From NCBI RefSeq assembly GCF_009389715.1, contig NW_024068211.1, positions 98,501 to 162,500 of the forward strand: a stretch of DNA of 64,000 nucleotides, in the 5' to 3' direction. The stretch comes from Phoenix dactylifera (lineage: Eukaryota > Streptophyta > Magnoliopsida > Arecales > Arecaceae). The notes under the pieces were generated by a model that worked only from the letters and a program-made list of their open reading frames with translations, did not search any database and had not been told where the DNA came from. Of this stretch, positions 1 to 64,000 are shown piece by piece. The position numbers were made by a program, and so were the translations under genes. How positions within the stretch are numbered: position 1 is the first letter of the stretch; each line of letters begins with the position of its first letter.

Positions 1-2826
1 TCCAGCTGCAATGTACTCAGCCTCAGCTGTGGACAAGGCAACTGAATTTTGTTTCTTGCTAAACCAAGAAACCAAATTGGCACCCAAGAATTGACATGTG
101 CCACTTGTGCTTTTTCTGTCGAGTTTGCACCCAGCAAAATCAGCATCGGAATAAGCAATTAAATTTATGTCAGATTGTTTAGAATACCATAAGCCTACAT
201 TAGATGTCCCTACTAGATATCTAAAAATTCTCTTAACAGCTTGCAAGTGTGATTCCTTAGGACATGCTTGGTATCTAGCACACATACAAACACTGAATAA
301 TATATCTGGTCTACTAGCAGTAAGGTAAAGTAGAGAGCCTATCATACCTCTGTACAATTTGCAGTCTATACTTTTACCTTTTTCATCTTTGTCAAGCTTG
401 CAACTTGAGCCCATGGGTGTGCTGATTTCCTTTGCATCCTTCATCTTGAATTTTTCCAACATTTCCTTGATGTATTTGGACTGACTGATGAAGATGCCCT
501 CCTCTGATTGTTTTATTTGTAGCCCAAGGAAGAAGTTGAGCTCACCCATCATGCTCATTTCAAATTCTCCCTGCATAAGCTTGGCAAACTCTTGACAAAG
601 ACTGTCATTAGTAGCACCAAAAATTATATCATCCACATAAATTTGTACAAGCAATAAGTCATTTCCTTTTCTTTTAATAAAGAGGGTTTTGTCTACATTT
701 CTTCTCTTAAATTTGTTTTCAATTAGGAAATTACTTAATCTTTCATACCATGCCCTAGGGGCTTGCTTAAGGCCATACAATGCTTTATGCAATTTATACA
801 CATAATCTGGATGTAAGTGATTTTCAAAACCTGGAGGTTGTCCTACATAAACTTCCTCCATTATATAACCATTTAAAAATGCACTTTTTACATCCATTTG
901 ATAGAGTTTAAAATCCATGAAGCATGCATATGCTAAAAGTAGTCTAATAGCCTCTAACCTAGCAACAGGAGCAAAAGTTTCATCAAAATCTATTCCTTCC
1001 TCCTGATTATATCCTTTGGCCACTAGCCTAGCTTTATTTCTTATTACTATTCCATCTTCATCTAGTTTATTTCTATACACCCACTTGGTGCCTATGATTG
1101 AAACATTAGGGGGTATTTTCATTAGAGTCCAAACTTCATTTCTTTCGAATTGGTTTAATTCCTCTTGCATAGCATTCATCCAATTATCATCTTTTTCAGC
1201 TTCTTCTAGTGATTTAGGCTCTATTTGTGAAACGAAAGCAAGATAATTACTAGTGTTTCTTAAAGAGGATCTAGTTCTTATACCTTGTGAAGGATCACCA
1301 AGGATTAGATCCTTTGGATGACCATGTGCATACCTCCATTCGTTGGGAAGATCTTGATTTCTTGATGGAGGTTGATCTTCTTCATTTCGCTGATTTGTAT
1401 CTTCTTTGATCTCATCCTCATGTTGTTTGTCTTGAGTGGAGAGTTCCTTCATTTGGTCTTCAAGTATACCTACATCACCATCTTCTTCTTTTCTAGAAGA
1501 ATCTCCATTAGTTTCATCAAAAACAACATGAATGGATTCTTCAACAACGAGAGTTCTCTTGTTGAAGACCCTGTATGCTCTACTAGATGAGGAATAACCT
1601 AAGAAGATCCCCTCATCTGATTTAGCACTAAATTTACTTAGATTGTCCTTTCCATTGTTCAAAATAAAGCATCGACAACCGAAAACATGAAAATAACTTA
1701 TATTAGGTTTCTTACTTTTTATCAACTCATAAGGTGTTTTCTTTAAGATGGATCTAACTAAAGCACGATTTAAGATATAACATGAAGTATTTATTGCTTC
1801 AGCCCAAAAATACTTTGGTAGATCCGATTCGCACAACATGGTACGAGCCATATCTGCTAGTGTGCGATTCTTTCTTTCTACCACCCCATTTTGTTGGGGT
1901 GTCCTAGGTGCCGAGAAGTTGTGATTGATACCATTTTCTTCACAAAATTTTTCAAAATACTGATTTTCAAACTCGGTACCATGATCACTCCTAATTGCTT
2001 TTAGTTTAAGATTGAGTTCATTTGAAACCCTATTATGAAACTTGATAAAAGCGGAAAAGGACTCATCTTTGTGTGCAAGAAATGAAACCCATGTAAAACG
2101 TGAAAAATCATCAACAATTACAAGACCAAATTTCTTACCCCCTAGACTAGCAGTTCTAGTGGGTCCAAACAAATCCATGTGAATTAGTTCTAAGATTTTT
2201 GATGTTGAGACTATGTTCTTAGACTTGAAAGAACTTCTTGTTTGTTTCCCTAATTGACATGCAGCACAAATTTTATTCTTTTCAAAGTCTATTTTTGGTA
2301 GTCCTTTGACTAGATCCTTTGTAATTAATTTTGAGATTAAATCCATGCTAGCATGCCCTAACCTACGATGCCATAACCAACTAGTCTCATTGACTTTGGG
2401 ATTCATGGCTACAAGACATTGGCCATCCTTCATGGTGAGATCATCAAGATCTACCATGTAAACATTTCCATGCCTATGTCCTGTGAGTATGATCTCATTA
2501 TCAATTGGACTACTAATTATGCATAGTGATGATTCAAATGATACTTTAAATCTCTTGTCACAAAATTGACTTATACTTAATAAATTATGTTTTAGTCCAT
2601 TGACTAACAATACATTATCAATAAATGAGGAGGGTGATATGGAGATTTTGCCAACACCAATGATTTGACCTTTAGCATTGTCTCCGAATGTGACTACTCC
2701 TCCTTCTTTTGATTCCAAGGTGACGAAGAGACTCTTGTCACCGGTCATATGCCTTGAGCAACCACTATCAAGATACCACATTCTCTTTTTGTTTCCGGCT
2801 GCAAGGCATACCTGCAAAATGATCAT
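1..2826 (-). CDS. pol: Sirevirus pol polyprotein (PR-INT-RT-RNase H), runs off left edge
   Basis: This polyprotein would process Gag, integrate the element, and reverse transcribe it. The frame starts [11 protein letters not shown] and is open without a stop to base 1 (942 codons seen). In order: aspartic protease motif DSG at residues 20-22; integrase zinc-binding HRRLGH (about 152) and CAACQLGK (about 188); integrase core motifs HMDLFGP (about 217), SDHGTEF (about 281) and [13 protein letters not shown] (about 306); RT motifs KWVYR (about 580), [10 protein letters not shown] (about 642) and YVDD (about 728); RNase H motifs DADFAG (about 892) and [10 protein letters not shown] at the edge. 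The start ATG at 2826-2824 overlaps the gag stop as ATGA. The same frame is closed by TAA only four codons upstream, so pol sits in a different frame from gag. It looks intact, and no nonsense codon was seen. Confidence in the family is high; whether the element is active is unknown. Confidence 0.92.
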
Positions 2827-4619
2827 GTGAAGCTCTTAGGTACCCAAGTTTTCTTGGGTCCTTCGTGGTTAGTGTGGTTGGTTCCCTTAGGCACCCATAC
2901 TTTAGTTATGTTTTTAGCTTTCACAAATGTACTCTTGTTAGTTTGGATCTTTCTTTGAATACAAGAGTAGGCTTTATGTCCATTCTTCCCACAATGAAAG
3001 CATGTAGGTTTTTCAGTTTTTACATTTTTTGCTTTTACAAAGAAATTCTTTAGGTATTTTTGTTGTGTGTTAGTTTTATATCCTAATCCGGCTTTATTGA
3101 AAACAGCTCTTTGATTTGAAAGAATAAGATTTAATTTTTCAGAGCTTTGTGTGAATTTTTCAACAATTGGTTTGTACTTATGTACCTCATTCTTAAGATT
3201 CAAATTTTCTTTAACTAGTTCTTCCTTATCTTTTTTAAGGGATTCAACATTTTGTGCAAGTGAGGTATTATTATCGAGTAGGAATTTTACTTTTAGATTT
3301 AATTCCTTAATTAGTATTTTTGCCTTTTCATTTTCAATGCTAAGTTTTGAATTTTTGATTTCTAGGTTAGTAGTGTTAATATTTTTAACGCTCTCCTTTT
3401 CAATTAATAGGTTTTCAAAATCTTCCTTTAGTTTTTGATTGGAGGCTTTTAACTCTTTATTCTTTGCTCCTAACATACTACAATCACCCATAAGTTCTTG
3501 AAAAGCTTCATATAATTCTTCTAAAGTAAAATTTATAGTTGGGTTTTGACATACCTCGTCGTCTTCGAACGCCATGAAGCACAAATTGGCGGTCTCTTCC
3601 TTCTCTTCCTCGGAGGATGATGTGTCACTATCATCCCATGTTGCCTTCAATGCCTTCTTCTTCTCCTTTCCAAAATACTTCTTTTGTTGAGGGCATTTGG
3701 AACGAACGTGTCCCGGTCTCTTGCAATCATAGCATATGATTGGATCTCTTTCTTTTTCCTTTTCTTTTTCCCAATCATTTCTCTCTCCAAATTTCTTTCT
3801 TGGGAAAGGTTTCTTTCTTCTCATGAATTTCTTAAACTTCCTTACTATCAAACCCAAGTCCTCATCTTGGCTTTCTTCTTCACTCTCACTACTCTCTTCT
3901 TCGCACACACTTGAGGTAGCCTTGAGTGCGATTGTCCTTTTCTTCGGCAACTCTTCTTCATGTTGCTTCATTGTGAGCTCATGCGTCATCAATGAGCCCA
4001 GTAGTTGTTCTAATCCCAAAGTGTTGAGGTCTTTGGCTTCTACGATCGCCGTGACCTTTGCTTCCCATGCTTTCGGCAAAGACCTGAGAATTTTACTCAC
4101 AAGTTCTGGGTTAGTATAAGATTTACCCAAACTCTTTAGACCATTAATTATATCGGTAAAGCGAGTAAACATGCATGTGATGGTTTCATTGGGTTCCATC
4201 TTAAACAACTCATACTTGTGAACTAGAATGTTCACTTTAGACTCTTTGACTTGATTTGTACCCTCGTGGGTAACTTCAAGCCTATCCCATATTTCCTTAG
4301 CGGAAGTACATGTGGAGACTCTATTGAACTCATTTACATCTAGAGAACAAAATAATGAGTTCATGGCTCTAGAATTAAGTTGAGCCATCCTATCATCATT
4401 CTCATCCCAATCCTCCTCAGGTTTGGGAACTCGAATGCCATTAACCATGTGTGATGGTTCTTGTGGTCCCTTGACTATAACCCTCCACAAGGCATAGTCT
4501 TGTGCTTGAATGAAGATTCTCATTCTAGTCTTCCAATAGGTATAATTTGTCTCATTGAAGAGTGGAGGTCTATTGGTTGCTTGCCCCTCGGCAGGAACAT
4601 TGTTAAAGGGTGTTGCCAT
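2823..4619 (-). CDS. gag: Sirevirus Gag, 598 aa
   Basis: Gag is the structural nucleocapsid polyprotein that packages element RNA in cytoplasmic virus-like particles. The N-terminal third has the copia Gag look ([19 protein letters not shown] near residue 20, then a UBN2-like helical domain to about residue 230). A basic stretch precedes the first CCHC knuckle, [14 protein letters not shown] (about 297), which is followed by an acidic serine-rich segment. A long Lys/Glu/Asn/Leu-rich region (about 380-500) should form a coiled coil, and a second CCHC knuckle [14 protein letters not shown] lies near 540. The length and two-knuckle plan fit sireviruses. The ATG at 4619 is 52 bases after the primer binding site and is the first ATG of the leader. 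The stop TGA overlaps the pol ATG by four bases. Confidence 0.92.
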
Positions 4620-4671
4620 CTAGATCTTTGGCTAAGACGGTTAGGTCTTTCAAGAAATACACAGAGCACCC

Positions 4672-4683
4672 GCTCTGATACCA
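4672..4683 (-). other. Primer binding site, tRNA-iMet
   Basis: The minus strand reads TGGTATCAGAGC, an exact match to the usual plant copia primer site complementary to the 3' end of initiator methionine tRNA. It lies two bases after the LTR end CAACA, which fixes the element's orientation and the LTR boundary. Confidence 0.95.
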
Positions 4684-5367
4684 CTTGTTGCCCAGAGATG
4701 GTCACCCAAGAGGGGGGTGAATTGGGTGTTTTAAAAGCTTTTGACTAATTAAAAATAAAACACACGAATATATGCACTAAAGTAAAGAAGGAGGAATAAG
4801 AAAGGTCAATCGCAAACACAAGGTTTTATAGTGGTTCGGAGCTTCCACTGCTCCTACATCCACTCCCCAAATCACCTTTGGAAATTTTCACTATAATCCA
4901 AGATTACAGTACGGTAGTTTTGCGAGTTCACTACCCAACTCGTTGTTTTACACCGGGCTCACAACAAACCCTAAAACCCCCAATCTCACTTAGGCTTGGG
5001 ACGCCTTTCCCTTGTTCCAAGTCCCTTGACTGGAACAAGCACCACAATGAAAGAGTTTACAAAGGAAAAGTAAAGCTCTAAAAAGCAAATATGACAATTA
5101 TGAACAATAGAACCCGGAAGAATCCTTTTGCCGTTGGAAGCGTGAGAAATGTTGATTCTTCCGATGTGGACCGCGTAGGGTTGAGTGTGAGCTTTGAATC
5201 CCGAGCGTACGAGAGAGGTTGAGCTTGAAATCACTTGGGAAGCTTGAAAACACTTGATTTCTTCACTTGAATGCACTCACTCCCTTGAACTTTTCTTTCT
5301 TACTTTTCTCTTGAATGATCTAGCTTTGGGTTGGTGAAGAGTTGTTGAGAAGCACTTAAGAGGTCCC

Positions 5368-5374
5368 TTTTATA
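5368..5374 (-). promoter_or_regulatory. TATA box of the sirevirus LTR
   Basis: TATAAAAGGG on the minus strand lies directly downstream (in element sense) of the palindrome cluster and about 690 bases before the LTR end. It is the best candidate for the genomic RNA promoter. Confidence 0.6.
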
Positions 5375-5449
5375 GCCCAAAAAAGCAAATATAGCCGTTA
5401 GAGATAAAGTAAAAAGAATTTGAAATTCAAACCAAACCTGAAAAGCTGT

Positions 5450-6060
5450 CAGTCGCGTCCCAGGCGCTCCGGGGACGTCTCCGCTTCAACGAGAGACGTC
5501 TCGGCTACAAGATTTTACTTTTTACGTTGTCTGGGGTCGACTCGGCACTTTAAGGGGACGTCTCGGCTTGTTTGTACTTTTTGAATGGGGACGACTCCGC
5601 TGCTTTGGGGACGACTCCGCTTCTTTATCTCTGAAAAACATGTCCTCTGGAATTCCCTGAGAGAGTCGACTCCGCTCCTTCAGGGGACGTCTCGGCTTGT
5701 TTGCACTTTATGCATGGGGACGACTCCGCTGTCTCAGGGTCGACTCCGCTTCCTTATCACCGAAAAAACCATTCTCTGGAAAACCCTGAGAGAGCCGTCT
5801 CCGCTATCTTGGGGACGACTCGGGAAGTCTCCTTTTTACTTGCGGGGACGACTCCGCGTACAGTGGGGACGTCTCGCGCATATCTCTTGAAAATTGCCTT
5901 TCTGCCGCCACTGAGAGAGTCGACTCCGCTACTGAGAGAGTCGACTCCGCTAGCGCGGGGACGACTCGGCAGGTGCCGGGGACGTCTCCAAGTGTCCCAG
6001 TTCTTCCTGTTTGTGCCAGAGACGTCTCTGAAACTATCCGGAGACGTCTCGGCTGTCCCT
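5450..6060. repeat. Array of about 20 palindromic GACGTC / GTCGAC motifs in sirevirus U3
   Basis: About twenty copies of a 14-16-base motif near GGGGACGWCTCSGC are irregularly spaced. Cores vary between GACGTC, GACGAC and GTCGAC, and the flanks are often self-complementary (GAGACGTCTC, GAGTCGACTC). The whole cluster lies immediately upstream of the TATA box. Repeated palindromes are a known trait of sirevirus LTRs. Serving as transcription-factor or methylation targets is inference. Confidence 0.85.
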
Positions 6061-6329
6061 GATCTGTTTTCTTTAACTCAAAATATTCTTCAATAAATTC
6101 ATAAAAATTATGGGAACTTGCCTAGACATTTTTTAACAATATTCTCAATTAATCACATGAATTCCTCAATTAAATTGTTAAGATAAATGGAATTATACTC
6201 TAGTGTTTTGTATTCATCAAAATCCATTAGGGGGTCAACAACCTTTTTCTATGGAAGGGAGTCTGACGGCTAGGGTTCTTGGCTCCAGCAGATTTTTAGG
6301 TTTATAAAGGGACAAACTATGTAATTATG

Positions 6330-6559
6330 TTATTTTAATATGGGCATTTTTGTCAAAAATGCAGCTTTCCGAAAAAGCTGAAACAGCTTCTTCCCAAAAG
6401 CTCTAAATTGGAGCTTCCTCCCAAAAGCTGTTTTCAACTTTCCGCAAAAGCTGAAACAGCTTTTTGAAAAATTTACCAAACACAGTTTTTCATCTAAAAG
6501 TACTTTTGGAGGGCCAGAAAGTGCTTTCTGGCCCTCAAAAAGCTCCCCCAAACAAGGCC
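6330..6559. mobile_element. Tourist-like MITE, right end only
   Basis: This stretch matches the right third of the complete MITE at 20830-21641, including palindromic AAAGCTGAAACAGCTTT-type runs and the terminal GCTCCCCCAAACAAGGCC followed by TAA. No left end is visible on this side of the sirevirus LTR, so the element is truncated or was split by that insertion. Confidence 0.6.
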
Positions 6560-6562
6560 TAA

Positions 6563-7690
6563 GACTCTCTAGAAAGAAAGAATCCTTGTAATGTGGAAGA
6601 AATTATTCCGGCAACATAGAAGATGCTTCATTTATGACATTTCAAAAAAAAAAAACATGTGAAACCTCAATGAAATAAGTGAAGGATCTGTATAGCATGG
6701 GCTTACAAAAGCGCGAATCTTAGACATGCACACCACCGTTGCACCACCATTCAGCTGGATCTAAATGCTTTGATCTTGAATGACTTTCTCCACCATAACA
6801 CCATCATTCGAAAAGGATAGAAATAGATAGAGGTGTAGCGCTGGACTATAGTAGAATAATGTAGGTATGAGCTACAATAAGGATGCAGTGCTAGGCTACA
6901 GTAAAAATATAGTGCTGGGCAATGATAAGAAGTTAAGTTACATCTACTTCTAGGATCAAAAGTATAGTAAGATTAGGATAAAAAATAAAGATTCATCATA
7001 TTGTCCACAAATATGATAATTATCTACTCCGACAATTGTTTCTCATATCTAATCTCCACTCATGGTAGTTCTAGTAATTACTACCAACAGACTTCTCACT
7101 ATATATGTATATAAGCATGATCATTCTATAACTACTAACTGATAATTATACCTTATCGGCCATATCTTGATACGTTTGTATAAGTCATCTCCCCTCATTC
7201 GACCTACAATATATTCCTCTATTTTTGGGTTCGAAAATTTGGATTTATTTCGATCTTCTACACATATATATTATGGCCGAATTCTACTTACTCAGCTTAG
7301 TCTCTGTTCTTAGTATGATTTTCAAAGCTCAACTCTATCTAGGCTTAACAAGAGTCACATAATTCTCATTTGTTTTGATTCAATCAAACTTAATCCATGT
7401 GGCTTTTACTTCTATCTGCCAGCTAGATTATTGAGGCAAGGCGTAAACAAGCATATCCTATGATTTATGGATAAAATAATATTTTTTAAAATGTGGATCC
7501 ATGTCAATTATTCAATTTGCAAATCTAGATATTTTTTTATTAAAAGGGTTTTAAGATGTTTAAAAAAAGTTAAAACGAAGGTGATTGTGCGAGGTTTGGT
7601 AAGTGGAAGAATGTTGGACTTAATCTGATCTAGGACCATCTAGATATGGTCCAAACTAACACAAAGGTGTTTGCACCACATCCAAACCAA
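6563..7690. other. AT-rich stretch without recognised gene
   Basis: I see no coding signal. Between about 6833 and 6925 there are three or four decayed copies of a motif like AGTGCTGGGCTACAGTAAAAATA, a short degenerate tandem repeat. The rest looks like ordinary intergenic DNA. Confidence 0.5.
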
Positions 7691-8805
7691 TATATATGAT
7701 TGGTGTTCGCGATCAGCTTCTTCCGTGAGCCCGTGTGCGATCTCCCAGTACCCTCTTCTTCCGCCCGCTTCACGCGTCCGTCCGAGTCCACGATCTTAGC
7801 AGGACCGGCATCCGAGCTTCCCACTTCCAGCGTCCGGATACTCCGCGTCAACCTTCTTCTTCAATTGATTCCAGCATCCCGTGAAGCGTCGCAGCCATCC
7901 GCGCGTCGTCCGCACCCGCGATCAGCTCCCACGTCCGAGCTTTCCGCATCCTCGTGTCCAACGCCTTGCTATCGTTCCATGCGTATCATCCGAATCCTAG
8001 ATCCCTGCATCCGCACCCTATTCATCGCGATCCAGCCGTTCGCCTCTACCGCATCCATCTCCACCGCATTCCGAAGGGATCAATCGAGGGGGAGAGTTGG
8101 GTATAAGGGGCAGCTCTTTCGGTTGGGAGGGAGAGCTCTCATTTGAAAAAAAAAAAATAGACGAGCCGGGAGCCATTCAAAAAAAAAGGGGGAAGAAACA
8201 AAGCGTGCTCTGTTTTCCGAAAAGAAAAGAAAAAAATATGGGGAGGCTAATGTTTTTAATGGAGGGCTGATTTCTTAGGTGAAGGGTGACGGAGGAACCT
8301 TTGATGTATTGTTTTCTTTTAAGTAAATTCTGAACGATTGATCTTTTTGATTTACATCTATATGTTCTCGATTCTTGCATACTTATTTATTAGATAGATC
8401 TTTTATGGTTTATATTTATTGATGTATGGATTATTTCGATGTTTGATTTGTCGTAGATGTAATCGGCATGATAAATACTTAGATGTTAAATTTATGTTTC
8501 TAAATTATATACTCTATGATTAGAACCATTCTATCTGATTAAACCTTAATCAAGAATCGTAGAATTTAATTTGTTGAAAATAATATTATCAAAGGGGATT
8601 CCGGATCCCTAGCCTTCTTTATATTCTCGAACTTTGTTTAATTACTTATTATTTTCTGTTTTTAATTTTGAAAACAATCTGAAATCACATCTGAAATACG
8701 CTAATAATACATATATCGTTCCCTGAGGATTTGATCTCGGACTTCCGAGTTTTACTACTTGTGCGATTCTCCTGCACTTAGAAGAGCAGTTTTGCGAATG
8801 CATCA
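7690..8805 (+). repeat. Diverged Athila-like LTR (solo or truncated), inverted relative to the Athila element here
   Basis: The stretch from about 8180 to 8805 is the reverse complement of the first 620 or so bases of the Athila LTR at 37856, with substitutions and small indels. Shared landmarks are the terminal TTTTGCxxATGCATCA end, the GTGCGATTCT(C/T)CTGCACTT block, the TTGAAAATAATAT box and the AGGGTGACGGAGGAACC block. Further left (7700-8180) only the GC-rich style is shared. No primer site follows 8805, so it is a solo or broken LTR. The left edge is uncertain. Confidence 0.65.
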
Positions 8806-9470
8806 GTACACATGAAGATAATTTAATTTTTTTGGCCAATTAGTGAAATCAATTCATTTTTAGGTTATCTTTATTTTTATCTTTAAATTTCTTGCTTTTA
8901 GTTTTTCAGTAGGACTTTGATTTACGTTAGGAGGAGTAGTAGAGTACTTTGATTGTAGTCGGGGCTATACTCCTTCCTTTTTTCGAATTCACGGTGTGAT
9001 AGTAGTGAAAGTTTTTTAAGATCAAGGCACCTAGACCCATACTAGTTTTATCATCATCCTTTCACCATTCTCTTTTTCGCTAATCCAACATCTATGGTAT
9101 GCCTATGAACAACTTACCCACAAGACTTGTCATCCCTCTTTGGACCACTATTTTCTTTAAATAAAGATATTAGATTATTTGCTTGTACCACTGTTTGAGT
9201 TTGGAATGACATGAATAAAGAGCAGGTCTTACATATCTTGTAGGGTCAAACCCTATAATGTGCGGCCGTCTGTTATGTCTCGGCTTAGGCCATTGTATCG
9301 GAGTGTGATAGATAAAGTGATGTTAGAGTTTAGTTTATAATTAGTCCCAATAGCTTAGGTTAATTAGTGAGAGTGGGGTAGAATTTAGGCTATGAACTGG
9401 TAAATTAATCACTTATACAAAATAAATAAATAATAATAATGTTGGATCTGACTTTTTCTCATGATATAGG
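8806..9470. other. Unassigned stretch before the gypsy gag relic
   Basis: No coding region or structured repeat recognised. It may be the LTR and leader of the decayed gypsy element whose gag relic starts near 9850, but I could not locate a primer binding site. Confidence 0.35.
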
Positions 9471-9849
9471 TTGAGATGGCTTGAACTCAATCCAGAAAGT
9501 TGTCTGACATTATGGAGGATTCCCATATAATGAATACAAACCGTACGCATCAGAATGGTTATGCCTCTCAGACTCCTAGTGCCTTCCAAACCCGTAGTGC
9601 CTCTCGGACTACTAGCACCTCTCGAGCAGCTAGTGTCTCCACATCAGCTCGCAACCCATTACCAAAGTAGGGTGCAAGTTAGGAAGCTAGCCTACTCGCC
9701 AGCAGGAGGATGTCGCCAATACCCCAAGTAATAAAGGGGTAGCTAAACCTCTAGGGAGTGAGGGTCAGATGGAAGGCTTGGTAAAACCCTAAACAGACTT
9801 CAGCAACAGGTGCAATAGATGGGGCAATAAGGAAATAAGGATGGTCAAT

Positions 9850-10071
9850 CTTCAAGGTCAGATAAAGGCATAGCATAATTCAAGAAATTGGCACAACCTA
9901 CATTTGAGGGCTCCACTTAATCCCATCAAGTCTCTAAAGTGGCTCAAGGAAATGGAGAAGGCATTTTACCTGCATGGAGTGCACGGATCAGCAAAAGGTC
10001 TGCTTCGCTACTTATTAGTTGCAAAGAATGACATGCCTATCATTTGGGATACTTTCTATCAAGAATTCATG
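9850..10071 (+). pseudogene. Ty3-gypsy Gag relic, 5' piece
   Basis: The frame reads PIKSLKWLKEMEKAF and later DTFYQEFMD, the pattern of the retrotransposon Gag domain of chromovirus-type gypsy elements. The segment from about 9475 to 9850 looks like its decayed N-terminus, with stops in all frames. The frame is cut at 10076 by the Tat-like element and resumes at 16840, where GATAT is duplicated. Removing one duplication restores EFMDMYFSES across the join. It is a pseudogene, with multiple upstream stops and no downstream pol. Confidence 0.7.
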
Positions 10072-10076
10072 GATAT
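10072..10076. repeat. Target-site duplication GATAT (left)
   Basis: GATAT flanks the Tat-like element at 10072-10076 and again at 16840-16844, an exact 5-bp duplication that fixes both outer ends. Confidence 0.95.
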
Positions 10077-10949
10077 TGTTGCTGGAAATTGGACCCGGGG
10101 GCTGCCGCGAACCGAGAGGGGAGGAGCTCTGCTGCCGGGGTGGCGGTACATCGACGGGCGGCGTCCTCCTGGAGAGTCCTGCAAGAAAGCCGGTGGCCGG
10201 ACTTTCCGGCGCCGGCCCTCCGAAGCTTAAGTCAGAGGGGGCTAATATGGGGGGGTAAAGGAGGAGAATGTTTTTGTGCTTTTTTTTCCGTCCCTCCGTC
10301 CCTCCCCCAGGTTTCCTTTTTATAGAGGGATATTATGTTACCTGGGAGGTGACGGAAATTTGTCTCCTTTTGTAATAATTGGGCACGATCATGCTCATTA
10401 ATGGCGTTGTGGAGAATAAGGCCGGATCAGACTGGAGTCAGGGAGCTGTCATGGTTGATCGGACCCGTTGGGGGTGGTTGAACCGCCGGTCGTGGCGGGC
10501 CTGGGGTTCGTAGATGGTAAATGCATTAATTGCTGAATGAACCGGTGGTCAGGGTGAACCATACGCTTTGACGGTTCAGTGATCCGGAGATCGTCTTGAG
10601 CTGTGTTCATTTAATGACTGAGTGCATCGGAGGCCTGAGGGGGTCTTATGCATTAATGATAGGTCGTGCCGAGTTCCTGTGGAGATCTCGTGCCTTGATG
10701 ACTTAGGGATGGTGGCAGATTGTAGTGGAGTCATGTACTTAGTCGTCAGATCTTTTGGAGGATTAGGCGGGATTGGGTATTCGGCTAAGGCATGGGCCTG
10801 GCACAGGTGCCGAGCCGAGCAGGTCGCCTAGCGGAGTGTCCTGTGGCGGGGTTGCTTCTGGTCGGCGCTTTCTAGTCGAGCGCCTCTCTGGTCGGCGCTT
10901 TCTAGTCGAGCGCCTCTAAAATGACTCGATTTGGGTTTTTCCCCCAACA
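10077..10949 (-). repeat. Tat-like element left LTR (3' LTR in element sense), 873 bp
   Basis: It starts TGTTGCTGG and ends CCCCCAACA. It matches the right LTR along its whole length, with roughly 2% differences by eye, nearly all transitions. It has two copies of a 30-bp unit where the right LTR has three. Small open frames inside it are shared by both LTRs and are not genes. Confidence 0.93.
10857..10916. repeat. 30-bp tandem repeat, two copies, in left LTR
   Basis: The unit starts TCTGGTCGGCGCT and contains the self-complementary-like pair GGTCGGCGC / GTCGAGCGCC. The right LTR carries three copies (16717-16806), which accounts for most of the LTR length difference. Confidence 0.9.
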
Positions 10950-10964
10950 CTACCCCCGACTTCC
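10950..10964 (-). other. Polypurine tract of the Tat-like element
   Basis: On the minus strand, AAGTCGGGGGTAG abuts the LTR start TGTTGGGGG. This is the expected plus-strand primer position and confirms the orientation. Confidence 0.75.
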
Positions 10965-11245
10965 GAGTTCCAGCTGGCTACCAGCTTGAGCGCGGGAAGT
11001 AGCTTTAGTTGGGTCATTATGGATTCCGAAATTTTTAAATTATTGCGCGTTTCAAATTATTGGGTGCTTCGAGACGCCTTAATAGGCGGCGTCTCTTCTT
11101 TCCCAAAAATGTCTCATTATTGGGACGCTCTCTCCGAAGTGTCCTCGCGTCGTGGGCTCATGATGGGGCCGTATGATTTGATGGGGCGCTTCTGTGTTCG
11201 AAGCGTCAGCCCGAAATAAATGTGGCGTTCCGTTTTTTGGGTCGA

Positions 11246-11251
11246 CACGTG
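11246..11251 (+). promoter_or_regulatory. G-box CACGTG upstream of the antisense gene
   Basis: The palindrome GACACGTGTC holds a perfect G-box about 60 bases upstream of the TATA box at 11310. G-boxes bind plant bZIP and bHLH factors; a role here is inference. Confidence 0.45.
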
Positions 11252-11309
11252 TCGTGATCCGGACGGAGAGCAGCGTTTTTTCTCGCTGATCTGGGCCGTT
11301 GGAAGGATT

Positions 11310-11317
11310 TATATAAA
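11310..11317 (+). promoter_or_regulatory. TATA box of the antisense gene
   Basis: TATATAAAT sits about 140 bases upstream of the ATG at 11457, with a pyrimidine-rich leader between them. The spacing suits a plant RNA polymerase II promoter reading opposite to the retrotransposon. Confidence 0.6.
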
Positions 11318-11456
11318 TCCTCACCTGGCTTCCTCCTATTTTCTTACTGTCTTCTTCCTTCAGCTTTTCTCAGTCCGAAGTTCCTTATCCCCGGCGTCTC
11401 GCAGGTCCCTTTCCCCCTTCTTTTTCTTTTTCTTCCAGAACCCCTTTTTCTTTTTG

Positions 11457-13668
11457 ATGGGTTCCGGTCCGAATGAAGTCGAGTCCACCATGAGTGCACT
11501 GGAGGTGGAAATGACCGAGGAATGGTTTTTTTCTCTACAAGGGTTCCGGTTGGAGCCCGCCAGGCGGGGGGATCGGGTAACCGACCCTCCGGTAGGCCGG
11601 ATTGGGGTGTATTTGGAATCACTTTGGGCTGGCCTGCGGTTTCCTCTTCACGGCTTCGTGAATGAGTTACTGTCGGTATACCAATTGGTTCCGGCGCAAC
11701 TTGCTCCGAACGCCTGGAGGACAGTGGTCGGTTTTCTGTCGCTGTGTTTACTGCACGGGATTCCGACCTCTATTAACGTCTTCCGGCGACTTTTTGTGCT
11801 GAAATCGAATCCGGAAGACGGAGAGTGGCTCTACATCGCCCTTCGGGCGGGTCGGCCACTTTTTCAGGGTGCTCCTTCGTCCATTCATGACTGGAAGAAG
11901 AAGTTCTTCTTCCTAGGTTCCGAACGGACATGGGGATTTGACCCTAGGTAGGGGCCGACCCAGCTCAGGTCCGTCAATAAAGCCCCCAAGCTTTCTCCAC
12001 GTGAGCAGGGGATCACCGACACTATCCGCAGCCTCGGGGACGGGATCTTACTGAGCGGCCTCATAAGTAAGGACGCTCTAGTGAACGTTGGCCTGAGCTC
12101 GGCGCATCCCCATGGTAAGAGTAACAGTAGGGTGTCTTCTTCATTTTGTTGTAGTTCCAAGTTTTAACCCTGCTCGTCCATGCAGATATCGCAAAGATGG
12201 TGACCAAGAGCGAGGTCCTATACGCCCGGTTTCAAAAGAGGGCGGCCGAGCTCTCAGGAGAACCAACCGAGCCGAGGAAGAAGGCGAAGACCTCGGCGAA
12301 GACCTCGGCGACCACAACAGTTGAGGTACGCGCTCCTCGCCCCGTGCGCTCTGAAGCTGGTCGGGGAGAGGGCGTGGGCTCTGGCGGAGCTACGATGGCA
12401 CTCCCATGCCCGGTGCCGATTTCGCAAATCCCTGGTCGGCAGGAAGCTCCAAATTCCGACCAGGGAGGGAGGACTTCGGCGGATTTGGCACTTGCACGCC
12501 CCGCCTCTACTTTGCGGCAGTCAGGTCGGCCGCCTATCCGACCCCAACTCCCCAGTCCCGAGCCGGGGAATAGTCAAGAAGCCACGTGGTCGGCTGCACC
12601 CAGGCCGGCTGAGGCCGGCCTTGCGGGTTCGTCGGGTCCCCGGGAGCGGGTGCCTTACGCTCCTGGATGGGCCGTTTTCGAGGGCGACTCGGCCCTCGAT
12701 AACCCACAAGTGGCGCGCGAAGTTCTTCGGGTCGCGCTGCTCCCGGCTGACCAGGCCAAAATCCGGTCCCTGAACTACGACGCGTTCATGGACTCCGCCA
12801 TTTGCTCTTCCATCCGAGTAAGTCGACCTTCATTTCCGTGTAAGTTGTGTTTCGGATTAAACCTATTTCTTACGTCTCCCTCTTGCAGCGCCTCCACGAA
12901 ACCGAAACAATGATACACATAATTCAAGACTATCGGGACCGAGCCCGAAGGCATCAGAGGGGGCGTGAGGAGGCCGAAGCGAAGTTCCTCGTGTCCGAGG
13001 CCGAACAGAAAGTGCTTCAAGCGAAGTTAGAGGCGGCCGAGGACGAGGTTCGGGCTCTAGTCGCCGAACTTAAAGAGGAGAAGGGCGTGCAAGCTTTGGC
13101 CAGATCTGAAGTGCGCGCCGCTGAGGCTCGTCGGTCGGAGGCCGAGTCGTCGCTCGCTATACGCGAGCAGGAGGTGGGGGAGGCTCACCTAAAGGTCCAA
13201 GAGCTCGAAGTCCGTCTGCTCGACGCGCAATCTCTGCTCGTCGACCGTGAACGGGAAATAAAAAATTTGGAGCGAAAGGCCACCTACCACGAGGCTCGGG
13301 AGAAGGAGGCTCGGGAGCAGGCCCAAGATGCTGTCAAACTCTTCCGTGACTCGGAAGAGTTTCGCGACTTAATGGAAGAGGAGGGCGTCAACGGGCTCAT
13401 CCAGGGTTTCAAGGACTTCCGCAACCAGCTGCGGCGACTTCTTCCAGACTTTGACCTTAGCCTGCTTCAACCAGGAGCAGGGGTCGAAGATTCAGGGGTG
13501 GAGGCAGAAACTCCGCCTGGCGGGGCCGACCAGGAAGGTCCAGCAGAAGTGGGCGAGAGTGCTCTTGAGGTCGCCGAGGCGGCTCCCGAAGCTGCTGGGG
13601 CCACCGGAGAAGAGGCCTCGACCGCAGAGGAGCCAACTGCTCCTGAAGTCGCCGAGCCCGAGCCTTAG
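11457..13668 (+). CDS. Antisense gene of Tat-like element, three exons, Transposase_28-like domain plus coiled coil, one stop inside
   Basis: I read exons 11457-12114, 12186-12817 and 12889-13668 (690 codons with the stop). Both introns are 71 bases, begin GTAAG and end GCAG, and the three reading frames join exactly. Exon 1 (residues 20-160) resembles Pfam Transposase_28, 'putative gypsy type transposon' (LRFPLHGFVNELLSVY, then LAPNAWRTVVGFL). The middle is basic and Pro/Ala-rich, with lysine clusters near residue 235. Exon 3 is a long Glu/Ala/Arg heptad coiled coil (about 440-590) followed by a conserved-looking block GLIQGFKDFRNQLRRLLPDF and an acidic Ala/Glu tail. Function is unknown; such proteins occur as antisense ORFs in Tat elements. 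The in-frame TAG at 11949-11951, probably from a tryptophan codon (R-W-GPT), breaks this copy unless only the N-terminal 164 residues are made. Start choice: ATG after the TATA box and leader. Confidence 0.75.
12115..12185 (+). other. Intron 1 of the antisense gene, 71 bp
   Basis: The donor is ATG|GTAAGAG and the acceptor CCATGCAG|AT. The interior is T-rich. Removal joins codon GAT in phase 1 and changes the frame from that of exon 1 to that of exon 2, which is open for 210 codons. Confidence 0.75.
12818..12888 (+). other. Intron 2 of the antisense gene, 71 bp
   Basis: The donor is CGA|GTAAGTC and the acceptor CTCTTGCAG|CGC, with a T-rich interior. Removal joins in phase 0 and moves into the long coiled-coil frame. 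Without splicing, exon 2 runs into a frame with no family-like sequence. Confidence 0.75.
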
Positions 13669-14320
13669 TGTGGTTTTTTCTTCTTTTTTGTGTAGGCCGG
13701 AGTGGCCTCTACTTGTTAAGGTCAAGTCCGAGCTTTGTACTTAGCCTACGGGCCTTTTTTGAAATGAATATACGTATTCATTATAACTTGTGACTTGTGC
13801 TTTGGTTTGATTTTCGGTTAACTTATTTCTTTCGTTTGGATCCGCTTTTAGGCTCCTAGGAATTAGGCTCTACGGCTCCAACCTCGTCCGCCACATAGCT
13901 AGTGCTCGGCACAGCTGAACTTGGGTCCTAAGACCAGTAATTATAGCGATGCTTATGTCTAGGACGTGCTTGGGCTCGGGAGGGGGTCTTTTCGAGCTCG
14001 GCTCAGAATTCGACCGAGCCCTAGGACTGGGTCACTAGACTTGAAATTCTTTAGTGAACTTTGAGCCCGAACCTCGAGTTGCCGAGGCGGGTGGTCGAAT
14101 TAATTAAGCAAGAATGGAAATAAATGAAATAATGTAAATATTAATTAAACGGGTACCTGGTACCGTGAGCGCTCTTATGCCGAGGCTAAAAACTTCGCCT
14201 GGCGGCTGAAGACGCTCTTCTGCTCGGGGTCCGTTCTTTGGGGACGCCGATAAGAGGAATCCGGTTGTCAATCACGGACTTTTCGTTGATCACGAACAGG
14301 AGGTTGGGTCGAGCTCTGTG
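13669..14320 (+). other. 3' flank of the antisense gene, no gene
   Basis: After the TAG at 13666-13668 there is a T-rich stretch and an AATGAATAT-like possible poly(A) signal near 13763. The remainder is noncoding element sequence rich in CCGAGCTCGG-like short palindromes. Confidence 0.45.
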
Positions 14321-15120
14321 ATCGATGGAGAACGAGCCGAGCTCGTTGGCCGGTAGAGAACACATCCCGCTGTATCGGGGCATCCCGACCGCGGTCGGGG
14401 TAGGAGAACGAGCCGAGCTCGTTGGCCGATGGAGAACGAGCCGAGCTCGTTGGTCGGTGGAGAACACATCCCGCTGTATCGGGGCATCCCGACCGCGGTC
14501 GGGGTAGGAGAACGAGCCGAGCTCGTTGGCCGATGGAGAACGAGCCGAGCTCGTTGGACGATGGAGAATGAGCCGAGCTCGTTGGTCGGTGGAGAACACA
14601 TCCCGCTGTATCGGGGCATAGAATGAGCCGAGCTCGTTGGTCGGTGGAGAACACATCCCGCTGTATCGGGGCATCCCGACCGCGGTCGGGGTAGGAGAAC
14701 AAGCCGAGCTCGTTGGCCGATGGAGAACGAGCCGAGCTCGTTGGTCGGTGGAGAACACATCCCGACGTATCGGGGCATCCCGACCGCGGTTGGGGTAGGA
14801 GAACGAGCCGAGCTCGTTGGCCGATGGAGAACGAGCCAAGCTCGTTGGTCGGTGGAGAACACATCCCGCTGTATCGGGGCATCCCGACCGCGGTCGGGGT
14901 AGGAGAACGAGCCGAGCTCGTTGGCCGATGGAGAACAAACCGAGCTCGTTGGTCGGTGGAGAACACATCCCGCTGTATCGGGGCATCCCGACCGTGGTCG
15001 GGGTAGGAGAACGAGCCAAGCTCATTGGCCGATGGAGAACGAGCCGAGCTCGTTGGTCGGTGGAGAACACATCCCGCTGTATCGGGGCATCCCGACCGCG
15101 GTCGGGGTAGGAGAACGAGC
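14321..15120. repeat. 104-bp tandem repeat array inside the Tat-like element, about 7.5 units
   Basis: The block GACCGCGGTCGGGG recurs at 14387, 14491, 14678, 14782, 14886, 14990 and 15094: spacing 104 except one of 187, which holds an extra partial unit. Each unit contains two near-copies of a CGAGCCGAGCTCGTTGG segment and the perfect palindrome CCGACCGCGGTCGG. Long open frames on both strands (for example 14186-15283 minus) are a by-product of a repeat with few stops and are not genes. Tandem arrays near the 3' end are known from Tat/Ogre-type elements. Confidence 0.95.
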
Positions 15121-15224
15121 TGGGCACCATGAGACAACATAGGAGAATTGGTGAGTTCGAGCAAGCGCATAAGCCGTTCATAAAATGAAATTTATGGTTA
15201 GATAGTGGGGGACCCCTCGGGATT

Positions 15225-15925
15225 CTATTGGTAGTACACGCGGAGATTTTCAGAACTCCAGCTTCGTGGAATGGGAGTCCCATCTAGAAACTCTAGCTTG
15301 TAAGTTCTGGGCCGACGGATGCACGTGACTCGGTAAGGTCCTTCCCAGTTTGGAGCCAGTTTCCCCTGCTCGGTTGGTCGGGAGGCCTCGGCTCTTCTGA
15401 GGACAAGGTCCCCTGCTTTGAAGGATTTGATTTTGACCCTGGCGTTGTAGTATTGAGCTGTCTTTTGCTGGTACCTCGCCATGCGAACTCGGGCGGCCTC
15501 CCTTGTTTCCTCGATCAGGTCGAGGTTGTTCCTGAGCTGTGAGGAGTTGGAGCTGGCATCATGATGCTCTACCCTCGGAGATGGGAGTCCGATCTCCAAC
15601 GGGATGACAGCTTCCGTTCCGTATGTTAGGTTGAAGGGAGTCTCGCCGGTGGGGACACGAAATGTAGTCCGGTAAGCCCACAGGACATTGTATAGGTCTT
15701 CGACCCATTGTCCTTTGGATTTGTCGAGCCTGGCTTTGAGCCCCTGCAAAATAGTACGATTTGTTACCTCGGTTTCTCCATTCATCTGAGGGTGCGCGAC
15801 CGAGGTGAAGCGGTGGTCGATGCCAAGCACGGAGCAGAATCCTCTGAAATGGAGGTTGTCGAACTGGCGGCCGTTGTCGGATATGAGGATGCGGGGGAGC
15901 CCGAATCTGCAGATTATTGACTTCC
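15225..15925 (-). pseudogene. Tat-like integrase, C-terminal half only
   Basis: The minus frame begins just after the primer-site-like sequence with GLPRILISDNGRQF, the second catalytic Asp region of a gypsy integrase. It continues with HPQMNGETEVTNRTIL (containing the third catalytic residue E), WAYRTTFRVPTGETPF, and a GPYRV-containing C-terminal domain, ending VYYQ and stop at 15225. The zinc-binding domain, the first catalytic Asp and all of gag, PR, RT and RNase H are absent. This deletion fused the leader directly to mid-integrase. It cannot be functional. Family call is firm from the GETEVTNR and GTEAVIP motifs typical of Tat-clade pol. Confidence 0.85.
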
Positions 15926-15935
15926 TCTAGCGCCA
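15921..15935 (-). other. Primer-binding-site-like sequence of the Tat-like element
   Basis: TGGCGCTAGAGGAAG on the minus strand starts two bases from the LTR end CAACA. Position and TGG start fit a primer site. I cannot assign the tRNA. Confidence 0.55.
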
Positions 15936-15937
15936 AC

Positions 15938-16839
15938 TGTTGCTGAAAATTGGACCCGGGGGCTGCCGCGAACCGAGAGGGGAGGAGCTCCGCTGCCGGG
16001 GTGGCGGTACGTCGACGGGCGGCGTCCTCCTGGAGAGTCCTGCAAGAAAGCCGGTGGCCGGGCTTTCCGGCGCCGGCCCTCCGAAGCTTAAGTCAGAGGG
16101 GGCTAATATGGGGGGGTAAAGGAGGAGAATGCTTTTGTGCTTTTTTTTCCGTCCCTCCGTCCCTCCCCAGGTTCCCTTTTTATAGAGGGATATTATGTTA
16201 CCTGGGAGGTGACGGGAATTTGTCTCCTTTTGTAATAATTGGGCACGATCATGCTCATTAATGGCGTTGTGGAGAATAAGGCCGGATCAGACTGGAGTCA
16301 GGGAGCTGTCATGGTTGATCAGACCCGTTGGGGGTGGTTGAACCGCCGGCCGTGGCGGGCCTGGGGTTCGTAGATGGTAAGTGCATTAATTGCTGAGTGA
16401 ACCGGTGGTCAGGGTGAACCATACGCTTTGACGGTTCAGTGATCCGGAGATCGTCTTAAGCTGTGTTCATTTAATGACTGAGTGCATCGGAGGCCTGAGG
16501 GGGTCTTATGCATTAATAATAGGTCGTGCCGAGTTCCTGTGGAGATCTCGTGCCTTGATGACTTAGGGATGGTGGCAGATTGTAGTGGAGTCATGTACTT
16601 AGTCGTCAGATCTTTTGGAGGATTAGGCGGGATTGGGTATTCGGCTAAGGCATGGGCCTGGCACAGGTGCCGAGCCGAGCAGGTCGCCTAGCGGAGTGTC
16701 CTGTGGCGGGGTTGCTTCTGGTCGGTGCTCTCTAGTCGAGCGCCTCTCTGGTCGGCGCTCTCTAGTCGAGCGCCTCTCTGGTCGGCGCTCTCTAGTCGAG
16801 CGCCTCTAAAATGACTCGATTTGGGTTTTCCCCCCAACA
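15938..16839 (-). repeat. Tat-like element right LTR (5' LTR in element sense), 902 bp
   Basis: Same ends as the left copy (TGTTGCTG and CCCCCAACA). It has three copies of the 30-bp unit at 16717-16746, 16747-16776 and 16777-16806. It is followed at once by the duplicated GATAT. Confidence 0.93.
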
Positions 16840-17178
16840 GATATGTATTTTTCTGAGAGTCCCAGATTTGAGATAGAGAGTGAATTTACCAGGTTGACTC
16901 AAGGGACCATGATGGTGACTCAGTATGAGGCCAAGTTGACTGAGCTCTCCCATTTCGCTCTAGACCTGATGGCAACTTACGACATCAAGGCCAGAAGATT
17001 TGAAAAATGGTTGAGGCCTAGGATTTGTGCGGGAGTAAGACCGATGCGGTTGGACTCTTATCAGGAGGTAGTCAATATAGCCACCAGAGGCCTAGGACCT
17101 AGAAGCAAATGTGCGCGCTCACCCTACAGAATGTTGTTAAATTTATTACTTGATTTTCATGCTGTGCGTGTGGAATGA
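16840..17178 (+). pseudogene. Ty3-gypsy Gag relic, 3' piece
   Basis: This continues the frame cut at 10071. It reads LTQGTMMVTQYEAKLTELS, then ARRFEKWLRPRI and SYQEVV, matching the second half of the gypsy Gag domain. It fades out near 17100, and no CCHC knuckle or pol follows. GATAT at 16840-16844 is the right-hand duplication. Confidence 0.75.
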
Positions 17179-17864
17179 TTGCTACATAGACTAATATATT
17201 TTAGTTGAATCTTAAAATAGAGAAATGGCTATGGCAGGTATAACCTAGATAGCATCTATTGTGTATACGTTTGTTTGGTCCTTGTACTGCCTATTTCTTT
17301 GTACTGGCATGTTTTGTTAAAGGAAATGATGCGATGTGCTTGTACTTTAGGAGTCTAGACCATGCCTACTCTAATTGGAGGTATAATCTTCGAGGATTAG
17401 TAAATTCATTGTGGATTGATCATCATGGACCTTTGAGAACTTGAATGCCCAAGTATACCAATTTGGAGGCCTAAATTTCTTTTAATGAAGAGGGAATGGG
17501 AGATTTGACTTGGCCAACCTGACTGAGTTAGGCCAAGTCAGCCTAGCCTGGTGAGCTACGTGCGAGTTGGCAAATGTCGACCCAACAACGCCGCAAGTGA
17601 GACAGGGACGAGCAGGGCCGTGCGTATCTGCTGCAGCCCTTGCCGTTCTTCCATTTTTTTCCTCGGTTATCATCATTGGTGACTGGATTTCCCTCACCAA
17701 TTTGGGAAGGCGAGCATGAAGAGATGCTGAAATAGCTAGACCTCATCTTTTTCTTCCCGTTCCCCTGTTTCCATGGAGGTCATCGATCTCTTCCTTCTCT
17801 AGCCATTAGCCACCTCGGTTGTCCCTTCTACCACTTTTTTTTTTTTTTTAACTTTGATGGTAGA
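17179..17864. other. Unassigned stretch
   Basis: No recognisable gene or repeat apart from a T-run at about 17836-17850. Short open frames on the minus strand near 17482-17746 show no known motif. Confidence 0.4.
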
Positions 17865-18305
17865 TGTAACAACACAGGACCTCATCCAAAATGGCTAGCC
17901 GGAAAGTATTATTTGAATTCCTTGATCCTATATAAGTACCCAAAATCTATCCAGTGAATAACTAATATGGGACTAAACACATGCCCACAGGATCCTCACA
18001 TACTCTCCTCGTTCAAGCCCTGACATCCTCATCAGGCTAATTAAGGATTCAAATTCATTAAAATCTAATCACGAACACCACGATTGGCCTGTAGTCAGCT
18101 CCAATGGATCCGTGCTGCAGTGTCCCCTAGTCCACATAAGTTATGGGCCGAGCCCGCTCTGATACCATCTGTAACACCCAAGACATCACCCAAAATGGCT
18201 AGCCGGAAGGCATTATTAGGATTCCTTGATTGTATATAAGTACTCAAGATCTACCTAGCGAATAACCGATGTGAGACTAAATACACGCCCGCACGGATTT
18301 TCATA
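17865..18305 (-). mobile_element. TRIM (miniature LTR retrotransposon), 441 bp
   Basis: Two direct repeats of 136 bp (17865-18000 and 18170-18305) begin TGTAACA and share ATGGCTAGCCGGAA and TATATAAGTAC blocks. They flank a 169-bp core with no coding capacity. The minus strand shows TGGTATCAGAGC at 18167-18156 beside the right LTR and a purine-rich tract GAACGAGGAGAG beside the left. Flanking bases gtaga (17860-17864) and gtaaa (18306-18310) look like a decayed target duplication. Related copies lie at 24778 and 29308. Confidence 0.8.
18156..18167 (-). other. TRIM primer binding site, tRNA-iMet
   Basis: TGGTATCAGAGC on the minus strand, two bases from the right LTR. It is exact over 12 bases. 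Confidence 0.85.
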
Positions 18306-19592
18306 GTAAAAATCCGGCACTACAAAACACAAGTATGTAAATACAGTATAACAAACAATATGTTTCCTCTCTTTCCTAATGCATTACCTAGTCTTAATTG
18401 CGGTCGGTTATGACTTTTGAAATAAACTAGAATCAACGAATGCAAAAGGATCATATAGGACGGTTCTGAATTTTGGATCATCAGTTGATCTAAATAGTTT
18501 TTCCATAATATGTGTAAATGCCAATATGAAAGGAGTATCTTATTAGATTGTACGCACGTATGCAAGGAGAAAGCATCCGTTTCGCATCTCTGGTAGATAA
18601 ATAGAGACAACCAATGCTTATTTTTTTATGTGGTAATAAGGGAAGAATACTTTAAATGGCCTCAACATGACCAAAGTCTCATACAATCAGTTTATTTAAG
18701 AAACTATCACAATTGAAATTTCTACTTATCAATCAATCCGCATGAAACTTAGCCTCTCTAAATATATGGTTAATAACCAAGAAATCTAAAAATGCAGTGC
18801 CTTTGTTTTTAAAATTTCATGTGCCTTTGTTTTTGTAACTATTACCCACTGGCTATGTCTTTGTTTTTAAAATTTAATGTGCTAGTGCCTTGATCTAATA
18901 GAAAATATAAAAGTCTGTGTCCCATTAGTGTGCATATATTAAAAGATAGAACTGCCGGGCAAGGAACACCATGTGCATTTCATCAAATGGAAAAGCTTTA
19001 TGAATTGACAAGCCACCAAATAGCAAGGTGAGGTATTTTAATCATTAACCTCTTCCCTCACGCGTTGCTGGTTCTCCGTATTGGCCTTCTTTCTAATATT
19101 CTAATAAAGTCAACTAAACCATAGTTTTCCGTAAGTCGTCTTGTGCTGCCGTTCCAAATTAAATCTTCAAAGTCTTACGCAGTGCGCTGGCCCGGCACCA
19201 ATATATACAACTCTAGCCGTGAAAGGGATGCAACAGTCACTTCCAAATATGTACATATGGATAAACGAAAGAGTTCAGATCACTTGAATATCTGTGCAGG
19301 ATGCGATCAACAAAGAACCCCAAAACACAATCTAAATTATATAGTTCTCGGACCATTAAAATACAAGCACGAGCTGCATCATAGAGTACTGTTGCCATCA
19401 AGAAGATGGATATCAAACAATAAGCACCGTCTATAATATGATATTGCTACTCATGAACTATCTTGTCTAATAGTTATCCATCTCTTTACCTCTTTACGGC
19501 GGCCATGGACGGCTGCATACCTTTTTACCTCAAAACAACATACGGCCACCGACAGAAGCTATTAACAAAGAAGAAAGAACATGGCTCACCGA
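18306..19592. other. Intergenic DNA downstream of the NDR1/HIN1-like gene
   Basis: AT-rich, with many stops in all frames. I see no conserved coding motif. Two related phrases near 18800-18890 (TGCCTTTGTTTTTAAAATTT) are a short local duplication. Confidence 0.4.
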
Positions 19593-20270
19593 TCAGTAAT
19601 GGGCCACATGGCACTCTGTCCTCCCAAACCCGGCTGCTCCCGGAGTCTCCTTCGTCACCAACGGGACCCTCAACTTATTGCACCTTACCCTCAGCCGGCG
19701 GCGCCTCGAGACCACCGACCCAAACTTGTACCTTATTTGTCCGATTAACCAAACGTCCACGTTGAAGAACCCCATCTTCTCTTCGTTCCTGAATTCATCC
19801 ATGCCGGAGCTCTCGAGCCCGAAGACCGACGTCCCCTCCATGACTGGGTGCAACATGGTAGTGTTCTTGTGGCCCTGGTAAAAGGTAGGAAGTGTCATGA
19901 AACCGAACCGCTCGCCGTTGTAGTAGGTCTCGCCATGGAGATCGTCATAATAGATGCCAACCCTCCTGTAGGAGTTTCGGAGACTGATGTCGGCGGAGAG
20001 GTTGTAGGAGAGGGAGGTAAGGTTTGTGCCAGTGAGGTTGAAGCGGGTGAGGGTGGCGGTCTCGACTGCGGCTTTGATCTTGTGGGGTCGAAATATAAGC
20101 CAGAGGACGAGGATAGCAATGCCGAGGAAGATGCATAAGGCGATTAAGGTTTTGTAGGTGGTGCTGAGGAGGCAGCAGCGGCAGCTTTGGGGCTTTTGGT
20201 GGTAGGGTTGGGGAGGAATTGACAGGCCGTGGTATGATCCGGCGGGATTGGACTTAGGTGAATGACTCAT
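19593..20270 (-). CDS. NDR1/HIN1-like protein (LEA_2 family), 225 aa
   Basis: NHL proteins are small membrane-anchored LEA_2 proteins, many linked to pathogen response or senescence and placed at the plasma membrane. The sequence shows a Pro/His-rich cytoplasmic N-terminus, a CRCC cluster near residue 34, one hydrophobic segment (about 42-60, IALCIFLGIAILVLWLIF) ended by the family motif RPHK, and a beta-rich LEA_2 domain with NLSADISLRNSYRRVGIYYD and YNGERFG. C-terminal features are WLIGQIRYKFG and VRCNKLRVPL. It is intronless, as is usual. I chose the ATG at 20270 (MSHSPKSN). The frame opens 69 codons earlier, but that part is not conserved-looking and would precede the usual N-terminus. 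This is the only intact host gene I see. A close NHL3/NHL10-type relative is likely, but the subgroup is not fixed. Confidence 0.87.
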   Translation of the reverse strand: MSHSPKSNPAGSYHGLSIPPQPYHQKPQSCRCCLLSTTYKTLIALCIFLGIAILVLWLIFRPHKIKAAVETATLTRFNLTGTNLTSLSYNLSADISLRNSYRRVGIYYDDLHGETYYNGERFGFMTLPTFYQGHKNTTMLHPVMEGTSVFGLESSGMDEFRNEEKMGFFNVDVWLIGQIRYKFGSVVSRRRRLRVRCNKLRVPLVTKETPGAAGFGRTECHVAHY

Positions 20271-20481
20271 GGTATAGTTGATGAGCTGAAGCAAAGGGAA
20301 GAAATGAGAGGAAGAGGGGGGAGGAGAGTAAGTCTTTAACTTCTTTTTAGAGGAAGTGAGTGAGAAATAAAAGGAAGGTAATGAGTGTTGGAGATGGCAA
20401 GGTGATGACGAGAGAGATATCTTTATCAATCTAATGTTGGCACGTCTCTTTAATTCAAAAGACTTGATGTGGCCCATATGA

Positions 20482-20632
20482 AGATAAATATAATTATAAA
20501 TTAGTTATCTTATCCTAATCTAGCATTATAAAATAGATCCTTAGAAGGTGAATCCCAATCAACTCTCTACTTAAACAAGATAAATATAATTATAAATTAG
20601 TTATCTTATCCTAATCTAGTATTATAAAATAG
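20482..20632. repeat. Direct duplication of about 55 bp upstream of the NHL gene
   Basis: The segment GATAAATATAATTATAAATTAG...CTAATCTAG(C/T)ATTATAAAATAG occurs at about 20482-20536 and 20578-20632, roughly 96 bases apart and nearly identical. It lies 210-360 bases upstream of the NHL start codon, in its promoter region. Confidence 0.8.
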
Positions 20633-20829
20633 CGTATGGATCCATAGAAGAAAAATCCGAGGTTATTAAAAATTTATAATTATTTATTATTTTAAATACA
20701 TATATTTATTCTCAGTTTACCTTACATTATAATATTAAACAATCCGCTGGATAATGTTGTCCAGTAAAATTTACAGAGCAATGTTATTTAAACAAATGTA
20801 AGCATTTTGGCTAACCGATGTGGAACTAA

Positions 20830-21641
20830 GGTCTAATTTGGAGGAGCTATTAGTAGTAAAGCTTTTGGAAGTAGAACTGTTAGAAGTAGAGCTATTTGAA
20901 GCAGAGCGTTTATAAAAAACTGTTTGCTGTTTGGTAACTATATTTCTAAAGTGTTGTGGCACTTTAACATGTGTTTGGTAAACAAACTGAGAAGTACTTT
21001 TGTGTGACAAAATGACCATAAAGAACATTACCAATATTATATAACAGAGTATAATAAAATATAATATATATTAATACATAAATATATGATATAGTATAAT
21101 ATTAATGTAATGTAACATAATATTATTATAAATAGTACTATAACATTATGTATTATAGAATAATATTTTAATATAATATTAAATTATTTAAATAACATAT
21201 CAATGTATTATGATATAATGTAATATAATATTATATTTATAATATAATACAATAATAAATATATAAATATTATAATTATTAGTGTAAATTAATTTTTTAT
21301 CCTTCTAATGACCATTTATCTCTCTAACAAATAAAGAGAAAGGAAGAAGAAGATTGAGAGGGAAAGGGAGAAAGGAAAAGGTGAGATAAGGATTTTGGGG
21401 GAAAAAAGTGTGATTTAAATGGAGGTATTTTGGTCAAAAAAAACAGCTTCCCGATAAAGCTGAAAACAATATTTTCGGAAAGCTCCAAATTGAAGCTTCT
21501 CCCCAAAAGCTGTTTTCAGCTTTCCGCAAAAGCTGAAACAGCTTTCCGAAAATTTTACAAAACACCATTTTTTATCTAAAAATACTTTTGGAGGGTTAGA
21601 AAATACTTTTTGGCCCTCCAAAAGCTCCCCCAAACATGGCC
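20830..21641. mobile_element. Tourist-like (PIF/Harbinger) MITE, 812 bp
   Basis: The terminal inverted repeats are GGTCTAATTTGGAGGAGC at the left and, read on the minus strand, GGCCATGTTTGGGGGAGC at the right. Both are flanked by TAA (20827-20829 and 21642-21644), the target choice of PIF/Harbinger elements. The core is very AT-rich (21030-21290) and codes for nothing. The right third matches 6330-6559. Confidence 0.7.
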
Positions 21642-21659
21642 TAAAACCTATTTGTTTGC

Positions 21660-22190
21660 TCAAGCCCACGGCCCAACTTGAAATAAGGAGAACAAGCCTC
21701 CCTCTCCCTTCGGGATCCTAGACCGACACCATGGCCGTCGCCGCCCTAGCCGCCCCTGCGGTCTTCGCCCCAGCCTGCTGGCACCGACATCCGGCTCGCC
21801 GCCTCTCGGAAACGCCGGACCCGGTAGAGCCGCCGGCAGTGGCAACCCTGAAAGGGAAGAAGAAGGACGAGGACACTCAAGTTCTCGCGGCTGTACCCTC
21901 CTCCTCCCTAATGGCGACCGAAAAGTCCACTGGAGGTTGTGACCCATGCCGTCCATGGGTCTGCAAATGGCCGCACCACCGTGCAAAAGGGGCGGGGGGA
22001 GGACCTTTTACCCATCGGTTCTCCTCTCGATCACCAGTGAACTGGCGATCGGAAGGATGGGGAGAAGGCGGCGGGCTGCCGTCCAAAGGATTTTGGCGGT
22101 TGTCGCCACTATTTGGGCGAGAAGAGGTCGCTAGTTTTGGCCCCTTCTCTTTTTTGGAACGGGTGGTTTGGGGAAGAAGATAAAGTCCGA
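21660..22190 (+). other. GC-rich segment with open frame 21731-22183, possible gene fragment
   Basis: An abrupt GC-rich island lies between AT-rich repeats. The frame from ATG 21731 begins MAVAALAAPAVFAPACW and soon has a lysine-rich KGKKKDEDT stretch. The first 35 residues resemble the Ala/Arg-rich composition of a plastid transit peptide, but beyond residue 60 I recognise nothing. It could be a captured first exon, a decayed gene start, or part of an LTR. Confidence 0.3.
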
Positions 22191-22362
22191 GTTTCGGGTT
22201 TCGAGTCTTTGGAATTCGACCCGAAATCTGAATCCGGTTAAAATAAAAAAAAGGGTTTTTTTGCATGGATACCCTTTCAAGCATCAGATTTTGCGTGAAT
22301 ACCTTTCCAAAATTGATATTTGTATGTATACCCTCATAAAACTCTTTTATTGTACAAATATC

Positions 22363-22454
22363 CCTAATATATATATATACACACACATATACGTATATAT
22401 ACACATATACGTATATATACATATATATATATACACATATATGTATACACACAC

Positions 22455-22491
<37 letters not shown>

Positions 22492-22506
22492 TATATATAC
22501 ATATAC

Positions 22507-22547
<41 letters not shown>

Positions 22548-22556
22548 TGTATATAA
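22363..22556. repeat. TA/TACA microsatellite, about 190 bp
   Basis: Alternating pyrimidine-purine runs of TATA, TACACA, TACATA and TACGTA. Long Tyr/Ile/Cys open frames in both directions are artefacts of the repeat. Confidence 0.95.
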
Positions 22557-22803
22557 TAATATAATAATGTGTTATACTTGGATTATGTATGAATGGTTTA
22601 AATACCGTAAGTTTTGGGATGTAAGTATAATAGTTATTTATTTTTGGTAACTCCACTGTATGTGATTGGAATATAGTATTTTCCAAAATTATATTAGGTG
22701 ATTACCTGGGAGAATGCCTTGCATACTTATAGGGCTATTCGCTGTGAGTATGCGGCGGCTTATCACGCTCTCCAATAGTGATTCTTGAGTCGGGGGTGTG
22801 ACA

Positions 22804-23450
22804 GCCACGCTCTACATTCTCGAAAACCAAATGCATGCAAGTTTTTAGAAGAAAAGATTAATAGGAAATTGGCAGTATGGGAAGGCAAGGTTGTTTCATT
22901 AGGAGGCACACTAACCCTCGTAAATACAGTTCTATGTTCAATCCCTATCTACTGGATGTCTTCGCTCCTCATCCCTTAAGAAGTTATAGAAAGAATCGAT
23001 AAGGAATGAAGAAGTTTCTTGTGGAGAGGGGACAAACCTTGCAAAGGTATACGTTGCCTCGCCAACTGGGAACAGTCTTGCAGACCCAAATCTCTTGGTG
23101 GATTGGGAGTTATAAACCTCAAGGTTTTTAACAGATACCCGCTTTAAAAATGCTGGTGGAGATTTTATCAAGAGCATAACTAGTCGTGGAAAATTCTCAT
23201 CCAAAACCTGCAATATGGCAATAGACTCTCAAGCCAAACGGAGGTGAGGCTGTTAAATACGCATCCACAACATGGCAGAACGTTGTTGAAGTGGGCAACT
23301 TCTTTCACCAAATCATCCAGTTTGAACTTGGAAGTGGATAATGTATTTCGCTATGGCATGCCAAGTGGACAAGATCTGAACCTCTCAAGTATTCTTACCC
23401 AGTGCTTTTCCACCTGACCTCATTGCCAAACGTTTCAGTTCATGAGTTCA
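22804..23450 (+). pseudogene. LINE (L1-type) pol relic, C-terminal part
   Basis: Broken frames read KFLEEKINRKLAVWEGK, SLGGTLTLVNTVL, SIPIYWM and later WRGD and LANW. This is the region after the reverse transcriptase of plant L1-type LINEs. Its start closely matches the LINE relic at 63556-63785 (CTCGAAAACCAAATGCATG). Several stops and frameshifts, such as the TAA at 22977-22979. It is non-functional. Confidence 0.75.
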
Positions 23451-24777
23451 GAAGGATAGCTGAAACTGCAACCGGTGCTATTCTATTACTATATCAGTGT
23501 GTTCGGTACGCCAAATGTGCTTGGGACAGCCTAGCTTCCACGACTTGCCTGACTATCCGGAAAGAAAGGAACAGAATACCGTTCCGCTTTGAAGCTCTCT
23601 CTGCGACTCTGCTCTTCCAGAGGCTTTGTTTCCTCCTGGGCAGCTGGACTTCTGCGAGGGCAAAGCCAAGCAAGGCATACAAGATATTGTTCAGGCGCTT
23701 AAATAGAAGGCTAAGGTTCCAAGGTTTTTTTGTCTTCATCCGGTAAAGACAACACTCCAGATTATTTTTTTCTTCCTTTTCCACTTCTCTGGGTTGACTC
23801 AGGTCAACCCAAACCATCTTGTTAATTCCACGTAAACTCTCCTCGATCTTTCAATATATCTGGGTAGTTGAATCTCCCATTTACAATAATAAAAAAAAAA
23901 TACACTTCCATCTTTGACCCACCTCTCTAGAAGAGATCTTGAGCCTCAACTATTCCAGTCGTTTCTTCACCTTTTTACACAATGCAATAGTTTCAACCTT
24001 TCCCAAGAGCCTGATAGCATAGGATGGCGATCATGCACGGATATAAAATTCTCAGTTCGATGATCAGTACCTTTTTCTCAACCTCCCTTGTTGCTTGGTG
24101 TCTTGTGCAATAGACATCTTGAAGGCGCCTCTATCGCAGAAAATAACTCTTTCTTTGTCTAGCTATCTAAGGGCGTCGAATCCTTGTTAAGTCATAAACT
24201 TCAACAGAAAGGACTTGATGGGTCTCAAGCGGGCACGGGTTCGTTTCCGGCCCAAGTACCAACTGATTAAGCTATTAAAATTTATTATTATTATACTAAA
24301 TGACCTCAGTTTATATCCAGCCATCACCAAGATCTTGAGAAAGTTGAGAGGTTAAGAATATTTGGTGAGGCCTAATATTTATTATATAGTCTATTATTTA
24401 TGGGCCTCTTTTATCACATACCCATTTTTGGTTGGGGTTTCAAACCATTATAGATTGGGTTGGATTACTTATTTAATAAAATGGTGAAGTTCGGATCTTG
24501 ATTTTTGATCATTTAAATAAATAGGTTGAGTTTGAGTGGATGGATTTTTGATTTATTCTATATCTAACCCTATTTGTATCTGGTCGAACTGCCACCCTAT
24601 TTTTGACCCAATCAAAACATGCTGAAACGTAGCAGCCACTCAAAATATTCTTACTGGAATGACAATTAATTGATCTCGTAAATATGTCTCAATATTATCA
24701 TGCAAATGACTAAGAGTTACCATGAATCCCCTTATCATGCTCCTTATTAAATTTTTTTCGAAAATTTAGACTCTATT
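23451..24777. other. Unassigned stretch
   Basis: A plus frame near 23402-23746 and a minus frame near 23494-23817 are open for about 110 codons but show no motif I know. The rest is AT-rich and likely decayed repeat. Confidence 0.35.
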
Positions 24778-25168
24778 TATAACAACCGAGGATCTCACCT
24801 AAAATGGCTAGCCGAAAGGTATTGCTTGGGTTCCTTGATCCTGTATAAGTATCCAAGATCTACCCAGCGAATAACCGATGTGGGACTAAACACACGCCCG
24901 CACGGGTCCTCATATACTCCCCCCGTTCAAGCCCTGACATCCTCGTCAGGCTAAGGGTTCAAATCCATTCAAATCTAATCACAAACACCACGGTCGGTCC
25001 GTGGTCAACCCCAATAGATCCGTGCTGCAGTGTCCCCTAGTTCACATAAGTTATAGGCCAAGTCTGCTCTGATACCATTTGTAACAACCCAGGATCTCAC
25101 CCAAAATGGCTAGCCGGAAGGTATTGCTTGGGTTCCTTGATCCTGTATAAGTACCCAAGATCCAAATC
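24778..25168 (-). mobile_element. TRIM copy, left LTR, core and half of right LTR
   Basis: Same family as 17865-18305. The left LTR is 24778-24914 (TG changed to TA), the core contains TGGTATCAGAGC on the minus strand at 25077-25066, and the right LTR starts at 25080 and breaks off at about 25168, where a TGTCACGCCCCGAG sequence begins. Confidence 0.75.
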
Positions 25169-27381
25169 TGTCACGCCCCGAGCCCGAGGAGCAGACGCCG
25201 CACGCCTGCACGGCGGGCCGCACAGGCGTGCAAGGCATCAAAATATATCGAAGCAAATGCAGATGCTTAAGGATGACATAAATTATTTTTAAATTTATTC
25301 AAAAACAGTCTTACAAAATTTCAAAATAACATATGCCAACATAATTCAAATGCTCAAATAGTTCTTTCAGAAATTTCAAAATAACATATGCTGTCATAAG
25401 TCAAATACTCTAATCAATCTAACTAAAATGCCAATAACTGATGGAATCATCGAAAAATCTAACGCACTCCCTAATTCCGTGCGATCAAGCCTCTAGATCT
25501 GAAAAACAGAGAAAATAAAATAATGAGCTACACTAGCCCAGTAAGCAACAAAATACCCCAAAGTGGGGTCAGAGCATATCAGATCAAAATACAGAATAAT
25601 GTTTAGAATAAATCATAAATAACATCGTTTTACTATTTTCAAAATTTATTATCATTTTTCTAAAAATTCTGATACCAGAATCTCAATATAATAGGCTACG
25701 GCCACGTAACCCAGTAGCATGGGTTGCACAAGGTGCCAAACACCACTATTATTAAGCACCGATGGTACGGTGTCGAAACCGGTTCCTCACATATTACAAG
25801 TCGACAGGTTCAACGTATAATTCCCATTGGCGGGGCCAGAACAGAACAGAACAGATCATAGCCATGCTGAGAATGCATATATATAGAAAAATAGATTTCA
25901 TAAATTATCCAGTCATATTTTACGGATTTCAGAGCATACAACATAATTTTCAAATAAAATTTTAACATGCTTGACCATTTTGCTGAATACAAAATATATA
26001 TCAAAACTTAATCAGTTTATCAAATAATTTGAAAATCACACTTGAATATTAAGTTACTTACCTCTTCTCGCTTAGCCCCTACTTCAGATAGGCGGATCAG
26101 GTTCACCTGTTTAAATTTAGTCAATTCTTTGTTACTTTCAGAGCTAAGCAGAACTAAAAAAAATAATACTATTGTACATGGCCTAACAGGGCCCAGAGTT
26201 GGCCCATAATGGGCATGACCCGATAGGGTCCATATCGGACACGGCCCAATGGGCCCGCATAGACTCGGCCCAATAGGGCCCCCAAGGTTGGCTTCTAATT
26301 GGTTCATTTATGCAATAAAATTTATTGCAGGGACTAATACTTAATTATAGGGTACTGTTCTATAATAAAACTTGAGTGAAGGGATTAAATAAATATAGTT
26401 GGAGACCTTTATGTAATAAATCTTTTCTATAGGGATCAAATACAAATTACAGAAGGTCCTTTTTTTTGAAATAATATACCACCAAGGGCTTAACTGCAAA
26501 ATTCCATTTATTGTTCAAATGGGTTCGGGTTTTGGGTTCCGGGTTCCGGGCTCGGATCTGAACTGGGTTTCGAGTTTCGGGTTTTTTTTTTTTTTTTGGT
26601 TTTGGGTTTCGGGTTCGAACTGGGCCCAAGTTGGGCCCGCCGTGAATAGGGCCCGTGAACAGGGCCCTTCTTCTTCCCCAAACCTCCATGGACAAGGGAA
26701 GAAGAAGAAGAAGAGGAAGAAAGGATCGGGGGGGTCTAGGCGGCCAGCCTGGGTGGCGAAGGCCGTCGTTCGATCGACGGCCAGCCGGCCGCTGCGGCGA
26801 CGTGCGTGAAGAAGAGACCAAAAGTGGTCTCGATTTAGGGTCGAACAGAGAAAGAAATCAAGAACGAAGACAAGGAGGAGGGAGACTCACCGGCGGGCAA
26901 CGGAGGCGGTGGAGAGGAGGGATCTCAGCAAAGCGGCTGCTCAATCCGACGATCAAGTGGTGGCGGCGACGACGCTTATAAAAGGGAAGTAGATCCCAAA
27001 ACAGGGGAAGGCACGGATGGTGATGGTGGTGGATCCGGCAGCACGCCAGCCACTTGGGAGGCAAGAGCAGAGGAACGAGAGGGAGAGGAGAGGGAGGAGA
27101 GGAGGACGAGGAGACGGAGGAGAGGGAGGAGGGCTCGGGTGATCTCCGGAGGTGGAAGAATGGGGGTTTTATCGCCCTATTTCAACAGTTCTCTGCCGCG
27201 ATTTTCACGGCGGTGGGGCGAGATCAGCGGCCGCTCGTGCGGCCGCGGGGTGGACGCGAAACCACCGCGGTGTAGCCGTGGAGTGTCCGTGGCGTCCTTG
27301 TGCCCAAAGAAGTTGGAGGGGATCGCGTCTGTGATCCCCTATTCTGCCCCTTCCAAAAGGGGCGTTGGGCTGTATCTCACA
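25169..27381 (-). repeat. LTR-like block, about 2.2 kb, probably gypsy
   Basis: It begins TGTCACGCCCCGAGCC and ends TATCTCACA, a TG...CA pair. It is followed by TTCTCTCCTCCTTAAG, whose complement CTTAAGGAGGAGAG resembles a polypurine tract for a minus-strand element. The style matches long plant gypsy LTRs. The partner LTR was not found, so this is a solo or truncated copy. The segment 26519-26640 is made of GGGTTC/GGGTTT-like phrases, and 27050-27140 is purine-rich; both are low complexity. Confidence 0.5.
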
Positions 27382-29307
27382 TTCTCTCCTCCTTAAGAAA
27401 ATTTTGTCCTCGAAATTTGAGAGATCTAGGCCTTTCAAATTTAGAAATGCTCAGCCCATTGAGTAATATAAATCCAAGATCTCATTCTCCTCGATCAATA
27501 TCAGTATGATAGATAGCTTTAGATCAATTATCAAAAAATTCATAATTGACTAACTAAAATCTCAGATTGAAATTATCATCTTGATGTATGTTCACTCGAG
27601 ATTGGATCAGGATCGATTCACAACAGGATTGATTAAAATTAGTTGTGTTTGGGATAGAACTTGAAATGAAATAGATCTCATACACTTATCATGGTAGTGT
27701 GCTGATCCCTCAAAGGATAATGACCAACCTTAGAGTCAAATAATTAAATGGCTAGAAATGTAATTCACAAAATGAACATGTACTGATGATCATTAGATAG
27801 CAACGGTCTATCTCAAAAATGATTTGCATCAAATCACAAGAGCAGGTCTGAGAAGGCAAAGTATTGATACCATGATTCAATATGCCACAAAGCTTTTAAC
27901 TTAAACTTATAAATCATAAGATGGGAGCAGATAATGCATGGTTTGTTCAAATACTTAACAAATTAGACCATATTTGGTCAACAATCAACTAACCCGAGTC
28001 ATGATATGCTCAATTATTGTTATTATTATTTTCTTAGCATACCCAAAAATAGCAGAGTCTATCCAAGAGATAACATAATCATATCATGTTTGACCTGAGA
28101 ATCAATAGTATTCACCTTCTCTTATTAACAAAATCTTTCACTATTGAACAACATAGTCTTTCATAATAACATGTTACCAAAACATAGTCAATATTTTTGA
28201 CCAGTTTAAATTGACTCAGTCCATCATACTTTCGCTGCGCAACTCTGATCAATATTCTCCAAAATTTCTTAATGATCCCAGATCATCAATATTTTTTTTA
28301 ATAATATCCAAGCAAAATTTTATCCTTGCTTTCCAAGTACACTAGGTCATGATTAACCCTTGAGATAATTGTCGTATTTGTACCATCATATAATCAAGTA
28401 ATCATATTCTAGATCCAAATTTGAACTAAGCCAATTCTAGTTTTTCTTGACAATTCCATTATATAAGTTGATATTTATTCCAAGCTTCGATAATTAAAAG
28501 ATTCTAGATTAACTTACTCAGGAGCTTACTCAATCATCCCGAATCTTTTCTTTTAGGCTAAACTCATTTGGGCCTCTCATGATATCCCACTTGCATTTCA
28601 CATATGGTGATACAAAATCCATAATCAACTCATGGCCATGATTTATAAATATTTAACTCACAAGAATCTACTAATCTGGTTTAAAGATTTACAAGAAATT
28701 CCACCAAGACATAAGCTTTATGATTTTACATTGAGATTAATTCCTCAAATAAGTAAAATATTTTTATTTGCAATACTGCAAACATTTCGGGATCTTGTAA
28801 ATCTACTAGACTTAGAGAATCTACTAATAACGCAATAATATCCATATCAGTCAAAATCAAAAACACGATTCTTTTCTTTGACATTGAAATTCTCCTTAAT
28901 AAGAAAAACCATCATAAACTATTTCCAAATCACAGAGTTAATATCGTTGACCAGCTTAAAATAATTTAAACAATCAATATTCTCATAATTTACTAAATCA
29001 CTTCCAATTAAAATACCAATCTGCATTGTAATTTGAAAAGATCTAAAATTTCAAATTCTAGGTAAAGCCAAAGGAAAATTCTAGAATTTCATTCCAAATA
29101 TATTTTATCTACACAAGAGTTTTATACATGATCCACATACATATTTCAATCCTTGAAGAATATTTCAATGAATATTATAAAATGTTTTCTAATCCAAACT
29201 TTAAACAACTTTTATAAATGAACCTTAACTTGCCACCAAAATAATTAACTTGAACTAGAGGCAATATCCACAGTGCCTGATATCAAGTTAAACTTTTAAA
29301 ATAATTA
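27382..29307. other. AT-rich decayed sequence, no gene
   Basis: Noncoding, with no open frame of interest. It may be the 3' untranslated region of the element owning the LTR-like block to the left, since it starts with a polypurine-like tract. Confidence 0.35.
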
Positions 29308-29551
29308 TGGGCCGGGTCCGCTCTGACGATCGGTCCGTGGTCAACCCCAATGGATCTGTGCTGCAGTGTTCCCTAGTCCACATAAGTTATGGGCAGGGTC
29401 CGCTCTGATACCATTTGTAACAACCAGGATCTCACCCAAAATGGCTAGCCGGAAGGTATTGCTTGGGTTCCTTGATCCTATATAAGTACCCAAGATCTAC
29501 CCAGCGAATAACCGATGTGGGACTAAACACACGCCCACATGGGTCCTCACA
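29308..29551 (-). mobile_element. TRIM fragment, partial core plus complete LTR
   Basis: The core (GTCCGTGGTCAACCCCAAT to GCTCTGATACCA) is followed by an LTR at 29416-29551 of 136 bases ending CCTCACA. The primer site complement is at 29402-29413. It is the likely distal part of the TRIM group broken at 25168. Confidence 0.75.
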
Positions 29552-30731
29552 CTATTCTTGCACAATTAATTTTTTTCGATGTTCCTCTTTATTCACATGA
29601 AATCAATTTTAAGTGCATCAATAAGAGGTAAGGACAGATATATGAATTCCTATCATACATTCCTCTTGGATCAGGGAAGTACATCAGATGTGCCAAAATG
29701 CTGGTCAATAACAATATACTTAAACCTCTCTCAGCGCATAGATGTTACAAAATCTCTGTGGGCCAAAATAGAAACAGAATATCAGAAGATTAAATATATT
29801 TTGATTTGGAGAGGAGGATTTGTTTACATGACACATGACTCCAACGTATCCTTAATCTTGATGCTTCCACTACAACTCGTAGCCACCTTGTGGGCCACTT
29901 CGTAGACCTCTAATTTGTTTTATACTTGTGTTCTCCGTTTCCTTTCCCTAGTTTATACCTTATAATTAGTTTGGCTAGAAACTGTGCCACTGGATGCATA
30001 TCCTCTTACGTGAATGGTTATCCTGTTACCACTTCTCTCTCTCTCTCTCTCTCTCTCAACCAAAGCCACTCGCACCAATACAATCTTTGGTTCCACTAGA
30101 GTAACTTACTTTGACAGTTGGCTGGCTTAATCTCATGAATTCCTTACTTAGGAGAGGTCTCTTCTGCTGCACTATGCGGTCTTCATGATATCTTATTTTC
30201 TGATTTTGTAGGATGTATTCATACTAGAATGGAACGATCCTTGCCAGTTAATGGAATGAAACTACAAGCCATGATTCAGAACTCTGGCATATCCACCTGT
30301 ATTGCACAGTTAATGAATCTTGAGAACTTCCCTGCTACGAGCTCTCACATGTTATAATTAATCTTAGATTTTTTTTCATTGAATCAACCCACAATAACTT
30401 GGAGACTAATATCTGCTAGGGAAATGAAATAGTGGGAGGGACCATGCCACAATACCTAGAGAAACGATTACTGTGCCAAACGAGCTCCTAAGACAAGCTA
30501 TGCAGCTACTGGTGAACTTCGAAGTAGCTGTGGTTGCGAGACTGTCGGATTCTCTTTTCTGAAGCACGCCCATGGGAAGCCAAAACTCGGTCTATTTTGG
30601 ACGTGTCTTAAAAAATGAAATAGTTTAGGGGAAATTCATGGCTAGTCTACCTTTGGGCCGGACTTTAACTTTTAGTCCCTATTGACTGGTTTTATAATAA
30701 CCGGTCCAGCAACATTTCGATATTTAACTAT
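29552..30731. other. Unassigned stretch with a (CT)n microsatellite
   Basis: A CT dinucleotide run lies at about 30034-30057. Otherwise no gene or repeat recognised. The last three bases (TAT, 30729-30731) are the left target duplication of the CACTA element. Confidence 0.45.
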
Positions 30732-30759
30732 CACTACAACAATAAAGGGTTTTGGCGAC

Positions 30760-30925
30760 TCTATATTGCCGACGCTACAAAAAAGCGTCGGCAAATTTTT
30801 TTCTTGCAACGGTAACTGCCGACGCTTGTGGAAAGCGTTGGTAAAAAACGTTCCGCCGACGCTTTTAAGCGTCGGCGTAGGAAAAAAATACGACGACGCT
30901 TATAAGCGTCGTCGGACTTCACTCC
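30760..30925. repeat. Left subterminal GCGTCG repeats of the CACTA element
   Basis: Several short inverted pairs such as GCCGACGCT...AGCGTCGGC and CGACGCTTATAAGCGTCG occur within 170 bases of the left terminus. Confidence 0.8.
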
Positions 30926-31016
30926 TCCCCTCCACAAAACCCCATCGACCCCCTCCCTCCATAGCCCACAGTCCGGTTCTTGAGCTCCAAGAGCCGACCT
31001 CCCAAAGATTTCGCGG

Positions 31017-31396
31017 ATGGAGGTGGGCTGCCTTCTTCTCTTTCGAACCCTCTCCTCTCCTCTCATTCGCCCTCCTCTCCGTCGCCATTCCTGGCCAGTC
31101 CCGTCCTCGCCTCTCCTTAGAGCCTCCTCTTCCCCTCCGCCTATTCCCTCTCCTCCCTCGGCTTATCCTCAGGTACGCAGCCGTACCCTCCTCTCTTCTC
31201 CTCTCTCATCTCTCTTCTTCTATAACTTGGTTTCTTTGGTGCGAAGGGGGCTTACAGAGGCCCGAAACCCCGGCGGGATTTGGTAGGCGACTGGGTCTCC
31301 AACAACGATGGGTTCGTCCGGAGCTTGCCCATCTTCGTGGGCGGCCTCTCCTTGCTCGCTGTCCTCCTTAACCGCGCCTTCTCCGGCATCGCCCCC
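31017..31396 (+). pseudogene. CCB4: Captured CCB4-like gene fragment (first two exons)
   Basis: From ATG 31017 the frame reads MEVGCLLLFRTLSS with a Ser/Pro/Arg-rich transit-peptide style to codon 52 (exon 31017-31172). GT..AG borders at 31173 and 31246 bound a 74-bp intron. The next exon reads AYRGPKPRRD, GDWVSNNDGFVRSLP and SLLAVLLNRAFSGIAP. From memory this matches the conserved region of CCB4, the chloroplast factor for haem attachment to cytochrome b6. After GIAP the sequence leaves the family and runs into GC-rich text of other origin, so this is a fragment carried by the transposon, not a working gene. Intron retention shows capture at the DNA level. Confidence 0.6.
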
Positions 31397-33229
31397 GAGT
31401 TCTTGAACGATGACGGCGACGAGACGAGGGTTCTGAGCTCCACCGCCCCATCCTCCACTCCCTTCCTTCATCGCCGTCTTTTTTCTAGAATCGAATCGAA
31501 GCTGCACACGGTCTCTCTTGGCCTCTCTTTCCCCATCTGTTCTTGTTGTAAGTACTCCAGCTCTAATTTTCCTTCCCCTAGTCGCCACGCTTGATTTTTC
31601 TCTCGATCTGTTTGCAATGGAAAGAAAACCTGATGCTCGTTTCCTTCTAATCTCAGGGTTTCTCTCTCTCCTTCGGAGGGAAATTACATGTGCCGAATTG
31701 TGGTTTTCGTTCGTTCGGGAGTGATTTCTCTGGAGATGGTTCCGTCTATCATCCGGAAAGGTATATCTTCCAATTGATGGTTCCTTTTTGCTTGTATTAT
31801 GGTTCCTTTTTTTTTTTCACTTTTCCTTGTATTTGTGGTATTTTGGCACATGGAAAATTTGTAATCTTGTCAGTGTTTCTGTTCTTGGTTTTTGCTTATT
31901 GGAATTAGGGTTTGTTTTTGGTTCTTTTTGTTCTTGAACCATTTCGTATATGTTGTATATTGATGCAGTGCACATATTTTAGGGCACGAAAGCAACCATT
32001 ACCTCGCATTCTTTTCTTTATCATGTTCTTGATGGTTGGTATATCTTTTTCCCTCTGTTCTTGTTTTTTTCTGAATAAAATAAACGTGTTAATTGTCCCC
32101 ATATGGTGGCCTTCATATCTCAAGCTTAGTAATTAGGGTGGTACTACTTGTAGAGTCAGAATTTGATAAATAAGGTGGGTGAAAAGAGTTTTAAGTGAGT
32201 GCATTTTCAAATCAATACTGCATTTTCAGGAAGTGAGTATCGGGAAATCCTTCCCATTTTTTGCAGCGAGTGGAAGCAGTGATGTGGTGAACTTAAGAAG
32301 CAAGAGGAAAGGGGTGTTCTGTTGATGTTAAAGAATTTTGACTTCAGTGCTGTTAAGTTGATTCCCATCATGTGTGATTTTTTTTTCTTTCTAACAGTTC
32401 AAATGATTTTTCTTATAATACCAAATTTGCCTGGCCAATGATGCAACCTTTAACTGTTGTCTGTGTAAACTTATTTCACGGTGTTGGTTTGAGAGGGTTG
32501 ACTAGCAAAAGGCATATGAAGATACTATTGAGATGGATGAGGGAGAGGCAGAAGCTGCGGTTAATCTGTAATCATGATGGATCTCACAAGCAATTCCTCT
32601 ATACTACCTGGTTTACCAATCCCAAAACCATGCCCCCGAGGCCGAGAAAGGGAACTTCAGAGCCATGACTGAATAGAATTTGAAGAAAGTTCCTATGCAG
32701 GCTCTCCAAATCAGTTTTATGATAATTGCAATTGATCACCCTTTCAGCATGTACAACTTGATTTGCAGTATCAGAAAATATTATTGCTGCTGCCGTATCC
32801 ATCAAATGGCCAAGTTAAATTATTGGTAGAGGATGATTTCTGTACATCCTTTTTTTTTGCTTGTTCAGAATAATTTAAATCTTGTTCTCTACATAGAAAG
32901 TCATCAGAAGGACTCTTTCATTACCTTTTGATTTTCTCAAAGTACGTTGAAGATGACTCTCCAAACAGGTATTTTCAGTTCAGTAGGCAGATCTTAGAAA
33001 GCCTAGGCTTTGGCTCTTCCACCAAAAGAAAAAGAAGAAAATGTCACATCTCTAACATTGTGTGGGATGCTGTGATGAAGCTGAAGACACCAAGGCAGTA
33101 TATTTGAGACAACAGATATCCTGATACTTGTTTATGAGTATCTTGTATTACTTCGTGCTTCTATATAGAACCAATTGTTAGTAGAAAGATAATGCATCCA
33201 ATTGTTTGTCATCTTTTTAAAATCACGAA
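31397..33229. other. Interior of the CACTA element, no recognised gene
   Basis: The first 350 bases are GC-rich and may hold further captured host sequence (frame to 31594 with NDDGDETR). From about 31650 it turns AT-rich, with T-runs and intron-like text. Short frames such as 31690-31908 or 32438-32668 show no known motif. Confidence 0.45.
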
Positions 33230-33249
33230 TTTTTTTTTTAAAAAAAATA

Positions 33250-33595
33250 ATATTCTAACGACGCTTTAAAGCGTCGTTAAAATCACGAAATTTTTTTAAA
33301 AAAAATAATATTCTAATGACGCTTTAAAGCGTCGTTAAAATCACGAAATTTTTTTTTAAAAAAATAATATTCTAACGACGCTTTAAAGCGTCGTTAAAAT
33401 CACATTTAACAACGCTTTAAAGCGTCGCTAAAAAGCGTCGCTAATTTCCGACGCTTTTGAAAGCGTCGGAAAATATTTTCCCCACTGTAGCATAGGCGAC
33501 GCTTTACCGACGCTTAGGAAAGCATCGGGATGGTTTTTACCGACGCTTAAAAGCGTCGCTAAAGGCCAAAAAAAGCGTCGCTAATGCCCAATTTT
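33250..33595. repeat. Right subterminal palindrome array of the CACTA element
   Basis: Perfect 20-base palindromes ACGACGCTTTAAAGCGTCGT recur with a spacing of about 58 bases in the first three copies, joined by A/T-runs and TAATATTCT. They are followed by denser GCGTCG motifs up to the terminus. Confidence 0.9.
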
Positions 33596-33639
33596 CTTGT
33601 AGTGTATCTTCCATCATGAGATGAAAATACCCCCTCACA

Positions 33640-33792
33640 CTCTTCCACTCTTCCTCACTTCCACGAATAGCAACCTGTTTGTGGAAGACGGTGAGGCCGA
33701 GGGGTGCATTGTCGGGCACCTCGGCTGCCAAGTAGAGTGGGTAACACTCCTCCCTCCAGTCGTACTCCTCGACGGCTTCCTCCTCTTGCTGC
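33640..33792 (-). pseudogene. TIC55-like gene fragment
   Basis: The minus frame reads EEEAVEEYDWREECYPLYL, then AAEVPDNAPLGLTVFHKQV. This is the segment just before the Rieske centre in TIC55-like oxygenases of the plastid envelope (pheophorbide a oxygenase family). The sequence leaves the family after about 45 codons. No Rieske CxH motif follows, and the CACTA element starts its right end at 33604. Upstream sequence to 34030 (MASPSFASRTPPSSW in another frame) has transit-peptide style, but frames are broken. I take it as a truncated pseudogene; the family call is from memory of the motif. Confidence 0.5.
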
Positions 33793-34170
33793 TATAGAGA
33801 GAGAGACTTAGGGAAAGGCTGCATGCGCAGGCACCGCAGGACACTGGCTGGCCAGTGGCTTCGTCAGCCTCGAGCCGACTTGGAACTAGGCGAGAAGGAA
33901 TGGGATGAGAATGGAGGGAAAGAAGGGATGGAGAGAGAGGGGACAAACTTGAAGCTGTGCGGTTTGAGGACCTTGCTCGGCCACGGCGGCGGACCACGAA
34001 GAGGGAGGGGTTCGAGAGGCAAAAGAGGGCGAGGCCATTGGTGATGCTCAGGGAGGCCGGGCCGCGGCCGCCACGGGCGCCGTCGGCCTCGGGCCGACCC
34101 TTCTAGGCGCTCCGGCGAGGGACTCTTCCTTAAGCTCAAAGGAGGGGAAGAAAGAAGAAGGGAGAAGAAG
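33793..34170. other. GC-rich flank of the TIC55-like fragment, ending in a purine run
   Basis: On the minus strand it could be the first exon of the fragment above, with frames disrupted. The last 30 bases before the copia LTR are purine-only-like (GGAGGGGAAGAAAGAAG), as is the DNA on the far side at 56754. Confidence 0.4.
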
Positions 34171-34488
34171 AAAGTAAACTTAATTTAATGAATGACTTTT
34201 GGGAGGATTCATGAATATGTGAAGGGTCACCTTGAGAGTGGTGATTCATGTATATGTATTTAAGTAGTTCATATCTTTTGGGTTTTCTATGTGCATTTAA
34301 GTGGTTTATGTCTTTTGGGTTTTCTATGTGCATTTAAGTGGTTCATGTACTTAGGTTTATTCATGTACCTAGAAGTTCTATAAATACATGTAAGTCTTAT
34401 AGTTTTGTAAGCAAGGCAAGAGCCAAAGTGAATAGAAAAAAATCTGAAATATTCTTCCTCTCTAATCTCTCTTCCTATATTTCCAACA
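34171..34488 (+). repeat. Outer copia 5' LTR, 318 bp
   Basis: Ends TTCCAACA. Compared with the 3' LTR it lacks the first bases (TGTTGA) and a 14-base CT-rich segment near the end, and differs at about five other sites. The missing TG terminus makes the outer edge approximate. Confidence 0.85.
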
Positions 34489-34491
34489 AAC

Positions 34492-34503
34492 TGGTATCAG
34501 AGC
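34492..34503 (+). other. Primer binding site, tRNA-iMet (outer copia)
   Basis: TGGTATCAGAGC, exact, three bases after the LTR. Confidence 0.93.
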
Positions 34504-34524
34504 TCAAGTTTCTTGATCCTGCAG

Positions 34525-35517
34525 ATGGCCAATTCTACCTTCCCATTTCAATTCCCTCGCCTTACAAAAGAGAATTATGAGAATTGGTGCATTCGTATGA
34601 AGGCTTTGCTTGGATCGCAAGATGTGTGGGAGATCGTGGATAGAGGCTATGAGGAGCCTCGTGAAGAAGCTTTGATGAGTCCTGCTCAAAGGGAGGCTCT
34701 ACCCAGAATGCGGAAGAAGGACCAACAAGCTCTCACCCTCATCCATCAATGTTTGGATGAAGTCATGTTCGAGAGAGTGGCTAATGCGACCACCGCCAAG
34801 CAAGCATGGGAGATCTTACAAAACTCCTACCAAGGAGTTGATAAAGTGAAGAAAGTATGCCTTAAAATGCTACGAGGAGATTTTGAAGGCATACGAATGC
34901 AAGAATCCGAGTCCATTGTGGATTTCTTTTCAAGGGTGTTGGCCATAGTAAATCAAATGAAGAGGTATGGAGAAAGATTGGAGGATGTCCGAGTCATTGA
35001 GAAAATTCTTCGTTCGTTGCATTCGAAGTTCGATTACATCGTCGTAGCCATCGAGGAGTCCAAAGATTTGGAGACTTTGACGGTTGATCAACTTATGGGT
35101 TCGTTACAAGCCCATGAAGAGAGAATCAACAAGAAGAAGGAGGAGCCGATCGGGCAAGTTCTAGCCACCAAGCTCTCGGTGAAGGAGAAAGAAAGGGAGT
35201 TTGGGAAAAGTCAACAAGGAAGAGGACGTGGAGGTGGACAAGGTCAAGGGAGAGGAGGAAGAGGAAGAGGTGGACAAGGCAATCGATACTCCAACAATGA
35301 AGAAAGGAGGTATTTGTCAAGAGGCCATGGTAGAGGAAACTACACAAGGCAAAATGATAAGTCCAAAGTTCGGTGTTACAATTGTCAAAAGATTGGGCAC
35401 TATGCTCGGAAGTGTTGGAGTTCTCCTTTCAATGTTGAAGAGAAGGCTCATCATGTTGAAAATGAAGAAGCGGAGGCCACTTTGTTGCTAGCCTTCAAAG
35501 GAGAAGAAAGAAGCTAG
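34525..35517 (+). CDS. gag: Copia Gag, 330 aa
   Basis: Structural Gag. The start ATG at 34525 ([13 protein letters not shown]) is 21 bases after the primer site; an upstream ATG at 34513 in the same frame adds only four residues. It has the copia Gag opening [15 protein letters not shown] and a UBN2-type helical body with [17 protein letters not shown] and [10 protein letters not shown] basic Gly/Arg repeat follows (about residues 235-275, [16 protein letters not shown]), then one CCHC knuckle [14 protein letters not shown] at residue 284. It ends at TAG 35515-35517 in the same frame as pol; in relatives Gag usually runs on into protease. The protein itself looks intact. Confidence 0.9.
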
Positions 35518-37632
35518 AAAGATTTGTGGTATCTTGATAATGCCGCAAGCAATCACATGTGTGGAGATAAAAGCAAATTTGTGGAGATTGACAAATCGGT
35601 GACCGGGTTTGTCACTTTTGGAGATAACTCTAAAGTTCCAATTGAAGGCAAAGGTACGATTTTAATTCGTATGAAAAATGGTGGCCATCAACTTATGAGT
35701 AATGTTTATTATATTCCAAGTATGAAAAGTAATATTTTGAGTTTGGGACAACTTTTGGAGAAGAACTATGAGGTTCATATGAAAAATCGTAGTCTCTTAC
35801 TTCAAGATGATAGGGAGAATGTGATTGCTAAGGTGCCCATGACAAAAAATAGGATGTTTTTGCTTGACATCCAAACTGATGTTGCTAAATGTCTCAAGAC
35901 TTGTTTGAAAGATTCATCTTGGCTTTGGCATTTGAGGCTTGGGCATGTAAATTTTGGAGACTTGAAGTTGTTGGGACAAAAAGAGATGTTGAAGGGCTTG
36001 CCAACTATTGACCAACCGGATCAACTATGTGAAGGGTGTCTTGTTGGCAAACAATTCCGAAAGAGTTTTCCAAAAGAAACTACTTCAAGAGCAAGGGAGC
36101 TACTTGAACTTGTTCATGCCGATGTTTGTGGACCAATCAAGCCTTCTTCATTTGGTAACAATCGGTATTTTCTTCTCTTTATTGATGATTGTAGTAGAAA
36201 AACTTGGGTTTATTTCTTGAAAGAAAAATCCGAAGTATTTGGTGCTTTTAGAAAGTTTAAAGCACTTGTTGAAAAACAAAGTGGCTATTGTATTAAAGCC
36301 TTGAGAACGGATAGAGGGGGAGAGTTTACTTCTAACAAGTTTAATGAGTTTTGTGAAGCAAATGGCATTCGGCGGTTTTTGACCGTTCCAAGATCTTCAC
36401 AACAAAATGGTGTCGTCGAAAGGAAGAATAGGAGCATTCTCAATATGGCTCGAAGCATGTTGAAGACAAAGAAAATGCCAAAAGAATTTTGGGCGGAAGC
36501 GGTTGACTGTGCAGTGTACCTATCCAACCGGTGTCCAACTAAAAGCCTATGGAACAAAACTCCTCAAGAAGCATGGAGCGGAAGAAAGCCAAGTGTTTCC
36601 CATTTAAGAGTTTTTGGGAGCATTGGCTATGTTAATGTACCTGATCAAGAGAGGTCCAAGCTTGATGATAAAAGCAAGAAGCAGATCTTCATCGGGTATG
36701 ATCAACGTTCCAAAGGCTACAAGCTCTACAATCCAAGTGTTGGCAAGGCGATTATTAGTAGAGATGTGGAGTTCGATGAAGAAGATTCTTGGGATTGGAG
36801 TAATGAAGATAAGGAGAGGTATGATTTCTTTCCATTCCTTGATGAAGAGGAGCAAAGAAGAGAAGTTCAAGAGCCCATAACACCTCGATCACCAACAACT
36901 CCAAGTACATTTTCTTCATCTTCTAGTGGAAGCTCTAGTGAAAGGCAACCACGAATGAGGAGTTTTCAAGATCTTTATGAGGTAACAGAAAATTTAAGTG
37001 ATGATTTAACTCTTTTTTATCACTTTGCCGATTGTGAGCCCATAGTTTTTGAAGAAGCGGTCAAAGATGAGAAGTGGAGAATTGCCATGGATGAAGAGAT
37101 CAAGTCAATTGAGAAGAATGACACTTGGAAGCTAGCAACTATACTGGAAGGTCAAAAGCCCATTGGTGTGAAGTGGGTTTTCAAAGAAAAGAAGAATGCT
37201 AAAGGTGAAGTAGAGAGATACAAGGCAAGGTTGGTAGCCAAGGGATACAGCCAACATCCCGGGATTGACTGTGGTGAAGTGTTTGCTCCTATTGCACGGT
37301 TGGAGACCATCCGAATGATAATCTCACTTGCAGCACAAAAGAAGTGGAAGATTTATCAAATGGATGTCAAATCAGCTTTCTTGAATGGCATTCTTGAGGA
37401 AGAGATTTATGTTGAACAACCTTTGGGCTATGTGATCAAAGGCCATGAAGACAAAGTGTTGAAGTTGAAGAAAGCATTGTATGGTTTGAAGCAAGCGCCA
37501 AGGGCTTGGAATAGTCAGATTGACAAGTATTTCCAAAAGAATGGGTTTACCAAGTGCCCACATGAGCATGCTCTCTATGCTAAGGTGCGTGAAAATGGAG
37601 ATATTTTACTTGCTTATATGTTGATGATTTGA
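35518..37632 (+). pseudogene. Copia pol, PR-INT-RT, cut by frameshift at the RT active site
   Basis: In frame with gag after the TAG. The protease motif is WYLDNAAS instead of the usual D(T/S/N)GAS, so the catalytic Gly is replaced. Integrase shows the zinc-binding HLRLGH and CEGCLVGKQ, and the core motifs [15 protein letters not shown] and [13 protein letters not shown] shows [17 protein letters not shown] and [11 protein letters not shown] (followed by N where Y is usual). The frame fails at AYMLMI: about four bases are missing just before YVDD, and the frame then ends at 37630-37632 TGA. The true frame continues from 37620 as YVDDLIFTG. The acidic serine-rich linker between INT and RT is present (about residues 440-490). 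Confidence 0.88.
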
Positions 37633-37855
37633 TTTTTACGGGCAATAATCCAAGTATGTTTGGAGAGTTTAAGCAAGCTATGACTAAAGAGTTTGAAATG
37701 ACGGATATTGGTCTCATGTCTTATTATCTTGGCATTGAGATCAAACAAATGGAGGATGGAATTTTTATTTCTCAAGAAGGTTTTGCCAAGGAAATCCTTA
37801 AGAGGTTCAAGATGAAAGATTGTCAACCTGTGAATACTTCGGTGGAATGTGGAGT
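37620..37855 (+). pseudogene. Copia pol, RT C-terminal piece up to the Athila insertion
   Basis: After the frameshift the frame reads [10 protein letters not shown], then EFEMTDIGLMSYYLGIEIKQ, GIFISQEGFAKEIL and PVNTSVECG, and is cut at the GGAGT duplication (37851-37855). Beyond that point the frame reads into the Athila LTR. Confidence 0.88.
37851..37855. repeat. Target-site duplication GGAGT (left)
   Basis: GGAGT at 37851-37855 and at 55692-55696 flanks the Athila-like element. Removing one copy restores the outer pol frame (VECGVKLC). Confidence 0.97.
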
Positions 37856-39793
37856 TGATGCAAAAATAAAATTATTCTCCCAAGTGCAGAAGAATCGCAC
37901 AAGTAGTAAAATCTCGAGAGTCCGAGGTCGAATCCTCAGGGAACGAAATATATTAGATTATTTAATATAATTTTAGATTAATTAATTCAATAAATTTGTG
38001 GATAAAGATGATGTTTTGTAAATAGAAAATAAATCAGTAAACAAAGAATTGAAATTTGGATAGATTAAGATAGTGTAGGGATCTGGGATCCCCTTCGATG
38101 ATATTATTTTCAACAATTAAATTCTGTGATTCTTGATTAAGGATCAATCGGATAGAATAGTTCTAATCATGGAGTATACAATTTGAAAACATGAATTCAA
38201 GATCTAAGCATTTATCGTGCCGATTACGTCTACGACAAATCAAACATCGAAACAATCCATGAATCAAGAAATACAAACCATAAAAGATCTATCTCATAAA
38301 TAAACATGCAAGAATCAAAAACATATGAATAGATGTAAATCAAAGAGATCAATTGTTCAGAATTTACTTGAAAGAAAATAAGACATCAAAGGTTCCTCCA
38401 TCACCCTTCACGAGATATCAGCCCTCCATTAAAATATTAGCCTCTCCCTCTTTTTTTTAAATTTCTTTTCGGAAGAACAAGGCATGCCCTGTTTCTTCCT
38501 CTCTTTTTTTTCTTTCACAACGGCTGATGCTCTGTTTTTCGAATGGGAGAGAATGAGCTCTGTTTCACCGAATGAACTCCCCCTTCCCTTCCCAGCCGAG
38601 AGGGATATAACAAGCTGGCATTTGATCCTCCTCTCGCATGCGGTGGAGATGGCCGGATGAGATGAATCCCCGGGAGAAGAGGATGGATGTGGACGGCTAG
38701 AGTTGCTCGCGGGATGCTGAGAGGCGCCATGGGATTCGGATGATACGCACGGAATGATCGCAGGGCGTTGGACGCTAGGATGCGGGAAGCTCGCGGGATG
38801 ATGAGCTGCATGCGGACGGATGCTGGATCACACGCGGAGAAGACGGACACGGTTCCTTGGGGTCGCAAATCTGGAAGATGCGCGGACGGATCGCGATCTT
38901 CCTTGCTGGTGCTGGAAAGCTTCACAGGATGCTGGATGCTTCGCAGAGAATTCTTCCACACGGGCGGATGCTGCAGATGCGGGGAAGATGAGATTTGGAA
39001 GGTAGATCTTTGCTGGGATGAGGTGCGGACGAGGCGTGCGCTCGTGAGGAACTCGGACATGGACGGCTGGGTAGCTCGCGAACGGAAGGATGAATGCGTG
39101 GATCCGGAAGAATCGGATGCGGAGGAGCTGAACAGCAGATCCTTGGACGCGGGGAATTTGCACGCGGAGATACTGGGAGGATTGCAATCGCTTGCATCGC
39201 GGGAGGTTTGCATGCTGAAAGCTGGGAACACGTGAGAATGGGGCACGGACGCTGGGAGGCTTCACGAACGGCTGGGACTCAGATGGATGCGAGGAATGCG
39301 AGGAATACGTGGAAGATTGGGATCTAGGACTCGTGGAAGAAGCTGAACCATGCTGGGACTCGGCTGCTTGGATGCGTGGGTGATGAACCTGGATGGCTGG
39401 ACTTTGCTGGGAGGGTGCACGCGTGGATGGATGAACTCGGACGGGAAAAAAAAGAAGGCTCGTGGACGTTGTGATATGGGCTCGGCTGAAGCACGGATGT
39501 GTGCAGGATTCCTTCAAATGGACTTAGTCGAAATGGGGAGGACATGCTGCTGCTGGATGTGGCTGCACCTAGTCAGCTAATGCTCCTTCTAGTGTGCAAC
39601 TGGGACTGACCTCATGTGGTTGACTAGTCACCTACTATGATGCATCTTTTTGAACCCAATGTGCATTTTAACTTTGATTTCCGATCACCTGCACCCCACA
39701 AAAATATAATATTAATACAGCACTTCTATCATTATTTGTTAGCAATAATACTAATTTAAGTGATGTGTAGATCGCACTTTTGTGCTCTCATCA
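37856..39793 (-). repeat. Athila left LTR (3' LTR in element sense), 1938 bp
   Basis: Begins TGATGCAAAAATAAAATT and ends CTCTCATCA. Roughly 1.5% different from the right LTR by eye, mostly C/T and G/A changes. Long open frames inside (for example 38515-39246 minus) recur in the right LTR and lie in a GC-rich CGGATG/GCGGGA-type region; I see no reason to call them genes. Confidence 0.95.
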
Positions 39794-39795
39794 CA

Positions 39796-39808
39796 CCCCC
39801 CCAACTAG
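39796..39808 (-). other. Polypurine tract of the Athila element
   Basis: On the minus strand, AGTTGGGGGGG lies two bases from the LTR terminus, the expected plus-strand primer. Confidence 0.85.
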
Positions 39809-40216
39809 CTTATTGCTAGTCTCTAGCAATTCAGAGTAAACAATAACATGAGAGTACAAAAAGTGTTGGTTGATCCTTTGATGTTTTATTAGAACTAATT
39901 GCATAAAATTAAGATGAGTACTCACTTTCGTAGGAATCACGATTACACTTAGCACGTGCAACAAGCCGTTAAACCCCTAGGTTACCCTAGTGGACGAGTG
40001 TTGTCTCGTGAGGGTTTTCAGGGATGTTACCCACAAACATCATGAATTATATGACATGAGATTATAATAAAAATATGAAATAAATCTTAAGCTAATACAC
40101 ATGTAATTAATTGATATATATTTTCAAGCATGGCAACTATCAAAGCAAGGAAATATAAAAGTGTAGTGTGCATCAAATCGCATGACTTTCTCAGAGTACT
40201 AATACCTCCACCACAA
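39809..40216. other. Athila 3' untranslated region, piece left of the Tork insertion
   Basis: Noncoding sequence of the Athila element between the polypurine tract and the CAGGG duplication. It continues at 46125. Confidence 0.75.
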
Positions 40217-40221
40217 CAGGG
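40217..40221. repeat. Target-site duplication CAGGG (left)
   Basis: CAGGG at 40217-40221 and at 46120-46124 brackets the Tork-like element exactly. Confidence 0.97.
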
Positions 40222-40304
40222 TGTTGGGGTATGTGGAGACCTTTGGTGATGAAGAGAATTGAAGGAAAATCAATTCTGCATAGTTTTCTGTCTGGCGGAT
40301 TGTC

Positions 40305-40572
40305 GGAGTCGACTCGAGCTTCAGTCGAGTCGACTCGGGAACAGTCGAGTCGACTCGAGGTCTGTCGAGTCGACCCGAGAGGAGAAAGCCGCAAAAACCA
40401 TGTTTCTGTCTGGACCGTCAGAGTCGACTCGAACTACAGTCGAGTCGACTCGGAGCATCGTCGAGTCGACTCGAGATACAGTGGAGTCGACTCGAGATCG
40501 TGCCAGTTAAACTGGAAGTTGTTCAGACGTGTCAGAGTCGACTCGGACTTCAGCCGAGTCGACTCGGGCTCG
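40305..40572. repeat. Cluster of ten GAGTCGACTC palindromes in Tork U3
   Basis: The core GAGTCGACTCG, often extended to CGAGTCGACTCG, occurs ten times in 270 bases (one with CCC for CTC) and ends about 80 bases before the TATA box. It is repeated almost unchanged in the 3' LTR at about 45263-45529. Confidence 0.93.
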
Positions 40573-40651
40573 CGAAAAATCGTACGGACGATTTTCTTTT
40601 GGTGTTTTTGGTGGCATTTCGACGGCTATGATCATCTGAAGGTCTTGAGAC

Positions 40652-40659
40652 TATATATA
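40652..40659 (+). promoter_or_regulatory. TATA box of the Tork LTR
   Basis: CTATATATAGGA just downstream of the palindrome cluster, conserved in the other LTR at 45609-45616. A likely promoter of the genomic RNA. Confidence 0.7.
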
Positions 40660-41164
40660 GGACTCATGAGAGCCCTAGGGTAGGGTTATTGGCCGTATAT
40701 TTGAGAGAGACTCTTGTTTGTGAGGCTAGGGTTCTAGAGAAGAAGAGGATTGGGATCCTACTTCTTGTGCAAAGGGAATTCTGTGTGAATCTCTTGTAGA
40801 TCGATCGCTTGTGATCATTCGGGTGTGTGCTATCTCTGTAATCAGTTCATCCTTATTGAGATTTGGAGCGGTGGAGGACGTAGGCTATTTGTAGCCGAAC
40901 CTCGTTACATTTTTGTGTTTGCTTTGCTATTTTCTTCCTTCTTCTTCCTTTGATCTTTGATAATCCGTTGCGGTGCTCAAGTGTTTTATCCTACTGATAC
41001 CACGGGGTAATCTTTTGCCCTTCGTAGGCGGAGCGAAGAGGTGATCCTTGAGTCCGGAGTCGAGGGAGCGAGAGAGTGCTTATCCGTTTGTATCTCTCTT
41101 GCTTGTCCGACGTCGGTGGCGGCGCTGGTGTGAGTGGGTTCCAGTGCGGGGCGCCGACAACAAT

Positions 41165-41176
41165 TGGTATCAGAGC
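41165..41176 (+). other. Primer binding site, tRNA-iMet (Tork-like)
   Basis: TGGTATCAGAGC, exact, two bases after the LTR end. Confidence 0.95.
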
Positions 41177-41192
41177 TATTGGTTATTCTGCA

Positions 41193-42350
41193 ATGGCGGA
41201 TGAAGGGAAGTTGCGAATTGAGAAGTTCAATGGCACGAACTTCGGGTTTTGGAAGATGCAAATAGAAGATTACCTTTACCAGAAGGATCTCTATTTACCT
41301 CTTGGAGGTAGAGCAAAGAAACCAGAGAAGATGTCCGATGAAGACTGGGAGGTCCTCGATCGGAAGACGCTCGGCACCATCAGATTGTCACTTGCATCCC
41401 AAGTGGCATTCAACATCAAAAACGAGAAGACGACGATGGAGTTGATGGCAACATTGTCGCGGATGTACGAGAAACCCTCAGCATCAAACAAGGTATTTCT
41501 CATGAAGAGGTTGTTTAATCTTCGTATGAAAAATGGCGGCAGCATAGCAGAATACCTCAACGAGTTCAATGGACTCACGGCCCAGTTGGAGTCAGTGGAG
41601 ATTAGTTTTGACGATGAGATTCGGGCATTGCTAATCCTCTCCGGATTGCCTGATAGCTGGGAGGGCCTGGTGATGGCGGTGAGCAACTCTTCGGCAACGG
41701 GGAAGTTGATTTTTGATGACGTTGTGGGAGTGCTTCTGAGTGAAGAAGCAAGAAGGAAATCTTCTAGAGCTACGGAGTCGTCTGGAAGTGCACTAAACAC
41801 CTCTGACCGGGGAAGACAAAAGAAGGACGGTCGATTTCGAAGCGACTCGAAGTCGAGATCCAGCAGGTCTCGAGCACCTCAGAACAAGGGAGCGAAGTGC
41901 TGGAACTGCGGGAAGACGGGGCACTTTAGGAGGGATTGCAAATCTCCTAAAGGGAAGCAAGGCGACCACACCGAAGGAGTCAGCAAGGATCTGGCAAATC
42001 TTGCTGAAGACGGTGATATGGATGCCCTCGTTCTATCTTTGTCTACCTGTGACGAGTCTTGGGTGATAGACTCGGGCGCGTCTTTCCATGCTACATCCCA
42101 ACGGAAGCTTCTTGAAGGATATGAGAAGGGAGACTTTGGCAAAGTCTACCTAGGGGATGGAGAGCCTTGCACCATACAAGGAAGGGGAAGCGCGGAAGTG
42201 AAGTTGGTTTCTGGATCTTCACTTGAGCTTGAGGACGTACGGCACGTACCTCAACTGCAGAGGAATCTGATTTCTGTTGGACAGTTGGCGAGCCAGGGTA
42301 CAAGGCTACTTTCACAGCTGATCAGTGGAAGATATCCAGAGGTTCGTTGA
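41193..42350 (+). CDS. gag: Tork-like Gag and protease, ends early by frameshift
   Basis: Gag packages element RNA; the frame then enters the protease. The start ATG at 41193 (MADEGKLRIEKFNGTNF) is 16 bases past the primer site; the same frame is open further upstream, but that is LTR sequence. Residues 1-220 form the copia Gag domain (FWKMQIEDYLYQKDLYLPL, LNEFNGLTAQL, LLILSGLPDSWE). A basic Ser/Arg region leads to the CCHC knuckle CWNCGKTGHFRRDC near 236. The protease motif is WVIDSGASFHAT near 290. Around 42290 one base is missing: the family sequence continues in another frame as GYKATF, while this frame ends SGRYPEVR and stop. Gag itself is complete. Confidence 0.9.
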   Translation: MADEGKLRIEKFNGTNFGFWKMQIEDYLYQKDLYLPLGGRAKKPEKMSDEDWEVLDRKTLGTIRLSLASQVAFNIKNEKTTMELMATLSRMYEKPSASNKVFLMKRLFNLRMKNGGSIAEYLNEFNGLTAQLESVEISFDDEIRALLILSGLPDSWEGLVMAVSNSSATGKLIFDDVVGVLLSEEARRKSSRATESSGSALNTSDRGRQKKDGRFRSDSKSRSSRSRAPQNKGAKCWNCGKTGHFRRDCKSPKGKQGDHTEGVSKDLANLAEDGDMDALVLSLSTCDESWVIDSGASFHATSQRKLLEGYEKGDFGKVYLGDGEPCTIQGRGSAEVKLVSGSSLELEDVRHVPQLQRNLISVGQLASQGTRLLSQLISGRYPEVR

Positions 42351-42532
42351 CGGTGGCTAGTGGCAAGAAGGTTGGGACACTTTATGTCACCAACGGCACG
42401 GAGAACTCTATTGGAGTTGTTGCAGCAGATGTGGACACCAAGTTATGGCATTGTAGACTTGGGCACATGAGTTATCAGGGACTAGAGGTGATGCACCAGT
42501 TGGGAAAGCTGTAGGGTCTCAGGAGTGTTGAG
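42300..42532 (+). pseudogene. Tork-like pol, linking piece with nonsense codon
   Basis: In the pol frame the text reads GYKATFTADQWKISRG, later LWHCRLGHMSYQGLEVM, the first half of the integrase zinc-binding domain. TAG at 42512-42514 interrupts GKL-GLRS, where a glutamine codon CAG is expected, so a single C-to-T change explains it. Confidence 0.85.
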
Positions 42533-45067
42533 ATGGACTTCTGTGAGGATTGTGTTCTCGGAAAGCAGAAGCGTGTTTCATTCAACAAAGAAGGTAAACC
42601 TCGGAAGCAAGAAAAGCTAGATCTCGTGCACACGGACGTGTGGGGGCCTGCACCAGTTTCTTCCATTGGTGGATCTCAGTACTATGTTACTTTTATTGAT
42701 GATGCTACCAGGAAGCTTTGGGTGTTCTTCTTGAAGCACAAGTCAGAGGTATTTGGGGTCTTCAGGAGATGGCAGGTGATGGTAGAACTCGAGACAGGAA
42801 AGAGGTTGAAATGCCTGAGATCGGACAACGGTGGTGAGTATTGTAGCAGGGAGTTTGAGGACTACTGTGCAGATGCTGGGATCGTCAGGCAAAGGACAGT
42901 TTCAGGAACACCACAACAAAATGGAGTTGCTGAAAGGATGAACAGAACAATTAATGAGCGTGCCAGGAGTATGAGGATACATGCTGGATTGCCACAGCAG
43001 TTTTGGGCGGAAGCAGTTAACACTGCTGCCTACTTGATCAACAGAGGGCCATCAAAGAAACTTGAATTTGGGATTCCTGAGGAAGCATGGACAGCGAAGA
43101 AGATTGATTTGGCGCACTTACGAGTATTCGGTTGTACCAGTTATGTCCATGTTGATTCCAGTCAAAGAAGCAAACTAGACGCCAAATCAAAGAAGTGTAT
43201 TTTCGTTGGATACGGAGGTCAACAGTTTGGGTACCGGCTTTGGGATCCCGAACACAAGAAGATCATTCGTAGTAATGATGTGGTATTCAATGAGAAAATG
43301 CAGCAGAGCACTGAATCAGAAACAAAACCTGTTGAGCCGTGTTTTGTGGATCCTGAAGAGGAGTCTACAAATTCTGGTCAGAAGACTCAGTCAGAGCAAG
43401 AACCTGAAGCATTGGCACCCCCTCCACAACTAAGAAGGTCCACTCGTAGTACTCATGGGAAGCCTCCTCAAAGGTATGATGGGACTCTTAGTTATTTGCT
43501 GCTCACAGATAATGGCGAACCTGAATGCTTCACGGAGGCATTGGAGGTTGATACCAGGAAGGAGTGGGAGTTGGCCATGGATGATGAGATGAAGTCATTG
43601 GAGCAGAATCAAACGTGGGATTTGGTGGATCTGCCCAAGGGGAAGAAAGCACTGTCAAACAAATGGGTTTACAGGCTGAAGGAAGAGCAAGGCGGGAAGA
43701 AGCGATACAAGGCCAGGCTGGTTGTAAAAGGATTTCAGCAGAGAGCAGGTATCGACTTCACAGAGATCTTTTCTCCTGTAGTCAAGATGAGTACTATTCG
43801 AGCGGTGCTGAGCATGGTGGCAGTAGAGGATCTTCACTTAGAGCAGCTTGATGTGAAGACGGCCTTTCTCCACGAAGATCTCGATGAGGAGATATATATG
43901 CAGCAGCCGGAGGGATACATTGCAGCTGGCACGGGTGACTTAGTCTGCAAACTAAAGAAAAGCCTCTATGGTTTGAAACAGGCACCCAGACAATGGTATC
44001 TCAAGTTCGATAGTTACATGCTTGAGATAGGATACAGGAGATGTCAGGAGGATCACTGTTGCTACTTCCGGGACTTCGGTACATCTTACATTATCTTGCT
44101 ATTGTATGTTGATGACATGTTAGTTGCAGGAGCTAGCATGCATGAGATTGCAAAATTGAAGCTGAAGCTGTCAAGAAAATTTGCAATGAAGGATCTAGGA
44201 GCAGCAAAACAGATCCTTGGGATGCGGATCAGTAGAGATAGGTCTAAACATATCCTCAGACTATCTCAGGCGGAGTACATCAGCCGAGTACTCAGGAGAT
44301 TCTGCATGGAGGGTGCCAAACCTGTTGGCACACCGCTGGGTGCCCATTTTAAGCTCTCAAAAGGGCAAAGTCCGAAGACGCGGGTGGAGGAGCTCAATAT
44401 GTCAAAAATCCCGTATGCATCGGCAGTGGGGAGCTTGATGTACGCTATGGTGTGTACGAGACCAGACATTGCTCAAGCAGTGGGAGTGGTGAGTCGCTTC
44501 ATGAGCTGCCCAGGCTTGGAGCATTGGCGCGCAGTCAAATGGATACTGAGGTATCTGAAAGGCACTGAGCACATGTCATTGTGCTATGGAGGTTCTGAGA
44601 TCCGGTTACAGGGCTATGTGGACTCAGACATGGCAGGGGACTTGGACGGCAGGAGAAGCACGACAGGGTACTTGTTCACCTTGGGCAGTGGAGCCGTCAG
44701 TTGGATTTCCAGGTTGCAACCAGTTGTTGCATTGTCGACTACGGAGGCAGAGTATGTGGCAGCCACAGAGGCGTGCAAGGAACTAATATGGCTTCAAGGC
44801 TTGATGAAGGAGCTTGGGAAGGAACAGAAGGATTGCATGTTATATTCAGATAGTCAAAGTGCAATTCATCTGGCAAAGAATTCAGCTTTCCATTCAAGGA
44901 CGAAGCATATTGACATACGGTACCACTTCGTGAGGTCATTGCTCGAGCAGGGACTCGTCAAGTTGGAGAAGATTCATACAAGTCAGAATCCTACAGATAT
45001 GTTGACGAAGGTCGTCACGGTGGAGAAGCTGAGGAGTTGTTCAGCTTCTGCTGGTCTTCATGCTTGA
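42533..45067 (+). CDS. pol: Tork-like pol, INT-RT-RNase H, 844 aa
   Basis: This codes for integration and reverse transcription. It starts inside the integrase zinc-binding domain (CEDCVLGKQK at residue 4) because of the TAG upstream. Integrase core: HTDVWGP (about 33), SDNGGEY (about 99), PQQNGVAERMNRT (about 126). A proline-rich linker lies near 290. RT: LSNKWVYRLK (about 374), LDVKTAFLHEDLDEEIYMQ (about 438), [12 protein letters not shown] (about 478), YVDDM (about 525). RNase H: YVDSDMAGD (about 695), LSTTEAEYVAATEA (about 733), SDSQSAIHLAKN (about 766), ending SASAGLHA and stop. All catalytic motifs are intact, so two lesions near 42290 and 42512 are the only visible defects. The first ATG used here is internal to the native polyprotein. 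Confidence 0.92.
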   Translation: MDFCEDCVLGKQKRVSFNKEGKPRKQEKLDLVHTDVWGPAPVSSIGGSQYYVTFIDDATRKLWVFFLKHKSEVFGVFRRWQVMVELETGKRLKCLRSDNGGEYCSREFEDYCADAGIVRQRTVSGTPQQNGVAERMNRTINERARSMRIHAGLPQQFWAEAVNTAAYLINRGPSKKLEFGIPEEAWTAKKIDLAHLRVFGCTSYVHVDSSQRSKLDAKSKKCIFVGYGGQQFGYRLWDPEHKKIIRSNDVVFNEKMQQSTESETKPVEPCFVDPEEESTNSGQKTQSEQEPEALAPPPQLRRSTRSTHGKPPQRYDGTLSYLLLTDNGEPECFTEALEVDTRKEWELAMDDEMKSLEQNQTWDLVDLPKGKKALSNKWVYRLKEEQGGKKRYKARLVVKGFQQRAGIDFTEIFSPVVKMSTIRAVLSMVAVEDLHLEQLDVKTAFLHEDLDEEIYMQQPEGYIAAGTGDLVCKLKKSLYGLKQAPRQWYLKFDSYMLEIGYRRCQEDHCCYFRDFGTSYIILLLYVDDMLVAGASMHEIAKLKLKLSRKFAMKDLGAAKQILGMRISRDRSKHILRLSQAEYISRVLRRFCMEGAKPVGTPLGAHFKLSKGQSPKTRVEELNMSKIPYASAVGSLMYAMVCTRPDIAQAVGVVSRFMSCPGLEHWRAVKWILRYLKGTEHMSLCYGGSEIRLQGYVDSDMAGDLDGRRSTTGYLFTLGSGAVSWISRLQPVVALSTTEAEYVAATEACKELIWLQGLMKELGKEQKDCMLYSDSQSAIHLAKNSAFHSRTKHIDIRYHFVRSLLEQGLVKLEKIHTSQNPTDMLTKVVTVEKLRSCSASAGLHA

Positions 45068-45167
45068 AGACGTTGAGGAGGCATCGTACCTATTTCACTA
45101 GGATGATTTAGTTTCAGTGGGAGCACAGAGGAGAGCCAAGTAACAAGAGGATATACCCAAGGTCTCC

Positions 45168-45178
45168 AAGTGGGAGAT
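45168..45178 (+). other. Polypurine tract of the Tork-like element
   Basis: AAGTGGGAGAT abuts the 3' LTR start TGTTGGGG. Confidence 0.85.
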
Positions 45179-46119
45179 TGTTGGGGTATGTAGAGACCTT
45201 TGGTGATGAAGAGAATTGAAGGAAAATCAATTCTGCATAGTTTTCTGTCTGGCGGACTGTCGGAGTCGACTCGAGCTTCAGTCGAGTCGACTCGGGAACA
45301 GTCGAGTCGACTCGAGGTCTGTCGAGTCGACCCGAGTGGAGAAAGCCGCAAAAACCATGTTTCTGTCTGGACTGTCAGAGTCGACTCGAACTACAGTCGA
45401 GTCGACTCGGAGCATCGTCGAGTCGACTCGAGATACAGTGGAGTCGACTCGAGATCGTGCCAGTTAAACTGGAAGTTGTTCAGACGTGCCAGAGTCGACT
45501 CGGACTTCAGCCGAGTCGACTCGGGCTCGCGAAAAATCGTACGGACGATTTTCTTTTGGCATTTTTGGTGGCGTTTCGACGGCTATGATCATCTGAAGGT
45601 CTTGAGACTATATATAGGACTCATGAGAGCCCTAGGGTAGGGTTATTGGCCGTATATTTGAGAGAGACTCTTGTTTGTGAGGCTAGGGTTCTAGAGAAGA
45701 AGAGGATTGGGATCCTACTTCTTGTGCAAAGGGAATTCTGTGTGAATCTCTTATAGATCGATCGCTTGTGATCGTTCGGGTGTGTGCTATCTCTGTAATC
45801 AGTTCATCCTTATTGAGATTTGGAGCGGTGGAGGACGTAGGCTATTTGTAGCCGAACCTCGTTACATTTTTGTGTTTGCTTTGCTATTTTCTTCCTTCTT
45901 CTTCCTTTGATCTTTGATAATCCGTTGCGGTGCTCAAGTGTTTTATCCTACTGATACCACGGGGTAATTTTTTGCCCTTCGTAGGCGGAGCGAAGAGGTG
46001 ATCCTTGAGTCCGGAGTCGAGGGAGCGAGAGAGTGCTTATCCGTTTGTATCTCTCTTGCTTGTCCGACGTCGGTGGCGGCGCTGGTGTGAGTGGGTTCCG
46101 GTGCGGGGCGCCGACAACA
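45179..46119 (+). repeat. Tork-like 3' LTR, 941 bp
   Basis: Same length and ends as the 5' LTR. Palindrome cluster at about 45263-45529 and TATA at 45609. Confidence 0.97.
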
Positions 46120-46124
46120 CAGGG

Positions 46125-47203
46125 CCCCGCCTGAGTTTTAGGTGCACTACTCAAGTTCACAAGTGTTTTCTACAATTTGTTAGAACCTGATCCATCAAAT
46201 TTTCAGAATGTCACATGTTGTCTAAATTTGTCAAGAATGGTTTGCAAGTAAAGAAAGAGCTATCAATCCCAACTAAACAACTCGGGTACACAGAGGTCCA
46301 ATACAATGGAGTCAAACCAGTCATTACCACATGTCACTAGGTTCAGTCCAACCAACCCTATTCATGCTTATTTTTATTTTTAAACACAAATGACAATTAC
46401 AATAGTCCAACCCCATTAGGCTCTAGTAAGGTCCATCTAGCGAGCTTTCAGCCAATGACTCTCAATCCAGTTGGCTCAAGACATTGGGTGAAACACCCCT
46501 CGGGCTTAATTACTCGAACCAGACTACGCCACGAGGCCAGACTTGTCATCATAAGGATTTTTTTTTTGTGCAAGAAAAGAGATGGTAGACTGAACCATAT
46601 AGATATTTTTATTATATATGTGACTGCATTGTGACTATAGGTCAACCAAGGTCGGATCATAAGGCACCTAAGTAATCTAGTCGGGATATTCAACCTCTAT
46701 TTTTATATGAAAACCAAATCATGAACCTTATGGTACGAACAAGGACACTCATTCTTCTTTTATGGATAAGGCTAACAAAAATGCAGTTAACAAATATGAA
46801 CTCCTGAGGCCTTCCTATTGTCATTAAGTACACGTGTGGGGATCTAATAATAGGTCTCTGAGCAGTCATAGTATGCATGTGTTCCTTGTCTTAATAGTTG
46901 CAAAAACTCTATATGAAAATACATGTGCATTTGCTCAGAAAAAAAAGTAATAGAATAAATCAAATGCAAAAATAAGTTTTTTTTTTTTTATCAGTAAATA
47001 TTGTCCTCCCTCCAACTTAAATATTGCATTGTCCTCAATCCAAGAAAACTATATATGAGAGACAATAGAGAAAATAATAGAGAGAAGAAGAATACCTTGA
47101 GCTGTTGATTTCCAGAAAAGAAGACCTACAAAATAAGAAGAAGACTAAAAATAAAAGAAAAAAAATAATTCTAACTAATATACACATACCTTGGCCGTCA
47201 TGC
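46125..47203 (-). other. Athila 3' untranslated region, right of the Tork insertion
   Basis: Noncoding in all frames beyond about 80 codons. It continues the sequence cut at 40216 and reaches the end of the integrase frame at 47204. Confidence 0.7.
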
Positions 47204-47760
47204 TCAGTCATAAGAAGGCTCCCCCAAGGGAAAAGAGTCCTCTTCATCTGCAAAATTTTCAAGAAAAGATTTTAATCTGTGTCCATTAACCTTAAAAATT
47301 TTGCCATCCTGTGGATTCTCAATTTCAATTGCCCCGTGTGAAAAAACAGTTTTTACAATGAAAGGACCTATCCATCTTGATCGTAATTTTCCAGAAAACA
47401 GATGTAAGCGAGAGTCATAACAAAGAACTTTTTGTGCAGGTTCAAAAGATTTTCTTAGAATTGATTTATCATGCCTAATATTCATTCGTTCTTTACAGAG
47501 TCTAGCATTGTCATACGCATCCGACGAATTTCATTCAATTCACTTAATTGTAATTTTCTAGCGAAACCAGCATCTGACAGTTCAAAGTTTAATTTTCTAA
47601 TGGCCCAATACGATTTATGCTCTATTTCAACAGGTAGATGACATGCTTTTTCATAGACTAGCCGATACGGGGACATACCAAGAATAGTTTTATAAGCAGT
47701 ACGGTAAGCCCATAATGCGTCAGAAAGTTTTAAAGACCAGTCTTTGCGTGATGGATTCAC
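47204..47760 (-). pseudogene. Athila integrase C-terminal part, in two overlapping frames
   Basis: First piece (47760-47482): [37 protein letters not shown] and [14 protein letters not shown]. It ends KNE and TGA, where the family goes on in the next frame as MNIRHDKS (47485-47204): FSGKLRSRWIGPFIV (the GPF/Y-type module) and VNGHRLKSF. Two frameshifts, near 47480 and 47845, separate these pieces from each other and from the main frame. No chromodomain follows, fitting Athila. Confidence 0.85.
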
Positions 47761-47801
47761 CGTTTTCTCTAAAATTCGTTTAATCTCCCGATTGGCTAAC
47801 T

Positions 47802-50800
47802 CTACTTGGCCACTAGTCTGTGGGTGATAAGGAGTTGCAATTCTATGGGGATACCGTACTTTCGTAATAGGATCTCAAAAGGCTTATTACAAAAATGTTT
47901 TCCCCCATCACTAATTATAACCTTGGGCATCCCAAACCTAGAAAATATGTTTTCTTTGAGAAATTTTAAAACTGGTTTGTGGTCATTTGTTCGACAAGAC
48001 ACAGCTTCTACCCATTTGGACACATACTCAACACCAACCAAAATGTACTCATATCCAAAAGATGGTGGGAATGGGCCCATAAAATCGATGCCCCACATGT
48101 CAAAAATTTCCATAGCAGTAATGGGCTGAAGAGGCATCATTTGCCTACGAGTTAGACTTCCAACACGTTGACATGGGTCACATATCCTACAGAACTCGTG
48201 GGCATCTTTAAATAGTGTAGGCCAATAAAAACCACATTGTAACACCTTAGCTGCCGTTTTCTTAGATGCAAAGTGTCCTCCGCAAGCACTGGCATGACAA
48301 AGAGAGAGTACACTTTGTATCTCATGATCCGGTATGCATCTTCTAAAGATTTGATCATTGCAATACTTGAACAAATAGGGGGCATCATAATAATAACTCC
48401 TTACTTCACGCAAGAAATTATTCTTATCATTCGATCCCCAATGCTCCGGCATCCGGTTCGTGACAAGAAAGTTTACAATATCAGCATACCATGGCATAGT
48501 AGAAAGTGCAAACAATTGCTCTTCAGGGAACGAGTCCTTGATGGGCAACTGTGGCACCAAATTATGAATAACTAGCCGTGATAAATGGTCAGCAACCACA
48601 TTCTCTACTCCCTTTTTATCTTTGATAGTGATGTCAAATTCTTGGAGTAGAAGTATCCATTGTATTAAGCATGGTTTGGCCTCTTTCTTATCTAGTAAAT
48701 ATTTTAGCGCTGTATGATCTGTAAAGATAACAATAGGAGCCCCAAGGATATAAGAGCGAAATTTGTCTAATGCAAATACTACTGCAAGCAATTCCTTCTT
48801 GGTGGTGGTGTAATTCATTTGAGCATCGTTTAAAGTTTTGCTTGCATAGTAAATGACATATGGCTTATTATTCTTGCGTTGTCCCAGGACAGCTCCTATC
48901 GCATAGTCACTAGCATCGCACATGATCTCAAAAGGTAATGACCAATCAGGTGGTCGTACGATGGGTGCAGTGCTAAGCATAGACTTCAACTTTTCGAATG
49001 CCTCTTGACAGGTTTCAGTCCAATTAAACGGTGTATCAAGGGATAGGAGGTTACATAATGGTCGAGCTATGACACTAAAGTCCTTGATGAACCTCCTATA
49101 AAATCCTGCGTGACCCAAAAATGATCTAACATCTCTAACCGTCTTCGGTGCAGGTAGCTTGGCGATTAGGTCAATCTTAGCTCTATCAACTTCCATACCC
49201 TTCGATGAAACAATATGTCCTAGGACAATTCCCTTTGGCACCATGAAGTGGCATTTCTTCCAATTCAGTATCAGATTCTTTTCCATGCATCGAGCTAAGA
49301 CTGCTTGTAAATGTGATAGGCAATCATAAATAGAGTCGCCAAAAATAGAGAATTTATCCATAAACACTTCTAAAAATTTCTCGTTCATATCTTCAAAAAT
49401 GCTGAGCATGCATCTTTGGAATGTCGCAGGTGCATTACACAACCCGAATGGCATCCGACGGAAAGTGAATGTGCCAAAAGGACAAGTGAAGATAGTCTTC
49501 TCTTGATCCTCAGGTGAAATTTCGATTTGGTAGTATCCGGAATAGCCATCGAGAAAACAATAGAATTTGTGTCCTGTAACTCTTTCCAAAACTTGGTCTA
49601 GGAAGGGTAGGGAAAAGTGATCCTTCCTAGTGACCAAATTTAATTTTCGGTAGTCAACACACATGCGCCAACTCGTCGGAACACGAGTTGGAACTAGTTC
49701 ACCCTGCTTATTTTTGACTACCGTCAGACCAGACTTCTTAGGAACGACTTGAGTAGGACTTACCCATTTACTGTCGGAAATTGGGTAAATAATACCCACG
49801 TCAAGCAACTTGAGGACTTTTGCTTTAACCACATCTCTCATCGTAGGATTCAACCTGCGTTGCATTTGCCTTGTGGTTTTGGCATTGTCCTCCAAATATA
49901 TCCGGTGCGTGCAAATTAAAGGGCTAATCCCCTTCAAGTCGGCAATAGACCATCCTAAAGCTCCCTTATAATTCTTTAGAACACCAAGTAATTTTCTTTC
50001 TTGGGCATGATCCAGATCAGATGAGATGATTATAGGAAATGTGTCCTCGGGTCCAAGAAAGGCATACTTGAGTTCCTTCGGTAAAGGTTTCAACTCGAGC
50101 TTAGGTGTTTGTTCATGGGATGGTACTATCTTTGCTTTTTGAGGTGGCAACTGTTCAAATTCCTCTATTCTCGGTCTCCACCCATTGACCATCATGACAT
50201 CCGAGTTATCTAAAATAGGTGGGACCATATCATCAGCAGTACCTTCAGAACACCAATCTATCAAACCATTGTCGGCCGATTCAGTAAATGTTTCTTTTAA
50301 CAAATATTTTTCCGCAATGGTTTCAACCCATTCAACTTCTTTACTTTCTTCATGATCACTGGGTTGTTTACCTATACTAAAGATGTTCAGTTCCAAGGTC
50401 ATATTGCTAAAAGAAAGCTTCATGACACCATTCCTACAATTGATCAATGCATTAGAAGTTGCAAGGAATGGACGTCCTAAGATGACCGGAATCTGAGATG
50501 GTGAATTGGAAGCCGGATGTGTGTCCAGTACGATAAAGTCAATAGAAAAATAGAACTTGTCTACTTGGACCAACACATCTTCGATAATCCATCTAGGAAC
50601 CTTCACTGACCTGTCAGCTAATTGTAAGGTGACAGTTGTTGGCTTCAACTCACCCAAACCGAGTTGCTCATATACCGTATATGGCAATAAGTTCACACTC
50701 ACTCCTAAATCTAGCAATGCTCGCTCAATCCTAAAATTGCCAATGATGCACGAGATAGTTGGGCAACCTGGATCCTTATATTTAGGAAGAATGTTATGCT

Positions 50801-51344
50801 GTAAAATTGCACTCACATTTTCAGCCAGAAATGCCTTCTTCTTGACATTTAAACGACGCTTGACAGTGCACAAATCTTTTAAAAATTTTGCATAGGAAGG
50901 CACTTGTTTGATTGCATCAAGAAGAGGTACATTGATTTTTACTTGCTTAAAAAGCTCAAGAATTTCAGAGTTTGGTTCAAGCTTTTGCAAGGGCTTTAAT
51001 CTTTGTGGAAATGGTGCGAAAAAAGGACATTCAATTTTTTCAGTAGATGTTGGTGCTTCAGTTTCTTCGTTATCCTTTTCTTTTGTCTCGGAAGGGTCAG
51101 AATCAGGTATGACTTGTGTTTGTTCTGGGACTGGTCGGTCAATAATCTTTCCACTTCGCAAAGTTATTATACTCTTCACTTGTTCTTTATGCGAAGTTGA
51201 AGATGATGCAATGCTACCGCCATAGACTTGAGGATTAGGTTGTGGTTGAGCTGGTAGCTTACCTTTCTCTTGAGCACTTAAAGCAGTGGTCAGCGTTGTC
51301 AGTTGATTTCTTAATTCATCATTGATTTTAGCTTGACCTTGCAT
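47802..51344 (-). CDS. pol: Athila polyprotein, Gag tail-PR-RT-RH-INT core, 1180 aa
   Basis: Minus-strand gypsy polyprotein. The frame starts [14 protein letters not shown], the expected continuation of Gag, because one T is missing upstream. Protease-like [20 protein letters not shown] lies near residue 213. RT motifs: [13 protein letters not shown] (about 525), YRKLN (about 567), [11 protein letters not shown] (about 595), [18 protein letters not shown] (about 626), and FMDKFSIFG (about 660), where the usual FMDD has Lys for the second catalytic Asp. RNase [16 protein letters not shown] (about 810), [26 protein letters not shown]. Integrase: zinc-binding [18 protein letters not shown] and CDPCQR (about 1030-1065), core [13 protein letters not shown] (about 1084) and [10 protein letters not shown] (about 1145). 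It ends abnormally at 47802 after a one-base loss in a C-run near 47847. A dead copy, but family assignment is secure. Confidence 0.9.
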
Positions 51345-52573
51345 GAAGATTGCAAAGTTTCTTCGAGACTGGATTTTTGAGGGGGTGCATGTGCATAATG
51401 AGGTTGCAGAGGTGGAGTTGGGTTATATACTTGTTGAGGTTGGTCATTCCTCCACCTAAAATTTAGAGGGTTCTTCCATCCAGGGTTGTAAGTACCCGAA
51501 AAAGGATTATTGAAAGATTTTTGATAGGTATTCATAACATTGGCCTGATCGTGCAAGACTTCCTTGAATGCAGGTATTGTGGGGCAATCAGTGGTGAGAT
51601 GGCCAGGCATCTCACAAATCCTACAACACTCGTTGTTATGTTCTACGGTCTTGACGGTTTCAATCCTTCTAAGTTCAATTTCCTTTACCTTCCTAGTAAG
51701 GGCTGCCATTTTAGCCTGAATATCATCCTGAGTACTAAGGTTGTAAAGGCCCCCGTGTCCAACGCTAGTAGGCTTAGGTAAGGGTTTATTCACTCTATCC
51801 CCTGTATCCCATAATTGTGCAGTCTCTGCGAGAGAATCTAAATAGTCCCATGCCTCATCAGGTTGCTTTTCCAAAAATAGACCATTGCACATAGTCTCTA
51901 TAAATTGTTTTAACTGTGGAGACAACCCTTCGTAAAAGAAACTAATGGTTCTCCATGTTTCAAACCCATGATGAGGACAAGAGAGAAGCAAATCTTTAAA
52001 TCTCTCCCAGCATTCATAAAATGTTTCATGGTCTTTTTGTTGGAAATTACTAATATGCCTTTTCAAAAAGTTAGTCCTCTGTGCAGGAAAGAATTTTTTC
52101 AGGAATTCTCTTTGCATATCATGCCATGTTCCTAACGATCTAGGTCTCAAGGAGTTCAGCCATGTTTTGGCTTTATCCTTTAAGGAAAAAGGAAACAAGG
52201 TCAATTTAAGGACGTCTTCCGATACATTTGGCACTCTAAATGTGATGCTAATTTCCTCAAAATCCTTAAGGGGAAGATAAGGGTTCTCGGATTCCATTCC
52301 ATGATACTTGGGCAGCAATTGAATTACTCCAGGTTTGATTTCAAAGTGTCCTACATTTTCAGGAATAATCATGCATGAAGGTTGACTAGTCCTAGTGGGA
52401 TGTAAGTATTGTCGAAGTATCATAACTGGGGGTCTACCTTCATCACCATGGTGACTTCCTACATCATCAGGAAAATTTGCCATCTCACAAGGTGTGAGAT
52501 ACTGCGAAGGAATTTCAAGGATGTGTCCTAAGGGATGATCTAAAATTGTACGACTTAATCCGACCGGTGTCAT
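51311..52573 (-). CDS. gag: Athila Gag, 420 aa, frame lost at C-terminus
   Basis: Gypsy Gag. The retrotransposon Gag domain shows [55 protein letters not shown] and [19 protein letters not shown], followed by [18 protein letters not shown], all hallmark phrases of Athila/Tat Gag. A CCHC knuckle [14 protein letters not shown] lies near residue 321. From about residue 405 the reading slips (one T missing near 51347) and the frame stops at 51311; the correct continuation is the frame starting at 51344. The start ATG at 52573 is the first in frame after the long leader. It overlaps the next frame by 34 bases. Confidence 0.9.
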
Positions 52574-53730
52574 CCCTATTCCAACCTAGCATACAAAATT
52601 TAATTTTTATTTTTTTATTTTTTTTAAAAAATAAATATAAATATAAGTACCAACTAAAGATACCCTAAAACTACACCCTAAAACAAAAATCTATTCAAAA
52701 TCAAACATGCAACTAAACATTACACTTCAATTTCTAATGTTTTTCTTAAATTTCTAGACAGCTCTTAACTGGTTTGAAGAGGGCACCTAAGCCTCCAATC
52801 CGGTCTAATGAACCGAGTTGACCAGGTAAGCTCCCAGGTAAGTGGAGGGGTCACGATGCGTTCGCAAAGGTCCCACTTAAAACCCACTTGCCTCGAACAG
52901 ATGAACTGTCTCCCTTATAGGGACAAAGCTTGCCTAGACATCAACTAAGCCACAGAGCGAAATTGGTGCAACTTTCGGTGGTCTTCATCCTATTGAGCTC
53001 GAATGTCCTTAGGGGCCAATGTCTAGTTGATTTTAGTTAAGCTTAGGATATTTATGCAATGGGGTGATTTTTGGGCTAAGGACGAGTGATGAAATCCCGA
53101 CCTTATCTTTTTAAATGGGTTCAACTCTTAGAATATTTTATGCTGATGCCTTATACTATATGCAACAATCAAGAGATTTTTTTTTTTAATGTTTTATGAC
53201 ATGACATTAAATTTCATTGAATAAGTGATCAAGCAAATTATTTATTTTTTTTTACATTTTATGAGTTGAAGTTTGAAATTTGAATTCTGAAATTTGAAAT
53301 TTGAAATTTTAAGTTTTTCATTTTTTTTAATTTTTTGAATAATCACCCTCGATCTTTTCTTAAAGTTTTTTTCTTAAATTTTCAATTAGCAACAAGGGTT
53401 AATGAGATATGATAACAATAAAATTCTGATTCTAAAACAATTAAATGCAGAAAATTTAAAACAGAAAGCAGCAAGGTTTCGTATTAATCGAATGGTCTTA
53501 AAAGTCTCAGAATATCAATCAGACCGTTCGGATGAAAGAAACACAGGTCCTGCACCTAACGACCAAATTTGAGTTCAATCAGACGGTTAATTACTTTGAT
53601 ATCAGAGTTTGATGCAGACTGTGCAGGGAATAAAAAAAATAGCAGTAAAGAATATATTTTTTTTGAAAGGAAAAGACTAACTACTAAAGTACTAATTAAT
53701 CTAAAATTATACTAATAAATCAGCCGTTCT
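52574..53730 (-). other. Athila 5' leader, noncoding
   Basis: About 1.15 kb between primer site and gag, AT-rich with T-runs, no coding signal. A long leader is typical for Athila. Confidence 0.75.
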
Positions 53731-53745
53731 CCGGCAACGGCACCA
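53731..53745 (-). other. Primer binding site, tRNA-Asp-like (Athila)
   Basis: TGGTGCCGTTGCCGG on the minus strand, six bases from the LTR. The usual Athila site, complementary to tRNA-Asp, is TGGCGCCGTTGCCGG, so one mismatch. Confidence 0.85.
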
Positions 53746-53751
53746 AAAACT

Positions 53752-55691
53752 TGATGCAAAAATAAAATTGTTCTCCCAAGTGCAGGAGAATCGCACAAGT
53801 AGTAAAATCTCGGAAGTCCGAGGTCGAATCCTCAGGGAATGAAATATATTAGATTATTTAATATAATTTTAGATTAATTAATTCAATAAATTTGTGGATA
53901 AAGATGATGTTTTGTAAATAGAAAATAAATCAGTAAACAAAGAATTGAAATTTGGATAGATTAAGATAGTGTAGGGATCTGGGATCCCCTTCGATGATAT
54001 TATTTTCAACAATTAAATTCTGCGATTCTTGATTAAGGATCAATCGGATAGAATAGTTCTAATCATGGAGTATACAATTTGAAAACATGAATTCAAGATC
54101 TAAGCATTTATCATGTCGAATACGTCTACGACAAATCAAGCATCGAAACAATCCATGAATCAAGAAATACAAACCATAAAAGATCTATCTCATAAATAAA
54201 CATGCAAGAATCAAAAACATATGAATAGATGTAAATCAAAGAGATCAATTGTTCAGAATTTACTTGAAAGAAAATAAGACATCAAAGGTTCCTCCATCAC
54301 CCTTCACGAGATATCAGCCCTCCATTAAAATATTAGCCTCTCCCTCTTTTTTTTAAATTTCTTTTCGGAAGAACAGGGCATGCCCTGTTTCTTCCTCTCT
54401 TTTTTTTTTCTTTCACAACGGCTGATGCTCTGTTTTTCGAATGGGAGAGAATGAGCTCTGTTTCACCGAATGAACTCCCCCTTCCCTTCCCAGCCGAGAG
54501 GGATATAACAAGCTGGCATTTGATCCTCCTCTCGCATGCGGTGGAGATGGCCGGATGAGATGAATCCCCGGGAGAAGAGGATGGATGTGGACGGCTAGAG
54601 TTGCTCGCGGGATGCTGAGAGGCGCCATGGGATTCGGATGATACGCACGGAATGATCGCAGGGCGTTGGACGCTAGGATGCGGGAAGCTCGCGGGATGAT
54701 GAGCTGCATGCGGACGGATGCTGGATCACACGCGGAGAAGACGGACACGGTTCCTTGGGGTCGCAAATCTGGAAGATGCGCGGATGGATCGCGATCTTCC
54801 TCGCTGGCGCTGGGAAGCTTCACAGGATGCTGGATGCTTCGTAGAGAATTCTTCCACACGGGCGGATGCTGCAGATGCGGGGAAGATGAGATTTGGAAGG
54901 TAGATCTTTGCTGGGATGAGGTGCGGACGAGGCATGCGCTCGTGAGGAACTCGGACGTGGACGGCTGGGTAGCTCGCGAACGGAAGGATGAATGCATGGA
55001 TCCGGAAGAATCGGATGCGGAGGAGCTGAACAGCAGATCCTTGGACGCAGGGAATTTGCACGCGGAGATGCTGGGAGGATTGCAATCGCTTGCATCGCGG
55101 GAGGTTTGCATGCTGAAAGCTGGGAATACGTGAGAATGGGGCACGGATGCTGGGAGGCTTCACGAACGGCTGGGACTCAGATGGATGCGAGGAATGCGAG
55201 GAATACGTGGAAGATTGGGATCTGGGACTCGTGGAAGAAGCTGAACCATGCTAGGACTCGGCTGCTTGGATGCGTGGGTGATGAACCTGGATGGCTGGAC
55301 TTTGCTGGGAGGGTGCACGCCTGGATGGATGAACTCGGACGGGAAAAAAAGAAGGCTCGTGGACGTTGTGATATGGGCTCGGCTGAAGCACGGATGTGTG
55401 CAGGATTCCTTCAAATGGACTTAGTCGAAATGGGAAGGACATGCTGCTGCTGGATGTGGCTGCACCTAGTCGGCTAATGCTCCTTCTAGTGTGCAACTGG
55501 GACTGACCTCATGTGGTTGACTAGTCACCTACTATGATGCATCTTTTTGAACCCAATGTGCATTTTAACTTTGATTTCCGATTCACCTGCACCCCACAAA
55601 AATATAATATTAATACAGCACTTCTATCATTATTTGTTAGCAATAATACTAATTTAAGTGATGTGTAGATCGCACTTTTGTGCTCTCATCA
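53752..55691 (-). repeat. Athila right LTR (5' LTR in element sense), 1940 bp
   Basis: Same ends as the left LTR, followed by GGAGT. Internal open frames mirror those of the left LTR. Confidence 0.95.
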
Positions 55692-56402
55692 GGAGTAAAG
55701 CTGTGTAAGCATGAAGAAGGAGAGAAGGTAGACTCTACAACCTTCAAAAGTTTAGTTGGAAGTTTGAGATACCTAACTTGCACAAGACCGGATATACTTT
55801 TTGGAGTTGGGCTTATTAGTCGGTTTATGGAGTCACCAAGCATGACACATTTCAAAGCGGCGAAACGAATTCTTCGTTACATCAAAGGTACAATCAATTT
55901 TGGCTTGCTTTATTCATGTTCTAATGAATTTAAGCTTGTGGGCTATAGTGATAGTGATTGGGCCGGAGATATGGATGACCGGAAGAGCACTATTGGTTTC
56001 ATTTTCTACTTGAAAAATACAGCTTTTACTTGGAGTTCGAAGAAGCAACCAATCGTGATACTTTCTTCCTGTGAAACTGAATATGTTGCTGCTACTTCTT
56101 ATGTTTGTCATGCCATATGGTTAAGAAGATTATTGAAGGAGTTACAAATGCCACAAGAGGAGGCCACGGAGATTTTTGTTGACAATAAGTCGACCATTGC
56201 ATTGGCAAAGAATCCGGTTTTTCATGATAGAAGCAAGCATATAGATACAAGGTATCATTTTCTTAGAAATTGCATTGCAAAGAATGAAGTGCAAGTGAAG
56301 TATGTGAAGACCCATGATCAAGTTGCAGATATTTTTACTAAGCCTCTCAAGTATGACATTTTTAGCAAGTTGAGGATGATGCTTGGAGTTACAACAAATT
56401 AA
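55692..56402 (+). pseudogene. Outer copia pol, RNase H piece after the Athila insertion
   Basis: Continues the frame cut at 37855: VKLCKHEEGEKVD, LVGSLRYLTCTRPDI, RILRYIKGTINFGLLY, then RNase H motifs YSDSDWAGDMDDRKST, SSCETEYVAATS, VDNKSTIALAKN and RSKHIDTRYHFLR. It ends VTTN and TAA at 56400-56402. RNase H catalytic residues are all present. It is separated from the rest of pol by nearly 18 kb. Confidence 0.92.
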
Positions 56403-56415
56403 GTTTAAAGGGGGG

Positions 56416-56753
56416 TGTTGAAAAGTAAACTTAATTTAATGAATGACTTTTGGGAGGATTCATGAATATGTGAAGGGTCATCTTGAGAGTGGTGATTCAT
56501 GTATATGTATTTAAGTAGTTCATATCTTTTGGATTTTCTATGTGCATTTAAGTGGTTTATGTCTTTTGGGTTTTCTATGTGCATTTAAGTAGTTCATGTA
56601 CTTAGGTCTATTCATGTACCTAGAAGTCCTATAAATACATGTAAGTCTTATAGTTTTGTAAGCAAGGCAAGAGCCAAAGTGAATAGAAAAAAATCTGAAA
56701 TATTCTTCCTCTCCATCCTTTCCTCTCTAATCTCTCTTCCTATATTTCCAACA
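56416..56753 (+). repeat. Outer copia 3' LTR, 338 bp
   Basis: Starts TGTTGAAAAGTAAAC right after AAAGGGGGG and ends TTCCAACA. It is the complete version of the LTR; the 5' copy is 20 bases shorter. Confidence 0.95.
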
Positions 56754-57000
56754 GAAGAAGCTTCGGGAAGAAGAGAAGAAAAAAGAAAAGAAAAAAAAAA
56801 GGAAAGAGCAAGAAGAAAAGAAAAGAAAAAGAAGAAAAGAAAAGAAAAAGGAAGAAAAGAAGAAATAAAGGAAAGAAAAATAAATAAATAAATAAATAAA
56901 TGCATATATATATATGAATAAATAAATAAATAAATAAATAAGATAACAAATAAATATATTTCAATAAAATAAATAAATAAATAAAATAATGAGTGAGTGG
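56754..57000. repeat. Purine-rich run and (AAAT)n microsatellite
   Basis: 56757-56880 is almost pure A/G on the plus strand. 56880-56995 is made of AAAT units broken by TATATA. Open frames here are artefacts. Confidence 0.9.
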
Positions 57001-57399
57001 CAAATAATATGATCTTTATGATATTGATAGGTACAATGGATTTGTCACCATTGCAATTAGTTAAGTAAGCTTGGAACTCAGTTCATATAGCCTCGAACAT
57101 AATTAACTCACCATTGCAATTAGCTTGATACACAAGTAATATAGCATAGCATACATTTAAGTAAGCTTGACATGCAATTAATCAATATTTGAATATTTAA
57201 TCTAGTTTGGCACATAGTTAAGTCTTCTCGGCACATAGTTATGTAAGCATGGAACACACTTAATCTAGCCTAGCACATAGTGAAATCATCTCGAAATATA
57301 ATTAATTTTTTTTACACACAGTTAAGTCTTCTCTGCACAAAGTTAAGTTAAGATGGCTCAATGTTGCAAAAGGTTTGAAATCAGTTAAATCTAGAAATT
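57001..57399. repeat. Decayed short repeats of a GCACATAGTTAAGT type
   Basis: The phrases TTAAGTAAGCTTGG, GCACATAGTTAAGTC and CACCATTGCAATTAG recur irregularly. It may be an older, eroded tandem array beside the satellite. No gene. Confidence 0.5.
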
Positions 57400-60300
57400 A
57401 AGAAGAAAAAAAGAGCCCGAAGAGAAAGGTCGGGTGATGGTGGAATTTGAGAGATTCGTGTCGAAGGCTCCACTATGAGTACGGGAAACATGCAAAAAAA
57501 AATAAGACACCAGAATTAGTGGGGAGTCGTAATAAGAACCGTCAAATCATGAAAGAGATGGGGTTATAGGTTGCGCCAACCTGAACACCAATCATCAATC
57601 TATTAGACCCCTTTGGAATCACTGTGCGTATGTCGGAATGATATAGATAGACTAATGATTAATTGGACCGTCTAGATCTCTCCTCACTAAAAGATTTTCT
57701 TTAAAGCTCTGCTCGATTTATGTGACTTTAGAAAGACTTTAGAAAAATGATGCATATCTCGTGTGTTGATATAGGGATCGTAAAATATAGAAAATTAGGT
57801 TTTTTTAGTTGAAGTACGAAGTTTTATTTCTAAAGAAGAAATTAAGGAGAAAAAAAAAGAAAGATACCTTGAAGAGATCGGGTGATGGAGGGATTCATGT
57901 GGGAGGTGCCACGGTGAGTAGGTTATACCTGCAAAAGAAGATAAGGCACCAAAATTGGTGGAGAGTCACTATCAAGACCGTCAAATTGTGAAAGAGATGC
58001 GGTTATAGGTTATGCCAACTTGGGCACCGATCGTCAAATTGTTAGACCCCCTGGAATCATGGTGCGATGTTGGAATGATTGGACCATCCAGATCTCTCCT
58101 CACTAAAACATTTCTTTAACAAGCTGCTTAATTTATGTGACTTTAGAAAGACTATAGGAAAATAACGAGGTGATGCATATCTTGTGTGTTAATATAGAGG
58201 TTGTAAAATATAGAAAATTAGGTTTTTTTAGTTGAATTAACATTTTTTTTATAAAGAAGAAATTAAGGGGAAAGAAAAGAAGAGAGCCTGAAGAGAAGAG
58301 TCTGATAATGGTGGAATTTGTGGGATTCATGTTGGAGGTGCCACTGTGAGTAGGGAATACATGCAAAAGAAGATAAGGCACGTGAATTCATGGGGAGTCG
58401 CAATCAGGACCATCAAATCGTTAAAGAGATGGGATTACGGGTTAAGCCAACTTGGGCACTAGTCATCAATCCATTAGACCCCACTGGAATCACGGTGCAT
58501 ATATTGGAACAATGTGGATGGACCAACGAATAATTGGACTATGCAGATCTCTCCTCACTAAAAGATTTTCTTTAAAAAGCAGCTCACTTTAGAACGACTT
58601 TAGTGAAATGACGAGATGACACATATCTCGTGTGTTGATACAATGTTTGTAAAATATAGAAAATTATGTTTTTTTTAATTTGAAGCATGAAGTTTTTTTT
58701 TTAGAAGAAGAAATAAGGGGAAAAGAAAAGAAAGTAAGCCTGAGAAGAAGAGTCGGATGATGGTGGACTGTGACTAGGGGATATATATTTAAAAGAAGAT
58801 CAAGTACCAATACTGGTGGGGAGTCGCAATCAGGACCGTCAAATCATGAAAAAGATGGTGTTACAAGTAATGCCAACTTGGGCACCGGTTGTCTATCTGT
58901 TAGACCCCAATAGAATCATAGTGCGTATGTTGGAACGATGTGGATGGACCAATGATTAATTGGACCATCCAGATTTCTTCTCACTAATTTTTTTTAAAAA
59001 AAAAGTTGCTCCATTTATGTGACTTTAGAAAGACTTTAGGAAAATGACAAGGTGACACATATCTCGTGTGTTGATGTAGGGGTCATAAAATATAGAAAAT
59101 TAGGTTTTTTTAGTTGAAGTACAATTTTTTTTAAAGAACAAATTCAGGAGAAAAGAAAAAAAAGGAAGCCTAAAGGGAAGAGTTTGGTGATGGTGGAATT
59201 TGTAGGATTGGTGTTGGAGGCGCCACTGTAAGTAGGGAATACATGCATTGATGTAGGGGTCATAAAATATAAAAAATTAGATTTTTTTAGTTGAAGTACA
59301 ATTTTCTTTTAAAGAAGAAATTTAGGAGAAAAGAAAAAAATTAAGAGAGCTTGAAGAGAAGAGTCGGGTGATGGTGGAATTTGGGGGCGTGTTAGAGGCT
59401 CCACTGCGAGTAGGGGATACATGCAAAAAAAGATCAGACACCAAAATTGGTAGAGAGTCGCAATCAGGACCGTCAAATCATGGAAGAGATGGGGTTATAG
59501 CTTATGCCGACATGGACACCAGTCATCAATTCATTAGACCCCATTGGAATCACGGTGCGTATGTCGGAATGATGTGGATGGACCAACAATTAACTGGACC
59601 GTCTAGATCTCTCCTCACTAAAAGATTTTCTTTAAAACTCTGCTCGATTTATGTGACTTTAGAAAGACTTTAGAAAAACAACGCATATCTCGTGTGTTGA
59701 TACAGGGATTGTAAAATATAGAAAATTAGTTCTTTTGGGTGAAGTATGAAGACTTCATTTTTAAAGAAGAAATTAAGGAAAAAAGAAAAGAAAGAGACCC
59801 TGAAGAGAAGGGTCGGGTGATGGTGGAATTTGAGGGATTCGAGTTGGAGGCGCTACTTTGAGTTGGTTATACCTACAAAAGAAGATAAGGCACCAGAGTT
59901 GGTGGGCAGTCACAATCAGGACCGTCAAATCGCGAAAGAGATGCATTTTCGGGTTACGCCAACTAGAGCACCGATCGTCAATCTGTTAGACCTCACTAGA
60001 ATCACGGTGCGTATGTTGGAATGATGTGGATGGACTAACGATTAATTGGACCGTCCGAATCTCTCCTCACTAAAAGATTTTTTGTAGAAAACTGCTCGAT
60101 TTATGTGACTTTAGAAGGACTTTAGGAAAACGAAGAGGTGACGCATATCTCGTGTGTTGATAGAGAGTCATAAAATATAGAAAATTAAGCTTTTAGTTGA
60201 ATTGGAAAGTTTTTTTCTAAAGAAGAAATTAAGGGGAAAATAAAAGTAAGAGCCTCAAGAGAAGAGTCTGGTGATCATGGAATTTGTGAGATTCATGTTG

Positions 60301-62850
60301 GAGGTGCGCTATGAGTAGGGGATACATGCAAAAGAAGATAAGACACGAAAATTGGTGGGGAGTTGCAATCAGGACCGTTAAATCCTTAAAGAGATGGTGT
60401 TTTGGGTTAAGCCAATGTGGTTACTAGTTGTCAATCCATTAGGCATCACTGGAATCATAGTGCATATGTTGGAACAAGGTGGACAGACTAGCGATTAATT
60501 GGACCATCCAGATCACTCCTCACTAAAAGATTTTCTTTAAAAAGCTGCTCGATTGTGTGACTGTCGAAAGATTTTAGTAAAACGACAAGATGATGCATAT
60601 ATGGTGTATTGATAAAGTGGTCGTAAATTATAGAAAATTAGGTTTTTTTTTTAAAGTTGAAGTATAAAGTTTTTTTAAGAAGAAATTAGGGGGAAAAAAA
60701 AGAAAGTGAGCCTGAAAAGAAGAGTTAGATGATGGTGCACTGTGACTAGGGGATACATACAAAAGAAAATAAGGCGCCAGAATTGGTGAGGAGTCGCAAT
60801 CAGGTCCATCAAATCACAAAAGAGATGGTGTTACGGGTTACACCAACTTAGGCATTGGTCGTCTATCCATTAGACCCCACTAGAATCACAGTGCATATGT
60901 TGAAATGATGTGGGCGAACTAATGATTTATTGGACTATCTAGATCTCTTTTCACTAAAAGATTTCTTTAAAAAGCTGCTTGATTTATGTGACTTTAGGAG
61001 AATGATAAGGTGACACATATCTCGTGTGTTGATGTAGGGTTCATAAAATATAGAAAATTAAGGATTTTTAGTTGAAGCACAATTTTTTTTAAAAGAAGAA
61101 ATTAAGGAGAAAAGAAAAAAAAGGGAGCCTAAAGGAAAGAGTTTGGTGACGGTGGAATTTGAGGGATTTGTGTTGCCGGCGCCACTATGAGTAGGGGATA
61201 CATGCATTGATATGTGGTCATAAAATATAAAAAAATTAGGTTTTTTTAGTTGAAGTACAATTTTCTTTTAAAGAAGAATTTAAGGATTGTACCAAAAAAA
61301 GAAGAAGAAATTAAGGAGAAAAGAAAAAAGAGAGCCTAAAGAGAAGAGTCGGGTGATGGTGGAATTTGAGGGATCATATCGGAGGCTCCATGTGAGTAGG
61401 GGATACATGCAAAAAAAGATAAGACAACAAAATTGGTGGAGAGTCGCAATCAGGACCGTCAAATCATGAAAGAGATGGGGTTACAGGTTACGCCAACTTG
61501 GACACCGGTCATCAATCTATTAGACCCCATTAGAATCATGGTGTGTATGTCGGAATAATGTGGATGGACCAACGATTAACTAGATTGTCCAGATCTCTCG
61601 TCACAAAAAGATTTTCTTTAAAACTTTGTTTGATTTATGTGACTTTAGAAAGACTTTAGGAAAATGATGCATATCTCGTGTGTTGATATAGGGATCGTAA
61701 AATATAGAAAATTTGGTTTTTTTAGTTGAAGTACGAAGTTTTATTTTTAAAGAACGTAAGGAGAAAAGAAAAGAAAGAGACCCTAAGAGAAGAGTCGGGT
61801 GATGGTGAATTTAGGGGATTCGTGTTGGAGGCGCCACTATAAGGAGGTTATACCGGCAAAAGAAGATAAGGCACCGGAGTCGGTGGAGAGTCGCAATCAC
61901 GATCGTCAATCCGTTATACCCTATTGGAATCATGGTGTGTATGTTGGAATGATGTGGATGGACCAACGATTATTTGGACCGTTCAAATCTCTCCTCACTA
62001 AAAAAATTTTTGTAAGAATTTTAGAAAGACGTTAGGAAAATGAAGAGGTGACACATATCTTGTATGTTGATATATGGGTCATAGAATATAGAAAATTTGG
62101 TTTTCAGTTGAATTGAAAAGTTTTTTCTAAAGAAGAAATTAAGGAGAAAATAAAAGAAAGAGCCTCAAGAGAAGAGTCTGGTGATGGTGGAAATTGAGGG
62201 ATTCATGTTGGAGGTGCCACTATGAGTAGGAGATACATGCAAAAGAAGACAAGGCACGAAAATTGGCAGGGAGTCGCAATCAGGACCGTTAAATCATTAA
62301 AGAGATGGGGTTACAAGTTAAGCCAACTTGGGCACTGATCGTTTAATCCATTAGACCCCACTGGAATCATGGTGCATATGTTGGAACAATGTGGACGGAC
62401 CAATAATTAATTGGATCATCCAAATCTCTCCTCGCTAACAGATTTTTTTTAAAAAGCTGCTCGATTATGCGACTTTAGAAAGACTTTAGTAAAACAACGA
62501 GATGACACATATCTCGTGTGTTGATATAGTGGTCATAAAATATAGAAAATTAGGTTTTTCTAAGTTGAAGTATGAAGTATTTTTTTTCAAAGAAGAAATA
62601 AGGGGAAAAGAAAAGAAATTGAGCCTGAAAAAAAGAGTCAGATGATGGTGGACTGTGATTAGAGGATACATGCAAATGAAGAAAAGGCACCGGAACTGGC
62701 GGGGAGTCGCAATCAGGACCATCAAATCGCAAAAGAGATGGTGTTACGGGTTACGCCAACTTGGGCACTGGTCGTCTATCCATTAGACCCCACTGGAATC
62801 ATGGTGCTTATGTTGAAATGATGTGATCGAACCAACAATTAATTGAACAC
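57400..62850. repeat. Satellite array with about 1.95-kb higher-order repeat (A-B-C-D-E), 2.8 units
   Basis: A monomer of roughly 395-455 bases is repeated head to tail. The anchor AGATCTCTCCTCACTAAAA-like phrase recurs near 57672, 58090, 58543, 58968, 59606, 60056, 60509, 60938, 61589, 61985 and 62427; the gaps of about 640-650 (58968 to 59606, 60938 to 61589) hold an extra short unit. Monomer-specific text shows the order: B has GGTTATACC (57890, 59850, 61850), C has GAGTCTGxTxAT (58295, 60265, 62175), D has GGTGxACTGTGA (58760, 60733, 62648), and E has ACATGCATTGAT (59240, 61200). No protein-coding capacity. Confidence 0.9.
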
Positions 62851-62852
62851 AA

Positions 62853-63785
62853 TTCTCAAAATATTTTCCAAGGCTCTAGCAATCAGATTATCAAAATTCA
62901 TGGACCATCTTGTCGCAGAAATCTGCCTTCATCAAAGGCAGGCAATTTTCAGACTGTTACGCAATAGCTATTGAAATAATGTCTCACTACAGTAAAACAA
63001 AATAGAAAGGTCTAGTACTCAAAATAGATTTCGGGAAAACATTCGATAGGATCAACTAGACTTTTCTTTCTCTCCTTGAAGCCAGAGATTTTGGCCCGAA
63101 TCGGCAATCTTGGATCAAAAAAATTCTCTTCTCTAGCAAAATGGCACTATTGGTAAATGGAGAACCTCCAAACTGGATACAAACCAAGAGGGGACTAAAA
63201 CAAGGTGATCCGCTCTCTCCCATGCTATTTGTCTTAGTGGTTGATCTTAGTCGTCTTCTCAAAGTGGCAGCATCAAACAACATTATTAAGGGGAATCGGA
63301 TTGAAAGAAACACAGGATTTATCCTTTGTATTCAATATTCTGATGACACTCTCTTGATGTGCAATGCAAGCCTGCACCACGCCTCAACCTTGAAGTTCAT
63401 CCTCTATGCTTACGCACTGGTAACAGGTTTGATGATTAACTTTCAAAAAAATAAATCTGTTCAGCATCGGTATCTAAGAATTAGAGAGCAACTTGCATGC
63501 ACAACTCATAGGCTGCATCCTATCAGAATTGCCAACTTCCTATCTTGGCCTCCCCCTACATGCTCGAAAACCAAATGCATGACTGGAAGTGTTTAGAAGA
63601 AAAGGTTGATAGGAAATTGGCAGCATGGAAAGGCAAGGTTCTTTCATTAGGAGGCAAACTGACCCTTGTTAATACGGTTCTAAGTTCAATCCCTATTTAC
63701 TGGATGTTTCCTCTCCTCATCCCCCAAGAAGTTCTAGAAAGAATCAACAAGAAACAAATTAAGAAGCTTCTTGTGAAGGGGGACA
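62853..63785 (+). pseudogene. LINE (L1-type) reverse transcriptase relic
   Basis: Broken frames read FSKALAIRLSKFMDHL, KIDFGKTFDRIN, LVNGEPPNWIQTKRGLKQGDPLSP and LFVLVVDLSRLL. The active-site block is YSDDTLLMCN, where plant L1 RTs have (Y/F)ADD. Then SLGGKLTLVNTVL and SIPIYWM, overlapping the region of the relic at 22804. Stops near 62988 and 63057 and frame changes near 63545 show it is dead. The main open part is 63141-63596. Its left end abuts the satellite array without a spacer, and its right end is cut at GGACA by an LTR-like sequence. Confidence 0.85.
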
Positions 63786-64000
63786 TGTAATAGCTTAGTC
63801 CCGTAGGATTGTGGGTCAGCCCAAAGAGGCCAGGCCCAAGTTGATCACGCACTAAGCCCAGCCTTGGGGCTTGTGAACTGGCTTGAAAGAGGCCAGCTCG
63901 AGGCAAACCGTACCCTATGGCACGAGGTAGGGGAGAAGAGACTCCGGTTGGAGTCTTTTACTCTTTTGGCATTTCTGACTAGGAGTCGAAGTCCAAGGGC
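63786..64000. repeat. Start of a probable LTR, runs off right edge
   Basis: TGTAATAGCTTAGTCCC interrupts the LINE frame at GGACA|TG. The TG start, the abrupt break and the GCCCAAG...GGCCCAAG style are those of a plant LTR or TRIM. The other end is not in the window. Confidence 0.45.

Follow-up and report, generated by a model that had tools for sequence, protein, structure and literature searches.

Within a 64,000-nucleotide stretch of the date palm (Phoenix dactylifera) genome, called the window throughout, a retrotransposon of the Retand lineage carries a three-exon gene on the strand opposite to pol. The copy in the window is dead; the gene family it belongs to is very probably a genuine spliced antisense coding gene. 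The gene class is already known, namely as the antisense TRP28 gene of Retand-lineage elements, comparable to gene23 of maize Grande. What looks new, judging from sequence comparison, is that one conserved spliced gene stands where surveys of open reading frames count separate ORFs.

The element occupies positions 10077-16839 on the minus strand and is bounded by a 5-bp duplication, as recognized by flank comparison. Its layout is complete in outline, with both LTRs, the duplication, an integrase remnant, tandem repeats and the antisense gene, the latter being located between the integrase remnant and the 3' LTR:

10072-10076 (left copy) and 16840-16844 (right copy), no strand: target site duplication GATAT, from flank comparison
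10077-10949, minus strand: 3' LTR of the element, from the LTR pair and flank comparison
14194-15171, no strand: tandem repeats of about 104 bp, separating the pol remnant from the antisense gene, from repeat comparison
15225-15925, minus strand: C-terminal remnant of integrase, truncated by a deletion, from a sub-threshold Pfam match and a sibling copy
15938-16839, minus strand: 5' LTR of the element, from the LTR pair and flank comparison

The LTR pair shows 16 transitions and no transversions over 872 aligned sites; since the resulting K80 distance is only 0.0187, the insertion is fairly recent. That all 16 substitutions are transitions fits the expectation for decay of methylated cytosines. 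The element seemingly inserted into the gag gene of another retrotransposon (flanks 9904-10076 and 16843-17175): the right flank yields a weak Retrotrans_gag match (E 3.6e-4, 21.1 bits, below the cut-off of 24.1), and the left flank resembles gag on visual inspection only and has no match in Pfam. Elsewhere in the window, the minus strand carries a long Copia-type gag ORF with a zinc knuckle (2823-4619; PF14223, E 6.8e-34) and an ORF with a LEA_2 domain, probably a host gene (19593-20477; PF03168, E 1.6e-6).

The integrase-like ORF lies on the minus strand and the gene on the plus strand, confirming the orientation opposite to pol given in the preliminary description. In the window, the remnant matches Pfam SH3_Tf2-1 at E 0.0033 (17.9 bits, under the cut-off of 30); we take it for the C-terminus of integrase because in a sibling copy the zinc-finger and core of integrase precede this stretch. 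One stretch of this sibling (L053) was read and retains RT (PF00078, E 4.5e-31), RNase H, aRH and integrase zinc-finger domains, in the order RT_RNaseH 3-67, RVT_3 116-234 and Integrase_H2C2 329-378. The aRH (RVT_3), which sits between RNase H and integrase in the sibling and is deleted from the window copy, is described in this position as a feature of both Ogre and Retand (PMC6317226) and hence does not tell the two apart. The Retand lineage is indicated by the TRP28 domain (PF04195), found at 53 bits against a cut-off of 26.2. On these domain matches we assign the element to the Retand lineage of Ty3/gypsy (Tat clade), where it belongs to a large family in date palm.

The deletion junction lies at 15925/15926. 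When the genome was searched with the integrase remnant, 40 of 1680 candidates were scored; the window alone matches from position 1, and the other 39 matches start at position 13 or later. As far as scored, the 12 bases adjoining the 5' LTR are fused to the integrase part only in the window. A shared non-autonomous subfamily with an identical deletion was considered and rejected, as the junction occurs in the window alone among these 40. It had been taken as a clue that the gene survived while gag and RT were lost. This clue does not hold: among the matches scored, the deletion is seen in the window copy alone, L053 keeps RT and the other domains listed above, and the antisense gene lies outside the deletion, so that its survival here is no sign of selection.

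For the gene itself, the preliminary coordinates of exons and introns, the GT..AG ends, the 71-base introns and the in-frame joining proved exact:

11246-11251, plus strand: CACGTG (G-box), in 5 of 29 rows
11310-11316, plus strand: TATATAA, the gene's TATA box, kept in all 29 rows counted
11457-12114, plus strand: exon 1, with the TRP28 domain at residues 53-116 (11613-11804)
11949-11951, plus strand: in-frame stop codon in exon 1, window copy
12115-12185, plus strand: intron 1, phase 1, GT..AG, 71 bases
12186-12817, plus strand: exon 2, linker, 44% Pro/Ser/Gly/Ala
12278-12289, plus strand: KKAK, a nuclear-localisation-signal-like K-[KR]-x-[KR] motif just after junction 1
12818-12888, plus strand: intron 2, phase 0, GT..AG, 71 bases
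12889-13668, plus strand: exon 3, coiled coil and conserved C-terminal block; stop at 13666-13668 in the window copy

An open product of 689 residues had been described as well. It is absent from the window copy, which is unable to make it because of the exon 1 stop at 11949-11951 in the spliced frame; the ORF beginning at 11220 terminates at the same stop. None of the 29 other aligned copies shares this stop; at its position, one copy (L030) carries another stop codon. The window copy is a fairly recent, deleted and stopped relic.

The 773-Mb genome was searched with positions 11220-13700. Of 1527 candidate places 40 were scored and 30 fetched, i.e., the window and 29 further copies; these rows are sequences rather than independent events, and some are near-identical (L022/L024, L011/L012, L019/L020). 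The splice dinucleotides are intact throughout nearly all rows (donor 1 GT 29/30, acceptor 1 AG 29/30, donor 2 GT 30/30, acceptor 2 AG 30/30), whereas inside the introns only 9 of 49 dinucleotides (intron 1) and 8 of 46 (intron 2) are shared by 28 or more of the 29 rows used. Introns 1 and 2 measure 69-75 and 69-79 bases, respectively, in the close copies. The spliced phase is kept in 24 of 28 copies for exon 1 and likewise in 24 of 28 for exon 2, although intron lengths differ by 1, 2, 3 and 8 bases; the copy L048 is without promoter and the first part of exon 1 and is out of the phase, TATA and G-box counts. That both introns have exactly 71 bases is true of the window and five of the 29 other aligned copies, and lengths vary in the remaining ones. 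Since intron lengths vary among close copies and diverged families alike, with intron 1 reaching about 100-120 bases in the latter, the equal lengths are incidental.

Seven copies, picked by hand from the 29 to span subfamilies, were compared by the NG86 method (21 pairs, pooled) and gave dN/dS values of 0.17 for exon 1, 0.26 for exon 2 and 0.19 for exon 3. The remaining two plus-strand frames gave 1.21-1.77, such that on the plus strand values below 1 occur only in the spliced frame. The mirrored minus-strand frames gave 0.21, 0.33 and 0.29 with more stops, the usual echo of a coding frame. Compared codons containing a stop number 6-17 in the true frames versus 71-322 in the other five frames per exon. 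At least one exon is stopped in 21 of the 30 rows, and nine rows are stop-free in all exons up to position 13660. In exon 3, 24 one-base insertions were counted across 28 copies when compared with the window; one, near the 3' end, shifts the stop. TAG at 13666-13668 occurs in 8 of 29 rows, and the final codons drift. Splice sites, phase, dN/dS and stop counts, taken in combination, argue for purifying selection on a protein read through two introns. The coding frame is conserved among the genomic copies, the splice sites and spliced frame are conserved beyond chance, and the earlier proposal of a spliced antisense coding gene with its own TATA box in a Tat-clade element gains support from splice sites, dN/dS and TATA conservation.

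These values also bear on the question whether the antisense transcript, and not a protein, is what matters, by pairing with genomic RNA and feeding small-RNA silencing or tuning copy number. Such a role has been suggested in print for antisense ORFs of this kind (PMC7264820), and conservation of the TATA box alone would be compatible with it. Yet dN/dS of 0.17-0.26, found on the plus strand in the spliced frame only, and the phase held across the introns need a selected protein, and we regard an RNA role in place of a protein as improbable. RNA and protein roles together could coexist.

A further alternative, in keeping with ORF surveys, reads the apparent introns as spacers between separately translated antisense ORFs. 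Exons 2 and 3 are each contained in an ORF with its own start codon, and the Retand survey counts antisense ORFs singly (PMC11963269). Ten Phoenix gene models, all of them automatic predictions, were read at the protein level: four begin at the exon 2 Met (P0002-P0005), as separate translation would have it; three span junction 1, namely P0006, which matches the genome at 100% and was mapped to DNA, and P0021 and P0039 (by protein reading); and three use junction 2 exactly (P0001, P0002 and P0003). Seven of the ten do not span junction 1, seven are without junction 2 as predicted, and several join otherwise. However, the splice dinucleotides are far better kept than the intron interiors, both joins hold phase, and the exon borders recur in diverged families, which leaves separate translation highly improbable.

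The diverged families were reached by a TRP28 profile search of the genome, in which 150 of 3465 candidates were scored and the best 20 loci fetched. Their exon 1 is mostly 57-64% identical to that of the window (79% in L002); where pieces of exons 2 and 3 could be matched, identity is 26-57%. The exon 1 match reaches residue 219 in 18 of the 20 loci, ending at 216 in L014 and at 155 in L015. With L015 omitted, and with acceptor 1, donor 2 and acceptor 2 placeable in 17, 16 and 13 of the 20 loci, respectively, the dinucleotides were found at donor 1 (GT) in 17/19, acceptor 1 (AG) in 16/17, donor 2 (GT) in 15/16 and acceptor 2 (AG) in 13/13. Losses concern donor 1 in L002 and L009, and acceptor 1 together with donor 2 in L005. 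The last of these, having lost two splice dinucleotides, is a natural variant suited to testing splicing in RNA data, and so is another locus: L055 (C883:3800-5000), with a shortened intron 1 and both splice ends retained. Because both intron positions are common to the diverged loci, the gene structure is older than the split of the families.

This age bears on a third alternative, i.e., capture of a host gene by the element (transduction) with its host introns retained. Introns within retroelement genes are unusual, and a TRP28 protein model exists in Ipomoea (P0008), both in line with such an origin. The same intron positions accompany the TRP28 domain in diverged families of the date palm genome, though, and 97% of the Retand clusters with recent activity, from monocots and eudicots, are reported to contain antisense TRP28 ORFs (PMC11963269). 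Given this wide distribution of TRP28 ORFs and introns, any capture was ancient, and we hold capture to be the least probable of the three alternatives.

Upstream of exon 1, the TATA box lies 147 bases before the ATG. As previously noted, it lies on the strand of the gene; it is kept in all 29 close rows, and 17 of 19 diverged loci have a TATAWA in the 330 nt preceding the ATG, versus 1.04 expected from shuffles. This search was widened after a first look, in which 260 nt gave 9/19 versus 0.6 expected, and L001, whose N-terminus is unmatched, was omitted from the diverged count. The G-box fared differently: CACGTG is present in the window copy as claimed but is not conserved and, with 5 of 29 rows, was rejected as a regulatory element.

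Concerning the protein, Pfam places TRP28 (PF04195) at residues 53-116 of exon 1 with E 4e-14 (the stop being entered as X), which bears out the Transposase_28-like domain noticed before. For exon 1, structure prediction gives a domain of mixed helices and strands at moderate confidence (pLDDT 68.5, pTM 0.73). Motifs of the K-[KR]-x-[KR] type are able to act as nuclear signals; of 30 close rows 29 have the motif following junction 1, as do 16 of 17 diverged loci, with L045 (frame-shifted) and L005 being without it as read. For exon 3 of a sibling copy, long helices are predicted at 2-67 and 72-165 (126 of the 256 residues have a pLDDT of 90 or above), consistent with the long coiled coil proposed for the product; in exon 3 of the window copy, the heptad contrast reaches p <0.05 only in windows spanning residues 43-168. 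The C-terminal block of exon 3 is very conserved. Against NCBIfam, exon 3 gives only a weak SMC match (E 3.8e-4, 18.3 bits, far below the cut-off of 567), in keeping with the Smc-like ORFs described on the antisense strand of Retand elements. Searches of solved structures returned nothing convincing (best E 0.15 in one search, no match in a second).

Beyond date palm, the wheat protein P0020 (isoform X2) is clearly homologous over a stretch about as long as exon 1 (221 columns in hhalign, E 1.5e-28). The full-length plan was not accepted for this protein, its C-terminal block being no more than suggestive (probability 2.6 and E 0.018 in hhalign). With a narrow profile, the C-terminus of P0020 went unreported while a shuffle reached 5.3 bits; against a broader second profile it obtained 3.8 bits, a score that 6 of 3000 shuffles attained.

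How two introns persist in a retroelement was approached through joined-exon patterns, as intronless retrocopies would give direct proof of splicing. Among the close subfamilies, which the degenerate patterns cover, there are none: the junction 1 pattern (up to two mismatches) hit 0 genome places, as did its reversed control, and the junction 2 pattern (up to one mismatch) hit 0 places against 1 for its reversed control. The exon 1-intron 1 boundary pattern hit 1587 places versus 637 for the reversed control; boundary and joined-exon patterns differ in length and degeneracy, so that this is a rough control. A contiguous-looking match on C883 was rejected as a spliced copy, since its intron 1 is shortened with donor and acceptor present. 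With many boundary places and no joined-exon places, the antisense message is seemingly not reverse transcribed, and introns on the non-genomic strand seem not to be removed during the life cycle of the element.

If, as we prefer to read it, the gene is antisense, coding and spliced, a promoter in the interval from the 3' LTR to the ATG would give rise to an antisense RNA, from which the host spliceosome would remove two short introns. The outcome would be a single protein composed of the TRP28 domain, a nuclear-signal-like motif, a flexible linker and a coiled coil. The genomic RNA would represent the other strand, on which the splice signals do not read as introns, and the spliced antisense RNA would be without the LTR ends needed for copying; for these two reasons the introns could persist through retrotransposition. 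This model agrees with the fact that no intronless copy was found among close relatives.

The preliminary description spoke of a gene of unknown role. As to role this stands, but the class has been described, in Grande gene23 and in the Retand TRP28 ORFs (PMC7264820, PMC11963269). Maize GENE23 is reported to be a nuclear protein driven by its own promoter, and, like the window gene, gene23 (aORF-3R) runs against gag-pol in the region from pol to the 3' LTR (PMC7264820). Compared by description only, gene23 has a promoter upstream and a nuclear product, and the window gene a TATA box and an NLS-like motif. The Retand survey (PMC11963269, Vicient 2025) gives 104 antisense ORFs (57 of them with TRP28), 11 Smc domains and 63 clusters. 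Its TRP28 ORFs share with the window gene PF04195, the antisense orientation, the POL-3'LTR region and tandem repeats, and its Smc-like antisense ORFs lie in the POL-3'LTR region, too. In contrast to the survey, where ORFs are counted as uninterrupted, the window family appears as one spliced gene. The main texts of PMC11963269 and PMC7264820 never use the word 'intron', and the latter urges a search for antisense and spliced transcripts; by title or abstract opening, we found no report of introns in such antisense genes.

HBZ of HTLV-1 offers a functional parallel, with no homology claimed: its message undergoes splicing, and its product contains a bZIP coiled coil. It is likewise an antisense gene with a nuclear product (PMC11963269). 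The HTLV antisense promoter is in the 3' LTR (PMC7264820), whereas the TATA box of the window gene is in the internal region. Functional introns as such are known from the plant LTR elements Ogre and EVADE; there, they reside in the sense RNA and shape gag-pol products (PMC6317226, PMC12786077), while those of the window gene are antisense and would go unseen by the genomic RNA.

By analogy, the most likely course is that the protein forms oligomers, goes into the nucleus and serves there as an accessory regulator acting on DNA or transcription of its own element, a role to which we give about even credence. More tentatively, and with somewhat less than even confidence, the antisense ORFs of Retand elements in general (TRP28, Smc-like and others) may be exons of one ancient spliced gene making one nuclear coiled-coil protein, where strand asymmetry keeps the introns through reverse transcription and ties expression to nuclear splicing of a message that is never copied.

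If the gene is spliced, surveys based on ORFs cut one protein into pieces, and the full-length protein becomes testable and localisable. The two junctions would serve as an unambiguous RNA-seq mark of accessory-gene expression. Introns on the uncopied strand would, if true, constitute a clean natural case of intron survival through retrotransposition.
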